In this document: one piece after another, positions 1 to 64,000 of the stretch
Numbering within the stretch: position 1 is the first letter of the stretch
How the letters are laid out: the number at the start of each line of letters is the position of its first letter
NCBI RefSeq assembly: GCF_001517935.1
Contig: NZ_LOQF01000003.1
Location: 1 to 64,000 of the forward strand
Source: Sneathia sanguinegens
GTDB taxonomy: Bacteria; Fusobacteriota; Fusobacteriia; Fusobacteriales; Leptotrichiaceae
DNA: 64,000 bases
Direction: 5' to 3'
Translations under genes and position numbers: made by a program
Notes under the pieces: generated by a model
Told to the model about the DNA's origin: nothing
The model's input: the letters and a program-made list of their open reading frames with translations, nothing else
Databases searched by the model: none

Positions 1-168
1 TTTTTATTTTTTCAACTATCTTATCTATATTTTTTCTTATAGCTGCATCTACTTGACTACCTACTATTACTAATTCTTGAGGAAGTCCATTAGCTGTACC
101 CATACCTTTTATTGTAATTTCTTCCTTATCATTAGGTGCAGAAGTAGCAATTATTTTTAATTTTTCAG
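1..168 (-). pseudogene. Inverted internal fragment of mreB
   Basis: Read on the minus strand, this stretch is open and encodes an internal MreB segment. It begins AEKLKIIATSAP, continues through GMGTANGLPQELVIVGS, and ends at the window edge with KIVEKIK. In MreB this piece lies immediately before the C-terminal segment that starts at base 165, but that segment is on the plus strand. The two MreB pieces therefore face each other, and no frame joins them. The junction lies in the short sequence tttttcagca, where the two pieces share a few bases. Either the gene carries an inversion or the left edge is a fold-back or chimeric artefact. The MreB assignment is secure; the cause is not. Confidence 0.8.
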
Positions 169-371
169 CAGATATATATGAAACAGGTATCTATTTAACA
201 GGTGGAGGAGCTAATATTAGAATATTAAAACAAAGAATAGAAGAAGAATTTAAATTAAAGGTAACAGTTGCAGAAGATCCTATTCATGTTGTAGTCAAAG
301 GAATGGCAAAAATATTTGAAGATTTTGATAAATATGCAAATATCATAGTTCCTCAATATATGGAGTATTAA
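165..371 (+). CDS. mreB: Rod-shape protein MreB, C-terminal fragment
   Basis: This is the C-terminal end of the actin-like cell-shape protein MreB, which forms membrane-associated filaments that guide lateral wall synthesis. It has about 68 residues, starting SADIYETGIYLTGGGANIR and ending QYMEY. The LTGGGA loop of the ATP-binding site and the VAEDP segment are classic MreB features. The reading frame continues upstream of base 165 only as nonsense, because the preceding MreB codons lie inverted on the other strand. scpB starts one base after the stop, so the two are probably cotranscribed. As drawn, no complete MreB can be made from this locus unless the inversion is reversible or artefactual. 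Confidence 0.85.
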   Translation, partial: SADIYETGIYLTGGGANIRILKQRIEEEFKLKVTVAEDPIHVVVKGMAKIFEDFDKYANIIVPQYMEY

Positions 372-372
372 A

Positions 373-918
373 ATGATAGATATAAATAGGGAGATAGAAG
401 CAATAATTTTTATGTCAGATAAGGCAATTCCTATAGAAGAATTAGCTATATTTTTCAATAAATCATTAGATGAAATGAGAGATATTTTAAAAAAAATAAA
501 AGAAGATTATGAAGATAGAGGCATAAATATATTAATATCTCAAGCTATGGTAAAATTGATAACAAATCCACTTTGTGGAAAGGCAGTAACAAATTTTTTC
601 AGTCCAACAGTTAAAATAAAAAAATTATCAAAATCAAGTATGGAAACTTTAACTATTATAGCCTTTAAAGGACCTATTACCAAAAGTGAAATAGAAGAAA
701 TTAAAGGAGTTAGTGTTGATGGGACTATACAAACTTTACTTGAAAAAAAATTAATTTATTCAAGTGGTGTTAAAAAAGCCTTAGGTAATCCAAAGTTATA
801 TGAGGTTACAGATAATTTTTATGGCTATGTTGGAATAGAATCAAAAGAAGAATTATTTAAAATGGAAAAAGCTAGATGGCTAAATGAATATAAGGGGGAA
901 AAAATTGAGGATAAATAA
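373..918 (+). CDS. scpB: Segregation and condensation protein B
   Basis: ScpB is the winged-helix kleisin-interacting subunit of the SMC-ScpAB complex that organises and segregates the chromosome. The 181-residue length and the opening INREIEAIIFMSDKAIPIEEL match the family, as does the second winged helix around LSKSSMETLTIIAFKGPITKSEI. The start lies one base after the mreB stop, with a purine-rich ggag inside the mreB 3' end. The stop overlaps the start of the next gene by 14 bases, suggesting translational coupling. The partner scpA is not in this window. Confidence 0.93.
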   Translation: MIDINREIEAIIFMSDKAIPIEELAIFFNKSLDEMRDILKKIKEDYEDRGINILISQAMVKLITNPLCGKAVTNFFSPTVKIKKLSKSSMETLTIIAFKGPITKSEIEEIKGVSVDGTIQTLLEKKLIYSSGVKKALGNPKLYEVTDNFYGYVGIESKEELFKMEKARWLNEYKGEKIEDK

Positions 919-1594
919 GTATATAGCTTTATCTGGATTTTGTTCGAGAAGAGCTGCAGATAAGTTGATTGAAGATAAAAGAGTGACGATAAATAAGCAA
1001 ATAGCAGATAAAGGAGCCTATGTAGAAGATACAGATGTGGTTAGAATAGATGGAGAAAGAGTGAATGTTAAACTTGGACAATATGAATATTATTTGCTTA
1101 ATAAACCTAAAAGAGTTATTTGTTCAAATGATGATAAGTTTGGAAGAAGAACAGCTGTTTCTCTTATAAAATCAAATAAAAGATTATTTACCTATGGAAG
1201 ATTAGACTATATGACAGAAGGCTTGATAATAATAAGCAATGATGGAGATTTATATAACAATATTATGCATCCAAGACAGAAATTATATAAAAGTTATCTC
1301 GCAAATATAGATAAAGCAATAAAAGATGAACATATAGAAGCAATGAAACATGGAGTAGTTATTGATGGAGTGAGAACAGCTCCTGCTAAGGTTAAAAAAA
1401 TATCTGAAAAAGAAATTCGTGTTGCTATTTTTGAAGGAAGAAATAGACAAATAAGAAAAATGTTTGAAATTTTAGGTTATGAAGTTAAAAATTTAAAAAG
1501 AGTAAAAATAGGAGAATTAACTTTAAGAGATCTTGAAGTTGGAAAATATAGAAAATTGACAAAAGAAGAAGTTGAATATTTGAAGAAGTTGTAG
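905..1594 (+). CDS. rluB: RsuA/RluB-family pseudouridine synthase
   Basis: This enzyme isomerises a uridine in rRNA to pseudouridine; RluB acts on 23S rRNA in the peptidyl-transferase region. It has an N-terminal S4 RNA-binding domain (RINKYIALSGFCSRRAADKLI) followed by the catalytic domain. The catalytic aspartate is in GRLDYMTEGLII, and the C-terminal GRNRQIRKMFE motif is present. I chose the TTG start at 905 because a strong Shine-Dalgarno (aaggggg) lies about 7 bases upstream and the protein then begins MRINKYIALSG, as its relatives do. An ATG at 884 would add seven residues and place the SD inside the gene. RluB rather than RsuA or RluE is inferred from the S4 domain and overall form. 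Confidence 0.88.
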   Translation: MRINKYIALSGFCSRRAADKLIEDKRVTINKQIADKGAYVEDTDVVRIDGERVNVKLGQYEYYLLNKPKRVICSNDDKFGRRTAVSLIKSNKRLFTYGRLDYMTEGLIIISNDGDLYNNIMHPRQKLYKSYLANIDKAIKDEHIEAMKHGVVIDGVRTAPAKVKKISEKEIRVAIFEGRNRQIRKMFEILGYEVKNLKRVKIGELTLRDLEVGKYRKLTKEEVEYLKKL

Positions 1595-1612
1595 GGAGAA
1601 GTTGAGAATAAA

Positions 1613-1894
1613 ATGTTAAGTAAAGAAGAGGTATTAAAGATAGCGAAACTATCTAAATTAAAACTTAGTGATGAAGAATTAATTGATATGGAAAAATCAC
1701 TTAATGAAATTTTTGAGTATATAAAACAAATTAATGAAGTAGATGTTAGCAATGTAGACCCTTTATATAATGTTTTAGAAATAAAGGATAGAACAAGGGA
1801 AGATATAGTTAAAAATACAGAAAAAAAGGAAGACTTTTTGAATAATGCACCTAAAAAAGATGAAGAGTTTGTTATATTACCTAAAATAGTTTAA
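1613..1894 (+). CDS. gatC: Asp/Glu-tRNA amidotransferase subunit C
   Basis: GatC is the small belt-like subunit that stabilises the GatA-GatB heterodimer in tRNA-dependent amidation. The enzyme converts misacylated Glu-tRNA(Gln), and often Asp-tRNA(Asn), to the cognate amidated forms. At 93 residues it has the family pattern: LSKEEVLKIAKLSKLKLSDEE at the start, a central DVSNVDPLYNVLE, and a short C-terminal RTREDIV. It is directly followed by gatA and gatB, in the common order C-A-B. A Shine-Dalgarno-like gggaga precedes the ATG. Confidence 0.95.
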   Translation: MLSKEEVLKIAKLSKLKLSDEELIDMEKSLNEIFEYIKQINEVDVSNVDPLYNVLEIKDRTREDIVKNTEKKEDFLNNAPKKDEEFVILPKIV

Positions 1895-1904
1895 GGAGAT
1901 TGAA

Positions 1905-3344
1905 ATGAAAATATATGAATATAGTGCTACAGAAATAGCAGAAAAAATTAGAAAAAAGGAAATAACAGCTACAGAAGTTATAGAGCAATTGAATGAAAGA
2001 ATAAAAAAAGTAGATGATAAAATAGGGGCTTATGTAGATATTAATTTACAAACAGCTTTAGAAATGGCAAAAAAAGTAGATGAAAATGTTCCAAATTCTA
2101 AACTTTATGGAGTTCCAGTAGCTTTAAAAGATAATATAGTATCATATAAAGAAAAAACTACAGCAGCTTCAAAGATATTAGCAAATTATGTAGGAACATA
2201 TGATGCAACTGTTGTTAAAAGAATGAAAAAAGCAGGTATAATACCTTTTGGTAAGGCTAATATGGACGAATTTGCTATGGGTTCTTCAACAGAAAATTCA
2301 AGTGTAAAGATTACTTCTAATCCTTTTGATTTTGAAAGAATACCAGGAGGTTCAAGTGGAGGATCAGCAGCTATGGTTGCTGCACAAGAAGCTTTTATTG
2401 CATTAGGTTCTGATACTGGAGGTAGTGTTAGACAACCAGCTTCATTAACAGGAACTGTTGGTTTGAAACCTACTTATGGAAGAGTATCAAGATATGGACT
2501 TATGGCATTTGGATCATCACTAGATCAAATAGGGATAATAGCAAGACAAACAAAAGATATAGCAAGTTTACTTGAAATAATAGCAGGCTATGATGAATTA
2601 GATGCTACTACAGCAAAAAAAGAAGTTCCAGAATATACAAAGCTATTAGACAGAGATATATCTAATTTGACTATAGGTTTACCAAAAGAATATTTTACAG
2701 AAAAATTGGATAAGGGTGTAAGAGATAGCATAGAAAAAGCAATAGAAGAATTGAAAAAAATTGGTGTAAAATTTAAAGAAATAAGTTTACCATATTCAAA
2801 ATATGCAATATCTACATATTATGTAATATCTTCAGCAGAAGCAGCTTCTAATCTGGCTAGATATGATGGAGTTAGATATGGAGTTAGAGCAAGTGACGAA
2901 AGTGTAGAAGATATGTATGTAAAGACTAGAACACAAGGTTTTGGAAAAGAAGTAAAAAGAAGAATAATGATAGGTAATTATGTTCTTTGTTCTGGTTTTT
3001 ATGATGCGTACTATAAAAGAGCTTCACAAATAAGAAGATTAATAAAAGAAGATTTTGAAAAAGCATTAAAAGAAGTAGATTTAATTTTAACACCTACTTC
3101 ACCAGTAGTAGCCTTTAAAAAAGGAGAAAAAATTTCTGATCCTATAACTATGTATTTATCAGATATATATACAGTTTGTGTAAGCATGGCGGGATTACCT
3201 GCTATATCAATTCCTAGTGGTATGTACAATAATTTACCTGTAGGAATGCAATTAATTGGAAATTACTTTGAAGAAGATAAGATACTTAATGTAGCAAATA
3301 TTTATGAAAATATTAGAGGTAAAATAAAATACCCAGAAATTTAA
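1905..3344 (+). CDS. gatA: Asp/Glu-tRNA amidotransferase subunit A
   Basis: GatA is the glutaminase subunit, an amidase-signature enzyme that releases ammonia from glutamine and feeds it to GatB. The Ser-cis-Ser-Lys catalytic machinery is visible: the lysine in PVALKDNI near residue 75, and the Gly/Ser-rich block PGGSSGGSAAMVAA followed by SDTGGSVRQPAS around residues 147-177. At 479 residues it is full length. It starts 10 bases after gatC with an aaggag Shine-Dalgarno. Confidence 0.97.
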   Translation: MKIYEYSATEIAEKIRKKEITATEVIEQLNERIKKVDDKIGAYVDINLQTALEMAKKVDENVPNSKLYGVPVALKDNIVSYKEKTTAASKILANYVGTYDATVVKRMKKAGIIPFGKANMDEFAMGSSTENSSVKITSNPFDFERIPGGSSGGSAAMVAAQEAFIALGSDTGGSVRQPASLTGTVGLKPTYGRVSRYGLMAFGSSLDQIGIIARQTKDIASLLEIIAGYDELDATTAKKEVPEYTKLLDRDISNLTIGLPKEYFTEKLDKGVRDSIEKAIEELKKIGVKFKEISLPYSKYAISTYYVISSAEAASNLARYDGVRYGVRASDESVEDMYVKTRTQGFGKEVKRRIMIGNYVLCSGFYDAYYKRASQIRRLIKEDFEKALKEVDLILTPTSPVVAFKKGEKISDPITMYLSDIYTVCVSMAGLPAISIPSGMYNNLPVGMQLIGNYFEEDKILNVANIYENIRGKIKYPEI

Positions 3345-3360
3345 GAAATGAGGATAAAAA

Positions 3361-4788
3361 ATGAATTATGAATCTACAATAGGTTTGGAAGTACATATAC
3401 AATTAAAAACAAAATCAAAAATATGGTGTAGTGCAAGTGCTAACTATGATGAACAAGAACCAAATACATGTATTAGTCCAACTTGTGTTGGAGAACCAGG
3501 AGCTTTACCAAAATTGAATGATGAAGTTTTGAATTATGCAATTAAGGCTGCTTTAGCCCTAGGTTGTTCTATAAATCAATTGAGTTTTTTTGACAGAAAA
3601 AATTACTTTTATCCAGATTCACCAAAAAATTATCAAATAACACAATTTTTCAAGCCCTATGCTGAAAATGGAGAATTAAAAATAGTAACAAATAGTGGAA
3701 AAGAATCAGTTGTAAAAATAGAAAGAATACAAATAGAAGAAGATACAGCAAAGAGTATTCATTTATCAAGTGAAAGTTTACTTAATTTTAATAGAGCTTC
3801 TATGCCACTTCTTGAAATAATAACAACACCTTGTATATCTAATTCTGAACAAGCTTATGCATATTTGACAACATTGAAGGAAAGAATTAAATATACAAAA
3901 GTTAGTGATGTTAGTATGGAATTAGGATCTTTAAGATGTGATGCAAATGTATCTGTTAAAAAAAAGGGAGAAACAAAATTAGGAACTAGAACAGAAACTA
4001 AAAATTTGAATTCTTTTAAAGCTGTAGTAAAAGCAATAGAATATGAAATTAATAGACAAATTGATGTTATAGAAAATGGTGGAAGGGTAATTCAAGAAAC
4101 TAGACTTTGGGATGAAGAAAATGGTGTTACAAGAACTATGAGATCAAAGGAAGATGCTATGGATTATAGATATTTCCCAGAACCAGATTTACCACCAGTA
4201 GTAATAAGTGATGAAAGATTAGAAAAGGTAAAAAAAGATATGCCTGAATTTTCTGATGAAAAAATGTCTAGATTTATATCACAATATAATATACCAGAAG
4301 TTGAAGCTAGAATATTAACTAATGAACCAGAATTAGCTGACTATTTTGAAAAGGTTGCAACAGAAGTAAAAGATGCTAGAATGGCAGCTAATTGGATATT
4401 AACAGAAGTTTTAAGAGTTTTAAAAGAAAAAAATTGTAGTATAGAAGAGTTCAATATAAGGGAAGATAGATTAGCAGATTTAATACATTTGATAAAGAAT
4501 AAGACAATAAGTTCAAAAATAGCAAAAGACATATTTGAAAAAATGTTAGAAATTGAACAAAAAGCAAGTGAAATAGTTAAAAAAGAAGGTTTAGCTCAAA
4601 TAACAGATAGTAAAGCTATAGAAGAATTGGTTGATAAAGTTTTAGCAGAAAATGAAGCTTCTGTTGCTGATTTAAAAGCTGGTAAAGACAGAGCTATGAA
4701 ATATTTGATGGGACAAGCTATGAAATTATCAAAGGGTAAGGCAAATCCTAAGCAAGTTTCAGATTTAATTTTAGAAAAATGTAAATAG
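3361..4788 (+). CDS. gatB: Asp/Glu-tRNA amidotransferase subunit B
   Basis: GatB is the kinase and amidotransferase subunit. It phosphorylates the carboxylate on the misacylated tRNA and transfers ammonia delivered by GatA. The N-terminus TIGLEVHIQLKTKSKIWC is a family signature, as are the central FDRKNYFYPDSPKNYQITQ, the MDYRYFPEPDLPP motif, and the helical tail or YqeY-like tRNA-binding domain. The 475-residue length is normal. This is the last gene of gatCAB, and the division PBP follows within 8 bases. Confidence 0.97.
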   Translation: MNYESTIGLEVHIQLKTKSKIWCSASANYDEQEPNTCISPTCVGEPGALPKLNDEVLNYAIKAALALGCSINQLSFFDRKNYFYPDSPKNYQITQFFKPYAENGELKIVTNSGKESVVKIERIQIEEDTAKSIHLSSESLLNFNRASMPLLEIITTPCISNSEQAYAYLTTLKERIKYTKVSDVSMELGSLRCDANVSVKKKGETKLGTRTETKNLNSFKAVVKAIEYEINRQIDVIENGGRVIQETRLWDEENGVTRTMRSKEDAMDYRYFPEPDLPPVVISDERLEKVKKDMPEFSDEKMSRFISQYNIPEVEARILTNEPELADYFEKVATEVKDARMAANWILTEVLRVLKEKNCSIEEFNIREDRLADLIHLIKNKTISSKIAKDIFEKMLEIEQKASEIVKKEGLAQITDSKAIEELVDKVLAENEASVADLKAGKDRAMKYLMGQAMKLSKGKANPKQVSDLILEKCK

Positions 4789-4796
4789 GTAAATAT

Positions 4797-6809
4797 ATGG
4801 CAAATAAAAATAAAAAAAATAATATTAAAACAATTCATTTTTATTTTTTGTTCATTGTGCTTTTCTTTATAATAATATGTTTAAAATTACTCTATTATCA
4901 AGTTATTTGTTCGGGAGAAGCTAGGAAAAATATTGAAAAATACAGATATGAATTAGAAGATATTTATGCAAAAAGGGGAAGCATTTATTCAAGTGATGGT
5001 CATAAATTAGCCTTTGATGTTGAAAAATATAATATAATTTTAGATCCTATGAATTTGGATGAAAAATTTTATCCAGATATAGCCAATATTTTATCAAAAT
5101 ATGTTGGAAAATCAAAAGAAGAAATTTTAACCTTATTACAAACATATAGACAAAAATCAAGAAAATTTTTGGATTTTAAGGTTGAAATAACTTATGATGC
5201 TAAGCAAAATTTTGAAAAAGATTTAAAAGAATATAAAAGAGAAGCTAAGAATAATGGTAAAGGTAAAATAATAGGAAAATGGTTGCATTTCCAACAAAAA
5301 TCAGAAAGATTCCAAGTAGAAGGGCAAGAATTTGAAGCAATATTAGGCTTTTTAAATAGTGAAAATAAACCAGTATATGGAGTTGAATATTCATATAATA
5401 AATATTTAAAGGGAGAACCGGGTAAAGCTAGAGTATATAAAGCAGCAACAGAAGCTGTTAGACCATATACTTTACAATCTCTAATAGATGAACAAATTAT
5501 TAAACAACCTAAACAGGGAGCAGATGTTTATTTGACTATAGATAGTGTACTTCAATATGCGATGGATGAGGTATTAAAAAATGCCTTTACTGATTTTACA
5601 GCAGAATCAGTAATGGGAATATTAATGGAAGCAGATACAGGAAAGATTTTAGCTATGGATTCTTATCCTAAGTCTACAAATAAGACTGAAATAAAAAATA
5701 GATCTATAACAGACCTATTTGAGCCAGGGTCAATATTTAAGCCAATAACTGTTGCAGCTGCAATAGAACAAAAATTAGTAAATAAAGACACTATTATACA
5801 TTCGGATGGTTTTGTTAGAGTAAAAGATAGAACAATACATGATCATGACAGTAGTACAAAGGGAGATTTAACAATAAATAAAATAATAATGCATTCAGGA
5901 AATGTTGCCATGGTTAAAATAGTTCAATTAATGGAAACACCCACTTTCTATAATTTCTTAAAAAATTTTGGTCTTTCTCAAAAAACTGGTATAGACATTG
6001 CTTTTGAAACTGCAAGTAAATTGTTTTCTTTGAAATCATTTACAGAAGTTAGAAAATCAAATGTTTCATTTGGACAAGGTATATCTATGACACAAATGCA
6101 AATGTTAACATCACTTAATACAACAATTAATGGTGGAAAATTACTTAAACCTTTTGTAGTTGATAAAGTAGTTGATCAAGATGGAAATATACTTTTGCAA
6201 AATAAGGAAGTTGTAAAACATAAGCCTATATCTGAACATACTTCAGAACAAATAAGAGAAATGCTTGAAAATGTTGTTACTTCAGGTACTGGTAAAGGTA
6301 TATTTATACCAGGTTATAGATTAGGTGGTAAAACAGGAACAGCACAAAAAGCAGGGCCTCATGGTTATGAAAAAGGTAAATACTTTTCTTCATTTTTTGC
6401 ATTTTTCCCAGCAGATAAACCAAAGTATTCTATTTTAATAACAGTTAATGAACCACATGGAGCATACTATGGAGCTGCAGTAGCCTTGCCTCTTGTAAGA
6501 CAAGTCTTAGAAAAATTGATAAAATATAAGGGGATAGAACCTTCATATATACCTGAAGTTGAAAAAAAAGAAATTGAGGTCAAAAAAAATGTAAGCAAAC
6601 CAATAGATGTGCAAGCTATAAATAATATTTTTCAAACTGGTATTATGCCTAATTTAAATGGTTTGACTGTAAGACAATTAATAAGTATGCCAGCCTATTC
6701 AAAATATAATAAAATAAAATTTGTAGGTCATGGTAGAGTAATAAATCAAAGTATAAATCCTGGATCAAAAGTAGACGCAAATACAGAAATAGTTATAGAA
6801 TTGAAGTAG
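4797..6809 (+). CDS. ftsI: Penicillin-binding protein 2/FtsI-type transpeptidase with PASTA domain
   Basis: This is a class B penicillin-binding protein that cross-links septal or spore-type peptidoglycan. A single N-terminal membrane anchor (about residues 15-38) is followed by a pedestal domain and the transpeptidase domain. The active-site motifs are complete: SIFK (nucleophile serine near residue 312), SGN near 366 and KTGTAQ near 511. A PASTA domain follows (about residues 610-670: IMPNLNGLTVRQLI to VIELK). At 670 residues it resembles the FtsI/SpoVD class of low-GC bacteria. It is not in a classical dcw cluster here; its neighbours are gatB and priA. The specific cellular role (division) is inferred from class and domain order. 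Confidence 0.9.
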   Translation: MANKNKKNNIKTIHFYFLFIVLFFIIICLKLLYYQVICSGEARKNIEKYRYELEDIYAKRGSIYSSDGHKLAFDVEKYNIILDPMNLDEKFYPDIANILSKYVGKSKEEILTLLQTYRQKSRKFLDFKVEITYDAKQNFEKDLKEYKREAKNNGKGKIIGKWLHFQQKSERFQVEGQEFEAILGFLNSENKPVYGVEYSYNKYLKGEPGKARVYKAATEAVRPYTLQSLIDEQIIKQPKQGADVYLTIDSVLQYAMDEVLKNAFTDFTAESVMGILMEADTGKILAMDSYPKSTNKTEIKNRSITDLFEPGSIFKPITVAAAIEQKLVNKDTIIHSDGFVRVKDRTIHDHDSSTKGDLTINKIIMHSGNVAMVKIVQLMETPTFYNFLKNFGLSQKTGIDIAFETASKLFSLKSFTEVRKSNVSFGQGISMTQMQMLTSLNTTINGGKLLKPFVVDKVVDQDGNILLQNKEVVKHKPISEHTSEQIREMLENVVTSGTGKGIFIPGYRLGGKTGTAQKAGPHGYEKGKYFSSFFAFFPADKPKYSILITVNEPHGAYYGAAVALPLVRQVLEKLIKYKGIEPSYIPEVEKKEIEVKKNVSKPIDVQAINNIFQTGIMPNLNGLTVRQLISMPAYSKYNKIKFVGHGRVINQSINPGSKVDANTEIVIELK

Positions 6810-6816
6810 GTGGAAT

Positions 6817-8736
6817 ATGTACTATAATCTTCAAATAGGTAAAAGAAATATGTTATTTACATATTATCATGAAGATGATATAGAACTCGGAACATATTGT
6901 AAGGTAGAATATAATCATAAAATTGAAGAAGGAATAATTGTTCAAAAAAAAGAACAAGTAAGTGCTAAATTTGAAATAAAAAAAATATTAGAAATATTGG
7001 ATAAAAAATTGGATAAAAATCTTTTTTCTTTGATGCAGTGGATACATTCATACTATTTAGAACCTTATGGTAATTTACTACCTTTAATAGAAGAACCAGC
7101 TGAGCAAAAATTAAAGGAATTCAAGGAAAAGAAAAAGAAAATAAAAGATTTTGAATTAACAGAAGAACAAGCAAAAGTATATTGTGATATAAAAGAATCA
7201 GATAGTAAGGTACATTTAATAAATGGAGTAACTGGTAGTGGAAAGACACAAATATATATAAAATTAATAAAAGATGCTATAAAAAATGGCGGAGGGGCTA
7301 TTTTATTAGTCCCAGAAATAAATTTAACAAGTCAATTAAAAAGTAATTTAGAAACTTTTTTGGGTGAAAGTGTAGCAATATGGCATAGTAAATTGAGTAA
7401 AAAAGACAAGTATAAGTATCATAAGCTTTTAAATGAAGGAAAGATAAAAGTGGTACTTGGAGCAAGATCAGCCATATTTACAAATATACAAAATTTGAAA
7501 TATATAATAATAGATGAAGAACATGAAACTACATATAAGCAAGATGAAGCACCAAGATATCATGTGAAGAATGTAGCAATAAAAAGAGCCTTAATTGAAA
7601 ATGCTAAGGTTGTTTTAGGAACAGCTACTCCTTCTTTTGAAACAATGTATCAGGTAAAACAAGGATATATTAGCCAACATATTTTAGAAAAAAGATATAA
7701 TGGAGCTAGTTTACCTAGCTATGTAATTAAAGATATGACAGAAGAAAGAGGAAATATTTCAAAAGATCTTTTACTTGCAATAAATGATAGGATAGAAAAA
7801 GATGAGCAGGTAATATTATTGCTTAATAGAAAGGCATATTCAATATTTATAGAATGTAAAGATTGTAAAAATATAGTTGAGTGTAAACAATGTACTTTCA
7901 AATTGATATATTATAAAAATAATACTTTGAAATGCAATCAATGTGGTATGGTATATAAAATGCTTGAAAAATGTGAAAAATGTTCAAGCAATAAATTGGA
8001 AAAAATTGGTATAGGTACAGAAAAGGTTGAAGAACAGCTTAAAGAAATATTTGATGAAGAATTAATATTAAGAATGGATGCAGATTCTATGACTACAAAA
8101 AATAAGATAGATAAAGCATACAGAGATTTTTTGAATAAGAAATACAAAATTTTAATAGGGACACAAATATTAGCAAAAGGATTTCATTTTCCAGATGTTA
8201 CCTTAGTTGGTGTGTTGAATGCAGATCAAATGTTAAATTTTCCAGATTATAGATCTTATGAACGTTCTTATCAATTAATAACTCAAGCAGCTGGGAGAGC
8301 TGGAAGAGGAGATAAAAAGGGAGAAGTTTTTATACAAACATATAATAAAGACTCTATTTTAATAAAAGCTATTGTAACTTCTGACTACAATTTAATATAT
8401 ACTAATCAAATGGAAGCAAGGGAAAAATTATTTTATCCTCCATTTTCAAAACATATTAAAATACTTTTTACAGATATCAATGAAAAAAGATTAGAAGAAG
8501 TAACACAACAATATTATGAATATATTTTGAATAAACTAAATTTATATGCTAAAATATATCCGATTGCTAAATGCTTAGTATATAAGGCATCTAAAAGATA
8601 TAGATTAAATATAAATTTAATATATGATAGAAAAAATGATAAAGAAGTTAAAAGTGTATTGAGGAATATATTAGCTACAAGAAACAAATTGATAACAAGA
8701 ATATTAGTAGATGTAGATCCTTTGAATATGCTTTAG
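6817..8736 (+). CDS. priA: Primosomal protein N' (replication restart helicase)
   Basis: PriA recognises stalled forks and D-loops and reloads the replicative helicase. A degenerate N-terminal DNA-binding domain is followed by a superfamily-2 helicase core: Walker A GVTGSGKT near residue 138 and DEEH Walker B near residue 232. Paired zinc-binding clusters appear as CKDC, CKQC, CNQC and CEKC around residues 347-391. Motifs V/VI are seen as GTQILAKGFHFPDVTLVG and QAAGRAGRG. At 639 residues it is slightly shorter than the E. coli protein. It lies 7 bases after the PBP gene and ahead of def and fmt, a common priA-def-fmt order. Confidence 0.96.
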   Translation: MYYNLQIGKRNMLFTYYHEDDIELGTYCKVEYNHKIEEGIIVQKKEQVSAKFEIKKILEILDKKLDKNLFSLMQWIHSYYLEPYGNLLPLIEEPAEQKLKEFKEKKKKIKDFELTEEQAKVYCDIKESDSKVHLINGVTGSGKTQIYIKLIKDAIKNGGGAILLVPEINLTSQLKSNLETFLGESVAIWHSKLSKKDKYKYHKLLNEGKIKVVLGARSAIFTNIQNLKYIIIDEEHETTYKQDEAPRYHVKNVAIKRALIENAKVVLGTATPSFETMYQVKQGYISQHILEKRYNGASLPSYVIKDMTEERGNISKDLLLAINDRIEKDEQVILLLNRKAYSIFIECKDCKNIVECKQCTFKLIYYKNNTLKCNQCGMVYKMLEKCEKCSSNKLEKIGIGTEKVEEQLKEIFDEELILRMDADSMTTKNKIDKAYRDFLNKKYKILIGTQILAKGFHFPDVTLVGVLNADQMLNFPDYRSYERSYQLITQAAGRAGRGDKKGEVFIQTYNKDSILIKAIVTSDYNLIYTNQMEAREKLFYPPFSKHIKILFTDINEKRLEEVTQQYYEYILNKLNLYAKIYPIAKCLVYKASKRYRLNINLIYDRKNDKEVKSVLRNILATRNKLITRILVDVDPLNML

Positions 8737-8750
8737 AAAGGAAGAAAAAA

Positions 8751-9257
8751 TTGAATATACAAGTATATGAAGCGAAAATATTAAGAACTGTTTCAACACC
8801 TTTAGAAAAAGAAGAAATAAATGATGATTTAAGAAATACTTTGGATGAAATGGTTAAAACTATGAGATTGGCTAATGGGGTTGGATTAGCTTCTAACCAA
8901 GTAGCAATAGATAGAAGATATTTTGTGCTTGAAATAGATGACATTGTAAAAAAATGCATTAATCCTGAAATATTAGAAGTTCTTGAGGGAGATGTTGAAA
9001 TGGAAGAAGGGTGTTTATCTATTCCAGGAATATTTAAAAGAGTAGCAAGACCTAATAAAATAAGAGTTAGATATTTAAATGAAAATGGAGAAAGTGTAGA
9101 AGAAGAAATGGAAGGACTTTGGGCAAAAGCTTTCCAACATGAAACAGATCATATAAATGGTATGATGTTTATAGATAGATTATCTCCAATTAATAAAAAT
9201 TTAATAAGAAAAAAATTAGAAAAAATAAAGAAAAATTCAAAGCCTAGAGAATTTTAA
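8751..9257 (+). CDS. def: Peptide deformylase
   Basis: The enzyme removes the N-formyl group from nascent proteins and uses an Fe or Zn centre. All three deformylase motifs are present: GVGLASNQVAI (motif 1), EGCLSIPG (motif 2, metal-ligand cysteine) and QHETDHINGMMF (motif 3, HExxH). At 168 residues it is of ordinary size. Translation probably starts at a TTG with gaaagga-type purines upstream; no better ATG precedes motif 1. It is paired with fmt downstream, so the two enzymes that add and remove the formyl group are made together. Confidence 0.96.
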   Translation: MNIQVYEAKILRTVSTPLEKEEINDDLRNTLDEMVKTMRLANGVGLASNQVAIDRRYFVLEIDDIVKKCINPEILEVLEGDVEMEEGCLSIPGIFKRVARPNKIRVRYLNENGESVEEEMEGLWAKAFQHETDHINGMMFIDRLSPINKNLIRKKLEKIKKNSKPREF

Positions 9258-9271
9258 AAGGGGGTATAGTA

Positions 9272-10204
9272 GTGATAAGAACGATATTTATGGGAACTCC
9301 AGAATTTAGTATGGAAACTTTAAGATATTTGTACGAAAAAACAGATCTGTGTCTTGTCGTTACTAAGGAAGATAAGGTTAATGCTAGAGGAAATAAGATA
9401 ACTTATTCCCCAGTAAAAGAATTTGCTATTGAGCATAATATAGAATATATACAACCTAAAAGTTTAAGAAAAGAAGAAATATATAACATTTTAAAGAATG
9501 TAAATGCAGATTTGATAGTTGTAGCAGCTTATGGAAAGATAATACCAAAAAACATAATAGATCTACCTAAATATGGAATAATTAATGTTCATTCTTCAAT
9601 ATTACCAAAATATAGAGGGGCTTCTCCTATACAGGCAGCACTTTTAAATGGAGATAAAAAAACTGGATTGACAATAATGATGATAGATGAAGGACTTGAT
9701 ACAGGGGATATCTTAGATGTTGAAGAAATTGAAATAGATGAAAAAGATAATTATGAAACATTAAGTACAAAACTTTCTAAATTGGCGTATAATTTATTAG
9801 ATAGAGTAATTAATAACTTGATAAAAGGAACTCAAAAAAGAATTAAGCAAGATGATAGCAAGGCTGTAATAGTTGGGCTAATAAAAAAAGAAGATTGTAA
9901 GCTTGATTGGAACCTAGATAATGTACAAATATATAATAAGGTTAGAGCTTTAAATCCTAGTCCTACGGCATATACACAAAAAGAAAATTTACATATGAAA
10001 GTTTATGAAGTTGAAAAGATTTTTAATGAATATAAGGGTCAAAATGGAGAAGTCGTAGAAATAACAAAAAAAGGACCTGTTATAAAATGCAATAAAGGTG
10101 CTATTAAATTACTTAAAATAAAATTAGATGGTAAAAAAATTCAAACAGGTAGCGATTTAGTTAATGGAAGAAAAGTATCGTTGGGAGATGTGTTTAATGG
10201 ATAA
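9272..10204 (+). CDS. fmt: Methionyl-tRNA formyltransferase
   Basis: Fmt formylates initiator Met-tRNA using 10-formyl-tetrahydrofolate. It opens with IRTIFMGTPEFSMETL, and the catalytic region INVHSSILPKYRGASPIQAALLNGDKKTG contains the folate-site signature. The C-terminal OB-like domain begins near KVRALNPSPTAYT. It has a GTG start with an aaggggg Shine-Dalgarno and 310 residues, the typical length. The 3' end overlaps the start of rex by 8 bases (atggataa). Confidence 0.96.
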   Translation: MIRTIFMGTPEFSMETLRYLYEKTDLCLVVTKEDKVNARGNKITYSPVKEFAIEHNIEYIQPKSLRKEEIYNILKNVNADLIVVAAYGKIIPKNIIDLPKYGIINVHSSILPKYRGASPIQAALLNGDKKTGLTIMMIDEGLDTGDILDVEEIEIDEKDNYETLSTKLSKLAYNLLDRVINNLIKGTQKRIKQDDSKAVIVGLIKKEDCKLDWNLDNVQIYNKVRALNPSPTAYTQKENLHMKVYEVEKIFNEYKGQNGEVVEITKKGPVIKCNKGAIKLLKIKLDGKKIQTGSDLVNGRKVSLGDVFNG

Positions 10205-10877
10205 AAAAATTGATTATACATCTAAGGATATTTCAATCAGGATGGTTACAAGAATAACTGAATATTTAACTATTTTGAAAGAAGTAAAGAAATATGAAGA
10301 AAATATAAATTCTGTAGATTTAGCCGTTGTAATGAATAGTACATCTGCACAAGTTAGAAAAGATTTGTCGACATTTGGAGAATTTGGAGTTAGAGGAAAG
10401 GGCTATTCTGTAAAAAAATTAATAGAAATACTTGAACATATACTAGGAATAGATGTTGAAAATGATTTAATCTTGGTAGGCTATGGTAAGATGGGTTCTA
10501 TGCTTGCTTCAAATAATAAAGTCTTAGGTAAGGGCTTTAAAATAGTTGAAATATTTGATAAAGATAAAGAAAAAATAGGTAAAAAAGCAGATGGCATAGA
10601 TTTAGTTATAAAAGATTCAGAAAATATAGAAAAATATGTTGCTAATTCAAATATAAAACAAGCAATATTAGCTGTCAATTCAGAAGAAGCACAAAAAGTA
10701 GCAGAAAAACTTGTAAAAAGTGGAATAAAAGGAATATTGAATTTAACAGCATATAAAATAGAGCTATCTACGGATATACCAATAATATCTGTTGATATAT
10801 CTGCAAAATTACAAGAATTAAACTTTTGGTGTAAGCATAAATATTTAAATAATATTGATAAATTTAAAGGAGTATAA
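10197..10877 (+). CDS. rex: Redox-sensing transcriptional repressor Rex
   Basis: Rex senses the NADH/NAD+ ratio and represses fermentation and anaerobic-respiration genes when NADH is low. An N-terminal winged helix (MVTRITEYLTILKEV to QVRKDLSTFGEFGVRGKGY) is followed by a Rossmann fold with VGYGKMGSML. I chose ATG 10197, which gives 226 residues beginning MDKKIDY. It has gggag about 9 bases upstream and overlaps the fmt stop; an upstream in-frame ATG at 10164 has no ribosome site and would add an unusual extension. Candidate targets in this window include pta-ackA, but I did not see a certain Rex operator. Confidence 0.93.
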   Translation: MDKKIDYTSKDISIRMVTRITEYLTILKEVKKYEENINSVDLAVVMNSTSAQVRKDLSTFGEFGVRGKGYSVKKLIEILEHILGIDVENDLILVGYGKMGSMLASNNKVLGKGFKIVEIFDKDKEKIGKKADGIDLVIKDSENIEKYVANSNIKQAILAVNSEEAQKVAEKLVKSGIKGILNLTAYKIELSTDIPIISVDISAKLQELNFWCKHKYLNNIDKFKGV

Positions 10878-10879
10878 AA

Positions 10880-11686
10880 ATGGGAACGGGATATGGCCTC
10901 ATACTAGCCATTTCAATAATTTTAAATATATTTCTATATTTAAAAAATAGGAAAATAAAAAAAGAAGAAATTGTAGAAATACAAAAAGTAAAAGAAGAGA
11001 ATAAATTTAATAATGTAAGTTCAGTTACAGTAAAAGAAATTATGACACCAAGAACATCTATATATGCAATAGATAAGAAAACTACACTTAAAGAAAATCT
11101 TAAAGAAATAATTGAACAAGGCTTTTCAAGAATTCCAATATATAATGAAACCATAGATGATATTTGTGGTATTCTATATACCAAGGATATACTTGGAGCA
11201 AATTTGAATAGAAAAGTAGAAGCATATATAAAAAAAGCAATATATGTTCCTGAAACAATGAATATATCTAAGTTATTTGAAGAATTTAGATTAAAACAAA
11301 ATCATATGGCTATAATTATAGATGAGTACGGTTGTACAGCTGGTATAGTAACTATAGAAGATATTTTAGAAGAATTTGTTGGTGAAATAAGAGATGAATA
11401 TGATATAGAAACAGACAATATAGTTAAGGTTTCAGAAAATATTTATGACATTTTAGGAGAAACAACAGTAGATGAAATAGATGAGCAAATAAAAGTTAAT
11501 ATACCTTTATCTGAAGAATATGAAACTATCTCAGGTTTTGTTCAATATAAATTAGGTAAGGTAGCAGAAGAAAATGATCAATTAAAAGAACAAAACTATA
11601 TTATAAAAATCATGAAGGTAGAAAATAAAAGAATAATTAAATTGAGAATGATATTGTTGAAGGTAGAAGGGGAAGAAAATGAGTAA
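10880..11686 (+). CDS. CorC/HlyC-like CBS-domain protein
   Basis: This is a hemolysin C/CorC-type protein. Family members are linked to magnesium or cobalt efflux and membrane association, but the exact role is often unknown. One N-terminal hydrophobic segment (residues 5-20) is followed by a charged linker. Two CBS domains come next (from VKEIMTPRTSIYAIDK to ITIEDILEEFVGEIRDEYD), then a C-terminal CorC_HlyC domain (YDILGETTVDEIDEQI and VQYKLGKV). The DUF21 transmembrane domain of the larger relatives is absent. At 268 residues it matches the short CorC form. The stop overlaps the apt start by 8 bases. Confidence 0.85.
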   Translation: MGTGYGLILAISIILNIFLYLKNRKIKKEEIVEIQKVKEENKFNNVSSVTVKEIMTPRTSIYAIDKKTTLKENLKEIIEQGFSRIPIYNETIDDICGILYTKDILGANLNRKVEAYIKKAIYVPETMNISKLFEEFRLKQNHMAIIIDEYGCTAGIVTIEDILEEFVGEIRDEYDIETDNIVKVSENIYDILGETTVDEIDEQIKVNIPLSEEYETISGFVQYKLGKVAEENDQLKEQNYIIKIMKVENKRIIKLRMILLKVEGEENE

Positions 11687-12209
11687 AGTTGAAGTTGAAA
11701 AATTAAGTAAGATGATTAGAAGTATACAAGATTTTCCAGAAAAGGGAATACTTTTTAGAGATATAACAACAGCTTTAAAAGATAAAGAAGGATTAAAGCT
11801 AATAATAGAAGATTTTACTAATAGATATAAGGATAAGGGCATAGATTATGTGTTAGGAGCAGATGCAAGAGGATTCATATTTGGTGCAGCAATAGCATAT
11901 AATATAGGTGCAGGCTTTGTTCCAGCAAGAAAAGTTGGTAAATTACCAGCTGATACAATAAGAGTTGATTATGAATTAGAATATGGGATTAATAGTATAG
12001 AAATGCATACAGATGCTATTCCTAAGGGAGCTAAGGTCCTTATAGTAGACGATTTATTAGCTACTGGAGGGACAGCAGAAGCTATGGTAAAATTAGTCGA
12101 AATTGCAGAGGCAAAAGTTTATGAATTAGCCTTCTTAATTGAATTAGTTGACTTAAAAGGTAGAGAAAAATTACATAATAATGAAGTATATTCAATACTT
12201 AAATACTAG
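11679..12209 (+). CDS. apt: Adenine phosphoribosyltransferase
   Basis: Apt salvages adenine by transferring it to PRPP to form AMP. The N-terminal IRSIQDFPEKGILFRDITT is a strong family signature, and the PRPP-binding loop VLIVDDLLATGGTAEA lies near residues 121-136. Length (176 residues) and C-terminus look complete, so the downstream transposase-like gene has not truncated it. It starts inside the end of the preceding CBS-domain gene. Confidence 0.96.
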   Translation: MSKVEVEKLSKMIRSIQDFPEKGILFRDITTALKDKEGLKLIIEDFTNRYKDKGIDYVLGADARGFIFGAAIAYNIGAGFVPARKVGKLPADTIRVDYELEYGINSIEMHTDAIPKGAKVLIVDDLLATGGTAEAMVKLVEIAEAKVYELAFLIELVDLKGREKLHNNEVYSILKY

Positions 12210-12220
12210 AAAGGAAATAA

Positions 12221-12655
12221 ATGTTAAGAGAACATAATCATTCAGCATTTTCACTACATTATGAATTAGTTCTGGTTACAAAAAATAAAATAGAAATATT
12301 TACTGATGAGATTGTGCAAATTTGTATAGAAATTTTTAAGACGATAGGTTTTAGTTATCAAGTTAATTTTTCAAATTTACATTATGAAAAAAATCATTTG
12401 CATTTTAAATTTGAAGCTTATCCAACTACTAATTTAACTAAATTTATAAATGCATTTAAAAGTTCAACTAGTAGAAAGTTAAAAAATAAGTATCCAGAAA
12501 TAAGAGAAAAATTGAATGGTACAGCTTTATGGGAAGCAAATTACTTTTTGATGACAACAGGAGTTACATCAAAGGATATGGTATTGCACTACATTGAAGA
12601 ATATATAAAATGTGATGAAATTTATCATGAACATGGTGAAGAATGTTCTGATTAG
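12221..12655 (+). CDS. IS200/IS605-type HUH (Y1) transposase, single gene without visible IS ends
   Basis: This 144-residue protein has the Y1 transposase fold pattern: an N-terminal strand HYELVLVTKNKIEIFTDEI, the HUH metal motif as HLH at residues 59-61 (EKNHLHFKFEA), and a helix LTKFINAFKSSTSRKLKNKYP. Then come the LWEANYFLMTTG strand and a C-terminal helix with candidate nucleophile tyrosines (Y124 and Y128 in HYIEEYIK). Catalytic residues appear intact. It lies only 11 bases after apt and 8 bases before coaE, with its own aaagga ribosome site. That leaves no room for the subterminal hairpin ends of an IS200 element, and both neighbours are full length. I infer a domesticated or fixed copy (RAYT-like in arrangement) rather than a recent insertion. 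Its function is unknown. Confidence 0.85.
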   Translation: MLREHNHSAFSLHYELVLVTKNKIEIFTDEIVQICIEIFKTIGFSYQVNFSNLHYEKNHLHFKFEAYPTTNLTKFINAFKSSTSRKLKNKYPEIREKLNGTALWEANYFLMTTGVTSKDMVLHYIEEYIKCDEIYHEHGEECSD

Positions 12656-12663
12656 GTGATAAT

Positions 12664-13248
12664 ATGGTAATAGCTATAACTGGCGGAATATGTTGTGGAA
12701 AGACTACTGTTTTAAATGTTTTAAAAGAATTAAACTATGAGGTTTTAAATGTTGATGATATAAGTCATCAAGTTTTGGAACAAGATGAAGTAAAAGAAGA
12801 AATAAAGCAGAAAATTTCTACAACTGTTTTTTGCTATAATAAAATAGATAGAAAAAAATTAGGAGCTATAGTTTTTTCAGATAAAAAGAAGCTTAAAATT
12901 TTAAATGAAATAATGCATGAAAAAATTATAACCCAAATGCTTAAAGAAATTAAAAAGGTTGAGAAGAATAAACTTGTATTCTTTGAAGTTCCCCTTTTAT
13001 ATGAATTGAATTTAGAAAAATATTTTGCTGCAGTGATATTAATATATACTAATAGGCAAACTCAAATAGAAAGATTAATGAAAAGAGATCATAAAAATAA
13101 AGAACAAGCAGAGGCAATTTTATCTAAGCAAATTGATATAGAAGAAAAGAAAAAAAGAAGTAAATATATAATAGAAAATATGGATATATCTAAAATTAAA
13201 GGACAAATAAAAGATATATTGGAAAGGATAAAATATGAAAATAACTGA
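12664..13248 (+). CDS. coaE: Dephospho-CoA kinase
   Basis: CoaE phosphorylates the 3'-hydroxyl of dephospho-CoA, the last step of coenzyme A synthesis. The P-loop is GGICCGKTT (residues 7-15), followed by the family's VDDISHQVLE segment and the lid region with FEVPLLYELNLEKYF and RLMKRDHKNKEQAEAI. At 194 residues it is normal. It overlaps engB by 14 bases, so translation is probably coupled. Confidence 0.94.
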   Translation: MVIAITGGICCGKTTVLNVLKELNYEVLNVDDISHQVLEQDEVKEEIKQKISTTVFCYNKIDRKKLGAIVFSDKKKLKILNEIMHEKIITQMLKEIKKVEKNKLVFFEVPLLYELNLEKYFAAVILIYTNRQTQIERLMKRDHKNKEQAEAILSKQIDIEEKKKRSKYIIENMDISKIKGQIKDILERIKYENN

Positions 13249-13831
13249 GGCTACATATCTAAAATCTGTTGTTCATAAAAAAGAATATCCAAAAGAAAGA
13301 AAATTAGAATTTGCCTTTATTGGGAAATCAAATGTTGGAAAATCTTCACTTATTAATACATTAACTAATAGAAAAAATTTAGCAAGGACAAGTAAAACAC
13401 CGGGTAGAACACAATTAGTTAATTTTTTTGATATTAATAAAAAGATATTTTTCGTAGATTTACCAGGTTATGGTTTTGCTAAAGTACCATTAGCGGTTAA
13501 AAAAAATTGGGGTAATATTATTGAAACATATTTAGCAAGTGAAAGAAAAAAAATAATTTTCTTGCTTTTAGATATAAGAAGAATTCCTTCTCAAGAAGAC
13601 ATAAATATGTTGGAATGGTTGGAGCATTATAACATAGAATACTATATTATTTTTACAAAAAATGATAAAGTTTCTAATAATGAAAGAGCTAGACAATTAA
13701 AAGAAATAAAGAAAAAATTAGTTTTTGATAATGGGGATGTTTTCTTTCATTCAGCTTTAACTAAAAAGGGAACAGAAGAAATTTTGAATTTCATTGAAGA
13801 AAGGCTAGAAGAAAATGAAAAGGATATTTAG
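13235..13831 (+). CDS. engB: Ribosome-biogenesis GTPase EngB/YsxC
   Basis: EngB is an essential GTPase in assembly of the large ribosomal subunit. G1 is GKSNVGKSSLIN, the G2 region has TSKTPGRTQLVNFF, G3 is DLPGYGFA and G4 is TKND; the 198-residue length is typical. It overlaps coaE upstream and the DUF2207 gene downstream by 17 bases, placing it firmly in this operon. Confidence 0.95.
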   Translation: MKITEATYLKSVVHKKEYPKERKLEFAFIGKSNVGKSSLINTLTNRKNLARTSKTPGRTQLVNFFDINKKIFFVDLPGYGFAKVPLAVKKNWGNIIETYLASERKKIIFLLLDIRRIPSQEDINMLEWLEHYNIEYYIIFTKNDKVSNNERARQLKEIKKKLVFDNGDVFFHSALTKKGTEEILNFIEERLEENEKDI

Positions 13832-15548
13832 TTTAGTTATAATTTTCATATCTTTTTTAAGTTATTCAGAAAAAATATCGAACTATTATGTCGAGGTAAG
13901 CCTTAATAAAGATAAAAGTGTACATATAGAAGAACAAATTCTATATAACCCGGAGGATAAGCTAGTACATGGTTTGTTAAGACAAATAGTTAAAGACAAT
14001 GTAGGAAATGTCTTTAGCTTAAATTCTAAATTAGGAATTAAAAATTTTAAATCTAATTTAAATGTAAGTAAAAACTCAAGATTAAAATATGATATTTACA
14101 GGCTTGGGGATGAGGATAAGTATCTTGAGCAAAATAAAGAAATTTTAATAAAAAATAGTTATGATATATATAATATTATTAGAACAGATGCGGATACTAC
14201 ACAAATATTTTTAAATATTATAGGTCAATATTGGGATATGCCAATAGAAAAGGCAGAAATAAAATTAGATTTTTCAAATATAAAAGATTTATTTGTTTTT
14301 ACGGGAGCTTTTAGGGAACAAACTAATAATTTTGTAATAAATTCTAATATTATCGAAACTAAGCATGAATTAAAACCATATGAAGGCTTAACTTTTAAAA
14401 TGAATTTAGATAAAAAAATTTATCCTTATACAACAAAAGATAAATTATTTAATTTTTTGAAAAGTTCAGAAACTTTAGCCTTTAATCTTGCTATAATTTT
14501 TGTACTTTTACTTCTATTTTTCTATTTACTTTATAGAAAAAATAGATTGACTGATAAAAGACCTATAGAACCAGTGTATAAGGTGGATAAAAAAATTAGC
14601 CCAGCTTTGGCATATATGGTTTACCAAAATAATATAAAAAAATATAAGGCAAGGTATACGATTTTAACTGTAATTTTTTATAGTCTTTTAAGTAAGGGTC
14701 TAATTTTATCCAAGGATAGATATGAAGATCAAGAATATGTACTTAAAAAAGGCGAAAAACTAAAGGAAAGAGATAGGGATATAGAAGATTGGTCATATGA
14801 AAATGATAGAATTTACTATTTTACAGATGTAAAAAAAATAGAAGAGGCACTTGAAAGTAAAGATATATTAGCACCGGAAGAAAAAAAAGTAGTAAATAAT
14901 TTATTTAAGAAAAAAGATGATATATTAAGTAATCCTAAAATATTATTTGATGCTAATAGACAGGCTACAAATTATGTGTCTAATATATATGCAACTAATG
15001 TTGGAACAATAAATTATATTAGTTTTGTATTTATATCAATCTTATTAATCATCTCAGTAGTAGCTTGTTTTGCAACAAATGAATTTAATATTTCTTTTGT
15101 TGTGGTAATCTTTATAGCACTTATTGATTATTTTCTAAATTTTTCATTTATGAAATTAACAAATGTGGGTAAAGATATAGTTAGAAATATAAAGGGCTTC
15201 GTTTTGTATTTTAATTTAGCAGAAGAGAATATTTTTAAAAGTTTTAATACAGAACAAGAGATAATAGATTATGCAAAAGAGATGCTTCCTTATGCTATAG
15301 CAGTAGGTATAAGAAAGAAATTTATAAGTAAGTTAGATGAGACAATTTTAGAAAAGAATCTGGATAGAACAATAATATATTCAGGAATGTATTATGGATA
15401 TTTATATAATTTTGATAATATTAATATGAATATATCAAGTAGTAATATAAACTATGAAAATGGGAATTTTTCTGGCGGAAGTTTCTCTTCTGGAAGCGGT
15501 GGTTTTTCAGGAGGAGGCTTTTCAGGAGGCGGAGGTTCTAGTTGGTAA
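13815..15548 (+). CDS. DUF2207 membrane protein with Gly/Ser-rich tail
   Basis: This is a predicted DUF2207-family membrane protein of unknown function. It has a signal peptide (MKRIFSLVIIFISFLSYSE), an extracytoplasmic beta-rich domain of about 200 residues, and a transmembrane segment near residues 220-242. A cytoplasmic region follows, then two close membrane helices near 397-438. The far C-terminus is Gly/Ser-rich (SGGSFSSGSGGFSGGG, ending SSW), which is typical of the family. The initiation codon lies inside the end of engB. It is probably the last gene of the long operon, since a separate promoter-like sequence follows the stop. Confidence 0.82.
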   Translation: MKRIFSLVIIFISFLSYSEKISNYYVEVSLNKDKSVHIEEQILYNPEDKLVHGLLRQIVKDNVGNVFSLNSKLGIKNFKSNLNVSKNSRLKYDIYRLGDEDKYLEQNKEILIKNSYDIYNIIRTDADTTQIFLNIIGQYWDMPIEKAEIKLDFSNIKDLFVFTGAFREQTNNFVINSNIIETKHELKPYEGLTFKMNLDKKIYPYTTKDKLFNFLKSSETLAFNLAIIFVLLLLFFYLLYRKNRLTDKRPIEPVYKVDKKISPALAYMVYQNNIKKYKARYTILTVIFYSLLSKGLILSKDRYEDQEYVLKKGEKLKERDRDIEDWSYENDRIYYFTDVKKIEEALESKDILAPEEKKVVNNLFKKKDDILSNPKILFDANRQATNYVSNIYATNVGTINYISFVFISILLIISVVACFATNEFNISFVVVIFIALIDYFLNFSFMKLTNVGKDIVRNIKGFVLYFNLAEENIFKSFNTEQEIIDYAKEMLPYAIAVGIRKKFISKLDETILEKNLDRTIIYSGMYYGYLYNFDNINMNISSSNINYENGNFSGGSFSSGSGGFSGGGFSGGGGSSW

Positions 15549-15571
15549 AAAAGAGTTAATTGTGATATAAT
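15542..15571 (+). promoter_or_regulatory. Putative sigma-70 promoter for the TPR gene
   Basis: TTGGTA (-35) and TATAAT (-10) are separated by 18 bases, and the -10 is extended (TGATATAAT). It lies in the 55-base gap between the DUF2207 stop and the ATG at 15604. This supports the downstream ATG rather than the TTG at 15571, which overlaps the -10. Confidence 0.55.
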
Positions 15572-15603
15572 TGTCTTATCAAAAAAGGAAATTGGAGAAA
15601 GTT

Positions 15604-16140
15604 ATGCTTAAAACTTTAATATTTAGGGAATTTAGATATAATGAGGATATAGATAAGAGTATTAAAGAATTAAAATCAAAGAAAGATATAGAATCTCAAA
15701 AACAATTAGCGAGTATTTATCACGCATATAAAAGAAATGATGAAGCTATTGAAATCTTTGAAAAATTATCAGAAGAAAAACCAAATGATCATGAAATAAT
15801 GGCATTTTTAGGATATTTATACTATGAAAATGATATTTTAGATTTAGCAAAAGCTTGTTTAGAAAGAGCTTTATCATTGAGTTCAAAAGAACCCTTTGTA
15901 CTATTTCTTTTAGGAAATATTTGTTCAAGACAGGGTAGAATATTGGAAGCTTGTAGTTACTATGATAGATCAATATTCTTGGACTTTGACATAATAACAG
16001 CTCATGTTGATTTTGGAAGAAAATATGAACACATGGGTAGACATGAAAAGGCATATAAGGAATATATGGCAGCATACAGGTTAGATCCAACAGATCAAGA
16101 TTTAAAAGAAAAAATTGATTATGTTAAAACAAAGATATAG
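15604..16140 (+). CDS. Tetratricopeptide-repeat protein
   Basis: This 178-residue protein consists mainly of TPR-like helix pairs, for example IYHAYKRNDEAIEIFEKLSEE, LGYLYYENDILDLAKACLERA, LGNICSRQGRILEACSYYDRS and FGRKYEHMGRHEKAYKEYMAA. No signal peptide or catalytic domain is visible, so it is probably a cytoplasmic protein-protein interaction module. I chose ATG 15604 (MLKTLIFREF) because ttggag lies just upstream and the alternative TTG sits in the promoter. Partner and pathway cannot be told from the sequence. Confidence 0.8.
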   Translation: MLKTLIFREFRYNEDIDKSIKELKSKKDIESQKQLASIYHAYKRNDEAIEIFEKLSEEKPNDHEIMAFLGYLYYENDILDLAKACLERALSLSSKEPFVLFLLGNICSRQGRILEACSYYDRSIFLDFDIITAHVDFGRKYEHMGRHEKAYKEYMAAYRLDPTDQDLKEKIDYVKTKI

Positions 16141-16142
16141 AG

Positions 16143-16169
16143 ATGATGGATTTTATCCATCATTTTTTT
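16143..16169 (+). terminator. Intrinsic terminator between the TPR gene and ttcA
   Basis: An 8-bp stem (atgatgga / tccatcat) with loop tttta is followed by a run of T. It starts right after the TPR stop and ends 10 bases before the ttcA start, leaving no room for a separate ttcA promoter. It may be leaky or regulated. Confidence 0.75.
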
Positions 16170-16179
16170 GGAGGTAAAT

Positions 16180-16995
16180 ATGGTTAAACTGAGTATATCA
16201 GTTGATGTTAAGGGAAATATTAAAAGCTCAGATGAAATAGAAGAAAGTATAAGAACAAAATTTAGAAAAGTAATATGGTCTAAATTTTTAAAAGGTATTT
16301 CTGAATTTAATTTAGTAGAAGATGGAGATAAAATAGCCTTAGCAATATCAGGAGGTAAGGATAGCTTACTTATGGCTAAATTATTCCAAGAGTTAAAAAA
16401 AGATAGAACAAGAAATTTCGAATTTAAGGCAATAAGTTTGAATCCAGGTTTTGAAAAAGAAGATCTTGAACAATTTAAGAAAAATTTGGCTAATATGAAA
16501 ATAGACTGTGAAATTATAGATACGAATATATGGCAGGTGAGTAATAAGATGTCACCGGATAGTCCTTGTTTTTTGTGTGCAAAAATGCGAAGAGGGATTT
16601 TATACAAAGAATTAGAAAGATTAGGTTTTAATAAGATTGCCTTGGGGCATCATTTTGATGATGTTATAGAAACAACATTGATTAATATATTTTATGGGGG
16701 AACAGTTAAAACTATGCTTCCTATGATAAATTCTGAGAGTGGAAACTTAAAATTGATAAGACCAATGGTTTATGTACATGAAGCAGATATAATAGAATTT
16801 ACAAAAACAAATAATATTAGAGCTATGAGTTGTGGTTGTGCTGTAGAACAAGATAGGGTTAATAGTAAAAGAAAAGAAATAAAAAGACTATTAAAGGATC
16901 TTGAAGAAAAAAATCCGGGAATAAAAAGAAGAATATTCAGCTCAATGAAAAATGTAAATCTTGATTATGTGTATGGATATACTAAGAAGAAATAG
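16180..16995 (+). CDS. ttcA: TtcA-like tRNA 2-thiolation enzyme
   Basis: This is an ATP-dependent tRNA thiolase of the PP-loop superfamily, related to TtcA, which makes 2-thiocytidine at position 32. The PP-loop SGGKDS lies near residues 58-63. A CxxC appears in SPCFLCAKMRRGILY, and a C-terminal CGCA holds further cysteines; these are expected iron-sulfur ligands in TtcA. LGHHFDDVIETTLIN is the second ATP-binding motif. The start is the ATG at 16180 behind ggagg; the in-frame TTG at 16168 contains that ribosome site. With a terminator immediately upstream, expression probably needs read-through or a promoter inside the TPR gene. Confidence 0.87.
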   Translation: MVKLSISVDVKGNIKSSDEIEESIRTKFRKVIWSKFLKGISEFNLVEDGDKIALAISGGKDSLLMAKLFQELKKDRTRNFEFKAISLNPGFEKEDLEQFKKNLANMKIDCEIIDTNIWQVSNKMSPDSPCFLCAKMRRGILYKELERLGFNKIALGHHFDDVIETTLINIFYGGTVKTMLPMINSESGNLKLIRPMVYVHEADIIEFTKTNNIRAMSCGCAVEQDRVNSKRKEIKRLLKDLEEKNPGIKRRIFSSMKNVNLDYVYGYTKKK

Positions 16996-17006
16996 TAGAG
17001 ATAAAG

Positions 17007-17018
17007 TTGTTCCCCTTT
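17007..17018. repeat. 12-bp inverted repeat, left copy (flanks restriction gene)
   Basis: TTGTTCCCCTTT is a perfect inverted copy of the sequence at 17541-17552, and the two bracket the endonuclease gene. It is relatively GC-rich against an AT-rich background. No target-site duplication is obvious outside it. Confidence 0.7.
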
Positions 17019-17024
17019 TTCTAA

Positions 17025-17528
17025 CTATAAATATAATATTTCTCCGTTTATCATATCAATTACTGCATAGGGTTCTATTGAAAATTTATTTATATAATTT
17101 GTGATTATTGATAAACGGGGTCTTCTACTTTCAAGTTGTTGTTCTCTAAATGTTTGATGACTATTTACTTGTATATCATATAAATTATTTATTGGAATTC
17201 TATATAAATACAATTTATCATTGAATTGATTTAAGCGTGCGAATTCTAGTATTTCAAATTCACTATTTGGACCAAAACTAGTTAAATCTGAGTCGTAATT
17301 AGAAGTCCCTTTAATTTGAACTTTAATCATATCATTTGTTAGAGCATCTTCTGAACCTGCTTTTGTACTGTGGAAATAATCATTTACATAACAAACGATT
17401 AATTCAGAAAAAGCTTCGTGAAAATTAATGCCACGAGGGTATAGTGCTTTAATTCTTTCATTTAATTCTTTCCAAAGTGGATAAAGATGAAGAATTTCAT
17501 TAAATTTTTCTTTAGTAATTTTATACAT
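17025..17528 (-). CDS. Bsp6I-family type II restriction endonuclease
   Basis: This 167-residue protein matches the Bsp6I family, whose prototype cleaves GCNGC. Shared-looking blocks are DLTSFGPNSEFE (residues 81-92), the YRIPINNLYDIQVNSHQTF stretch, and RRPRLSI (135-141). A PD-(D/E)xK-like catalytic arrangement may be D61 with Q71-x-K73 (KVQIKGT). I chose ATG 17528, which has aaagga just upstream; an in-frame TTG at 17552 would start inside the right inverted repeat. The gene is divergent from a cytosine-5 methyltransferase, forming a restriction-modification pair inserted between ttcA and tamB. GCNGC specificity is inferred from the family and untested. Confidence 0.8.
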   Translation of the reverse strand: MYKITKEKFNEILHLYPLWKELNERIKALYPRGINFHEAFSELIVCYVNDYFHSTKAGSEDALTNDMIKVQIKGTSNYDSDLTSFGPNSEFEILEFARLNQFNDKLYLYRIPINNLYDIQVNSHQTFREQQLESRRPRLSIITNYINKFSIEPYAVIDMINGEILYL

Positions 17529-17540
17529 TTTTTCCTTTCT

Positions 17541-17552
17541 AAAGGGGAACAA
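17541..17552. repeat. 12-bp inverted repeat, right copy (flanks restriction gene)
   Basis: AAAGGGGAACAA is the exact reverse complement of 17007-17018. It lies 13 bases upstream of the endonuclease start codon, within the probable 5' leader. Confidence 0.7.
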
Positions 17553-17559
17553 TCATTTT

Positions 17560-17568
17560 ATTATATCA
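17560..17568 (-). promoter_or_regulatory. Extended -10 of the restriction gene promoter
   Basis: On the minus strand this reads TGATATAAT, an extended -10, about 30 bases before the endonuclease ATG. No clear -35 is needed or seen. The flanking TGTGATA-AATAAA resembles the methyltransferase promoter at 17623, so the two promoters may have arisen together. Confidence 0.5.
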
Positions 17569-17622
17569 CATTATAAATATTTTAAAAAAAGCAACATGCT
17601 GCTTAAAAAAAAATAAGAGATG

Positions 17623-17631
17623 TGATAGAAT
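17623..17631 (+). promoter_or_regulatory. Extended -10 of the methyltransferase promoter
   Basis: TGATAGAAT lies 27 bases before the methyltransferase ATG and is one base off the facing endonuclease -10. A Shine-Dalgarno (ggagg) sits between it and the start. An A/T-flanked imperfect hairpin (gcaacatgctgc) at 17591-17602 separates the two divergent promoters. Confidence 0.45.
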
Positions 17632-17658
17632 AAATTAATAGAATTTTGGAGGTAATTT

Positions 17659-19080
17659 ATGTATAAAATGGCAAGCTTATTTGCTGGTGTTGGTGGTATA
17701 GATATAGGCTTTGAAATGACAGGAAAATTCAAAACTGTATGGGCTAATGAAAATGATAAAAATGCAAGATTAACATATTCTAAAAATTTTGATGTTGAAA
17801 TAAATGATAAAGATATAAGAGATGTAAAAAATGACGAAATGCCAGATATAGATATATTATTATCAGGATTTCCTTGTACTTCTTTTAGTATAGCAGGATA
17901 TAGAAAAGGATTCGAAGATGAAAGGACAGGAGATCTTTTTTTTGAAACACTTAGATTTATAGTTGCTAAAAAACCAAAAATAGTTTTTCTAGAAAATGTG
18001 AAAAACCTTGTAAGTCATGATGATGGTAAAACATTTAGAATAATAAAGGATTCTTTAGAAAAAAACGGGTATAAAATAAAATATCAAGTTTTAAATGCAA
18101 AAGACTATGGAAATATACCTCAAAATAGAGAAAGAATATATATTATTGGCTTTAGAGATGAAAAAGTTTATCAAAATTTTGAATTTCCTTTTCCACTTAA
18201 ATTAACAAAAAGTATAAAAGACATGTTTGAAGATAAAATTGTAGATTCAACTTATTTTTATACAAAAGAAAAAAATAAATTTTTTGATATTTTAATAAAT
18301 GATATTACTGAAGAAAATACTATTTATCAGTGGAGAAGAAAATATGTTAGAGAAAATAAAAGTAATGTTTGTCCTACATTGACTGCCAATATGGGAACTG
18401 GAGGACATAATGTTCCTTTAATAAAAACAAAATATGGAATAAGAAAATTAACACCAAGAGAATGTTTTAATTTTCAAGGTTTTCCAAAAAGTTTTATTTT
18501 ACCTAATATAGCAAATTCGCATTTATATAAACAGGCAGGAAATTCTGTGGTAGTATCTGTGATAAATCGAATTGCTCAAAATATACTAAGAGCTATTGAA
18601 AATGAAGAAAGGAAACATATGATAACACATTATACAGTTTGCTATATAGAAAAAGATGATGAAATTTTAATGTTATATAGAAATAAGAAAAAAAATGATA
18701 TAAATAAAGGAAAATGGCTAGGTGTTGGTGGACATATTGAAGAAGGTGAAAGTCCTTATGAATGTGTTGTTAGAGAAATAAAAGAAGAAACAGGCTTAGA
18801 AGTAAAAAAAGTTAGGGCAAGAGGCTTTATAACCTTCATTTATGATGGAAATGTCGATTATATTCATGTATTTTCTACTACAGAATTTAGTGGAAAATTA
18901 ATAGAATGTGATGAGGGAGATCTTAAGTGGATAAAAAGAGAAGACATCTTGAATTTGAATATTTGGGAAAGTGACAGATATCTTTTGAGTAAAATTGTAA
19001 ATAAAGAATATGATTATTTTATGATGACATCAAGATTTAAAAATATGAAACTTATAGAACAAAAAATAGAGATAGTCTAA
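17659..19080 (+). CDS. DNA cytosine-5 methyltransferase fused to a Nudix hydrolase
   Basis: The first ~318 residues are a complete cytosine-5 DNA methyltransferase. Motif I is SLFAGVGGIDIGFE, motif IV PCTSFS (nucleophile cysteine about residue 73), motif VI ENVKNL, motif VIII QNRERIYIIGF, then a target-recognition region, GFPKSFILP and motif X QAGNSVVVSVINRIAQ. It should protect the site cut by the divergent endonuclease. The reading frame then runs straight into a full MutT-like Nudix domain (residues ~321-473). Its box GHIEEGESPYECVVREIKEETGL fits GX5EX7REUXEEXGU exactly. The Nudix part begins at an in-frame ATG (18619) preceded by gaaaggaaa, so it could also be made separately by internal initiation. 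The arrangement looks like two genes joined by loss of a stop codon. The Nudix substrate is unknown. Confidence 0.88.
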   Translation: MYKMASLFAGVGGIDIGFEMTGKFKTVWANENDKNARLTYSKNFDVEINDKDIRDVKNDEMPDIDILLSGFPCTSFSIAGYRKGFEDERTGDLFFETLRFIVAKKPKIVFLENVKNLVSHDDGKTFRIIKDSLEKNGYKIKYQVLNAKDYGNIPQNRERIYIIGFRDEKVYQNFEFPFPLKLTKSIKDMFEDKIVDSTYFYTKEKNKFFDILINDITEENTIYQWRRKYVRENKSNVCPTLTANMGTGGHNVPLIKTKYGIRKLTPRECFNFQGFPKSFILPNIANSHLYKQAGNSVVVSVINRIAQNILRAIENEERKHMITHYTVCYIEKDDEILMLYRNKKKNDINKGKWLGVGGHIEEGESPYECVVREIKEETGLEVKKVRARGFITFIYDGNVDYIHVFSTTEFSGKLIECDEGDLKWIKREDILNLNIWESDRYLLSKIVNKEYDYFMMTSRFKNMKLIEQKIEIV

Positions 19081-19082
19081 AA

Positions 19083-19111
19083 TTGAAAAAAAGCTCTAAG
19101 TATAGTAGAAT
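19083..19111 (+). promoter_or_regulatory. Putative promoter of the tamB-bamA operon
   Basis: TTGAAA and TAGAAT are separated by 17 bases in the short gap after the methyltransferase-Nudix gene. It lies 26 bases upstream of the tamB start and probably drives the envelope operon. Confidence 0.55.
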
Positions 19112-19137
19112 ATAAATAAAAAAAGAAGGTGTTTGTT

Positions 19138-22100
19138 ATGAAAAAAATAAAAAGAATTACAATAATACTTTTCTTTTTTTGCGTGTTTTCATTTATAATC
19201 TTAGCATATTTTAGAATGAAAGAACTTTCTAACTACATTATTCAAAATGTAGAAAATACTAAAATAAAGATGGAGGATGTTAAGTTCGATGGTTTGTGCT
19301 TGAAAATTAAGGGCATAGAAATAAATGATTTAAGTGGAAATAAAGTTGGGAATGTTGAAGAAGCCAGAGTATATATAATGCCATTTTTACCTTCAAGAAT
19401 AAATAGAATAAATTTAATTGGAGCTAAATTGAATTTGATTCAATTTAAAAATGGTAGATTAAATATTGAAAATATTTTACCAGAAAAAAATAAGGTAAGT
19501 AGGATATATAATGTAGCTAATATTTATTTGCAAAATTGTTCAATAACATATACTAATAAAATGTACGATAAAGATATAAAAAAAGAATTACTAAATGTGT
19601 CTGGGAATTTAAGTATAGCTAAAAACTTTGAAATGAAAATAAAAGGGGAAGCAATAGGGAAATTAACAGGTCAAAAAGAAGAAATAGGCTTACATTTTGC
19701 TAATGTTTCTTCAAAAAAGACAGTTTTAGCTTCCTTATTTAATAGAAAAATAGAAGATGAAAATCCTGAATATATTCTACAAGAGTTTAAATTTAATAAT
19801 GTAGATATAGATGAAAATTTAGCACAATTTTTCAAATTAGATTTCCTAAAAATACAAAAAGCTAAGTTAAATGGTGAATTGAAAATAGAAATAAATAAGA
19901 AAAAGCCACAAATTAAGGGGTCTTTAGATTTAATAGCTCAATCATTTAAATATAAAGATTATGCAGATGAAATAAAAAAGGCTAATTTTCATGTAGATTT
20001 GAATGATGACAAAGTAAAAACAAAGGGTCAAGTATGGCTTAAAAATAATGAAAAATTAAATTTGAGTATCTTTTTTGATGGGATTAAGAAACAATTAAAT
20101 GCTGATTTAGATACAGAAAAAATATCTGTAGAAAATTTAAAAAAATATAGTTTGTTTAAAAATTTAAAGCTTGATATAAAAGGTTTTTTAAGTTCTAAAT
20201 TGAAATTTAAATTAGATTTTTCAAAGCCTAAAACCGTTGAAATAAAGGAACTTAATTTACAAGCAAAATCAAATTCTATGAAAATGTATCAATTTGATTT
20301 TAATAATTTAAATTTGAATGTTCAAAAAAAGGATCAAAAATTAGAAATAAATTTAAATACTGATATAAAAAAAGATTTCATTTTAGCTAATGCACAAATT
20401 TTAGCTGAATATAATTTGGATACAAAAGATATAAAGGCTAAGTATAAATTAAAAAATAAAACTAAGGGTATCAATCTAGAAGATATAAGTGGAGAAATAT
20501 CTTTAAAAGATTTTAAAAAAATAAATTTAAGTATTTTAAGTAAGCAAATGGTAGGTAATTTATACCTTGATAAAAATAAGTTGAAGCTTAAATTAAATAC
20601 TAAAAAAGAAATAGTATATAATAATGGAAATATTAATGCTAAACTTAATTTTAAATTATTAGATTCAAGCTATGATTTTAAAACAAAAAATATAAATGCA
20701 AAATTTTCTTTAAATGCTGATGGAAATTATATGGGGAAATATGCTAAAATATCAGTAGTATCATATTTAGATAAAAATATATTAAAAAGTAAGGGTACTA
20801 TTTCTAATGGAATAGTAGATGTTAATATAGATGGAAGTACAAAATTAAAGAGTATGGAACATAGATATAAGCTTAGTGGTAGTTGTGATGCTTTAACCCT
20901 TATGAAAATATTTAATATAGATAAGAAGAATAAGGGGAATATACCAGTCGATTTTGTAGCTAATCTTTATGGTAAGAATAAGGATATTTCTTTGGAATAT
21001 AATATAAAATCTAATAAATTTGCATATATAGTAGATGGATATAAAGCAGAAATAAATGGATATGCTAAAAATATATTAGATAATAAAAAAAGAGATATAA
21101 AAGCTAAAATTAAGCTTGGTGAAGTTTGGTTCAAATATCATAGATTAAATGAATTAGAAGCAGATTTAAGTTATGAGGATAATTCTTTAATAATATTTAA
21201 CATAAGAAATGAATTTGTTAGTGGAGATTTATTATATAATATAAATTCAAAAGAAATTTATTCAAAATTACAGGTAGATAAATTTATGCTTTATTCAACT
21301 TATGATATACCTGACATAAATGTAAATGTATCTAAAATGTATGTATACTCTAAGGGTAGATTAGATAATCTAAAAGCTTATTTTAATTTGGAACCTTCAG
21401 AATTTAAAATTAAGGATTCGTATGTTGGGCATCTTCATGGAGAAGCAAAATTAGAAAATAGTGTATTGAAACTTAATTTTAAGGTTAATAATAATGAAAT
21501 AAAGGGTACATATAATATAAATAGTAAAGAATTAGATTTACGAGCTTTATTAAATCAAAAATTAAAGGATATTGTTAAAATAGAAGGCTTTAATTCAGAT
21601 GTTGATACAAAATTACATATAACAGGTACACTAGATAAATTGCATATGGATATAGAGGGTAAAATGGTAGATATAAAATATAAAGATATACATTTACCAG
21701 ATATTACACTAGATGCAAGCTATAATAATGGAAATATAAGTAATATATTAAAGACTGGTGTTTTAACAGTTTCTAATCTAAATATAAAAGATGCAAAAAA
21801 ACAAGATAGTATTTATCATACAAGTTTTGTAATGAATTTGGCTAATTTGGACATAAATTATGTATTAAAAAATAAGATTTTTGATTTAGCAAGTTTGGGA
21901 GAAAATTATTCTGGTAAATTGAAAGTTTCTTCTATGTTCAAGGGTAATTTAGATAAATTCTTTGGTAATTTAACTGTTGAATCAGATTCCTTAGTGTTAA
22001 ATGGACATAAGATAACAAATTTATTAATAGATAGTCAAATAAATCAAGATGGTATGAATATTAACCAAGGATATTTTGAATATGAAAAAAATCCAGTTTT

Positions 22101-23610
22101 AATTGAAGGTTATGCCTTCTTTAAACCTTTTGATTATATGTTCCGTGTTGTAGCAGAAAACTTTAATATGGACTTTTTGAATATTTATCCTAATATATCT
22201 AAGGTTAAGGGTATAGCTAATGTCAACTTTGTTGCGAGCAAAGGAGCATTAGAAGGTAAGATAGATATTAAAGATTTATCAATGAAGGTACAAGGAATTG
22301 ATATACAAAATTTTGATGTGAATGTACAGATGAATAATAAGGACATAAATATTAACACTTTTAAAGGCACTGTAAACAATGGACAATTGAATTTAAAAGG
22401 TCAATGTACTATGCCAGAAATACCGGATAATGCAAATGATTTAGATAAGATAAAATTAGGTAAGGTTAATTTAGAATTAGATGCATCACATATTACACTT
22501 CCAATAAAAGGAAATGAAGTTGTTATCTCATCTAATTTAAAATTAAAAGGAGAAAATTTGGATGGTACCTTACAAATTAATAGGGGTAAAATAGAAAATT
22601 TAAGTTTTATTGATTTATTAAAACAAAATAAAAATAAAAAACCAGATAATTTTATAACTAAAAAAATTAAAGCTATATTAAATAATATGTTAAAGCGTTA
22701 TGTTATTAATGTAGATACTACAATAGAATCTCCAATAACTATTGATGTTCCAGGTTATCTAATTTTAAAAGATATATATGGAGAAATACAAGGAGGAGCA
22801 ATTTTATCTTACTCTAATGGTATACCATCAATAAAAGGTGGCTTTAATGTTGAAAATGGTAAGTTTATAATAAATGGTAATGAATTTACAGTAGAATTAT
22901 TAGATGTTAATATGAACGATGTTGTAAATGGAGATTTTAATCCTAATGTAAGATTAAAAGCTATTACTACAATAAATGGTGAAAATATAGAAATATTAAG
23001 TAATTCAAAATTAAAGAATTTAAAATTTGATTTTAAATCTCAATCTAATAAGACTAAGGATGAAATATTGAAATTATTAGCATTTAAAGGAATTACATTT
23101 AATTCAAATTCTATTAATGCTGTAGGAAGTACTTTTATAAATTACGCTACAGAAACAGCTGTTAATCAATTTGTATCTAAATTTACAAATAGGATAGGTA
23201 AGAAAATTGGCTTAACAAAATTTGAAGTTGGTGCTAATATAGAAGAAAAAAATAAATTAGGTATTAATAATTTTATAAATAATACATATGTTCAAGTCCA
23301 TTTGCAAGGTAAAGTTTCAAAAAAACAAAAGTTATATTGGAATGTAAAAGGATCTATACCTTTTAGTGCTAACAAGGATAAATTCAAATATGATATTAAT
23401 TTATCATATGAATTTGATAAAGGTCTTGGGGCAACTATTGGTATTAAATCTATAAATAGGCTTGATTTGTCAGAAAATAACAAAGAAAATAATATTAATT
23501 TTTATACTGGTATTAATTATTCAGAAAAGTTTCAAGATTTTCATTATTTTATTGATGATGTTAAATCTAAATTTGAAAAAAGAGAAAAATTAAATCAAGA
23601 TAAAAAATAG
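19138..23610 (+). CDS. tamB: TamB-like translocation and assembly protein
   Basis: This is a large (1490-residue) AsmA/TamB-type protein that spans the periplasm and is thought to help assembly of the outer membrane or lipid transport. A signal-anchor helix at the N-terminus (about residues 7-24) is followed by long repetitive beta-rich sequence, consistent with a hydrophobic groove. The C-terminal ~350 residues are the TamB/DUF490 domain (PITIDVPGYLILKDIYGEIQGGA and later segments). Start is ATG 19138 with aagaagg upstream; a GTG three codons earlier overlaps that ribosome site. It sits directly before bamA, and no tamA is seen, so a TamB-BamA partnership is inferred, as proposed in lineages without TamA. 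Confidence 0.9.
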   Translation: MKKIKRITIILFFFCVFSFIILAYFRMKELSNYIIQNVENTKIKMEDVKFDGLCLKIKGIEINDLSGNKVGNVEEARVYIMPFLPSRINRINLIGAKLNLIQFKNGRLNIENILPEKNKVSRIYNVANIYLQNCSITYTNKMYDKDIKKELLNVSGNLSIAKNFEMKIKGEAIGKLTGQKEEIGLHFANVSSKKTVLASLFNRKIEDENPEYILQEFKFNNVDIDENLAQFFKLDFLKIQKAKLNGELKIEINKKKPQIKGSLDLIAQSFKYKDYADEIKKANFHVDLNDDKVKTKGQVWLKNNEKLNLSIFFDGIKKQLNADLDTEKISVENLKKYSLFKNLKLDIKGFLSSKLKFKLDFSKPKTVEIKELNLQAKSNSMKMYQFDFNNLNLNVQKKDQKLEINLNTDIKKDFILANAQILAEYNLDTKDIKAKYKLKNKTKGINLEDISGEISLKDFKKINLSILSKQMVGNLYLDKNKLKLKLNTKKEIVYNNGNINAKLNFKLLDSSYDFKTKNINAKFSLNADGNYMGKYAKISVVSYLDKNILKSKGTISNGIVDVNIDGSTKLKSMEHRYKLSGSCDALTLMKIFNIDKKNKGNIPVDFVANLYGKNKDISLEYNIKSNKFAYIVDGYKAEINGYAKNILDNKKRDIKAKIKLGEVWFKYHRLNELEADLSYEDNSLIIFNIRNEFVSGDLLYNINSKEIYSKLQVDKFMLYSTYDIPDINVNVSKMYVYSKGRLDNLKAYFNLEPSEFKIKDSYVGHLHGEAKLENSVLKLNFKVNNNEIKGTYNINSKELDLRALLNQKLKDIVKIEGFNSDVDTKLHITGTLDKLHMDIEGKMVDIKYKDIHLPDITLDASYNNGNISNILKTGVLTVSNLNIKDAKKQDSIYHTSFVMNLANLDINYVLKNKIFDLASLGENYSGKLKVSSMFKGNLDKFFGNLTVESDSLVLNGHKITNLLIDSQINQDGMNINQGYFEYEKNPVLIEGYAFFKPFDYMFRVVAENFNMDFLNIYPNISKVKGIANVNFVASKGALEGKIDIKDLSMKVQGIDIQNFDVNVQMNNKDININTFKGTVNNGQLNLKGQCTMPEIPDNANDLDKIKLGKVNLELDASHITLPIKGNEVVISSNLKLKGENLDGTLQINRGKIENLSFIDLLKQNKNKKPDNFITKKIKAILNNMLKRYVINVDTTIESPITIDVPGYLILKDIYGEIQGGAILSYSNGIPSIKGGFNVENGKFIINGNEFTVELLDVNMNDVVNGDFNPNVRLKAITTINGENIEILSNSKLKNLKFDFKSQSNKTKDEILKLLAFKGITFNSNSINAVGSTFINYATETAVNQFVSKFTNRIGKKIGLTKFEVGANIEEKNKLGINNFINNTYVQVHLQGKVSKKQKLYWNVKGSIPFSANKDKFKYDINLSYEFDKGLGATIGIKSINRLDLSENNKENNINFYTGINYSEKFQDFHYFIDDVKSKFEKREKLNQDKK

Positions 23611-23621
23611 GAAGGGGATTT

Positions 23622-26099
23622 ATGAATAATAAATTAAAAGTAAGTCTTATGCTTGCATCAGTTTTATTAACTGTTAAAGGGTATTCTATAACAATAAATA
23701 GTATAGAAATAAAAAATAGTAAAGAATTACCAAAAGAGTATATATTAAATAATTTACCTGTTAAAGTTGGAGAAGAATATAAAAATAAGGATTTAAATGA
23801 TATATATTTAAGTTTATTAAAAACAGATTTAATTACAAATGTAAATATTTATCCAACAAAAACAGAAAAAGGTGTAGACTTAGTAGTAGAAGTTGATGAA
23901 GTAGATAATGCTATGAAAAAATTACAAGATAGAATAGCTGCTTTTGAAGCTTCAAAGAGAACAGATTTATTAGTTAATAGTGTAAAAATTGAAGGAAATA
24001 AAAATATACCAACTAGTGAAATAGAAAAATTAATTGAAGTTAAATTGGGAGAATATTTTGTTCCTATAACTGTTAATAACACAGTTCAAACCTTATTAAA
24101 TACAGGATATTTTAAAGAAATAATCCCTGTAGTTAATAGAGATGCAAAAACAAAGACAGTAGATATAACTTTTAAAATTACTGAAAATCCTATTATAAAA
24201 ACAGTTCAAATAGATGGTGTAACAGCATTTAATAAAAATGACTTAATAAAATATTCAAAATTGGAACCAGGAAATATTTTAAATTCATATAGTCTAAATC
24301 CAGATATGAGTCCAATTATGAAACTTTATCATCAAAAAGGATTTTTAACTTCAAAAATGGAATCAGCTATGATAACAGATGATGGAAATGTTCATATTGT
24401 GATAAGTGAAGGAAAGGCTGCTAGTGTAAAATACAAGAAAAAGGTTGAAATAGAAGAAAATGGAAGATTATCAGAAAGTAAGGCAAAATTAAAAACAAAA
24501 CCATATATCTTTGATAGAATGACATATATAAAAGAAGGAGATTTTGTTACAGAAAATGCTATTACTTCTACAATTAAAGAATACTATAGAACTGGGTTAT
24601 TTAGTTCAGTAGAACCAAAAATAGAAAAAAATGCAGAAGATGCTTCAAAAAGAGATGTTACTTTTGTTGTAACTGAAAGACCAACAACATCAATAAATGC
24701 ACAAGTTGCTTATGAAAGCAAAGAAGGTTTAACAGGAGGGTTAACTTTAGCAGATAAGAATTTCTTAGGAAGACAACAAGATGTATCAATTTCAGCAAAC
24801 TTTGGTACTAAGGGGAATTATGATATAAGTACTTCATTCTTTGATCCATGGCTTAAAGGAACTAAGAGATTACAACTTGGAGCTAGCTTATTCTTTAAGA
24901 GAGAGAAAACAAAGAGAAATGATTTATTAGAATCATATAAGAATTTTGAACTTTCAAAAGGTAATAAGGTAGATTTACCATATCAATTAGCCAATACAGT
25001 AAGGGCTGAAGGTTCTTATGTTTATGGTGGAAGTTTAACAGTTGGTAAGGGAATAAATAGTGATGTCTTTGTTACAATTAAACCAAGAGTATATGGAATA
25101 AAGACAACTAATGCAGAAGGTATTAAATCAAAAAAAGACAAGGGAACACCACAAGTTTTTGTTGACTATACTTTGGGTTCAGCAACATTAGGTTTAACTT
25201 ACGATACAAGAGATGATGCAGCTATACCAAAAAGTGGTTCTTTAATCAATTTAACAACAGAATTGGGATATATCTTCAGAGAAAAGAGTTTAACACAAGA
25301 AGCTATAGCTAAATTTAGAACAGGAAAATTGAAAGAAGCATATCAAAACATGAAACAACATAAAGTTCAAAGTAATGGCTCAGAAAAGACTCTACAACAA
25401 TTAGAAGAAGAAGTAGAACGAGCTAAGGATGCATATAATAGTGCAACAAAAGAACAAAAAAGTGAAAAGAAAAAAGCCTATGAAAATTTAAGTGCAAGTT
25501 ATAAAAAAAGTGTTGATGAATATTTCAAGACTCAAAATAGCATACCTTCATTAAAAGAAATTGGCAATGATCCAACAAATAGATTAAAGAGAAGAGCATA
25601 CTATATCTTAAACTTGGATGCAAGAGCATATCAAAAAGTATATAAAGATAAAAATAGTATGGCATATAGATTAACTTTTGGGTATGCAAGTAAAGGAACA
25701 CCAGAAAATATGCTATTTAATACTTCAGATGGTACAACATTGAGAGCATTTGAAAATAAGAAGTCTAATACCTTACTAACAGCTACTGCTGAAAATAGAA
25801 CATATATTAATGATTATGTTCAATTAGTTGCTTTTGGTGAATTTGGAATGTATAATTCAGAAACAGATTCATATTATAAAGGTAAATATAATGGAATCAA
25901 AAAATATGCTGGTTTCTTTAATAAAGATAATATAAAAGCAGATATAGGTTTAGGAGCAAGACTTACTACACCTTTAGGGGTAATAAGACTTGATTATGCA
26001 TGGGCTTTATTTGGACATGATAGAATACCATCACCAACAAGAGAAAAAGGAAAGAAAGTAAAAGGTAAATTTTCATTTGGTTTTGGTCAAACATTTTAG
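23622..26099 (+). CDS. bamA: Outer-membrane assembly factor BamA with loop insert
   Basis: BamA inserts beta-barrel proteins into the outer membrane. A signal peptide (about 20 residues) is followed by about four recognisable POTRA domains (to about residue 355) and then the 16-strand barrel, ending FGFGQTF with a C-terminal phenylalanine. Two oddities are visible. Residues about 555-655 are an extra Lys/Glu-rich, probably coiled-coil segment (EEEVERAKDAYNSATKEQKS) between two barrel strands, at the position of surface loop 5. The loop-6 VRGF/Y motif reads LRAF here. Length is 825 residues. The tamB stop is 11 bases upstream. Confidence 0.94.
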   Translation: MNNKLKVSLMLASVLLTVKGYSITINSIEIKNSKELPKEYILNNLPVKVGEEYKNKDLNDIYLSLLKTDLITNVNIYPTKTEKGVDLVVEVDEVDNAMKKLQDRIAAFEASKRTDLLVNSVKIEGNKNIPTSEIEKLIEVKLGEYFVPITVNNTVQTLLNTGYFKEIIPVVNRDAKTKTVDITFKITENPIIKTVQIDGVTAFNKNDLIKYSKLEPGNILNSYSLNPDMSPIMKLYHQKGFLTSKMESAMITDDGNVHIVISEGKAASVKYKKKVEIEENGRLSESKAKLKTKPYIFDRMTYIKEGDFVTENAITSTIKEYYRTGLFSSVEPKIEKNAEDASKRDVTFVVTERPTTSINAQVAYESKEGLTGGLTLADKNFLGRQQDVSISANFGTKGNYDISTSFFDPWLKGTKRLQLGASLFFKREKTKRNDLLESYKNFELSKGNKVDLPYQLANTVRAEGSYVYGGSLTVGKGINSDVFVTIKPRVYGIKTTNAEGIKSKKDKGTPQVFVDYTLGSATLGLTYDTRDDAAIPKSGSLINLTTELGYIFREKSLTQEAIAKFRTGKLKEAYQNMKQHKVQSNGSEKTLQQLEEEVERAKDAYNSATKEQKSEKKKAYENLSASYKKSVDEYFKTQNSIPSLKEIGNDPTNRLKRRAYYILNLDARAYQKVYKDKNSMAYRLTFGYASKGTPENMLFNTSDGTTLRAFENKKSNTLLTATAENRTYINDYVQLVAFGEFGMYNSETDSYYKGKYNGIKKYAGFFNKDNIKADIGLGARLTTPLGVIRLDYAWALFGHDRIPSPTREKGKKVKGKFSFGFGQTF

Positions 26100-26101
26100 A
26101 G

Positions 26102-26137
26102 TAAGGACTAGCATTGCTAGTCCTTATATATAAGGAG
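26102..26137 (+). promoter_or_regulatory. Two mutually exclusive hairpins after bamA
   Basis: Hairpin 1 is a perfect 11-bp stem (26102-26112 with 26116-26126, loop att), 3 bases after the bamA stop. Hairpin 2 is the 16-base palindrome 26121-26136, which contains the aaggag ribosome site of the next gene. They share 26121-26126 and cannot form together. No T-run follows, so hairpin 1 is not a standard terminator. A switch on lipoprotein translation is possible. Confidence 0.5.
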
Positions 26138-26149
26138 ATAGGGAAAAAA

Positions 26150-26698
26150 ATGAAGAAATTTATTTTTCTAGTAATTATGCTGATAACTACATTTAGTTGT
26201 GGTGTTAGACCTGAAAAGGTTGTTGAAACATTTCTTACGGATGTTAAAGAAAAAAAAGTAGATGATGCAATGAAATTAACTACAAATCCAGACTTTGTTA
26301 AAAATTTAGAACATGATTTCAAAAATAATATGCAAAGACTATTTTTTAATGCCTTATATAGTAATTTGAATTTCAAAGTATTAAATTCTACAAAGCAACA
26401 AGATAAGTCAATAATTGTTAATGTAGAAATAGAAAATATTGATGTACAGGATCTATTATTAAAAGTTTTTCAAAATTCTTTACAAAAAACCTTTAACGGA
26501 CAAACAGATGTTAATATTGAAAAGGAAATACTTGCAATACTTTCAGATAATAATTTAAAGAAAAATAAGATAGTTGATCAATATGTATTAGTTAAAAGTG
26601 GAGGAAAATATAAGATACAAGTAACATCTAAAAATATTGATAATATATTTGGGGGCTATTACTCATCAATAGCAAATATATCTAATATAGGAAGGTAA
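26150..26698 (+). CDS. Putative lipoprotein
   Basis: This 183-residue protein has a lipoprotein signal peptide ending TTFSC (acylated cysteine about residue 17). The rest is a small alpha/beta domain with no catalytic motif that I recognise; VVETFLTDVKEKKVDDAMKLT resembles the DUF4878/NTF2-like family of periplasmic lipoproteins. I start it at ATG 26150, which has aaggagatagg upstream; an in-frame ATG at 26114 lies inside the preceding hairpin. It follows bamA, so an envelope role is plausible, but this is inference. Confidence 0.75.
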   Translation: MKKFIFLVIMLITTFSCGVRPEKVVETFLTDVKEKKVDDAMKLTTNPDFVKNLEHDFKNNMQRLFFNALYSNLNFKVLNSTKQQDKSIIVNVEIENIDVQDLLLKVFQNSLQKTFNGQTDVNIEKEILAILSDNNLKKNKIVDQYVLVKSGGKYKIQVTSKNIDNIFGGYYSSIANISNIGR

Positions 26699-26700
26699 AA

Positions 26701-27573
26701 ATGAAGTCAAGAATATTAATAGGAACAAGTGCTAATGTAAGATATGCTATAGCAGATACAACGAATTTATCTATAGAAGCTATTAATGTAAATAAGAATT
26801 CAAAGATACTTTGTACTTCTGAATTAGCCTTACTTAATATAGCAGCTCTTTTATCAGGTAATATTAAAAGTGAAAATGGAAAGATTACTCTTTTATTAAA
26901 AGCAGATGGAATATTAGGGAAAGCAAAAGCTCGTGCAAGAAAAGATGGAAGAATAATAGCAACTAATGAAATAGAAACTGATAAGTTAAAAGAACTTAAT
27001 GCTTGTACAGAATTTTCTGATTTTGCAAAAATGTATAAAATTGGTAAAGGACAATTAATTATAGAAACAGACTTAGGTTTGAAAAAACCATATTATACAA
27101 CTATAGATGTAAATGATGATAAAGATATAGAACAAGCTATACAAGAATATTATTTAAAATCAGAACAAGTAGATACCATAATAAAAACAGGTATTAAATA
27201 TGATAAAAATAGCGATTTAATAAGATCAGGAGCTATTTTTATACAAGCTTTACCTGAATGTAAAAAGGAAATTTTTGAAAAATTTAAGAAAAAGTTAAAA
27301 GAAATATATGGAATACAAGATTTGTTAGCTCATGACATGAGTTTGGAAGATATTGCAAAATTACTTTTTGATAATATAGAAGAATATAAGAATTTAGAAA
27401 TAAGAGATTTAGTTTTCAAATGTGACTGTTCATATAATTACTGTTTGAATTTATTAAAAAGAATATATACCTTAGATGAAATAAGGGATATAATAAAAAA
27501 GGATGGCTATGTTGAAACAGTGTGTGGATTTTGTAATGCGGCCTATAGAATAGATAATATTGAAGAAATATAG
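26701..27573 (+). CDS. hslO: Redox-regulated chaperone Hsp33
   Basis: Hsp33 is a cytoplasmic holdase activated by oxidation of a zinc-bound cysteine cluster. The four C-terminal zinc cysteines are visible as CDC followed, about 30 residues later, by CGFC (KCDCSYNYC and VETVCGFCNAAY). N-terminal sequence such as VRYAIADTTNLSIEAI fits the family. At 290 residues it is full length. It starts 2 bases after the lipoprotein stop. Confidence 0.94.
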   Translation: MKSRILIGTSANVRYAIADTTNLSIEAINVNKNSKILCTSELALLNIAALLSGNIKSENGKITLLLKADGILGKAKARARKDGRIIATNEIETDKLKELNACTEFSDFAKMYKIGKGQLIIETDLGLKKPYYTTIDVNDDKDIEQAIQEYYLKSEQVDTIIKTGIKYDKNSDLIRSGAIFIQALPECKKEIFEKFKKKLKEIYGIQDLLAHDMSLEDIAKLLFDNIEEYKNLEIRDLVFKCDCSYNYCLNLLKRIYTLDEIRDIIKKDGYVETVCGFCNAAYRIDNIEEI

Positions 27574-27583
27574 GAGAGTTAAA

Positions 27584-28048
27584 ATGGAAAATATAAGTGT
27601 TGCTCAAGTTAATGGAGTTAATATTATAAAAATAGTCGGTAAGGCAGTTATGCAAATTAGTCCTAGTGTTGAAAAGCTTTTAATTGAAAGTAAAAAAACA
27701 CCTATTTTAGATTTAAGTGAAACTAGCTATATTGATAGTACTTTTTTAGGTTTAATTGCCAAATATAGCTTGATATTTAAGAAAAAAAATAATGAATTTT
27801 TAAGTATAGTAAGACCTACAAAAAGTGTTTTAGATAATTTAGAAAAGACAGGAATATTAAAATTCGTTTTAATTATAGATAAGACAATTCAAATAAACGC
27901 AAAAGAAGTGGAAGCTACAAAAATAAGTAATGAAGAATTAAAAAAACATATATTAGAATTGCATGAAATATTAATGAATTTAAATGAGGAAAATAAGAAA
28001 ATATTTTCAAATGTTGTAGAATTAATGAAGAAGGGATTGAATAAATGA
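27584..28048 (+). CDS. STAS-domain protein (anti-sigma-factor-antagonist-like)
   Basis: This 154-residue protein has a STAS fold: ISVAQVNGVNIIKIVGKAVM, then ILDLSETSYIDSTFLGLIAKYS with the phosphorylatable-serine region of anti-anti-sigma factors (DSTFLG). A helical C-terminal tail follows (ELKKHILELHEILMNLNEENKK). Start is ATG 27584, behind ggagag; an ATG 24 bases earlier overlaps hslO. No kinase or sigma-factor partner is in the window. The role is therefore unassigned beyond protein-protein switching. Confidence 0.8.
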   Translation: MENISVAQVNGVNIIKIVGKAVMQISPSVEKLLIESKKTPILDLSETSYIDSTFLGLIAKYSLIFKKKNNEFLSIVRPTKSVLDNLEKTGILKFVLIIDKTIQINAKEVEATKISNEELKKHILELHEILMNLNEENKKIFSNVVELMKKGLNK

Positions 28049-28938
28049 AAATTTGTGTTGTTTATGCTGGTATTTCAACAGAAAGAGAAATATCAATAAG
28101 TACTGCCAAACAAGTAATAGCTAATTTAGATAAGAATAAATATGAAATTTGTGAATTGAAAATTGATAAAAAGGAAGATATTTTAAAAATTAAAGATATG
28201 AATGTAGATTTAGCTTTTTTAGCACTACATGGTAAATTCGGTGAAGATGGAAGAATACAAGCTATTTTAGATTCTATGGATATAAAATATACAGGTTCAA
28301 AAGTATTAGCAAGTGGAATCTGTATGGATAAAGATATTGCAAAAAGAATAGCTACAACTTATGGAATAAGAACTGCAAAATGGTGGACTTTTAGAAAGAA
28401 TGAAAAAGCAATATATCCTGAAGAATATAAGAGATTAATTATAAAACCAAATAGTGGAGGCTCAAGTATAGGTGTACATTTTATAACTAATCAAGAAGAA
28501 TTAGACAGGGCCTTGGAAGATATTTTTCAAATAGATGAAGAAGCTATTATGGAAGAAGTTATAGAAGGAGAAGAAGTTTCTGTACCTATCATAAATGGTA
28601 AAGCATATCCAGTTGTTAAAATTGAAGCATTAAAAGGAAAATATTACGATTTCACTTCTAAATATGCAGATGGAGGGTCAAAATTAACAATTCCTAAATT
28701 TTCTGAAAATTTAGATAAAGAACTTAAAGAATTTACAGAAAAGTTATATTATGGAACAAAATGTAAAGTTTATGCAAGAATTGATTATTTAATAAAAGAT
28801 GATAAGGCATATTTTATGGAAGTAAATACTTTGCCAGGTCTAACTTCGCATAGTCTATTACCTAAAAGTCTTGCAAGTTGTGGAATGAATTATAGCGAAG
28901 TGTTGGATTTAATAATTAAATTAAGTTTAGGAGAGTAA
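28045..28938 (+). CDS. ddl: D-alanine--D-alanine ligase
   Basis: Ddl makes the D-Ala-D-Ala dipeptide for peptidoglycan precursors. It opens KICVVYAGISTEREISIST and has LALHGKFGEDGRIQAILD, the ATP-grasp core KPNSGGSSIGVHFI, and the C-terminal metal site MEVNTLPGLTSHSLLPK. At 297 residues it is of normal size for the short class. It overlaps the STAS gene by 4 bases (atga). Confidence 0.95.
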   Translation: MKICVVYAGISTEREISISTAKQVIANLDKNKYEICELKIDKKEDILKIKDMNVDLAFLALHGKFGEDGRIQAILDSMDIKYTGSKVLASGICMDKDIAKRIATTYGIRTAKWWTFRKNEKAIYPEEYKRLIIKPNSGGSSIGVHFITNQEELDRALEDIFQIDEEAIMEEVIEGEEVSVPIINGKAYPVVKIEALKGKYYDFTSKYADGGSKLTIPKFSENLDKELKEFTEKLYYGTKCKVYARIDYLIKDDKAYFMEVNTLPGLTSHSLLPKSLASCGMNYSEVLDLIIKLSLGE

Positions 28939-29634
28939 ATGATTTTTAAAGATTTGAAATATAGAATAGAATATTACGATTTAAAATATCCTTATTTAAA
29001 ATATGTCATACTTTTATTAATATTTTTAAGTTTAATTTTAAGAGAACAAGCATATTTAATTATTTTAAAGGTATTAGCCTTTGCAATAGCTGTGATATTC
29101 CATGAAATTTCTCATGGTTTTGTTGCTTATTTATTTGGCGATGATACGGCTAAAAGAGCAGGCAGATTGAGTTTAAATCCATTAAAACATATAGACTTAA
29201 AAGGTCTATTGTTGCCTTTTATTTTACTTATATTTCATTCTCCAATAATAATAGGAAGTGCTAAGCCTGTACCTGTTGATTACTATAAATTTAGAAATAG
29301 AAAGTTACCACTCTTTTTTGTAAGTATAGCTGGAATATTTGCTAATCTTTTATTAGCATATATTTCCTTAATTCCATTAAAATATTTTGGAATAGTAAGC
29401 AAATTTCTTATCTTTAGTGCAATAACTAATATTGCTTTGGCAGCTTTTAATATTATTCCTATACCACCTCTAGATGGAAGTAGGGTATTAAGATTAATAC
29501 TTCCAAGAAACTTACAAAGATATATGGATATAATAGAATACAACCCTTTGATTTCAATAGGACTTTTAATATTAATTATTAATTCAGGGCTTGTAACTTA
29601 TTTATATAATATTATATTAAGGTTAATAATATGA
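28939..29634 (+). CDS. M50-family site-2-protease-like membrane metallopeptidase
   Basis: This is an integral-membrane zinc peptidase of the S2P family. The metal site HEISH lies in the second membrane helix (residues 55-59), and the third ligand is in IIPIPPLDGSRVLR near residue 178. About five to six hydrophobic segments are present. The protein has 231 residues and lacks a PDZ domain, as in the short SpoIVFB/YwhC type rather than RseP. It begins immediately after ddl. The substrate is unknown. Confidence 0.9.
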   Translation: MIFKDLKYRIEYYDLKYPYLKYVILLLIFLSLILREQAYLIILKVLAFAIAVIFHEISHGFVAYLFGDDTAKRAGRLSLNPLKHIDLKGLLLPFILLIFHSPIIIGSAKPVPVDYYKFRNRKLPLFFVSIAGIFANLLLAYISLIPLKYFGIVSKFLIFSAITNIALAAFNIIPIPPLDGSRVLRLILPRNLQRYMDIIEYNPLISIGLLILIINSGLVTYLYNIILRLII

Positions 29635-30206
29635 ATATAATAGAAGAAAATAAAACTATAGAATTTATTGAAAGAAAATCAAAATTTATAGGTTATATAA
29701 AAAATGTAAATACTGTTGAAGAAGCACAAAAATATATAAAAGAAATAAGAGAATTACATCCTAATGCAACTCACATAGTTCCAGTATATAGACTTATTGA
29801 AAATAAACAAGAATATTTAAAATATAATGATGATGGCGAACCTCAAGGTACAGCTGCTAAACCAATGGCAGATATAATAATTAGAAAAGATATATATAAT
29901 GTTGTTCTTTTAGCAGTTAGATATTTTGGTGGAATAAAATTAGGAGCTGGAGGTTTGATAAGAAATTATGCAAGAGTTGCAAAAGAATTAGTTGATATTT
30001 GTACTATTAAAGAATATGAAGAAAAAGTATATTTAATGTTAATTTATGATTATTCAAGGAAGGCCTTGATAGATTCTTTAATAGAAAAGACAGCTGCTAA
30101 AAATATATATACAAGTTATTTAGATAAAATAAATACAAAAATTTTAGTTGCAAAGTCAAAGATACAAAATTTTGATATAAATGAAGTAGAGAAAATAATT
30201 TTATAG
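29631..30206 (+). CDS. yigZ: YigZ/IMPACT-family protein
   Basis: This UPF0029 protein belongs to the IMPACT/YigZ family, whose bacterial members are of uncertain function (possibly RNA- or nucleotide-binding). The conserved signature YNDDGEPQGTAAKPM is clear (residues 64-78), followed by LLAVRYFGGIKLGAGGLIRNY. A C-terminal DUF1949-like ferredoxin fold follows. At 191 residues it is slightly short of E. coli YigZ. It overlaps the M50 gene by 4 bases. Confidence 0.9.
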   Translation: MNIIEENKTIEFIERKSKFIGYIKNVNTVEEAQKYIKEIRELHPNATHIVPVYRLIENKQEYLKYNDDGEPQGTAAKPMADIIIRKDIYNVVLLAVRYFGGIKLGAGGLIRNYARVAKELVDICTIKEYEEKVYLMLIYDYSRKALIDSLIEKTAAKNIYTSYLDKINTKILVAKSKIQNFDINEVEKIIL

Positions 30207-30217
30207 AAAGGAGAGAT

Positions 30218-31543
30218 ATGAGCAATATAGTAGCTATAGTTGGAAGGCCTAATGTTGGTAAATCAACATTATTTAACAAGTTGGTTGGAGATAGAGTATC
30301 AATAGTTAATAATGAGCCTGGAGTTACAAGAGATAGATTATATAGAAATATAGAATGGCTAGGCAAGGAATTTGTTTTAGTAGATACAGGAGGATTAGAG
30401 CCTAGTAATAATGACTTTATTATGAGCAAAATAAAAGAACAAGCTTGGGTCGCAATAGATGAGGCTAATGTAGTCCTATTTCTAGTAGATGGTAAAGTAG
30501 GAGTTACAGCTTTAGATGAAGAAATAGCAAATATATTAAGAAAAAAAGATAAAAAAGTTATAGTGGTAGTTAATAAGATAGATAATTATCAAAAAGATTC
30601 AGAAAATATATTAGAATTTTATTCTTTAGGCTTTGAAACTATTGTTGGAATTTCAGCAGAACATAAAACTAATTTAGGAGATTTATTAGATATAGTTGTT
30701 GAAAAATTTGAAAGAATTGAAAATAATGAAGATGAAAAAAGACTTAAATTAGCTGTGCTAGGTAGACCTAATGCAGGAAAATCTTCTTTTGTTAATAAAT
30801 TGCTTAATAAGGAAAGAAGTATAGTAAGTGATATGGCTGGAACAACTAGAGATTCAATAGATACAGATTTTAATTATATGGGTGAGAAATATACCATAAT
30901 AGATACAGCAGGTATTAGAAAAAAATCTAAGTTTGAGGATAGTATAGAGTACTATAGTGTACTTCGTGCAATAAAAGCTATAGATAGAGCTGATGTCTGT
31001 GTACTATTATTAGATGCTACAGAATTTATTACAGAACAAGATAAAAGAGTAGCAGGTTTAATTTTTGAAGCAAAAAAACCTATGATAATAGCTATTAATA
31101 AATGGGATTTACTTGAAAAAGATAATAATACAGTTAAAGAATTTACTGAAAAGGTAAAAATACAAATGCCCTTTATTAACTATGTTCCAGTTATTACAAT
31201 GTCAGCTTTAACAGGTAAAAGAACAGTGGAAGTTTTAAAATTAGTTAAAAGTTTGAATGAAGAATATAATAAAAAGATTGGAACAGGAGTATTAAATCAA
31301 GTATTATCAGATATTATAGCACAAAATCCAGTTCCAACTAGAAAGGGAAGAACTGTTAAGATAAATTATATGACACAAATATCTACAGCTCCTCCAAAAT
31401 TTGTATTTTTTGTAAATAATCCAGAACTAGTACATTTTTCATATAAGAGATATATAGAAAAAAAATTAAGAGAATATTTTGGATTCGAGGGTTGTCCTAT
31501 TGAAATGATATTTAATAAAAAAAGTGAGAACGTATATAAATGA
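30218..31543 (+). CDS. der: Ribosome-biogenesis GTPase Der (EngA)
   Basis: Der is a double GTPase needed for maturation of the 50S subunit. Two G domains are present: GRPNVGKSTLFNKL with DTGGLEP, NKID and a related first set, then GRPNAGKSSFVNKLL with DTAGIRKK and NKWD. They are followed by the KH-like C-terminal domain. Length is 441 residues. An aaaggagag ribosome site lies upstream. The last codons overlap dtd by 4 bases. Confidence 0.97.
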   Translation: MSNIVAIVGRPNVGKSTLFNKLVGDRVSIVNNEPGVTRDRLYRNIEWLGKEFVLVDTGGLEPSNNDFIMSKIKEQAWVAIDEANVVLFLVDGKVGVTALDEEIANILRKKDKKVIVVVNKIDNYQKDSENILEFYSLGFETIVGISAEHKTNLGDLLDIVVEKFERIENNEDEKRLKLAVLGRPNAGKSSFVNKLLNKERSIVSDMAGTTRDSIDTDFNYMGEKYTIIDTAGIRKKSKFEDSIEYYSVLRAIKAIDRADVCVLLLDATEFITEQDKRVAGLIFEAKKPMIIAINKWDLLEKDNNTVKEFTEKVKIQMPFINYVPVITMSALTGKRTVEVLKLVKSLNEEYNKKIGTGVLNQVLSDIIAQNPVPTRKGRTVKINYMTQISTAPPKFVFFVNNPELVHFSYKRYIEKKLREYFGFEGCPIEMIFNKKSENVYK

Positions 31544-31977
31544 AATTAATAATACAAAGAGTTGATTATGCAACTGTAAATATTAATAATGATGAAACAA
31601 GAAAAATTGGTAAAGGTTTACTTGTATATTTGGGAGTAAAAAAAGGCGAAGATGAAAAAATACTTGAAAAAGCAGTTTCAAAATTATTAAAACTTAGATT
31701 CTTTGAAAATGAAGAAGGGAAATTAAAATTAAATATTCAAGATGTAGATGGAGAAATACTTTTAATTTCTAACTTTTCACTTTATGCAAAAGCAGAAAAG
31801 GGAACAACTCTTAGTTTTGATAATTGTGCTAATAAAGAAGAAGCAAAACAAATATATGATAAATTTTTAAAAATTTTAAGGGATAAATATACTAAAGTTA
31901 CTACAGGTGAATTTAGGACGACTATGTTAATTAATTCGTTATCAAATGGCCCAGTTAATGTAATACTAGACCTTTAG
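31540..31977 (+). CDS. dtd: D-aminoacyl-tRNA deacylase
   Basis: DTD clears D-amino acids mis-attached to tRNA. The protein starts MKLIIQRVDYATVNI, and the active-site Gly-cisPro motif appears as SNGPVNVILDL at the C-terminus. The other catalytic motif, usually SQFTL, reads SNFSLYA here, a conservative change. At 145 residues it is normal. It is coupled to der by a 4-base overlap. Confidence 0.94.
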   Translation: MKLIIQRVDYATVNINNDETRKIGKGLLVYLGVKKGEDEKILEKAVSKLLKLRFFENEEGKLKLNIQDVDGEILLISNFSLYAKAEKGTTLSFDNCANKEEAKQIYDKFLKILRDKYTKVTTGEFRTTMLINSLSNGPVNVILDL

Positions 31978-31986
31978 GAGAATATT

Positions 31987-32616
31987 ATGAAAAAACATAA
32001 ATTATGTGTATTATTTATTATGATTTTTGGCTTTTTTAGTAAAATTGGTTATTCTGCAAGAAATAATAGACAAAGAAATATAGAAGCATTAATTGAAAAA
32101 GCAAATCATAATAGGGGTGAAGAACCAGAAAATTTTGACGAAGAATATGTACATGACGAAGCTTTTATACAACTTAAAACAAAGGAATTAAAAGAAAAAT
32201 TGAGTAATGCTTATGAACAAATAGATAATATAATTTTATTTGAAAGTCTTATGAATGCTTTTGGGCATTGGAAAGGCACAAAATATAGATGGGGTGGAGA
32301 TTCAAAAGATGGCATAGACTGTTCAGCTCTTACAAGAAGAATCTATAGAGCAGTTTTTAATGGCTATGAATTACCTAGAGTTAGTGTTGATCAAATAAAA
32401 AGAGGAAAAATAGTAAGTAAGGAAAATTTAAAGCCAGGAGATATATTGTTTTTCAGACCTAGAAATAGTGTAAATCATACAGCTGTTTATGTAGGGAACT
32501 CTTTATTCATTAATGCTTCTTCTTCAAATGGTGTAATTCTTTCAAGTCTTGAAAATTCATATTGGAAACAATATTTTAAATTTGGAGTTAGAGTTCATGC
32601 TGCTCGTGAAAGATGA
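31987..32616 (+). CDS. NlpC/P60-family peptidoglycan hydrolase
   Basis: This secreted cysteine peptidase has a signal peptide (about 23 residues, ending YSA) and a C-terminal NlpC/P60 domain. The catalytic cysteine is in GIDCSALTRRIY and the histidine in VNHTAVYVGN. The third polar residue, often His, is Asn in FINASSSNG. The middle of the protein is charged and helical. At 209 residues it is a compact endopeptidase likely to cut stem peptides in the periplasm. Ribosome site aggag is upstream. Confidence 0.9.
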   Translation: MKKHKLCVLFIMIFGFFSKIGYSARNNRQRNIEALIEKANHNRGEEPENFDEEYVHDEAFIQLKTKELKEKLSNAYEQIDNIILFESLMNAFGHWKGTKYRWGGDSKDGIDCSALTRRIYRAVFNGYELPRVSVDQIKRGKIVSKENLKPGDILFFRPRNSVNHTAVYVGNSLFINASSSNGVILSSLENSYWKQYFKFGVRVHAARER

Positions 32617-32622
32617 GGTATT

Positions 32623-33399
32623 ATGAAATTAGTGGATGCACATTGTCATTTGAATGATGAAATGTATAAGGATGATTTGGAACAAATAATAGCTGAAGTG
32701 AAAAATGAAATGGAATTTGTTGTTTGTTCTGGTTGGGATTTTGATAGCTCAATGAAGGCTATTGAATTAGCAAACAATAATGAAAATATTTATGCAACAG
32801 TAGGCTTTCATCCAACAGATATTTCTACAATGAATAAGGAAAATTTAGATATTATTGAAAAATTAGCCAAGGAAAATCCTAAAATCGTAGGTATAGGAGA
32901 AATAGGTTTGGATTATTATTGGATGAAAGATCCAAAAGAAGTTCAAAAAAAAGGCTTTATTGAACAAATTGAAATGATAAGAAGAATAAAAAAACCAATA
33001 GTTATACATACAAGAGAAGCACTTAATGATACTATAGAAATATTAAGTTCATTTAAAGATGTTGGTGGTTTATTACATTGTTATCCAGGTTCTTATGAAG
33101 CTGTATTACCAATTTTAGATAGATATTATGTAAATGTTGGTGGGACATTAACCTTTAAAAATAATAGAAAAACAAAGGAATTGGTTGAAAAATTAGATAT
33201 AGAAAAAATTATTTTAGAAACAGATAGCCCATATTTAACACCTACACCTTTTAGAGGGAAAAGAAACAAGCCTACAATGACTACATATGTAGCACAAGAA
33301 ATTGCTAGAATAAAAAATATGTCTTATGAAGATGTTGTTGATATTACAACGGGAAATGCAATTAGGGCCTATGGTTTGGAGAAATATTTATGCAAGTAG
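32623..33399 (+). CDS. tatD: TatD-family metal-dependent DNase
   Basis: TatD proteins are amidohydrolase-fold metal nucleases or hydrolases. Metal ligands are visible as VDAHCHLN (HxH), VGIGEIGLDYYW (Glu), IVIHTREA and LLHCYPGS (His), and ETDSPYLTP (Asp). Length is 258 residues. It overlaps acpS by 10 bases. The cellular substrate in this organism is not evident. Confidence 0.95.
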   Translation: MKLVDAHCHLNDEMYKDDLEQIIAEVKNEMEFVVCSGWDFDSSMKAIELANNNENIYATVGFHPTDISTMNKENLDIIEKLAKENPKIVGIGEIGLDYYWMKDPKEVQKKGFIEQIEMIRRIKKPIVIHTREALNDTIEILSSFKDVGGLLHCYPGSYEAVLPILDRYYVNVGGTLTFKNNRKTKELVEKLDIEKIILETDSPYLTPTPFRGKRNKPTMTTYVAQEIARIKNMSYEDVVDITTGNAIRAYGLEKYLCK

Positions 33400-33728
33400 G
33401 TATAGATATGGTAAAAGTATCAAGAATAAAAGAAGCAATAGAAAAAAATGAAAATTTTAAAGAAAAAGTATTTACATTAAAAGAAATAGAATATTGTGAA
33501 AAGAAAAAAAATAAATATGAAAGTTATGCAGCACGTTTTGCAGCAAAAGAAGCATTAGCTAAGGCATTAGGTACTGGTTTTAGAAATTTGAGATTTAAAG
33601 ATATTGAAATAGAAAATGATATTTTAGGTAAACCTAAGATAAACTATAAAGATTTTAATATAAAGGTTAGTTTATCTCATGAAAAAGAATATGCAATAGC
33701 TATAGCAATTATAGAAGGAGATGATTAA
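33390..33728 (+). CDS. acpS: Holo-[acyl-carrier-protein] synthase
   Basis: AcpS transfers the phosphopantetheine arm from CoA to acyl carrier protein, activating fatty-acid synthesis. The signatures GIDMVKVSRIKEAI and FAAKEALAKALGTG (metal and CoA site) are present, as is the C-terminal VSLSHEKEYAIA. It is 112 residues, slightly short but complete. The stop overlaps the gltS start (taatg). Confidence 0.94.
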   Translation: MQVGIDMVKVSRIKEAIEKNENFKEKVFTLKEIEYCEKKKNKYESYAARFAAKEALAKALGTGFRNLRFKDIEIENDILGKPKINYKDFNIKVSLSHEKEYAIAIAIIEGDD

Positions 33729-34939
33729 TGCTAATTTTTAATTTGGATATGATCCAATCTATAGGACTTGCGATACTTTTACTTTTAATTGGTCGTAAGT
33801 TTAGAAAAAGATTTAAAATATTAGAAAAATATTGTATTCCATCACCAGTAGTTGGAGGATTATTATTTGCAATTTTAACACTGATACTTAGACAATTAAA
33901 TATTTTAGAGTTTAAGTTTGATGATATTTTGCAAAAGTTTTTTATGACTATGTTTTTTACAAGTGTAGGGTTCAATGCTAGCTTGAAAGTTTTAAAAAAA
34001 GGTGGTATACAAGTTTTTATTTTTTTAATAGTTTCTGTAGGACTTATTTTTGTACAAAATATAGTTCCAATAGTATTTGCTACTAATTTAGGATTAAATA
34101 AAGCTGTAGCTCTTATGGCAGGATCAACAGCTTTAACAGGAGGGCATGGAACAGCAGCAGCAATATCACAATCAATTAATAGTAATATTGCAGCCTCTGT
34201 AGCAATAGCAGCAGCTACTTTTGGTTTAATTGCAGGATCGATGATAGGTGGACCTATATCAAGACATTTGATAGAAAAATACAATTTACTGGATAAATAT
34301 ATTTCTATAGATGATAAGGAAAAAATAGATCATGATGAAAGTTTCTTTGAACAAGAGAAAGCAACTAGTTTAAATGGTGAAAAATTTGTAAGAGCATTTT
34401 TTGCAATATTATTAGCTATGGCTGTAGGGACCATTTTAAATTATTTTTTCAAAATGTGTGGATTAAAACACCTGCCATATTATTTAGGACCTATGTTTGT
34501 GGCATCTATTATTAGGAATATAACAGATGCAGTAGATTCTTTCGTAAACTCGCCGATGCAAGAAATAAAGATAGTTGAAAATATATCTTTGAATATATTC
34601 TTGTCTATGGCATTAATGTCTTTAAGATTATGGGAATTAATCAATTTAGCGATACCGATAGCTATTTTATTAATAGTTCAAACAATTATTACTGCTCTAT
34701 ATACAAGATATATAACATTTTATGTCATGGGAGCTAACTATGATGCTGCAGTAATTGTTGCAGGGCATTGTGGATTTGGAATGGGTGCAACACCTAATGG
34801 TATAACAAATATGGAAACAATTTGTGATAAGTATAAATATTCAAAATTAGCATTTTTTACTGTTCCTATAGTAGGGGCCTTATTTATCGATTTTTTCAAT
34901 GTAGCAATAATAACAGGCTTTATATCATATATAAAATAG
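33728..34939 (+). CDS. gltS: Sodium/glutamate symporter
   Basis: GltS-family secondary transporters import glutamate with sodium. The 403-residue sequence shows about ten hydrophobic segments and paired glycine-rich loops typical of the family. Examples are SPVVGGLLFAI near the start, STALTGGHGTAAA about residue 138, and HCGFGMGATPNGITNM about residue 350. It is adjacent to a BrnQ-like amino-acid carrier. The substrate is inferred from the family. Confidence 0.93.
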   Translation: MLIFNLDMIQSIGLAILLLLIGRKFRKRFKILEKYCIPSPVVGGLLFAILTLILRQLNILEFKFDDILQKFFMTMFFTSVGFNASLKVLKKGGIQVFIFLIVSVGLIFVQNIVPIVFATNLGLNKAVALMAGSTALTGGHGTAAAISQSINSNIAASVAIAAATFGLIAGSMIGGPISRHLIEKYNLLDKYISIDDKEKIDHDESFFEQEKATSLNGEKFVRAFFAILLAMAVGTILNYFFKMCGLKHLPYYLGPMFVASIIRNITDAVDSFVNSPMQEIKIVENISLNIFLSMALMSLRLWELINLAIPIAILLIVQTIITALYTRYITFYVMGANYDAAVIVAGHCGFGMGATPNGITNMETICDKYKYSKLAFFTVPIVGALFIDFFNVAIITGFISYIK

Positions 34940-34946
34940 GAGTAAT

Positions 34947-35993
34947 ATGAAAGATTTAAAAAAAACTGTAATACTAGGTTTTGCTCTTTTTGCAATGTTT
35001 TTTGGAGCTGGGAATGTATTTTTACCAAGTTATATAGGAATTAAGGTAGGAAATAATTTATTAATATCTATTATTGGATTTCTTTTAACGGCAGTAGGTC
35101 TTCCATTACTTGGTTTATTAGTAGTTATTAAAAATAAGGGCGAATATATGAAAGTATTTGCACCTTTAGGTTCAAAAATAGCTAATATATTTTTATTTAT
35201 TTCATTTATGTTAATAGGACCTATACTTGCCATGCCAAGATTAGCTTCTACAAGTTATGAAATGGGAATTTTACCTATTTTTCCTAATGCAAATAGATTA
35301 GTTGTTACGGCACTATTTTTTTTAATAGCTTTAATATTGAGTATTAATAAAAGTAGAGTGGTTGAAAGAATAGGAGAATATTTAACTCCCTTATTAATAT
35401 TAACCCTTGTTATATTAATATTTGTGGGTATAATATCAGTAAAAGGAGATAATGAGACAGTTATAGTAGCAAGACCTTTTATTTTTTCATTTATAGAAGG
35501 TTATAATACTTTGGATGCAATAGCTTCAGTAATTTTTGCAAAAATGATTTATGATACGGTGAAAAATGAAGAAAATCCTATGAAAATTTCAATAAGGGCT
35601 AGTTTGATTGCAGCAATATGCTTAGCTTTTGTTTATTCAGGTTTAATATATCTAGGAAATAGAATAGTTGTAGAAAGTGGAAAACATTTATCAAGAACAA
35701 CCTTGATTTTAGAAATTACAAAAAAATTATTAGGAATATATGGAATATATATATTAACAATAATAGTATTGTTAGCGTGTATTACAACAGCAATAGGATT
35801 AATTTCATCAGTTAGCAATTATTTAGCGGGTAGATTTTCATACAAAATTTTAGCTATAGTTATTACAGCGATAGCATTTATAATTTCACAGTTAGAAGTA
35901 GATAGTATTATAGCATTATCTGCACCAATTTTATCAATCTTCTATCCAGTATTAATATTTTTATTATTTTTTAGTTTATTAAAAAGAAAGTGA
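34947..35993 (+). CDS. brnQ: Short BrnQ-type branched-chain amino-acid carrier
   Basis: This membrane transporter matches the LIVCS/BrnQ family: the N-terminal FALFAMFFGAGNVFLPSYIG and a later FIEGYNTLDAIASVIFA are characteristic, consistent with sodium-coupled import of branched-chain amino acids. It has 348 residues, against the usual 430-450, so about two C-terminal helices appear to be missing or condensed. It ends cleanly with FFSLLKRK and a TGA, and no leftover reading frame follows. A TetR-family regulator starts 10 bases downstream. Activity cannot be judged from sequence. Confidence 0.87.
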   Translation: MKDLKKTVILGFALFAMFFGAGNVFLPSYIGIKVGNNLLISIIGFLLTAVGLPLLGLLVVIKNKGEYMKVFAPLGSKIANIFLFISFMLIGPILAMPRLASTSYEMGILPIFPNANRLVVTALFFLIALILSINKSRVVERIGEYLTPLLILTLVILIFVGIISVKGDNETVIVARPFIFSFIEGYNTLDAIASVIFAKMIYDTVKNEENPMKISIRASLIAAICLAFVYSGLIYLGNRIVVESGKHLSRTTLILEITKKLLGIYGIYILTIIVLLACITTAIGLISSVSNYLAGRFSYKILAIVITAIAFIISQLEVDSIIALSAPILSIFYPVLIFLLFFSLLKRK

Positions 35994-36003
35994 ATGAATA
36001 AGT

Positions 36004-36594
36004 ATGGATAAAAATGTTTTGAAAAAGAGAAAAGATGTAATAAGAAAAAGTATGCAACTTTTTTATTACCAAGGCTATGTTAATACTGGTGTAAATGAAA
36101 TTTTATCTGTATGTAAAATACCGAAGGGCTCATTTTATTATTATTTTAAAAATAAGGATGATCTATTAAAGGAAGTAATAGATTTGCATACAGAAGAATT
36201 ATTAAAAGTTTTTGACGATATAGTTGATGATTTATCTATGGTAAAATTACGAAGTTTTTTTTCAAGATATTTTAGTAGTGTAGAAAATAATGCCTGTCAT
36301 GGTGGAAGTTTATTAGGAAATTTAGCTATAGAAATGTCAGATATTAATGAAGAAATAAGGAATAAAATAGAAGATTCTTATGGTAAAATAGAAATAAGAT
36401 TAATGGTATTTTTACAAATGATTTCAAATACAAATAGTAGATATAAGCATATATGCCCAGAAATTTATTCAAAAATCTTATTGAATCAAATGGAAGGAAC
36501 TATGTTAAAATTAAAATCTAGTAGAAATAAAGATGAAATAGAAAGTTTTTTTAAACTATTTGATCATTTGATGTATAAAAAAATGTGGGAATAG
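36004..36594 (+). CDS. TetR-family transcriptional regulator
   Basis: This 196-residue protein has a TetR helix-turn-helix: AMQLFYYQGYVNTGVNE-like residues 17-33 and IPKGSFYYYFKNKDDLL at 41-57. Its C-terminal ligand domain contains ACHGGSLLGNLAIEMSD, reminiscent of the NemR/AcuR subgroup whose members sense reactive small molecules. The effector is unknown. It may control the preceding transporters, but no operator was identified. Confidence 0.88.
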   Translation: MDKNVLKKRKDVIRKSMQLFYYQGYVNTGVNEILSVCKIPKGSFYYYFKNKDDLLKEVIDLHTEELLKVFDDIVDDLSMVKLRSFFSRYFSSVENNACHGGSLLGNLAIEMSDINEEIRNKIEDSYGKIEIRLMVFLQMISNTNSRYKHICPEIYSKILLNQMEGTMLKLKSSRNKDEIESFFKLFDHLMYKKMWE

Positions 36595-36628
36595 CAGTTG
36601 CTCTAATAGAACAACTGCTATTCTTTTA
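36590..36628. terminator. Intrinsic terminator between convergent genes
   Basis: An 11-bp stem (aatagcagttg / caactgctatt) with an 11-base loop is followed by a T-rich tail on the plus strand. It separates the tetR gene from the minus-strand EF-G-like gene. Confidence 0.75.
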
Positions 36629-38596
36629 CTTTCTATCTTCAATAATTTTAGTTGCAAGTTCTTGAGGAACTTCTTCATAATTTGAGAAAGTCATTTCAAA
36701 TTTTCCACGACCTTGAGTCATAGCCTTTAAATCATTTATATATTTAAAGGTTTCAGACATAGGAGCTTTGGCAATTAACATTTGCTTTTTATTTTCCAAA
36801 CTTTCCATTCCTAGAACTCTACCTCTTTTTTTACTAATGTCACCCATAATATCACCAACATATTCTTCAGGGATAGTTATTTTTAATTCCATAATAGGTT
36901 CTAATAATATAGGTTTAGCTTCAAGCATTCCCTTTTTGAAAGCAAGTGAAGCAGCAACTTTGAATGCCATTTCTGATGAATCTACTTCATGATAAGAACC
37001 ATCATAAAGCACAGCTTTTATACCAGTAACTGGATAATTAGCTAAAACTCCTTCTTTCATAGCTTCTATTAATCCTTTTTCTACAGCAGGGATATATGAT
37101 TTTGGTACTACACCACCAACAATTTCTTCTTCAAATTCAAAATGTTCTTTGCAAGGACTAAATTTTATTTTTACATCACCATATTGACCATGTCCACCTG
37201 ATTGTTTTTTATATTTCCCTTGTACATCAGAAGATCCTAAAATAGTTTCTTTATAGGGTACTTTAAGTTTTGTTACAATAACTTTTACGCCATATTTTTT
37301 CTTTAATTTTTCAATTATTTTATTAGCGTGCATTTCTCCTTGTACACCTAAAATAGTTTGTTTTGTTTCAGTATCTCTTCTCCAATAGAATGTTGAATCT
37401 TCATCTCTTAATTTGTGTAAAGCAGTAGATATTTTATCTTCGTCAGCCTTATTTTCAGGGACAATTGCAATTAACATTTGTTCTTTAGGGAAAGCAATTT
37501 CGTCTAAAGCTAATATTTTTGGATTTGTGCTTAAAGTGTCAGAATTTTTGGTATGTGTTAATTTTGAAAATACAACTATATCTCCAACTATTGCCTTAGG
37601 TAATTCAATTAAATTTTCATGAGACCAAGTATAAATTTTACCGATTTTTTCTTCTTTATTTTTATTTATATTATATACTTCAGTTTCTTGTTTAATTTCT
37701 CCAGAAAGTACCTTAGCATAAGAAAGAACACCTAAGAAAGGATCAATTACAGTTTTGAAAATTTGTGCTATGAAATCTTTATTATTTATTATATTTTCAT
37801 CATCTAAAGGTGAAGGCATATATTCTTTTATCATATCAAAAGTTGTATGTAAACCTATATTTTTGTAACTTGAACCACAAATAACAGGAACTAGAGTTCC
37901 ATCTATAACACCTTGTCTTAAGCCTCTATGTATTTCTTCTGTTGAAAATTCTTCTCCTGCAAAATATTTATCCATTAAATTTTCATCAGTTTCTGCTACA
38001 GCTTCAAGTAACATATCTCTTATTTCGGTATAATAAATACCTTCAGGTAATTTAGCATCATCACAAGTTTTACCATTATATTCTCTTGCATAAAGATCAA
38101 CTATATTGATATGTCCTTTGAAACTTTCACCTTTACCCCAAGGAATGTGAAAAGGTGCTATTCTTTTTCCAAATTTTTCTTTTAATTGATGAATAATTTT
38201 ATCAAAGTCAGCTTTTTCGCTATCGATTTTGTTGATGAATATAAATTTAGGAAGTTTTTTTTCATCTGTTGCCTCAAAGGCAAGTTCTGTACCTATTGAT
38301 AAATCACTTGTTGCATCGACTACAATTATTGCACAGTTAGCTGCAGTTAAGGCAGATTTCATTTCTCCAGAAAAATCAATATACCCTGGAACATCTAAAA
38401 AATTATATTTTGTGTTTTGATATTCTATAGTATTTAACATAGTTGTTTTTGAAATCTTTATTTCATCATTAGGATTGCTAATCTTATTAGTAAGACCAGC
38501 AGTAAACTCTAAAGATTCAATAAAATTACTTTTTCCAGCTCCCGTTTGACCTAATATTGCAATATTTCTAATATTTAAAACATCATATACTCTCAT
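36626..38596 (-). CDS. EF-G-like translation GTPase (EF-G2/FusA2 type)
   Basis: This 656-residue paralogue of elongation factor G has the EF-G domain order: the G domain with GQTGAGKS (G1), DVPGYIDF (G3) and NKID (G4), a domain II around FLGVLSYAKVLSG, and C-terminal domains IV and V (YAKVL-like segments, ITIPEEYVGDIMGDISKKRG). Ordinary EF-G has His after PG in G3; here it is Tyr, a change also seen in the FusA2 class. That suggests a non-canonical role (ribosome rescue, recycling or stress) rather than main elongation. A cytoplasmic location is expected. The exact function is not known, and the main fusA is not in this window. Confidence 0.88.
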   Translation of the reverse strand: MRVYDVLNIRNIAILGQTGAGKSNFIESLEFTAGLTNKISNPNDEIKISKTTMLNTIEYQNTKYNFLDVPGYIDFSGEMKSALTAANCAIIVVDATSDLSIGTELAFEATDEKKLPKFIFINKIDSEKADFDKIIHQLKEKFGKRIAPFHIPWGKGESFKGHINIVDLYAREYNGKTCDDAKLPEGIYYTEIRDMLLEAVAETDENLMDKYFAGEEFSTEEIHRGLRQGVIDGTLVPVICGSSYKNIGLHTTFDMIKEYMPSPLDDENIINNKDFIAQIFKTVIDPFLGVLSYAKVLSGEIKQETEVYNINKNKEEKIGKIYTWSHENLIELPKAIVGDIVVFSKLTHTKNSDTLSTNPKILALDEIAFPKEQMLIAIVPENKADEDKISTALHKLRDEDSTFYWRRDTETKQTILGVQGEMHANKIIEKLKKKYGVKVIVTKLKVPYKETILGSSDVQGKYKKQSGGHGQYGDVKIKFSPCKEHFEFEEEIVGGVVPKSYIPAVEKGLIEAMKEGVLANYPVTGIKAVLYDGSYHEVDSSEMAFKVAASLAFKKGMLEAKPILLEPIMELKITIPEEYVGDIMGDISKKRGRVLGMESLENKKQMLIAKAPMSETFKYINDLKAMTQGRGKFEMTFSNYEEVPQELATKIIEDRK

Positions 38597-38625
38597 AAAA
38601 AAACCTCCAAAAACTTATTTAATAT

Positions 38626-38654
38626 ATTATAACCTATGTTGCTACAATAGACAA
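38626..38654 (-). promoter_or_regulatory. Putative promoter of the EF-G-like gene
   Basis: On the minus strand TTGTCT and TATAAT are separated by 17 bases. It lies about 30 bases before the start, and a ggagg ribosome site is close to the ATG. Confidence 0.55.
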
Positions 38655-38672
38655 AAAATCTTTGAAGATTAA
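38653..38672 (-). terminator. Weak terminator-like hairpin after the RDAC gene
   Basis: A short minus-strand hairpin (aatct / agatt, loop tcaa) is followed by T residues. It overlaps the -35 of the next gene. The stem is short, so this is tentative. Confidence 0.35.
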
Positions 38673-38687
38673 CTATGAATAAAAAAA

Positions 38688-38894
38688 TTATAAAAGTTTA
38701 TATACATATTTTTTATCTGGACTGAAATTGACACTAATACCTTTTTTTTCAAAATATTCTTGTATATTTTTTACTTCATTTTTATCTTCTATTTCAATAA
38801 CATTACCTCCACAAGCATCTCTTAAATGTAATTTTGTCTTTATACTTTTTTGTAAATCAAGGAATTCTTCTATAGTAAAATTATTATTTCTCAT
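38688..38894 (-). CDS. Small RDAC-motif protein
   Basis: This small acidic protein of 68 residues begins MRNNNFTIEEFLDLQKSIK and contains the block LHLRDACGGNVIEIED, then a helical section (EVKNIQEYFEKKG). It fits a small family named for its RDAC motif, whose function I do not know. There is no signal peptide or membrane segment. Translation starts 11 bases inside the end of the upstream M24 peptidase gene, so the two are probably coupled. Confidence 0.7.
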   Translation of the reverse strand: MRNNNFTIEEFLDLQKSIKTKLHLRDACGGNVIEIEDKNEVKNIQEYFEKKGISVNFSPDKKYVYKLL

Positions 38895-39945
38895 ATTTTG
38901 TTAACACCTCACAACCATTTTTTGTTATTACAATATCATCTTCTATTCTAACGCCTGCAATACCTGGCTTATATATACCAGGTTCTATTGTAAATACCAT
39001 ATTTTCTTCTAATAAATCTTGTGTTTTTTCAGATACATCAGGATATTCATGGACATCTAAGCCTAAGCCATGCCCCAATCTATGTGTGAAATATTCACCA
39101 TAACCTGCTTTTTTTATTATATCCCTTGCTATTTTGTCTATACTTGCAAAACTAACACCAGGTTTGCAAGCTTTTATTGCTTCCATATTTGCACATTTAA
39201 CAACTTCATAAATTTTTTGAGCTTCAGCATTAGGTGTTCCAAAATATATGGTTCTTGTTTCATCTGAAGCATAGCCTTCAAAATATACTCCTAAGTCAAA
39301 AAGTGCTAAATCTCCATTTTTTAATTTTGTATGTCCACTTTCTCCATGAGGATCAGCGGCATTTTTACCAAAAAGAACTATAGTTTCAAAAGACATAGCT
39401 TTTGCATATTTTTTCATTTCAAATTCGATTATAGCTTTTAACTCTAATTCGCTAATACCTTCTTTTAAATTTTTTTTAGCAATATCTATAGCTAAGTCAG
39501 CTAAAGAACAGGCTTTTTTAATTTTTTCCAATTCATCATTACTTTTATATTTTCTTAAATTTATTAAAAGCTCATCAATTGAAGTAAAATTTTGAATATT
39601 AAATATTTTTTCTATTCTTTCATATCTATCAATAGTAAGATGCTTTTTTTCTAAGCCTAAGTTAGAAAGTTTACCTGTATTTTTTTCTAATAAGGCATAA
39701 CCATCTTCAGTATCAAGATATTTTACAATATTTATACTTTTATCTACACTTCTTTTTGCATTTTCATATTCCATAGCAGGAACTAACAAATGAATTTCAT
39801 CTTGTTTAATAATTAGAGCCAGTAATCTTTCGTGAGGATCACAGGCAAGTTTAGTTAAATAGAATACATTTTTAGGACTTGTTATAAATAAACCAGAAAG
39901 TTTATTTTCTTTAATATATTTTTGTAATTTTCTTATTTTTTCCAT
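38884..39945 (-). CDS. Xaa-Pro aminopeptidase, M24 family
   Basis: This cytoplasmic metallopeptidase of 353 residues probably removes N-terminal residues before proline. An N-terminal creatinase-like domain is followed by the pita-bread fold. Metal-ligand motifs are ALFDLGVYFEGYASDETRT, HRLGHGLGLDVHEYP, TIEPGIY and RIEDDIVIT. I start it at ATG 39945 (MEKIRKLQKYI); a further in-frame ATG at 39957 would overlap the ggtgat ribosome site. It is divergent from polA. Confidence 0.93.
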   Translation of the reverse strand: MEKIRKLQKYIKENKLSGLFITSPKNVFYLTKLACDPHERLLALIIKQDEIHLLVPAMEYENAKRSVDKSINIVKYLDTEDGYALLEKNTGKLSNLGLEKKHLTIDRYERIEKIFNIQNFTSIDELLINLRKYKSNDELEKIKKACSLADLAIDIAKKNLKEGISELELKAIIEFEMKKYAKAMSFETIVLFGKNAADPHGESGHTKLKNGDLALFDLGVYFEGYASDETRTIYFGTPNAEAQKIYEVVKCANMEAIKACKPGVSFASIDKIARDIIKKAGYGEYFTHRLGHGLGLDVHEYPDVSEKTQDLLEENMVFTIEPGIYKPGIAGVRIEDDIVITKNGCEVLTKYEK

Positions 39946-39999
39946 AAATATCACCATTTTGATTATAGCATTATATTGCTTTTTTTTTAAGGTGTTTTT

Positions 40000-40008
40000 T
40001 GATATAAT
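40000..40008 (+). promoter_or_regulatory. Extended -10 of the polA promoter
   Basis: TGATATAAT lies 24 bases before the polA start. It is the same extended -10 as at 15563, 17560 and 50580. A clear -35 at standard spacing is not seen. The divergent M24 peptidase gene is 55 bases to the left. Confidence 0.5.
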
Positions 40009-40032
40009 GAGAGTAGAAAAAGTGAGGGTAAA

Positions 40033-42570
40033 ATGAAAAAATTAGTAATATTAGATACAAGTGCAATAATGTATAGATCGTACTATGCAATGCAAAATTT
40101 AATGAATAGTAAAGGCTTTCCAACAGGAGCTATTTTTGGCTTTGTAAAGCAACTAGAAATATGTTTAGACACAAAGCCTGAATATATAGTTGCAGCCTAT
40201 GATGTAAAAAAAGCTGACTTAAATAGAAAGAATATGTATGAAGAATATAAGGCGAATAGAGTAGCTATGCCTGATGATTTGCTTAAACAAGTTGATATTA
40301 TTAAAGAAATAATAAAAGATTATGGAATTAATTCATTTTGTAAAGAAGGCTATGAAGCAGATGATGTTATTGCAACACTTACAACTTTTGGCTTGAAAAA
40401 TGGACTTGAAGTGCATATATATACAGGAGATAAGGATATACAGCAATTAGTAACAGATAATAACAATGTATTTATACATTTACTAGGTAAAGGGGAAGTT
40501 ATTTCTACTTATGAAGGAGTAAAGAAAAAATTAGGAGTTTATCCAAATCAAATACCAGATTTTTTTGGACTAAAGGGTGATAAATCTGATGGAATTCCAG
40601 GAGTTACAGGTATAGGAGATGTTACAGGTTCAAAATTAATTGAAAAATATGATACTTTAGAAAATATCTATGAAAATATAGAAGAAATAAAGGGAAAAAT
40701 AAAAGAAAAATTAATTATGGATAAAGAAAAGGCTTTTTTATCTAGAGAATTAGCAAAAGTTAAAAGAGATATAGACTTTGATATTGATATAGAAGATTTG
40801 GGTATTAAAGAAAAAAATATAGAAAAATTGAAAGAAATATTTTCAAATCTAGAACTTAATACTTTTTTAAAGTCATTGAATAAAGAAAAAAAAGAAGTGA
40901 AGATACAGGTTAGTAACTGTGATTTTCAAAAAATAAGAAGTATTTTAAAAAATGCAACTAAGGCTTCAATATATTATACTGATAACTTTTTTTCATGCTG
41001 TGTTGAGAATATAGTATATATTTGTGAAAATATAGAAGAAAACACACTATTTTCTGAAAAGATAAATTTAGAAGAAATAAATACAAAGGCTGAAATGATA
41101 TTATATGATGCAAAGCAATATTTTCATAAGGGGCTTAAAAGTTCTAACTTTTTTGATATATTAATAGCAGCATATGTAATTAATACGGCAGATAATTTTG
41201 AAATAGAAAATATATTGTTGAAATATGCAGATATTTCTATTATAAAATTAGATAAAAAAATATTGAAAAATATAACTTTAGAAGAATTAAAAGATAGACA
41301 AATAAAAATATGCTATTATCTATTTCAAATAGAAAAATTAATGAAGAAAAAATTAAAAGAAGTTGATGAAAAAGATACATATAACAAGATAGAGAAGCCT
41401 TTAATTTTTACTTTATTTCAAATGGAAGAAAATGGAATAAAAATAGATAAAAATCAATTTAAAAAATTATTTAAAACTTTTGATGATATTGTAAATAAAG
41501 AAAAAAAAGAAATAATTAAGCTTGCAGGTTGTGATTTTAATATAGAATCACCTGCTCAATTAGCAGATGTACTATTTAATAAAATGAAAATTGAAGGAGT
41601 AAAAAAAACAAAAAGAGGTTTTTCAACAGATGCTGAGGTATTAGAAATTTTAGCTAATAGGGGTATAGAAATAGCTAAGCATTTATTGAATTTTAGATAT
41701 TATAAAAAGCTAATATCTACATATGTTGAGCCCTTACCTTTATATGCAGATAAAAATGATAGAATACACTCTAGCTTCAATGGTACAGGGACAGTTACAG
41801 GTAGATTATCTTCACAAAATCCTAATTTACAAAATATACCAACTAGAACCAAAGAAGGAAATATGATAAGAAATTGTTTTATAGCAGAAAAAGGGATGAA
41901 ATTAGTATCTTTTGATTATTCACAAATAGAATTAAGAGTATTAGCAGAATTATCAGGAGATAGTCATTTATTACAAGCTTATGAAAAAGATATAGATCTT
42001 CACGAACATACAGCAAGAAAGTTATTTCCTTTTGCAGAAAAAATAGATAAGGTACAAAGAAATATAGGTAAAACTATTAATTTCAGTGTTCTTTATGGTA
42101 AAACTTCTTATGGTTTATCAAAAGAGTTAAAAATATCAGTTAAAGATGCAAAAAAATATATAGATACATATTTTGAAACTTATCTTGGTGTTACACGATT
42201 CTTAGAGGAAATTGTTTCCGATTGTAGTCAAAAACTATATGTTGAAACTTTATTTGGTACAAGAAGATATATACCAGAAATTAATTCTAAAAATTCATTA
42301 TTACATGAACAAGCAAAAAGAATGGCTATAAATACAGTTATACAAGGTACAGCAGCTAATATTATAAAATTAGTTATGTTAGAATTACAAAAGAAAAACT
42401 ACAAAATGTTGGTACAAGTACATGATGAATTAATATTTGAATTAAAAGAAGATGAAGCAGATGAAAAAGCAAAAGAAATAAAAAATATAATGGAAAATAC
42501 GATAAAATTTAAAAAGGTAAAACTTAAAGTAAACTATAATATAGCTGATAAATGGGGGGATTTAAAATAA
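40033..42570 (+). CDS. polA: DNA polymerase I
   Basis: PolA fills gaps and removes RNA primers. An N-terminal 5'-3' exonuclease domain (LVILDTSAIMYRSYYAMQNL, GYEADDVIATL, YTGDKDIQQLV) is followed by a middle 3'-5' exonuclease-like region. That region keeps YDAK and FFD but lacks the first DxE pair, so proofreading is probably absent. The polymerase domain is complete: MKLVSFDYSQIELRVLAE (palm), RNIGKTINFSVLYG (fingers) and VQVHDELIFE. Length is 845 residues. The stop overlaps azlC by 19 bases. Confidence 0.97.
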   Translation: MKKLVILDTSAIMYRSYYAMQNLMNSKGFPTGAIFGFVKQLEICLDTKPEYIVAAYDVKKADLNRKNMYEEYKANRVAMPDDLLKQVDIIKEIIKDYGINSFCKEGYEADDVIATLTTFGLKNGLEVHIYTGDKDIQQLVTDNNNVFIHLLGKGEVISTYEGVKKKLGVYPNQIPDFFGLKGDKSDGIPGVTGIGDVTGSKLIEKYDTLENIYENIEEIKGKIKEKLIMDKEKAFLSRELAKVKRDIDFDIDIEDLGIKEKNIEKLKEIFSNLELNTFLKSLNKEKKEVKIQVSNCDFQKIRSILKNATKASIYYTDNFFSCCVENIVYICENIEENTLFSEKINLEEINTKAEMILYDAKQYFHKGLKSSNFFDILIAAYVINTADNFEIENILLKYADISIIKLDKKILKNITLEELKDRQIKICYYLFQIEKLMKKKLKEVDEKDTYNKIEKPLIFTLFQMEENGIKIDKNQFKKLFKTFDDIVNKEKKEIIKLAGCDFNIESPAQLADVLFNKMKIEGVKKTKRGFSTDAEVLEILANRGIEIAKHLLNFRYYKKLISTYVEPLPLYADKNDRIHSSFNGTGTVTGRLSSQNPNLQNIPTRTKEGNMIRNCFIAEKGMKLVSFDYSQIELRVLAELSGDSHLLQAYEKDIDLHEHTARKLFPFAEKIDKVQRNIGKTINFSVLYGKTSYGLSKELKISVKDAKKYIDTYFETYLGVTRFLEEIVSDCSQKLYVETLFGTRRYIPEINSKNSLLHEQAKRMAINTVIQGTAANIIKLVMLELQKKNYKMLVQVHDELIFELKEDEADEKAKEIKNIMENTIKFKKVKLKVNYNIADKWGDLK

Positions 42571-43247
42571 AAGGAAAGAAAATATTAATAGGAGCAAAAA
42601 AAGGTATTACTATGGGTGTAGCTTTTTTCCCCTTTGCTTTCACTTTTGGCTTTATTGCAAGTAAAGCAGGATTACAATTATTAACCACTACACTTATGAG
42701 TGTAATTATTTATGCAGGAAGTAGTCAAGTTTTAATTATAAAATTATTACAAGCCAATGCAAGCACTTTACAAATAATTTTAGCAAGTGCAATAATAAAT
42801 ATAAGGTATGCACTGATTAATATAACTATTTTAAATAAGCAAAAAAAAGAAAATAATTTTTTAAAAGTATTGAATGCTTTTTTTCTAACAGATGAATGTG
42901 TTTCATATTATAGTATAAATAAATTATATAATATCTATGAAACTATAGGTTTTGGTTTTTGTGCTTATGCTTTCTTTTGTATTTCAACAATGCTAGGTTC
43001 TATTTTTGGCTCATTAATACCATTGAAGTATACAAATTCACTTAATTTTATTCTATATGCAATTTTTCTATATTTATTGCTTATTAGTTTATTTCAAAAT
43101 TTTTCATATATTTCAATTGTAATATTAAGTATAGTTATAAAAATAGTTTTGAGCCTTATAGGTCTTAGTCAGTCTATAACAATGTTATTAACAATTATAA
43201 TAGCACCCCTAATTATAATGCTTGTGGAGGAGAAATTTAATGAATAA
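42552..43247 (+). CDS. azlC: AzlC-type amino-acid exporter, large subunit
   Basis: AzlC, with AzlD, forms a two-component exporter for branched-chain amino acids and related compounds. The 231-residue protein has about six to seven hydrophobic segments and the family opening KGITMGVAFFPFAFTFGFIASKAG, followed by IIYAGSSQVLII. Its start lies inside the end of polA, implying translational coupling. It overlaps azlD by 8 bases. Confidence 0.93.
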   Translation: MGGFKIKGKKILIGAKKGITMGVAFFPFAFTFGFIASKAGLQLLTTTLMSVIIYAGSSQVLIIKLLQANASTLQIILASAIINIRYALINITILNKQKKENNFLKVLNAFFLTDECVSYYSINKLYNIYETIGFGFCAYAFFCISTMLGSIFGSLIPLKYTNSLNFILYAIFLYLLLISLFQNFSYISIVILSIVIKIVLSLIGLSQSITMLLTIIIAPLIIMLVEEKFNE

Positions 43248-43563
43248 TAAAATATATATAATAATTATAGCAGTATTTTTGATAACCTTATTCTTTAAAT
43301 CTTTGCCTATTTTAATTAAATTACCTAATAATAAAAGAATAAATAGAGTATTTGAACTTATGCCTATTACCATTTTAAGTGTTTTAACTTTTCCTGAAAT
43401 ATTCACATCTATTGGAAATAAAACACAGGATGTATTTTTAGTATTAATAGCAATGGGTGTAGTAACATTTTTAGCATATAAAAAAAAGAGTATGGGTCTT
43501 ACAGCCTTTTTATCTCTTGCAACAATAATAGTATTAAAGGAGATTTTGAATGGAAGTTTTTGA
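43240..43563 (+). CDS. azlD: AzlD-type amino-acid exporter, small subunit
   Basis: AzlD is the small membrane partner of AzlC. This 107-residue protein has four hydrophobic segments and the typical LPILIKLPNNKRINRVFELMPITILS pattern. I start it at ATG 43240, which has ggagga upstream and overlaps the azlC stop; an ATG 18 bases earlier would place the ribosome site inside the gene. It overlaps prfB by 14 bases. Confidence 0.92.
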   Translation: MNNKIYIIIIAVFLITLFFKSLPILIKLPNNKRINRVFELMPITILSVLTFPEIFTSIGNKTQDVFLVLIAMGVVTFLAYKKKSMGLTAFLSLATIIVLKEILNGSF

Positions 43564-44650
43564 AATAAAAAAAGAAAGTATCAATATATATGATAATATA
43601 AAAGGAACTTTTGAAGTTGAAAAAAAGAAAAAGAAAATACAAGAATTAGAAAGTCAAATGATGCAAGAAGACTTTTGGGATAGAAAAGACAATCAAGAAG
43701 TATTGCAGGAAATAAATATATTAAAATTAACTTTAGAACAAATAGAAAAAATTAATGAGGTTTATAGTAATATAGAAATTTTAATAGATTTTATAGAAAG
43801 TGGTGATGAAAATTCAAAAAAAGAATTAGAAAAAACTTACGAAGAATTTGTTGAAATAACTACTGAATTTTCAAATAAGATTTTATTAAGTGATAAATAT
43901 GATACATATAATGCAATTGTAACTATTAACTCAGGAGCAGGTGGAACAGAGGCTTGTGATTGGACAAATATGGTCTTTAGAATGTATGAAAGATGGGCAA
44001 ATAAGAAGGGGTTCAAATGTATAGTTCTTGATATGTTAGCTGGAGAAGAAGCAGGTATAAAATCTATAACTTTTAATGTTAAAGGAGCTTATGCTTATGG
44101 TTTACTTGCCTGCGAAAAAGGAGTACATAGATTAGTAAGAATTTCACCTTTTGATTCAAACGCACGAAGACACACATCTTTTACAGCTGTAAATGTAATT
44201 CCTGAAATTGAAAATGACCTAGATGTAAATTTAAATATGGCAGATTTAGTAATAGATACTTATAGATCATCAGGTGCAGGTGGGCAACATGTAAATACAA
44301 CAGATTCTGCTGTTCGTATCACTCATAAACCTACAGGTATAGTTGTAACTTGTCAAAATGAAAGATCACAAATTAAAAATAAAGAATCAGCTATGAAAGT
44401 ATTGAAAGCTAGATTATTTGAAGTAGAACAAGAAAGAAAAAGACAAGAAATGAAAGAAATAAAAGGAGAAGAAAATAAGATTGAATGGGGAAGCCAAATT
44501 AGATCTTATGTTATGCAACCATATAAATTAGTAAAAGATCATAGAACAAAATATGAAGAAGGAAATGTAGATAAAGTTTTAGATGGAGATATAGATGAAT
44601 TTATTAATGCCTATCTTAAATTTAAATCACAAAAAAATACCCTTATTTAG
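43550..44650 (+). CDS. prfB: Peptide chain release factor 2
   Basis: RF2 recognises UAA and UGA. The tripeptide anticodon SPF (ISPFDSNARRH) and the catalytic GGQ (GAGGQHVNTTDSAVR) are clear. The gene reads as one continuous frame of 366 residues, and the autoregulatory +1 frameshift near codon 25 of many bacterial prfB genes is not present. The start overlaps azlD, with aaaggag just upstream. A terminator hairpin spans the stop. Confidence 0.97.
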   Translation: MEVFEIKKESINIYDNIKGTFEVEKKKKKIQELESQMMQEDFWDRKDNQEVLQEINILKLTLEQIEKINEVYSNIEILIDFIESGDENSKKELEKTYEEFVEITTEFSNKILLSDKYDTYNAIVTINSGAGGTEACDWTNMVFRMYERWANKKGFKCIVLDMLAGEEAGIKSITFNVKGAYAYGLLACEKGVHRLVRISPFDSNARRHTSFTAVNVIPEIENDLDVNLNMADLVIDTYRSSGAGGQHVNTTDSAVRITHKPTGIVVTCQNERSQIKNKESAMKVLKARLFEVEQERKRQEMKEIKGEENKIEWGSQIRSYVMQPYKLVKDHRTKYEEGNVDKVLDGDIDEFINAYLKFKSQKNTLI

Positions 44651-44667
44651 TAAATAGGGGTATTTTT
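44633..44667. terminator. Bidirectional intrinsic terminator after prfB
   Basis: A ~14-bp stem (aaatacccttattt / aaataggggtattt, one wobble pair) is flanked by A on one side and T on the other. It overlaps the prfB stop and can serve both prfB and the convergent minus-strand operon. Confidence 0.75.
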
Positions 44668-44674
44668 GTATTAT

Positions 44675-45307
44675 TTATTTTTTTAGTAAATATAGGAATG
44701 TAATTCCTATTAAATTCAATATCATTAATATTATTACATAAATATGATAATTAAATATTGTAAATGCTTGCAATAAATAACTTACCAAATAAAGGTTATT
44801 TAGACCAAAGCTTTTATTTAAAATTCCAGATAAAATTACAAGAACAAAGAAGGATAAAATACTAGCTACATAGCCACTAAAGTATATTCTTTGTCTTTGA
44901 AAGAAATTTCCAGAAATAATTGTTAGTAAAATTAAGAAATAACCCAAAGTCTTCACATATAGATAAAAAGGCTTTGTATAATAACCAACATGGAATAGTA
45001 AAATTAATATTATTATATACATAAAATGATAAATAATATTATAAATCAATTTATTATTTGTTAATAAATAAAGCAAACTACAAATAAATATAAATAAAGT
45101 AACTAAAGAAAAATTGGTTAATAAATTTCTATTTTCCATTAATACTAACAAAGTAAGCTCAACAATTTTCTGTATTATTAAAATGAAAGCTAAAAAATTA
45201 GAATATTTTTTTCTATTTTTAATTATAAAGCCCATTAATAAAAGAAAACATGTAATAATAAAGCTTAGACCTAATGCCAAAATATATTCTTTACTAAATA
45301 TACCCAT
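44675..45307 (-). CDS. Multi-spanning membrane protein of unknown function
   Basis: This 210-residue, very hydrophobic protein has about seven predicted membrane helices (first about residues 8-29, last about 192-208) and short charged loops. I recognise no catalytic or transporter motif. The layout vaguely resembles small YwaF/TIGR02206-type proteins, but I cannot confirm that. It starts where ackA ends and is the last gene of the pta-ackA operon. Its function is unknown. Confidence 0.6.
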   Translation of the reverse strand: MGIFSKEYILALGLSFIITCFLLLMGFIIKNRKKYSNFLAFILIIQKIVELTLLVLMENRNLLTNFSLVTLFIFICSLLYLLTNNKLIYNIIYHFMYIIILILLFHVGYYTKPFYLYVKTLGYFLILLTIISGNFFQRQRIYFSGYVASILSFFVLVILSGILNKSFGLNNLYLVSYLLQAFTIFNYHIYVIILMILNLIGITFLYLLKK

Positions 45308-46503
45308 TATTTAACCAATCTAGCAGTATCTTGAGCTATCATTAATTCTTCAGCAGTTTCTATCTTATAAATCTTAACTTTTGAAGTAGGTTTTGAATAA
45401 TCTACAGATCCTGGAATTCTTTCTTTATTCTTTTCATAGTCTAGTTCTATACCTAAAAATTCCAAATTCTTACAAATACCTTCACGAGCCTTTGCAGCAT
45501 TTTCTCCTATACCACCAGTAAAGGCAATAGCATCTACACCACCAAGAGCTACAATATAGGCACCTATATAATTTCTTACTCTATAGCAGAACATATCATA
45601 GGCAAGTCTAGCATCTTCGTCACCTTTAGCCATTGCATCTTGTATATCTCTAAAGTCTGAACTCTTTCCAAAAATACCTAAGAAACCAGATTGTTTATTT
45701 AATCTTTTATCAACTTCTTCAGCTGTCATATGTCTTTTTTGCATTAAGTACAAAGGAACAGCTGGATCAATATCACCACATCTAGTACCCATCATAACAC
45801 CAGCTAATGGAGTTAGACCCATAGATGTATCGATTACTTTACCATTTTTAACGGCAGAAATAGAAGCTCCATTTCCTAAATGACAAACAATGATTTTTGA
45901 ATCTTTTTTATTTAATAATTTAGCAACTGTTTGACTAACGAATTTATGTGAAGTACCATGGAAACCATATTTTCTTATCATTAATTCTTTATAGTCTTCA
46001 GCAGGTACTGGATATCTATATGCATAATCAGGCATAGTTTGATGGAATGCTGTATCGAATACTACAACTTGAGGTTTGTTAGGTAAAAGAGCCTTTAAAA
46101 CTTTTATTCCCATAATATTTGCTGGATTATGTAAAGGTGCTAAATCTGAAACGCTTTCTATTTTTTCTATTACATCATCAGTAACAAGGGCAGAATCTTT
46201 GAAATATTCTCCACCATGAACAGCTCTATGACCTATAGCATCAACTTCTTCCATAGATTTAATAACACCATTTTCTTTATCTTGTAATTTTTCTATTACA
46301 ACTTCAATGGCAACCTTATGTGTTGGCATAGATATTGGTTTTTCAATTTCTTTATAACCTGTAACTAAGTTCTTATAAGTAAAAATTTGATTGCTAAGAC
46401 CTATTCTTTCACAAATACCTTTTGCATAAGTTTTTTGTGTATCTGTATTAATTAACTCAAATTTAAGTGATGAGCTACCACTATTAATAACTAAGATTTT
46501 CAT
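45307..46503 (-). CDS. ackA: Acetate kinase
   Basis: AckA converts acetyl phosphate and ADP to acetate and ATP. Signatures are MKILVINSGSSSLKFELI, the HRAVHGGEYF segment, the FDTAFHQTMP block, and the actin-like loop VDAIAFTGGIGENA. Length is 398 residues. It lies 12 bases downstream of pta, as is usual, and is preceded by gggag. Confidence 0.97.
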   Translation of the reverse strand: MKILVINSGSSSLKFELINTDTQKTYAKGICERIGLSNQIFTYKNLVTGYKEIEKPISMPTHKVAIEVVIEKLQDKENGVIKSMEEVDAIGHRAVHGGEYFKDSALVTDDVIEKIESVSDLAPLHNPANIMGIKVLKALLPNKPQVVVFDTAFHQTMPDYAYRYPVPAEDYKELMIRKYGFHGTSHKFVSQTVAKLLNKKDSKIIVCHLGNGASISAVKNGKVIDTSMGLTPLAGVMMGTRCGDIDPAVPLYLMQKRHMTAEEVDKRLNKQSGFLGIFGKSSDFRDIQDAMAKGDEDARLAYDMFCYRVRNYIGAYIVALGGVDAIAFTGGIGENAAKAREGICKNLEFLGIELDYEKNKERIPGSVDYSKPTSKVKIYKIETAEELMIAQDTARLVK

Positions 46504-46515
46504 TTGTTTTCTCCC

Positions 46516-47520
46516 TTATTTTGATTGGCTAGCAGCAACTGCTACTACACTGACTATATCTTCTACACTACAACCTCTTGATAAATCGTGTACAGGTTTT
46601 GCAAGACCTTGTATGAATGGACCTAAAGCTTGTGCACCAGCAAGTCTTTGTACTAACTTATAACCAATATTTCCAGCTGATAAGTTAGGGAAAATCATAA
46701 TATTTGCATGACCAGCAACATTAGAACCTTTTGCTTTTAATTCTGCAACACTAGGAACAACGGCAGCATCAAATTGTAATTCACCATCAAAGGCAAAAGA
46801 AACATTTCTTTGTTCTAATAATTTCTTTGCATCTCTCATTTTTGTAACAGTTTCACCTTCAGCACTACCCTTTGTTGAGTATGTTAATAAGGCAACTTTA
46901 GGGTCTTTTAATCTACCTACAGTTGTAGCAGTTTCAACGGCTGAAATAGCTATATCAGCTATTTGTTCAGCTGTTGGTTCAGGAATAACAGCACAATCTG
47001 AGAATATCAAAGTACCATTTTCTCCATAAGTGTCATTATTCAACAACATAACAAAAGCACTTGAAACAGTCTTAAGACCTTTTTTTGTACCTATTACTTG
47101 TATAGCGGCTCTTAAAACTGATGCAGTTGGAGATATTGAACCAGCAACCATACCATCAGCATAACCTTTTCTAACTAACATAGCACCAAAAAATCTAGGA
47201 TCTTTTAGCATAATTTCACGAGCTTGTTCGAAAGTCATTCCTTTTTTAGCTCTTAAAGCAGCATATTCAGTAGCAAAGTCATCAATATTTTCAAAATTTT
47301 TAGGATCTATTATCTTAGTATCTCCTAAATTTAAATTATATTTCTTTGCATCTTTTTCAATTTGCTCCTTAGAGCCAAGTAATGTAACTGAGGCAAAATT
47401 TTCTTCATAAATTTTTGCGGCAGCTCTTAAAACTCTTTCATCTTCAGATTCAGGCAACACAATATTTTTTTTGTCTGATTTTACTTGTTCTTTAATTTCT
47501 TCAATTAAATTCTTAGACAT
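46516..47520 (-). CDS. pta: Phosphate acetyltransferase
   Basis: Pta makes acetyl phosphate from acetyl-CoA, the first step of the acetate pathway. It has the compact 334-residue form: KKNIVLPESEDERVLRAA at the N-terminus, a central VAGSISPTASVLRAA, and the C-terminal NLSAGNIGYKLVQRLAGAQALGP. It follows ftsY by 12 bases with a gggag ribosome site. Together with ackA it provides substrate-level ATP. Confidence 0.97.
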   Translation of the reverse strand: MSKNLIEEIKEQVKSDKKNIVLPESEDERVLRAAAKIYEENFASVTLLGSKEQIEKDAKKYNLNLGDTKIIDPKNFENIDDFATEYAALRAKKGMTFEQAREIMLKDPRFFGAMLVRKGYADGMVAGSISPTASVLRAAIQVIGTKKGLKTVSSAFVMLLNNDTYGENGTLIFSDCAVIPEPTAEQIADIAISAVETATTVGRLKDPKVALLTYSTKGSAEGETVTKMRDAKKLLEQRNVSFAFDGELQFDAAVVPSVAELKAKGSNVAGHANIMIFPNLSAGNIGYKLVQRLAGAQALGPFIQGLAKPVHDLSRGCSVEDIVSVVAVAASQSK

Positions 47521-47532
47521 TTTATTCTCCCC

Positions 47533-48411
47533 TTATTTATTAAAAATTTCTTTTACAAATTCTTTTGCATCAAAAATCTTAAGATCATTGATGCCTTCAC
47601 CTACACCGATGAATTTTACTGGTTTTTTAATTTCGTCGATTATAGGGAAAATTATTCCTCCTTTAGCAGTACCATCATATTTAGTTAGAATAATGCCAGA
47701 TATTGCTGTTATCTCATTAAAGATTCTTGCTTGTTCCAAGCCATTTTGTCCTGTTGTTGCATCAATTACTAATAAAGTTTCAATATTTGCATTAGTAGTT
47801 TTAGTTTCTATAATTTTTTTAATTTTTGCTAGTTCATCCATTAAGCCTTTTTTATTATGTAAACGACCAGCAGTATCAATTATTCCTACTTCTATATTTT
47901 CGGCATTCAGATAGTTAATCGTATCAAAAACAACAGCTGCTGGATCAGTTCCCTTTCTTTGTGAAATAACACGAGTATTAGTTCTTTCTCCCCACTCTTC
48001 TAGTTGTTCTATAGCAGCAGCACGAAAAGTATCAGCTGCACCTATAACTACTGAATAATTTTTATTTTTTAACATATTTGCAATTTTACCTATAGATGTA
48101 GTCTTTCCAACTCCATTAACACCTACTATTAAAAGAATATTTTTTTTATTTCTTTCAATATTAAGGCTATTATTATTGAATATATTTAACTTTTCTATAA
48201 GTATTTCTTCTAGCTTATTATATATTTCACTAGATTCTTTATACTTATACTTTGATAATTCTTCTATAATATTTGTTGTAGTCTTAATACCTATATCAGA
48301 TTGAATTAATAGTTCTTCTAAATTATCATAAAGATCATCGCTTATACTCTGACCCATGAAAAATTCCTTTAATTTAGAAAAAAAGCCTTTTTTTGGTTTT
48401 AATAGGGACAT
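47533..48411 (-). CDS. ftsY: Signal-recognition-particle receptor FtsY
   Basis: FtsY docks SRP-ribosome complexes to the membrane. This 292-residue version has only the N and G domains: GVNGVGKTTSIGKIA (G1), DTFRAAAIEQLEEW, DTAGRLHNK (G3), TKYDGTAKGG (G4) and the closing FIGVGEGINDLKIF. The long acidic A domain of E. coli is absent, as in many small genomes. It is between tsaB and pta. Confidence 0.95.
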   Translation of the reverse strand: MSLLKPKKGFFSKLKEFFMGQSISDDLYDNLEELLIQSDIGIKTTTNIIEELSKYKYKESSEIYNKLEEILIEKLNIFNNNSLNIERNKKNILLIVGVNGVGKTTSIGKIANMLKNKNYSVVIGAADTFRAAAIEQLEEWGERTNTRVISQRKGTDPAAVVFDTINYLNAENIEVGIIDTAGRLHNKKGLMDELAKIKKIIETKTTNANIETLLVIDATTGQNGLEQARIFNEITAISGIILTKYDGTAKGGIIFPIIDEIKKPVKFIGVGEGINDLKIFDAKEFVKEIFNK

Positions 48412-48413
48412 AT

Positions 48414-49085
48414 TTATTCTCCTTTATATTCTTTTTCTGCTTGAGATTTTTCAAGATAGTATGGAGCTAAGGTAGAAATATCTTCTTTTGTAGCCAAACC
48501 TTCTTTGAACATATCGTAAAAAATTTTTGAATCTACTAGAAGCTTATGATAACTTAATTTACAATGATTTAATTTATTTATTTCATCTCTATAGTTATAT
48601 GCTATATCTCCTGCAAAAACAAGTGATTTACCTGAATTTTCAAAATTTTTAATTAGTTCATATATATTTCCAATACTATCATTAGTTGTTTTTACCTGGT
48701 CTGTATGGATATTATAGTAAATTTTTCCTTTTCTTGAATCAATACCAGAAACTATTATATCTCCCAAGTTTTTCACATTGTAATATATTGCATCTAATTC
48801 AGAGACACTATAAATTTCAACATCTTTATCTAGGGCAAAAATTCCCTTAATTAGAGCCATAGCAATTCTTATTCCAGTAAAAGAACCAGGACCTTTTGAT
48901 ATTATTACGTGAGTTACATTAGATATTTTTTCATCTGCCCAATCAAAAAGACTTTTAACTTGACTTAAAATATTTATAGAATGAGTTCTTTTTACATTTA
49001 TAGTTATATTTCCTAATAAAAGGTCATCTTTAAATAAGCTCATACTTGCAAGTTTAGTCGAAGTTGTAATTGTAAAGGTCAACAT
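48414..49085 (-). CDS. tsaB: tRNA threonylcarbamoyladenosine protein TsaB
   Basis: TsaB is the scaffold paralogue of TsaD in t6A37 tRNA modification. The N-terminus (MLTFTITTSTKLASMSL) aligns with the usual IDTST strand. VIISKGPGSFTGIRIAMALIKGIF is a family signature. I favour ATG 49085, which starts at the conserved strand; an ATG at 49100 is also possible. The beginning overlaps tsaE by 32 bases, so the two partners are coupled. TsaD itself is elsewhere. Confidence 0.92.
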   Translation of the reverse strand: MLTFTITTSTKLASMSLFKDDLLLGNITINVKRTHSINILSQVKSLFDWADEKISNVTHVIISKGPGSFTGIRIAMALIKGIFALDKDVEIYSVSELDAIYYNVKNLGDIIVSGIDSRKGKIYYNIHTDQVKTTNDSIGNIYELIKNFENSGKSLVFAGDIAYNYRDEINKLNHCKLSYHKLLVDSKIFYDMFKEGLATKEDISTLAPYYLEKSQAEKEYKGE

Positions 49086-49536
49086 AATTTTTTTCACCAT
49101 CTTTCATTGTGTATATAGAAATATATCTTGTATTTAAACTATCATGTTTTATTTCAAAGAAAAGACAATTATCAGGTAGACTATTTTTAATTAAATCTGC
49201 CCATTCTATCAAAATTAAACCTGGAGCATCAATGTAGTCAAAATACCCAATGTCATAAAGGCTTTCTTCATTATTAATTCTATATACATCAAAATGTGCT
49301 ATATCAATATCTTTTGTGAAATACTCAATTAAAAAAGTAAAAGTTGGACTTTTCACTGGTTGGCAAACGCCAAGATCCTTTAACAGTTTCTTGGCGAATG
49401 TAGTTTTACCAGTACCTAAGTCTCCTACAAGACCTATACAAATACTTTTTTCTTTATTTTTTGATATTAATTTAGCAATATGAGTAATAATTTCATTTAT
49501 TTGTTCAAAATTAAGTTTCTTATTTTCTATTTTCAT
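49054..49536 (-). CDS. tsaE: tRNA threonylcarbamoyladenosine ATPase TsaE
   Basis: TsaE is the ATPase that works with TsaB and TsaD in t6A synthesis. The P-loop GDLGTGKTTFAKKLL lies near residues 40-54, and SPTFTFLIEY and LILIEWAD (Walker B-like) follow. Length is 160 residues, and an agagga ribosome site lies upstream. It is coupled to tsaB. Confidence 0.94.
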   Translation of the reverse strand: MKIENKKLNFEQINEIITHIAKLISKNKEKSICIGLVGDLGTGKTTFAKKLLKDLGVCQPVKSPTFTFLIEYFTKDIDIAHFDVYRINNEESLYDIGYFDYIDAPGLILIEWADLIKNSLPDNCLFFEIKHDSLNTRYISIYTMKDGEKNYVDLYNYNFD

Positions 49537-49569
49537 ATTATCCTCTATTGTATTATACCATAATTTTTT

Positions 49570-50193
49570 TTATTTTGTTCCAAAAATTCTATCTCCAGCA
49601 TCTCCTAAACCAGGATAAATATAGGCATGTTCATTCAAACCTTTATCTATTGCTGAAACATAAATATTTACATCTGGATGTTTTTCAGTAACAGCTTTTA
49701 GTCCTTCTGGAGCAGCTATTATACACATTACTGTAATATCTTTAACACCAAGTGATTTTAAATAATCTATTGTGTAGATTATAGAACCACCTGTTGCAAG
49801 CATAGGGTCTGTTATAATAACCTTACTTTCCACAACATTTGTAGGCATTTTTGCATAGTAGTAAACAGGTTTAAAAGTTTCTTCATTTCTATACACACCT
49901 AAATGTCCAACTTTTGCATTAGGGATTAAATCAAGTAGAGCATCTACCATGCCAAGACCAGCTCTTAATATTGGAACAATTGTAACTGGTTTTGCTAATA
50001 CTTTTGTAGTTGTAGTCATAATTGGTGTAGTAATTTCTATTTCTTTTAATGGTAAATCCTTTGTAGCTTCATAAACCATAAGTGCTGCAATTTCGTATAA
50101 GCTTTCTCTGAAAAGTTTTGTGTCAGTTTCCTTGTTTCTTAAATTAGTTAATTTGTGTGCAATAAGTGGGTGGTTAAATTCAAAAATAGCCAT
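49570..50193 (-). CDS. upp: Uracil phosphoribosyltransferase
   Basis: Upp salvages uracil to UMP using PRPP. Key segments are [22 protein letters not shown] at the start, [19 protein letters not shown], the PRPP loop [19 protein letters not shown], and the C-terminal [13 protein letters not shown] uracil-binding loop. Length is 207 residues with an aggaggt ribosome site. The rpmE2 terminator lies 22 bases upstream of the start. Confidence 0.97.
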
Positions 50194-50214
50194 AATATAT
50201 ACCTCCTAAAATTT

Positions 50215-50243
50215 CAAAAAAAAGCAGAGCAACAACTCTGCGA
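50215..50243 (-). terminator. Intrinsic terminator after rpmE2
   Basis: On the minus strand a 6-bp GC-rich stem (gcagag / ctctgc, 6-base loop) is followed by a long T run. It ends about 22 bases before the upp start and leaves no space for a separate upp promoter. Confidence 0.75.
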
Positions 50244-50246
50244 GAA

Positions 50247-50486
50247 TTATAAATTGTATTTTTTCTTAAACTTATCAACTCTTCCAGTTTCATCAACAAA
50301 TTTTGATTTTCCTGTGTAGAACGGATGTGAAGTTGAGCTTATAGCCACCTTAATAACTGGATATTCTGCACCTTCGAACATAATAGTTTCTTTAGTATTT
50401 TTAGTAGATTTTCCTAAAAACATATATCCATTACTTGTGTCTTCAAATACAACTAATCTGTATTCAGGGTGTAAACCTTTTTTCAT
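50247..50486 (-). CDS. rpmE2: 50S ribosomal protein L31 type B
   Basis: This is the zinc-independent (C-) form of L31. It is 79 residues: [22 protein letters not shown], with no CxxC motif and a C-terminal [24 protein letters not shown]. An aaaggag ribosome site is present. C- forms are often induced under zinc limitation, but no Zur box was identified. The promoter is read at 50520-50548. Confidence 0.96.
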
Positions 50487-50519
50487 TTGTGGAAACTCCT
50501 TTCATTCATTATTCATATA

Positions 50520-50548
50520 ATGATAGCACATATTCAAATAAATGTAAA
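50520..50548 (-). promoter_or_regulatory. Promoter of rpmE2
   Basis: On the minus strand TTTACA (-35) and TATCAT (-10) are separated by 17 bases. It is about 35 bases upstream of the rpmE2 start. Confidence 0.6.
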
Positions 50549-50558
50549 GTGAATATAA

Positions 50559-50588
50559 TTTACAATTTTAATAAAATTTTGATATAAT
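50559..50588 (+). promoter_or_regulatory. Promoter of the alpha/beta-hydrolase operon
   Basis: TTTACA and TATAAT are separated by 18 bases, with an extended -10 (TGATATAAT). It is divergent from the rpmE2 promoter and 29 bases before the hydrolase start. Confidence 0.65.
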
Positions 50589-50616
50589 AAATTAAAAAAT
50601 AATTGAAAGGGGATAT

Positions 50617-51393
50617 ATGAAAAAGAAAATTTTAATAGCAACAGTAGTTATAGTAATAATATTAGCTGCAATAGGTGAATATTTCTTTAATTATGCTATG
50701 GTTAATAAGGTTGCTAAAGGAATAAATGTGGAGTATATAAAAAGGGATGATAAAAAATTAGCTGTTATTTTACATGGATATAAATCTGATGCAAAAAGAA
50801 TGGAAAATGAAAAAGATCTATTTATGAAAATGAATTATTCTATTTTAATGATAGACAATCAAAGCAAATATTATACTTTTGGAAAAAAAGAAAAAAGAGT
50901 TTTAATTGATATTTTAAAAGAATATAAGGATAAGGATATTGTCCTATATGGAATGTCGATGGGAGCTGCAACGGTTTTACAAGCTGCAGTAGAAGAAGAT
51001 TTTCCTAAGAATGTTAAAATGTTAATAGTAGATTCACCTTATGATGATATATATTCAGTTTTCAAAACTGAATTAAAGAAAAGATTTAATTTGCCAGCTT
51101 TTCCAATTCTACCTTTAGCAAGAATGGTTGCTTTTGCACATTTAAAAATTGATATAAAAGGTATAAAGGTAAGTGATAAAATAAATAACACAAATATTCC
51201 AATACTATTTTTACATGGTGGAGCTGATACTTTTGTATATCCAAAATATAGTAAAAAAATATATGATGCATATAAGGGAAAAATTAAAAAATATGTTCTA
51301 TTTCCAAATGTAGAACATTCTGAAATGGATGAAAAACGTCCTGAGTTATATGAAAAAACTATAAGAGAATTTATAGAGAAAGTAGGGAAATAA
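50617..51393 (+). CDS. Alpha/beta hydrolase, membrane-anchored
   Basis: This serine hydrolase of 258 residues has an N-terminal membrane or signal-anchor helix (about residues 4-26) and an alpha/beta fold. The nucleophile elbow is GMSMGAAT (Ser about residue 112), with HGYKSDAKRM as the oxyanion region. The acid is probably in HGGADTFV and the catalytic histidine in VEHSEM. The fold is shared by lipases, esterases and peptidases of the YqkD/BAAT-like group. The substrate is unknown. cutC follows by one base. Confidence 0.85.
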   Translation: MKKKILIATVVIVIILAAIGEYFFNYAMVNKVAKGINVEYIKRDDKKLAVILHGYKSDAKRMENEKDLFMKMNYSILMIDNQSKYYTFGKKEKRVLIDILKEYKDKDIVLYGMSMGAATVLQAAVEEDFPKNVKMLIVDSPYDDIYSVFKTELKKRFNLPAFPILPLARMVAFAHLKIDIKGIKVSDKINNTNIPILFLHGGADTFVYPKYSKKIYDAYKGKIKKYVLFPNVEHSEMDEKRPELYEKTIREFIEKVGK

Positions 51394-51394
51394 G

Positions 51395-52003
51395 ATGATA
51401 TATGAGGCTTGTGTTGGGTCTATAGAAGAAGCAATTTTAGCAAAGAAAAAAGGTGCAAATAGAATAGAACTTTGTGATAATTTAGAAGAAGGTGGTACAA
51501 CACCTTCATATGGAACAATTAAAATTTGTAAAGAAGTATTAGATATACCAATAGCTTGTATGATAAGACCTCGGGGTGGAGATTTTAATTATACAAAAGA
51601 AGAAATAAAAGCTATGATAGAAGATATTAAAATTTGTAAGGACTTAAAAGTAGAAGCAGTTGTATTTGGAGTTTTAAAAAAAGATAAAAGTCTTGATATT
51701 GAAAATATGAAGCTTTTATGTGAAAGTGCAAAACCACTTAAGATAGTATTTCATAAGGCTATAGATGAAATGTCAAATCCTTTGGAAATTGTAGATACCT
51801 TATATGAACTTGGTGTCGATAGAATATTAACATCTGGAACAAAAAATACTGCATTTGAAGGTAAAGATATTTTGAATGAGTTAATACAAGCTTGTAAGAA
51901 TAAAATGAAAATAGTAGTTGCTGGAAAAGTGACTAAAGATAATGTTGAAAATTTATCAAAATTAATAAATAGTGATGAATTTCATGGTAAAAAAATAGTT
52001 TGA
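51395..52003 (+). CDS. cutC: CutC-family copper homeostasis protein
   Basis: CutC proteins are TIM-barrel proteins linked to copper tolerance, though the true biochemical role is debated. The N-terminus YEACVGSIEEAILAKKKGANRIELCDNLEEGGTTPSYG is diagnostic, as are MIRPRGGDFNYTKEE, FHKAIDE and RILTSGTKN. It has 202 residues, shorter than E. coli CutC (248) but ending in the usual EFHGKKIV. A bidirectional terminator follows. Confidence 0.93.
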   Translation: MIYEACVGSIEEAILAKKKGANRIELCDNLEEGGTTPSYGTIKICKEVLDIPIACMIRPRGGDFNYTKEEIKAMIEDIKICKDLKVEAVVFGVLKKDKSLDIENMKLLCESAKPLKIVFHKAIDEMSNPLEIVDTLYELGVDRILTSGTKNTAFEGKDILNELIQACKNKMKIVVAGKVTKDNVENLSKLINSDEFHGKKIV

Positions 52004-52010
52004 TTGATTG

Positions 52011-52038
52011 AAAAAGCTTACGGGAGTAAGCTTTTTTT
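52011..52038. terminator. Bidirectional terminator between cutC and the first barrel gene
   Basis: A stem aaaagcttac / gtaagctttt with loop ggga has A and T runs on either side. The same stem core is present at 53461-53490. Confidence 0.8.
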
Positions 52039-53386
52039 ACCATTCATATTTAATATCTAAAGAGGTCTTTATATTTGCATCATGAAAACCAAATTTATTA
52101 TCTTTAAGTATTGTGAATGTTATTGGTGTTTCTGCACTAGCAGTTATATTTAATTTATTTATAAGAGTATAATCAAATTCTAGTCTAGGATCAAGCTCTA
52201 GAGTTGGAGCTGCTGCTAATTTTGCTAAATCAAAAGTCGATTTTGTAACACCAAAATAGGTAGCTACATTTAAACTAGGACTTAAAGTAATTTCGTCAAT
52301 AGGATAATAGTCATATTTAGTACCTAAATTAATTTCAAATAAGCCAATATTTAAGGGTTTATGAAATTCACCCAATAAAGAAACTCCGCCTAAATGAGTA
52401 TAAGCGGTAAGTGTTAAATTATCTATAGGTGTATATGTTGTGTTGAATTCATCACCATATGATAGGGCATTTTTAATGCCATATACATTTTTGCATTTTA
52501 AATGATTTACATAATTATTAATTTTAAAATTAAACTTATCTAAGCCAGTATATTCAATTCCTAAATTGTGTGATTGAAAATAAGAAGCATCTTTTTGATA
52601 TAGACAAAAATCTGTGTTATTTGTTAAGTAGTCATCTATTTTGTCGGTAAATCTTTTTGTACCAGTGTAAATATCTTCAAAGTCAAGGTCGTCATTAAAT
52701 TGATATTTAAAATTAGAAGCAATATCTAATTTCAAATTATCTATTGGTGAATAAGAGACAGAAAAAGCTGCGCAAAGATATTTTAAAGAATCGCTAGTAT
52801 CTGAATAAGAATTATATAATTCTAATTTTGTATCTATATCTTTAATATATTCTGTGTCACCATTTAAATAAAGATCATGTTTTGAGAAAACATTAGTACC
52901 ATATTTGGGGCAAGTGTCTTGACCACAATTTTTGAAAGGAAAGACAGTCTTAGAACTGAAACCGGCAGTTAAGTCATTGTGAGTAAGCTCAACTTTTCCT
53001 TTGACTTTTATGTCACCAATTAAGACATTTTTATCTTCTTGATTTTTAGTCATATTAGGATTAAAGCTTATCTTTAAAGAAGTTGTTGTATCTCCGAAAG
53101 ATTTTTCATATTTTGCATATATTTTTGAATTATTTATAAAATTAGAAAATGTATCGTCTTTATCGCTAGTTTGAGGATAAAAATCATCAAATTTAAGATT
53201 AGTACCAATGGTAAGTCCATTTTTTGTTATATTAGTTCTAAGTCCTAAATCAGTTATTTTTAATGAATTTTTTTTTGAATAAAAACTGTGTTCGTTATCA
53301 TTATAAAATTCTATTGAACCATTTGTTATACTTGCTAATGAATACAGTGATAAAAGTAATGTTGATAACAATAATGATCTTTTCAT
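52037..53386 (-). CDS. Putative outer-membrane beta-barrel protein (copy 1)
   Basis: This 449-residue secreted protein has a signal peptide (MKRSLLLSTLLLSLYSLAS) and a body made of alternating polar and aromatic strands. It ends YEW, with a C-terminal aromatic residue typical of BamA substrates. No domain beyond barrel character is recognised. Copy 2 lies just upstream and is clearly paralogous: shared blocks include KIYAKYEKSFGDTT, YFQSHNLGIEYTGL and KNALSYG. The promoter at 53415-53443 is nearly consensus, suggesting high expression. It may be a porin or surface adhesin; this is inference. Confidence 0.7.
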   Translation of the reverse strand: MKRSLLLSTLLLSLYSLASITNGSIEFYNDNEHSFYSKKNSLKITDLGLRTNITKNGLTIGTNLKFDDFYPQTSDKDDTFSNFINNSKIYAKYEKSFGDTTTSLKISFNPNMTKNQEDKNVLIGDIKVKGKVELTHNDLTAGFSSKTVFPFKNCGQDTCPKYGTNVFSKHDLYLNGDTEYIKDIDTKLELYNSYSDTSDSLKYLCAAFSVSYSPIDNLKLDIASNFKYQFNDDLDFEDIYTGTKRFTDKIDDYLTNNTDFCLYQKDASYFQSHNLGIEYTGLDKFNFKINNYVNHLKCKNVYGIKNALSYGDEFNTTYTPIDNLTLTAYTHLGGVSLLGEFHKPLNIGLFEINLGTKYDYYPIDEITLSPSLNVATYFGVTKSTFDLAKLAAAPTLELDPRLEFDYTLINKLNITASAETPITFTILKDNKFGFHDANIKTSLDIKYEW

Positions 53387-53414
53387 TTTGTGTTCCCTCC
53401 TTATTTACAAACGG

Positions 53415-53443
53415 ATTATAGAACAAAATTAAATAAAGGTCAA
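53415..53443 (-). promoter_or_regulatory. Promoter of barrel copy 1
   Basis: On the minus strand TTGACC and TATAAT are separated by 17 bases. The same pair with the same spacing precedes copy 2. Confidence 0.75.
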
Positions 53444-53460
53444 ATTATTGTGAAAATACT

Positions 53461-53490
53461 AAAAAAAGCTTACAATTGTAAGCTTTTTTT
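53461..53490. terminator. Symmetric terminator after barrel copy 2
   Basis: A 13-bp perfect stem (aaaaaaagcttac / gtaagcttttttt) with loop aatt. It shares its core with the terminator at 52011-52038, so the duplication included the terminator. Confidence 0.85.
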
Positions 53491-54867
53491 CTACCATTCA
53501 TACTTGACATTAAAGGCACTTTTTATAATTGTGTTGTTAAAACCAAACTTATAATAATTAGGGCTATTTGTATTAAGCATTGTAAATGTTGTTGGTGTTT
53601 CTACACTTGCCTTTATATTTAATTTATTTAAAGGACTATAATTAAATGCTAACTTAGGTGTAAGTTCTAGTGCTGGAGCACAAATTAAATGCTTAAATAC
53701 TGGATTTGCTTTTGTTATACCAAAATAAGATGCAACATTAAATTCAGGACTTATAGTAAGTTGCTTAATAGGTTTATAGTCATATTTAGTACCTAAATTA
53801 ATTTCAAATAAACCAAAATGCATTTTATTAATATTAGATAATAATGACATACCACCTAAATGAGTATAAGCAGAAAGTGTTAAATTATCTATGGGCATAT
53901 ATGTTGCGTTGAATTCATTACCATAAGATAGGGCGTTTTTAATAACAAATACATTTTCGTATTTTAAATGATTTACATAGTTATTAATTTTAAAATCAAA
54001 CTTATTTAAGCCCGTATATTCTATTCCTAAATTGTGTGATTGAAAATAAGAAGCTTGTTGTTGATAGATACCTTGTCCACTAATATTTTTTAAAAAAATA
54101 TCTATTTTATTTATAAATCTTTTTGTACCAGTATATTGCTTTTCAAAGTCAAGACCATCATTAAATTGATATTTGAAATTAGAAGCAAGGTCTAATTTTA
54201 AAGTATTTATAGGTGAATAATTTGCAGATAAAGTTGCAAAAAGATACTTTAAAGAATAAGGTGGTTCTGAATAAGAATTGCATAATTCTAATTTTGCCTT
54301 AATATCTTTTATGTGTTTTGTATTACCATTTAAATAAAGATCATGTTTTGATAACACAGTATCTTTGTAGCTTAATTGTCCTTGAGGGAAGTCTTTAATT
54401 TTGTCAAAATTTTTAAATGGGAATGTAGTTTGAGAGCTAATTCCTACATTTATATCATCTCTTTTAAGTTCTACCTTACCCTTTACTCTGATATCACCAA
54501 TTAATATTGGTTTATCATTTTTGTCTGGGTGTACATCGGGATTAAAGCTAATTTTTAGTGAAGGAGTTGTATCACCAAAAGATTTTTCATATTTTGCATA
54601 TATTTTTGATTTATTTGCAAAATTATACATTACATCTAATTTATTACTGTATGCAGGGTATAAATCCTTAAATTTAAGATTAGCACCAATTGTAAATTCA
54701 TTTTTTGTAATGCTGGCTTTAACACCTAAATTTTTAATATTAAATAAATTTTCTGTTTTTTCGAAACTGTGTTCATTGTTGTTGTAAAATTCTATTGAAC
54801 CCTTTGTTTTATTCGCTAATGAACATAGTGATAAAATTAATGTTGATAACAATAATGATTTTTTCAT
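53491..54867 (-). CDS. Putative outer-membrane beta-barrel protein (copy 2)
   Basis: This 458-residue paralogue of copy 1 has a signal peptide (MKKSLLLSTLILSLCSLANK), beta-rich repeats and the same YEW C-terminus. The two align over their whole length, with variable stretches near the middle and in several loops (for example around residues 140-180), as expected for surface loops of duplicated porins. It has its own promoter and ribosome site (aggagg). Function is unknown; an outer-membrane channel or surface antigen is plausible. Confidence 0.7.
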   Translation of the reverse strand: MKKSLLLSTLILSLCSLANKTKGSIEFYNNNEHSFEKTENLFNIKNLGVKASITKNEFTIGANLKFKDLYPAYSNKLDVMYNFANKSKIYAKYEKSFGDTTPSLKISFNPDVHPDKNDKPILIGDIRVKGKVELKRDDINVGISSQTTFPFKNFDKIKDFPQGQLSYKDTVLSKHDLYLNGNTKHIKDIKAKLELCNSYSEPPYSLKYLFATLSANYSPINTLKLDLASNFKYQFNDGLDFEKQYTGTKRFINKIDIFLKNISGQGIYQQQASYFQSHNLGIEYTGLNKFDFKINNYVNHLKYENVFVIKNALSYGNEFNATYMPIDNLTLSAYTHLGGMSLLSNINKMHFGLFEINLGTKYDYKPIKQLTISPEFNVASYFGITKANPVFKHLICAPALELTPKLAFNYSPLNKLNIKASVETPTTFTMLNTNSPNYYKFGFNNTIIKSAFNVKYEW

Positions 54868-54895
54868 TTTAAATTTCCTCCTTATTTATAAACAA

Positions 54896-54924
54896 ATTAT
54901 AGAACAAAATAAAAAAAAGGTCAA
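54896..54924 (-). promoter_or_regulatory. Promoter of barrel copy 2
   Basis: On the minus strand TTGACC and TATAAT are separated by 17 bases, matching the promoter of copy 1. Confidence 0.75.
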
Positions 54925-54952
54925 ATTAATAGGGTGGTAATAAAAAAATATA

Positions 54953-54991
54953 AAAAAAAGTAAATAATTATAAAATAAAAATTTACTTTTT
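54953..54991 (-). terminator. Terminator after the ABC importer operon
   Basis: On the minus strand a stem of about 11 bp (aaaaagtaaat / atttacttttt) with an AT-rich loop is followed by T residues. It lies just after the ABC ATPase stop. Confidence 0.65.
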
Positions 54992-55008
54992 CAAATTGAT
55001 ATAATTGT

Positions 55009-55803
55009 TTAGAAAAGATCTTTATCTGATAGATCAGATAATTTAATTTCTTTTTGCTTAAACATTTCTAAAAGTTTTTCAACTGTCAAAGCTTCCTTCT
55101 CTTTTCCTTTTATGTCAAATATTATAGTCCCATTGTGAAACATTAGTAATCTATTTCCATATTTTATAGCATCTTGCATATTATGTGTTATCATAAAAGC
55201 AATAAGTTTGTTTTTTTCTATAATTTTTTTTGTTTTTTCTAATATTATTTTAGAAGTTTGAGGATCAAGAGCTGCAGTATGTTCATCTAATAAAAGTATT
55301 GCAGGTTTTTTAAGGGTTGCCATAAGTAAAGATAGACATTGTCTTTGACCACCAGATAAGGCTCCAACTCTTGTATAAAGTTGATTTTCAAGACCTAGAC
55401 CCAAATCTTTTAATTGTTCATTGAAATAAGGTATATTTTTTATATCAAGACCAAAGGATAGATTAAAAGGTTTTCCTTTATTCATAGCCATAGATAAATT
55501 TTCCAAGACTACCATAGAAGGAGAAGTCCCTAAGGTTGGATCTTGATAAACTTGTGATATCCATTTTGCTCTTTTATATGACTTAATATTTGTTATATCA
55601 ATACCATTTAATTCAATAGTTCCAGAATCAACAGCAATAGTACCATTTATTATATTTAATAAAGTCGATTTTCCTGCTCCATTACTACCTATAATAGTTA
55701 TAAAATCTCCTTCTTTAGCTTCAAGATTTAAATTAGTAAAAACTTTTTTTTCAGTACCTAATTCAGTTATAAAGGTCTTTTTTATATTTTTTAAATTTAA
55801 CAT
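55009..55803 (-). CDS. ABC transporter ATP-binding protein (TrpX-type system)
   Basis: This is the ATPase subunit of an importer encoded with permease and binding proteins. Walker A is GSNGAGKST, the signature LSGGQRQCLSLLMA, Walker B AILLLDEHTAALDP, and the H-loop ITHNM. At 264 residues it belongs to the COG1101-like group that pairs with COG4120 permeases and COG2984 binding proteins. Those systems include the tryptophan or tyrosine importers of Gram-positive bacteria. The substrate is uncertain. The start overlaps the permease stop. Confidence 0.88.
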   Translation of the reverse strand: MLNLKNIKKTFITELGTEKKVFTNLNLEAKEGDFITIIGSNGAGKSTLLNIINGTIAVDSGTIELNGIDITNIKSYKRAKWISQVYQDPTLGTSPSMVVLENLSMAMNKGKPFNLSFGLDIKNIPYFNEQLKDLGLGLENQLYTRVGALSGGQRQCLSLLMATLKKPAILLLDEHTAALDPQTSKIILEKTKKIIEKNKLIAFMITHNMQDAIKYGNRLLMFHNGTIIFDIKGKEKEALTVEKLLEMFKQKEIKLSDLSDKDLF

Positions 55804-56888
55804 TATTTCACCTTCTTTTTCTTACTATCTATTCCTAGAATAATAGCTAATAATAAGGCAGTGATTATTTTTACATCAGTTGGTTTAATAGATAAATTAG
55901 CTATCATTTGCTCATTAACATGGAAGAAAGTTAAAATTGATTCTGTAAGACCAGCAGATGTAAGAGCAAAGTTAATTATTATATAATAAACAATAGAACC
56001 AACAATAACTATTGAGATGTAATTTATTATTCTTGATTTTTTTATTAGACCTAAGCCAAATATAATAGAAGCTAAACCTATTACCATAGTACCTACTGAA
56101 GAAGAAAGATCTATAACCCTAATATATTGAGTAAATAGTGCACCTGATAAGGCAACTAATGAATTAGATATCATAAGTCCAATAATTTTTAATTTGTTAC
56201 TACTTACACCAAGGCTAGTAACAATATTTTCATTATCTCCTAAGGCTCTTAGTATAAAGCCAAATTTAGATGTTAAGATATAGTCCATAATAAGTTTTAT
56301 AATAAATACAATTATTGCAGTTATAAACATGCTAATATCTTCAGTATAGTAAGTATAATAAGTTAGAACAAAGAAAATAATTAGATATATTACAAAACTT
56401 TTAATAACATAAATATTTTTTTTGATATTATAATCATATAAAAGTTTAAGAATTAAAAGACCTATTGAAATTATTATACATAAAATAAAATGTTTGTCAT
56501 ATGAAACAAGACCATAAATAGTTTTATCAGCATCAACAAAAACACTAGGTTTATCAACAATTCTAGCATTTATACTATAAAGTGTAATCATGGTTAAAAT
56601 ACCAGCTAATAATTTGTCAATTTTACATTTTATATGAAAAATGCTTGTTAATAAACCAGCTAATGCTCCGGCAATTAAAGAAAAGACTAAGCCTAAAAAA
56701 GGTGATACATTAGCTAATGAAAAGTATGCAAAGACAAAACCACCTAAGGGAAAAGAGCCGTCTACTGTTAAGTCTGGGAAATCTAAAATCTTATAAGTAA
56801 TATATACCCCCATAGCCATAATAGAATAAATTAAACCTATTTTTATTGATTCGGGTATAACACTAATAAAAATCAATAAGTCATTCAT
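55803..56888 (-). CDS. ABC transporter permease (TrpX-type system)
   Basis: This is an inner-membrane permease of 361 residues with about nine hydrophobic segments. It has the family's IYSIMAMGVYITYKILDFPDLTVDGSF opening and the loop SKFGFILRALGDNENIVTSLG. It belongs to the COG4120 permeases used with COG2984 binding proteins. It overlaps the binding-protein gene upstream by 4 bases and the ATPase gene downstream by 1. Confidence 0.88.
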   Translation of the reverse strand: MNDLLIFISVIPESIKIGLIYSIMAMGVYITYKILDFPDLTVDGSFPLGGFVFAYFSLANVSPFLGLVFSLIAGALAGLLTSIFHIKCKIDKLLAGILTMITLYSINARIVDKPSVFVDADKTIYGLVSYDKHFILCIIISIGLLILKLLYDYNIKKNIYVIKSFVIYLIIFFVLTYYTYYTEDISMFITAIIVFIIKLIMDYILTSKFGFILRALGDNENIVTSLGVSSNKLKIIGLMISNSLVALSGALFTQYIRVIDLSSSVGTMVIGLASIIFGLGLIKKSRIINYISIVIVGSIVYYIIINFALTSAGLTESILTFFHVNEQMIANLSIKPTDVKIITALLLAIILGIDSKKKKVK

Positions 56889-57781
56889 TGATGTTCCTCC
56901 TTAATTTCAATTCCAAAGTATTTTTCGGTATCTTTATTTACATATAAATGAGGGTTAGCCTCTTCTATAGGAATATCTTTTGGATTTTTACCATTTTTAA
57001 TTTCAAGTATCATAAGACCTGTTTTTTTACCTAATTCATAATAATCTACACTGTATGCAAATAAAGCACCTAATTTTACAGAAGAATTTTCAGAAGTAAT
57101 AAGAGGTTTCTTTTCTTTCTTTGCAATATCAATTAAATATGAAATATTAGAAACCATTAAATTATCTGTAGGAATGTAGATAGCATCTGCTTTTTTAATA
57201 AGATTACTAACAACTTGTGGTATTTCAGATGAAGATGTAGCACTACCTTTTAATATGTGTAGTCCTCTTTTGCTTGCTTCATTTTCAATAGTTTCAACCT
57301 GTGAGATAGAATTTAATTCAGAGCCACAATAAAATATGGCAATATTTTTCGTATTAGGAAAATATTTTAATAATAAATCAAGTTGTTTATCAACACAAGT
57401 TAAATTATCTGAAGTTCCTGTAACATTGGGAGCAAGTAATTTAGCTTGCTTAGGATCTGAAACTGCTGCAAAAACTAAAGGAGTTTTAGTATTTACACTT
57501 TTTAAAGCTTGAGCTGACATAGTTCCTATTCCTACTACCAAAGACTTATTTCCTGATTTGAATGTGTTTGCAATTAAATTTGCAGTACTAAGTTCTCCAT
57601 TAGCAATTTTAACATCAATAGCTATATTCTTATCTTTTAAAGTATCTTTAATACCTTCTTCTACAAGATTAAGAGAAGGATGAGATACAACTTTTGAAAT
57701 ACCTACCTTGAAATGTTCAGGAGATTTTTTACAAGAAAATAGTAAAATTGAAATTAGAATTAAGTAAAAAAATTTTTTCAT
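56885..57781 (-). CDS. ABC substrate-binding lipoprotein (TrpX-like), second copy
   Basis: This 298-residue lipoprotein has a signal peptide ending LLFSC (acylated cysteine about residue 17) and a two-lobed periplasmic-binding fold of COG2984 type. Blocks are SHPSLNLVEEGIKDTL, GTMSAQALKSVNTKTPLVFAAVSDP and the DAIYIPTDNLMVSNI stretch. The gene upstream is a paralogue. The binding pocket residues cannot be assigned from sequence alone, and the substrate (perhaps an aromatic amino acid) is inferred from relatives. Confidence 0.88.
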   Translation of the reverse strand: MKKFFYLILISILLFSCKKSPEHFKVGISKVVSHPSLNLVEEGIKDTLKDKNIAIDVKIANGELSTANLIANTFKSGNKSLVVGIGTMSAQALKSVNTKTPLVFAAVSDPKQAKLLAPNVTGTSDNLTCVDKQLDLLLKYFPNTKNIAIFYCGSELNSISQVETIENEASKRGLHILKGSATSSSEIPQVVSNLIKKADAIYIPTDNLMVSNISYLIDIAKKEKKPLITSENSSVKLGALFAYSVDYYELGKKTGLMILEIKNGKNPKDIPIEEANPHLYVNKDTEKYFGIEIKEEHQ

Positions 57782-57791
57782 ACTTGACCTC

Positions 57792-58709
57792 CTATTTTAA
57801 ATTAGGCAAAGAAATTCCTAATTTTTTTTGAGTTTCTTTATTTATTTCAATGTCGTTTAGGGGCATATTAATTATAGGCAAGTTGGAAATATTTTTTTTG
57901 TTATATAAAATATCAATAGCCATATTAGCAGCCTGTTTACCTAAGTCATAGTAATTTATACCTTTAGTTATTAATGCACCACCTTCAACATGAGCTTTTT
58001 CAGAACCAAAAACTATCTTTTTTTGCTTTATAGCTTCAGCTGTTATAATAGGCATAACAGAAGCTATTAAGTTATCTGTTGGTGTATAAATAGCATCTGT
58101 TTGTGAGATTAACAGTTTGATAGCTTGAGGAACTTCATTTATTTGTGTAACACTTTTAGTAACAAGGTTAATATTTAGATTTTTACAAGCTATTTGTAAT
58201 TGATTAATTGTAGCTTTTGAATTAGCTTCAGATGAATTATATAAAACACCAATACTTTTGATATCTTTGTTTATTTGCTTTAATAATTTAAGTTGTTCTA
58301 AAATGTCAACATAATCTGTAACTCCAGTAATATTTTTAGCTATTAAACCTGCATCATGAGGATCAGTTACAGCTGAAAAAATAATGGGGATGCTAGTTGT
58401 TTCACTTAAACAAGCTTGAGCACTTGGTGTTGCTATAGCATAGATTAAGTCAACCTTTTCTCTTACAAAATTACTTGCTATAATTTTTGCTGTAGTTAAT
58501 TCGGCATTTGCATTTTTTTCTATAAATGTTACCTTATATTTATCGTTTTTAAATTGTTCTTCAAAGCCTTCTTTTGCCCTATCTAAGGCAGGATGAGCTA
58601 CAAATTGGATTATTCCTATTTTTATCGTATCTTTATGAACAGATTTAGGCTTTTTTAGACAAGAAAAACAAAGAAAAAAAGTTAAAATCAATAGTATTAT
58701 TTTTTTCAT
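57792..58709 (-). CDS. ABC substrate-binding lipoprotein (TrpX-like), first copy
   Basis: This paralogue of the next gene (305 residues) has a lipobox LCFSC and the same COG2984 fold: AHPALDRAKEGFEEQF, IATPSAQACLSETTSIPIIFSAVTDP and DAIYTPTDNLIASVMP. Two binding proteins with one permease suggest a broadened substrate range or different affinities. The start overlaps the pulA stop by 4 bases, tying the importer to the pullulanase gene. Confidence 0.88.
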   Translation of the reverse strand: MKKIILLILTFFLCFSCLKKPKSVHKDTIKIGIIQFVAHPALDRAKEGFEEQFKNDKYKVTFIEKNANAELTTAKIIASNFVREKVDLIYAIATPSAQACLSETTSIPIIFSAVTDPHDAGLIAKNITGVTDYVDILEQLKLLKQINKDIKSIGVLYNSSEANSKATINQLQIACKNLNINLVTKSVTQINEVPQAIKLLISQTDAIYTPTDNLIASVMPIITAEAIKQKKIVFGSEKAHVEGGALITKGINYYDLGKQAANMAIDILYNKKNISNLPIINMPLNDIEINKETQKKLGISLPNLK

Positions 58710-60547
58710 TTTTCCACCTTTTTAAGAATTAAAAGATTTAAAGAAGTAACATTGATGGCTTTGCTAACAATTATATTATTTTTTGAAAAACTATAATTTG
58801 AAGCAATCAACTCATATTCTCCTTCAAAATCCTTGAATTGTTTTGTTTTCTTTGAAGAATTAGCTAGAATGATGAAAGATCCTAGACTAAAGGCAATGAA
58901 ATTTTTAGAAAATTTCAATAATTTAAAGACCTTTTCTATTTCATCATAGGAATCTAAGCGAAATATTGGATTATTTTTTCTAAATTTGATTAGATCTTGT
59001 ACATATTCCACATATTTTTTATTAGATTTCATTCTAGTCCAATCAAATAAGTTTATTTTATCGCTAGACTTATATGAATTTTCTATTTTATTTTTTGTTC
59101 TAAAAAATTCTTGTCCTGAATGTATAAATGGTATTCCTTGTGATAAAAGAATTAAAGAAGTAGCCATTTTATGCATTTTTTTTATGTTATTTATATTTTC
59201 TCCTTCTTTTGAAAGTGTTAATTGATCAAATAGTGTGTAATCATCATGAGATTCAACATATTGAACTAATTGATTTGGACTAGTGTATGAATAAAGTCCA
59301 CTACCACCTTTTATTGAGTTTATCAAACTTTCTTTTTTTGAAGACCATGAATTTACAAAACCTAAACTTAATTCTTCATAAGTAGAACCTTTTAAATCAT
59401 TTCTTATATTATCATTGAAAAAGGCAATATTTTTTAATTTATCAGCATTAGTTTGTGTAGCCATTTGATCTTTAGGTAAATCTGTATTCAAATGCCAACC
59501 TTCTCCAAGTAAAATAATACTTTTATCTATTTTATCAAGTTCTTTTCTTATTTCTTGCATAGTAGTAACATCTAATAAGCCCATCAAATCAAATCTAAAG
59601 CCATCTAATTTGAATTCTTTTGCCCAATATACAACACTATCTACAATATATTTTCTTATCATTAAATGATCACTAGCTACATCATTACCACAGGCAGAAC
59701 CATTTGAGAAGTTTCCAATATCATCTTTTCTGAAGCCATAATTAGGAACTAATTTTTCAAAGCTATGTTGCATAGCATCAAAAACATGATTGTATACAAC
59801 ATCCATAATTACCCGAATACCATTATCATGTAAGGTCTTAATTGCAGTTTTTAATTCTTTAATTCTAAGGCTTGGTTTTGTTGGATCAGTTGCAAAAGCT
59901 CCTTCAACTACATTATAATTTACAGGATCATAACCCCAATTATATTTTTCTAAAGGCTTTAATTCATTTACAGATTCAGAACTAAAGTTGAATATAGGCA
60001 TAAGTTGCACATGAGTAATACCTAAATTTTTTAAATATTTAAGGGCCTTAGTTTCACAAAGTCCTAAAAATTGAGCCTTATGTTTGAAGGAAGCTTTTTC
60101 ATCTACTGTGAAATCACGAACACTCATTTCATAAATTATTGCATCAGTAGCTTTTGAAAAGCTTTTCATTCTATTAAAATTTCTTGGATTAGTTTTTGCT
60201 AAATTTACTACTACACCTTTTTCACCATTAACTGTTGTAGCTTTCACATAAGGATCTACGGCGATATTTACGATATTATCAAAATGAACTTGATAATTGT
60301 AGATAAAACCATCTAAATCTCCCTTTAAAGTAAGCGAAAATACACCATCTTTTCCTTTGATCATGGGATGTAGACTGGTAGTGTTGTCCTTTTTATATTC
60401 TATTAAATTTAATTCTGTAGCTGTTGGAGACCAAACATTGAAAGTTGTTTTGGTTTTTGAATATATAGGTCCAAGTTCTTTAGTAGTATAAAATAGTTTG
60501 TCAATAGCATATATTCTAAGATTATAATTTATTCTTTTTGTATTCAT
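58706..60547 (-). CDS. pulA: Type I pullulanase
   Basis: Pullulanase hydrolyses alpha-1,6 bonds of pullulan, glycogen or branched maltodextrins. The 613-residue protein has an N-terminal CBM48-like domain and the GH13 barrel with the type I signature YNWGYDPVNY. The catalytic aspartate is in GFRFDLMGLLD, the acid/base glutamate in ILLGEGW, and the third carboxylate in VESHDDYTLFD. There is no signal peptide, so it works in the cytoplasm, presumably on glycogen or imported maltodextrins. Its neighbours are flavodoxin and the ABC importer. Confidence 0.95.
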   Translation of the reverse strand: MNTKRINYNLRIYAIDKLFYTTKELGPIYSKTKTTFNVWSPTATELNLIEYKKDNTTSLHPMIKGKDGVFSLTLKGDLDGFIYNYQVHFDNIVNIAVDPYVKATTVNGEKGVVVNLAKTNPRNFNRMKSFSKATDAIIYEMSVRDFTVDEKASFKHKAQFLGLCETKALKYLKNLGITHVQLMPIFNFSSESVNELKPLEKYNWGYDPVNYNVVEGAFATDPTKPSLRIKELKTAIKTLHDNGIRVIMDVVYNHVFDAMQHSFEKLVPNYGFRKDDIGNFSNGSACGNDVASDHLMIRKYIVDSVVYWAKEFKLDGFRFDLMGLLDVTTMQEIRKELDKIDKSIILLGEGWHLNTDLPKDQMATQTNADKLKNIAFFNDNIRNDLKGSTYEELSLGFVNSWSSKKESLINSIKGGSGLYSYTSPNQLVQYVESHDDYTLFDQLTLSKEGENINNIKKMHKMATSLILLSQGIPFIHSGQEFFRTKNKIENSYKSSDKINLFDWTRMKSNKKYVEYVQDLIKFRKNNPIFRLDSYDEIEKVFKLLKFSKNFIAFSLGSFIILANSSKKTKQFKDFEGEYELIASNYSFSKNNIIVSKAINVTSLNLLILKKVEK

Positions 60548-60560
60548 GAATTCCCTCTTT

Positions 60561-61049
60561 CTAATGGATATATTTATCTAAAGTTTTTAGCCAATTTTCA
60601 ATTCTTTCTTCTGTTTTTTCAGGTTCATTCATATGATCAATAGGTAGACCTAAAAATTTACCATCAATTATTGCAATAGAGGCAACAAAATCATAACCAT
60701 CTGTTGGAACCATACCTACTATATTAGCACCAGCTTTTTTACATTTGTCATATAGCAATCTAAGCCCATCAACAAAGGTATCTGCAAAGGCAACAGCATC
60801 ACCAGTACCTAATAGAGCAATGGGTTTACCATTAAAACGAGGTAGTTCATCAATTACTGCCATCCAATCATCTTGTATATCTCCTAAACCCCATGTTGAA
60901 GCACAAAGGATTAAAAAATCAAAATCATTTATATTATCTATTCCATTTGCAACATCAAAAAGTTCAGAACCTTCTATTTTATCGCTTACAATTTGTGCTA
61001 CTTCTTCTGTAACACCTGTAGTTGTTCCGTAAAAAATACCGACTGACAT
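60561..61049 (-). CDS. Flavodoxin
   Basis: This 162-residue FMN-binding electron carrier has the phosphate-binding loop YGTTTGVTEEVAQ. The aromatic-flanked CASTWGLGDIQDDW and the LGTGDAVAFADTFVDGL stretch contribute the flavin pocket. It is of the long-chain type by length. Such proteins replace ferredoxin in low iron or feed electrons to biosynthetic enzymes. It follows recJ closely. Confidence 0.94.
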   Translation of the reverse strand: MSVGIFYGTTTGVTEEVAQIVSDKIEGSELFDVANGIDNINDFDFLILCASTWGLGDIQDDWMAVIDELPRFNGKPIALLGTGDAVAFADTFVDGLRLLYDKCKKAGANIVGMVPTDGYDFVASIAIIDGKFLGLPIDHMNEPEKTEERIENWLKTLDKYIH

Positions 61050-61057
61050 AAATCCTC

Positions 61058-63637
61058 CTATAAAATTTCATATATACTTTCATCTGAAAGTATAATTTCA
61101 TTATTTTTAATTTTTTCTATAAAGTTCTTTTTATCTTCAAAAGATAAAAAAGAAGTGTAAATATTTTCATTTCCATATATTTTAACATTTTCTTTAGATA
61201 ATTTTAATATATTTTTTGGTAAATTTACTTTATTTTTTACAGAGTAAAAATCCTTAAATTCATCAATTTTATCATCTAAAAGTATAACTTGTTTGAAAGC
61301 ACTAAGATCAATTTCTTTATCATATGTATTTCTATCTAGTATAGCATAAGGTGCTGTAGGCTCTTTTGTTGTGAAATAAGCTAATCTTTGATTGGTTAAT
61401 AAGTTATTATTCTTAGTCAAAAGACAGGTTGAAAAGCCCTTTAAATTATTATACATTGCAAAAGTAAGGTAAATATTAGCACTTAAAGGTGTATTTATAT
61501 TTTTAGAACTTAATAGTATATTTTTATGTTTTTTATACAAAGCAGACAAAGCTAACTTTGTTGTACTATCATAATCAAGATAAGAAATTAATTCTTTTTT
61601 TATATATTTAAAAATATTTATATCATTTTTTTTAAAACATAACAAGTCAAATTTTCTCAAAATTAAAATATCTACAGAAAATATATCATTTATATTAGTA
61701 GTTTTAATAACTTTTATTTTAAAATTAAAATTGTATAATTTATTTAATTGATAAAGCAATCTTGAGATATTATAATCTAATTTACCCAAGAAATTATTCC
61801 CCTTATATATGCTCAATCTTTGAGTATGATAACTTATATCTAATATTTCATCCTTATTTAAAATACAATTAGAATAAAATATTGATTTCATTGGGAATGA
61901 AGTTTCATGTAAAGATTTTAAGAAACTTAGACCATCATCACTTAATTTTGATTCTTTCATATCATCTATTAAAACTTTTGTATAGTATTTTCCATTGTAT
62001 AGATTTAAATTTATTTTATATACTATATCATAAAATATTCCTTTATTTATTTTATCAATTAAAGAAGCCTTAGAAAACCATACTGCTCCCTTATTAACAA
62101 AACCTTTTTGTGAAAAATCAAAACTTAAATGTGTTTTATCTTGACCTATTACTTTTGAGTTTTCAACTATAATATTTTTAGTTAAAAATGTTGGATTAGG
62201 ATTACCAAAACCAAAAGGTTTTAATAATTCAAGTATCCTATAAAATTCATAAGAAATTTTTTGAATAGGAATAGCCTTATCAATTTCTATTAATTTACAA
62301 AAATCTGCTTCTTTTAAATATTTTTTTGCATAAGCATTAATCTTCTCTTTGAATTTTTTAATATTTTTAATTTCTATAGTAAAACCTGCTGCACCAACAT
62401 GACCACCATAACGAACAAGTAAATCACCACAGTGTTGTAAAGCTTTAGTAATATCAAAATTAGGAATACTTCTACAAGAAGCAACGGCTATACCTTCGTC
62501 CTTTTTTTCTTCTAAAATAATACAAGGTTTAAAATATATATCAACAAATTTTGCTGCTACGATACCTATAACACCATGATGATACAGTGGACTTGAACTT
62601 ATTAAAATATAGTCTTTTTCATTTTTTTCTATTTCTTTTTTTGCTAGATTAAAAATATCATTTTGTATTTTTTTTCTCTCTGAATTTTTAAGAAGTAATT
62701 CTTCTATTATAGCTTCAATTTCACGAGCATTTTGAGAAATAAGAAGATGGACAACTAATTTTGCATCTTGTAATCTACCAGCAGCATTGAAAATTGGACA
62801 AATTGTAAAGGCAACATCTCCAACAGAAAAATCATCTATTTTATCTTGAAATACTTTATTTATTAGCAATTTAAGACCTAGATTTTTTGTGTTTTGTAGT
62901 TGTTTTAGACCATATTTTACAATTATTCTATTTTCTTGAACTAAGGGTACAACATCTGCTATAGTTCCAAGACTAACAAGATCTATATAGTCAAGGGCTT
63001 CTTCATACATATCTTTTCTTTTGAATAATTCTAAAACTAGCATAAAAGCTGTACCTACACCAGCTAATTCCTTGAAAGGATATTTATTCTCCAATCTTTT
63101 TGGATTTACAACAGCATAGGCATTTGGGACTACTGGATCAAGTAAATTATGGTGATCGGTAACTATAACTGTTAAACCTAAAGAATTTGCATAGTTAATT
63201 TCTTTGTATGAGGTAATTCCACAATCAACAGTTATTATTAAATCGGCACCATTATCTTTTATTTGCTTTATAGCTTGATTATTAAGACCATAACCTTCAT
63301 CTCTTATTGGAATATAGAAATCAATATTTTTAGCTCCTAATTTTTTAAAGGCTAGGTATAGAATAGACGTGGAAGTAATACCGTCCACGTCATAATCTCC
63401 ATATATGCAAATCTTTTCATCATTAGATATAGCAACAAAAATTCTTTCAACAGCCTTTTCTAAATCTGTTAGTAGAAGAGGGTCGTGCAAATTTTTGATG
63501 TTAGGTTGTATAAAATTAATAATATCTTCTTTTTTTGTAATACCTCTTGTTGCTAAAATATTTAAAATATCTTTATCTATGGGTAAAGAAGTAATTTGTG
63601 CTTTCTTTTCTTTTAAAACCCATTTAGTATTTTGCAT
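61058..63637 (-). CDS. recJ: Single-stranded-DNA exonuclease RecJ
   Basis: RecJ degrades single-stranded DNA 5'-3' in recombination and repair. The DHH metal motifs are clear: IYGDYDVDGITSTSILYLAF, DLIITVDCGIT, VIVTDHHN and the DHHA1 part HHGVIGIVAAKFV with CGDLLVRYGGHVGAAGFTI. An OB domain follows. At 859 residues the protein is longer than E. coli RecJ (577); the additional ~300 C-terminal residues resemble the extended RecJ of some low-GC bacteria. The start is 1 base after the DUF3298 stop. Confidence 0.95.
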   Translation of the reverse strand: MQNTKWVLKEKKAQITSLPIDKDILNILATRGITKKEDIINFIQPNIKNLHDPLLLTDLEKAVERIFVAISNDEKICIYGDYDVDGITSTSILYLAFKKLGAKNIDFYIPIRDEGYGLNNQAIKQIKDNGADLIITVDCGITSYKEINYANSLGLTVIVTDHHNLLDPVVPNAYAVVNPKRLENKYPFKELAGVGTAFMLVLELFKRKDMYEEALDYIDLVSLGTIADVVPLVQENRIIVKYGLKQLQNTKNLGLKLLINKVFQDKIDDFSVGDVAFTICPIFNAAGRLQDAKLVVHLLISQNAREIEAIIEELLLKNSERKKIQNDIFNLAKKEIEKNEKDYILISSSPLYHHGVIGIVAAKFVDIYFKPCIILEEKKDEGIAVASCRSIPNFDITKALQHCGDLLVRYGGHVGAAGFTIEIKNIKKFKEKINAYAKKYLKEADFCKLIEIDKAIPIQKISYEFYRILELLKPFGFGNPNPTFLTKNIIVENSKVIGQDKTHLSFDFSQKGFVNKGAVWFSKASLIDKINKGIFYDIVYKINLNLYNGKYYTKVLIDDMKESKLSDDGLSFLKSLHETSFPMKSIFYSNCILNKDEILDISYHTQRLSIYKGNNFLGKLDYNISRLLYQLNKLYNFNFKIKVIKTTNINDIFSVDILILRKFDLLCFKKNDINIFKYIKKELISYLDYDSTTKLALSALYKKHKNILLSSKNINTPLSANIYLTFAMYNNLKGFSTCLLTKNNNLLTNQRLAYFTTKEPTAPYAILDRNTYDKEIDLSAFKQVILLDDKIDEFKDFYSVKNKVNLPKNILKLSKENVKIYGNENIYTSFLSFEDKKNFIEKIKNNEIILSDESIYEIL

Positions 63638-64000
63638 CTATTTTACTAAACCTCTCAATTCTCCTACTAGAATAGGGACTACCACATTTTTATCAGCAAA
63701 ATCAGTTGAATTTTCCATTAAAATTACAACTGCAAAATCTTCTAAATAATAGTTTTGGTTAAACCATTTAGAAATACCTGAAAATTTCTTAGAAGGTTTT
63801 AAGCCAAATTGAAACATTCTATTTTTAATAATTTCTTCAACAGGACTTTCATAACCATTTACAAAGAAATCTTTCATATATATTCTTTTTCCTGTAGTAG
63901 CATCAAAAGTAAGACCATAATATTTGTTATCGCTTGTAGTTATAAGTACACTTTTGAAAGATGGATTATTTGCTTTTATTTCCAATTTAGGATCTTTTAA
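63638..64000 (-). CDS. DUF3298-like protein (partial at window edge)
   Basis: This reading frame is open to the end of the window; the last base read is in frame (LKDPKLEIKANNP), so the N-terminus lies outside. The visible 120 residues have the DUF3298/RsiV-like pattern: YYGLTFDATTGKRIYMKDFFVNG and, near the end, FAVVILMENS followed by VPILVGELRGLV. Such domains occur in envelope or anti-sigma-type proteins. A TTG near 63985 is probably not the true start. It precedes recJ in the same operon. Confidence 0.7.
   Translation of the reverse strand, partial: LKDPKLEIKANNPSFKSVLITTSDNKYYGLTFDATTGKRIYMKDFFVNGYESPVEEIIKNRMFQFGLKPSKKFSGISKWFNQNYYLEDFAVVILMENSTDFADKNVVVPILVGELRGLVK

Follow-up and report, generated by a model that had tools for sequence, protein, structure and literature searches.

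A captured and vertically kept IS200/IS605-type Y1 gene that probably works for its fusobacterial hosts

The window analysed here is a stretch of 64,000 nucleotides from Sneathia sanguinegens (contig NZ_LOQF01000003.1, positions 1 to 64,000), in which a small gene for a Y1 protein, called tnpA below, lies between apt and coaE. The features of the locus are as follows.

10880..11686, + strand: CorC/CBS-domain gene, overlapping apt; the corC-apt order is kept across the family
11679..12209, + strand: apt, adenine phosphoribosyltransferase, full-length upstream neighbour (NCBIfam apt models)
12221..12655, + strand: tnpA-like, probably domesticated Y1 gene (IS200/IS605 TnpA-like), 144 aa (ORF, Pfam/NCBIfam, alignment)
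12395..12403, + strand: HUH motif H59-L60-H61, with H59 and H61 invariant in 9/9 orthologs
12590..12592, + strand: codon of Tyr124 at the catalytic position, invariant in 9/9 orthologs and aligned with the canonical catalytic Tyr
12602..12604, + strand: codon 128 (Tyr here), where canonical proteins have the metal-binding Gln, which is found in 0/9 orthologs
12611..12652, + strand: Cys/His tail C131-x4-H136-x-H138-x3-C142, a putative metal-binding knuckle (ortholog alignment)
12664..13248, + strand: coaE, dephospho-CoA kinase, full-length downstream neighbour (TIGR00152, 149 bits)
13235..13831, + strand: engB/ysxC GTPase gene (TIGR03598), located after coaE in 5/5 apt-type species

The tnpA reading frame is intact, with an ATG start and 144 codons, and is preceded by a Shine-Dalgarno-like sequence of its own, AAAGGAA. 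The gaps are 11 nt from the apt stop at 12209 to tnpA and 8 nt from tnpA to the coaE start at 12664; a GGTGA overlapping the tnpA stop is probably the ribosome site of coaE. The first-pass annotation had described an intact Y1 gene with this spacing, its own ribosome site and an HLH motif, and all of these are confirmed, the motif being H59/H61. Its claim that both neighbours are complete also holds, since apt matches its NCBIfam model through the final position (176/176) and coaE spans model positions 1-184 of 188, so that neither is truncated. The gaps leave no space for end hairpins. Hairpins with arms of at least 10 nt were absent from both tnpA junctions, and the junction folds were not clearly better than those of shuffled sequences (z of -1.9 and -1.6). 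Considering that no junction hairpin was found and that the neighbours are full length, the IS ends are absent. A search of the window for RNA families returned no match.

The product matched Pfam Y1_Tnp (PF01797) over 119 residues (E 2.4e-28, 99 bits) and scored 101.7 bits against the NCBIfam IS200 transposase model, for which the cut-off is 55. In the PDB it has sequence matches to IS200/IS605 transposases. The AlphaFold2 monomer was predicted with the TnpA fold at a mean pLDDT of 83.8 and with residues 131-144, the tail, disordered; a Streptobacillus ortholog was predicted with less confidence (pLDDT 72), again without a folded tail. When the model was compared with the PDB using Foldseek, ISDra2, IS608 and related TnpA structures came first and one RAYT far lower. 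Most alignments had a long RMSD, and dr_0177 (2fyx) aligned at 2.8 Å. As TnpA helices are exchanged in the dimer, we attributed the long RMSD to helix placement.

To define what distinguishes the protein, we compared nine orthologs with 105 canonical (mobile) homologues. Both groups share H59, H61, Y124, K21, P68, K80, W104 and G114, whereas I26, K63, E105, F109, S117, H123, C131, H136 and C142 are fixed in the orthologs and rare in the canonical proteins. The Gln at Tyr+4 is present in 103/105 canonical homologues, the two exceptions being truncated or frameshifted at that position, but in none of the orthologs, where position 128 varies among Y, M, I and K, with Lys in Streptobacillus. In IS608 the equivalent Gln131 is a metal ligand and essential for transposition (PMC6006769). 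Of the two candidate tyrosines named at first, Tyr124 therefore stands as the invariant residue at the catalytic position, while Tyr128 falls away as a variable residue at the lost Gln position. Lys63 lies two residues after the HxH motif and, based on beta-strand periodicity, should face the active site. In the tail, C131, H136 and C142 are invariant in 9/9 orthologs, and five species have His and the other four Cys at position 138; the mobile homologues do not have this tail. Because position 138 switches between two common zinc ligands, the tail sequence suggests metal binding.

At a threshold of E below 1e-25, an ortholog was found in 9/33 family genomes, one copy each, including Oceanivirga miroungae (G013) and Streptobacillus notomytis (G022). 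When 98 Fusobacteriota genomes were searched with a profile, the same nine came back at 250-257 bits, whereas the next best matches, canonical IS copies, reached at most 140 bits; no ortholog was detected outside this nine-genome clade. The nine genomes, one of which (G007) seems to be Caviibacter, form exactly one clade with support 100 in an outgroup-rooted PriA tree, and a PriA+Apt+CoaE tree without outgroup gave the same groups. The ortholog tree, built leaving out the Cys/His tail and the Gln column, was likewise monophyletic with support 100. A contig profile scan with the ortholog alignment returned Oceanivirga miroungae and Streptobacillus notomytis, the rest being canonical IS copies; the contig scan with a single TnpA protein as query gave no match. 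No relative above 60% identity in plasmids or phages was among the matches listed, and the plasmid and phage matches listed end near residue 127-133 of TnpA. In the host genome, the apt-locus gene was the sole intact Y1 gene found. The near-identical copies with hairpin ends that the first-pass annotation would have taken as a sign of an ordinary IS were absent, and only two broken canonical fragments were found besides. As a separate observation, about 95 N-terminal residues of PriA (window 6817-8736) align with PriA of the tnpA clade and not with that of most other family members.

The gene has two addresses. Five species have the order corC-apt-tnpA-coaE-engB, with TnpA 61-72% identical between the window and the other four, so that the apt-tnpA-coaE order is kept in relatives. 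The four Streptobacillus-genus species instead have tsf-pyrH-frr-mreB-tnpA, and in one of them (G014) tnpA starts 2 nt after the mreB stop. The corC-apt order is conserved in the whole family, and coaE is located away from apt in family genomes without tnpA behind apt; therefore, the apt-coaE adjacency arose with tnpA. Judged from these gene orders, apt-coaE does not appear as an ancestral operon that was later invaded, and the earlier wording of an "apt-coaE operon" has to be given up in that sense, as the two genes adjoin solely with tnpA between them. Empty apt-coaE junctions, which had been named as a sign of recent insertion, were found in none of the 33 family genomes. Either tnpA moved its address once or the two placements came from one source, and ortholog monophyly favours a single origin. 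A TPR gene near tnpA in both subclades was considered as shared ancestral synteny and dropped, as three apt-type genomes and one Streptobacillus have it at another place. Family genomes carry two or three MreB paralogues (e.g. G000:C2:130582-131616 and G000:C9:31111-32124), one of which tnpA follows in Streptobacillus.

Selection was estimated as dN/dS by the NG86 method in comparisons between species, where dS is near saturation in several pairs. Between Streptobacillus species, tnpA gave 0.056-0.125, with third-position changes dominating its divergence (33/45 in one pair); in the same comparisons mreB gave 0.06-0.21, tsf 0.11-0.13 and frr 0.02-0.10. For the pair of the window and its congener, the ratio was 0.115 for tnpA, an approximate value with dS near saturation, 0.133 for apt, 0.13 for corC, 0.11 for engB and 0.23 for coaE. 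The check suggested in the first-pass annotation thus gave 0.06-0.13, like neighbouring housekeeping genes, and by these substitution patterns tnpA is under comparable purifying selection. The proposal of a captured, vertically kept gene is strongly supported by its single copy, its confinement to one clade, its order in five species, its purifying selection and the lack of IS ends. Vertical inheritance, fixed places, purifying selection and no mobility are marks of a domesticated transposase that the gene shows.

Taken all together, we consider it likely, with some room for doubt, that tnpA encodes an immobile, host-domesticated Y1 protein that was captured once, has a rebuilt active site and binds single-stranded nucleic acid. 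An IS200/IS605-type tnpA would have been captured once in the ancestor of Oceanivirga, Streptobacillus and, presumably, Sneathia and Caviibacter. It would then have lost its IS ends and come under ordinary operon expression, following apt in one subclade and mreB in the other, to be retained by purifying selection. The TnpA fold and the surface that binds single strands and hairpins may well have been retained, while the active site seems to have been rebuilt by loss of Gln at Tyr+4, with Lys63 beside HxH and His123 beside the Tyr, so that Mg-dependent transposition would no longer be carried out. The Cys/His tail probably binds zinc, and the cellular ligands of the protein may be single-stranded DNA or RNA structures. 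Since the gene was captured once and is inherited like a housekeeping gene, it probably serves the cell and not a transposon. Speaking against this reading, the address differs between subclades, so that no single operon role fits both; neither a target sequence nor a partner was found.

Whether Tyr124 still nicks or ligates by means of an altered metal site is, on the residue pattern, about an even question. Invariant H59, H61 and Y124 fit retained catalysis, whereas Lys63 and the loss of Gln fit its loss. Accordingly, of the "nuclease with a host role" proposed at first, the domesticated Y1 protein stands and the nuclease label is unproven, the metal-site Gln being lost in 9/9 orthologs.

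The domesticated protein could be a catalytically retired, nucleic-acid-binding regulator that recognises DNA or mRNA hairpins, perhaps those of the operons it belongs to, with the Cys/His tail as an added zinc knuckle for binding or dimer contacts. We regard this as a real possibility that falls somewhat short of an even chance. The loss of the Gln ligand in all nine orthologs, the Lys fixed after HxH on the same strand face, the second Lys at the Gln position in Streptobacillus, and the invariant Cys/His residues with position 138 changing only between His and Cys are all consistent with it. However, H59, H61 and Y124 are unvarying across nine divergent species, and a conserved hairpin at the gene junctions is absent.

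The same invariance of HxH and Tyr fits an active single-strand nuclease or ligase with a changed cofactor, acting at replication forks or on incoming DNA, in which HxH together with a ligand from the tail or His123, or Lys63 as an electrostatic substitute, would support Tyr124 chemistry. A connection of IS608 TnpA with replication forks and with the beta clamp has been described (PMC6006769), but Gln131 is essential for IS608 transposition (PMC6006769), and substrate repeats were not found in a 413 kb sample; this form can be held only tentatively. The fuller enzymatic proposal, that a Y1 enzyme with a rebuilt metal site (Gln lost, Lys63 and His123 fixed, Cys/His zinc tail) carries out Tyr-mediated processing of single-stranded DNA or RNA with a different cofactor as a clade-wide housekeeping function, we rate as doubtful.

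The apt-locus protein might instead mobilise in trans the TnpB-only elements of its genome, in which tnpA is broken. There are two such elements (1270 bp), 99.8% identical to each other, that carry tnpA remnants only and are about 98% identical in the sister species, and no intact Y1 gene other than the apt-locus one was found in the genome. However, 7/9 clade genomes, including Streptobacillus, keep the gene without TnpB, the tnpA remnant of the element is a different Y1 subtype (YIENQ), and the end hairpin of the element is absent from the window. As TnpB occurs only in the window genome and its congener, service to TnpB cannot explain clade-wide retention, and we consider this role improbable. 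The element copies lie at L363:4170-5439 and L364:3446-4715 (G000:C2 and C1), with those of the sister species at L359 and L360 (G001). Between the sister species the element is about 98% identical, against only about 70% for host proteins such as TnpA and PriA; lacking an intact tnpA itself, it gives the impression of recent mobility or transfer. Another TnpB gene (379 aa; L362:2392-3775, G000:C3 near 66400-67775) is preceded by a broken canonical tnpA, itself similar to the IS type to which the domesticated gene is nearest, and an element of the sister species (L361:3786-5216) matches it at 85% DNA identity. A defence role was also considered and rejected, as PADLOC matches were at chance level only.

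We think it very improbable that the protein is a RAYT-like nuclease maintaining dispersed REP-like palindromes. Like many RAYTs it is single-copy and vertically kept, but the Y---NP signature is missing (Y124-IEEY) and the RAYT model NF047646 scored 22.5 bits against a cut-off of 80. The search for dispersed palindromes was negative: in 413 kb, about one third of the window genome, there were no non-low-complexity 16-mers with at least 5 copies and no repeated hairpin stems with more than 2 copies, and a 378 kb Streptobacillus sample had no 16-mer above 5 copies and no dispersed palindromes. The comparison with RAYTs made at first thus applies to the domesticated Y1 state and not to signature, model score or palindromes. 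Separately, G014 (Streptobacillus-genus; L034, L325-L342) had about 1,400 20-mers present 4-5 times in 378 kb, suggesting a long, low-copy repeat family. An ordinary or recent IS200 insertion that fell between apt and coaE by chance, as the Pfam and NCBIfam call of an IS200 transposase would allow, is scarcely credible for a single-copy gene without ends, in the same place in five species 61-72% identical, under purifying selection and present in 9/9 genomes of the clade.

RAYTs, with a role linked to REP palindromes, are the main known case of domesticated Y1 transposases. If the preferred reading of a host-domesticated Y1 protein is true, the gene was domesticated independently, starting from the IS200 side, in one ancestor indicated by the species tree; its active site has changed, and there are no repeats for it to maintain. 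It would be a natural experiment on the fate of a transposase once transposition is removed, in a small and easily tested protein. The open-access literature searched contained no description of it. Compared with IS200/IS605 TnpA (TnpAY1 subclass 1.1; IS608, ISDra2), the protein shares the fold, the HUH motif, the catalytic-position Tyr, W104 and most core residues, but has no Gln at Tyr+4 (Y---Q), has WE in place of WS, carries a Cys/His tail, lacks subterminal hairpin ends, and is single-copy and vertically inherited. With RAYT/TnpAREP (class 2 TnpAY1) it has in common the domesticated single-copy Y1 state and the WE motif, as in some RAYT subclasses; it differs in having no Y---NP, no REP sequences found and another tail, and its model scores place it with the IS200 type (101.7 bits) rather than RAYT (22.5 bits). 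TnpAY1 subclass 1.2 of Cyanobacteria and Bacteroidetes is similar in being near the IS200 type and of low copy, with a C-terminal addition and no IS ends. That subclass, however, keeps Y---Q--HH, whereas here the Gln is lost in 9/9 orthologs, the tail is rich in Cys and His, and the hosts form a fusobacterial clade.
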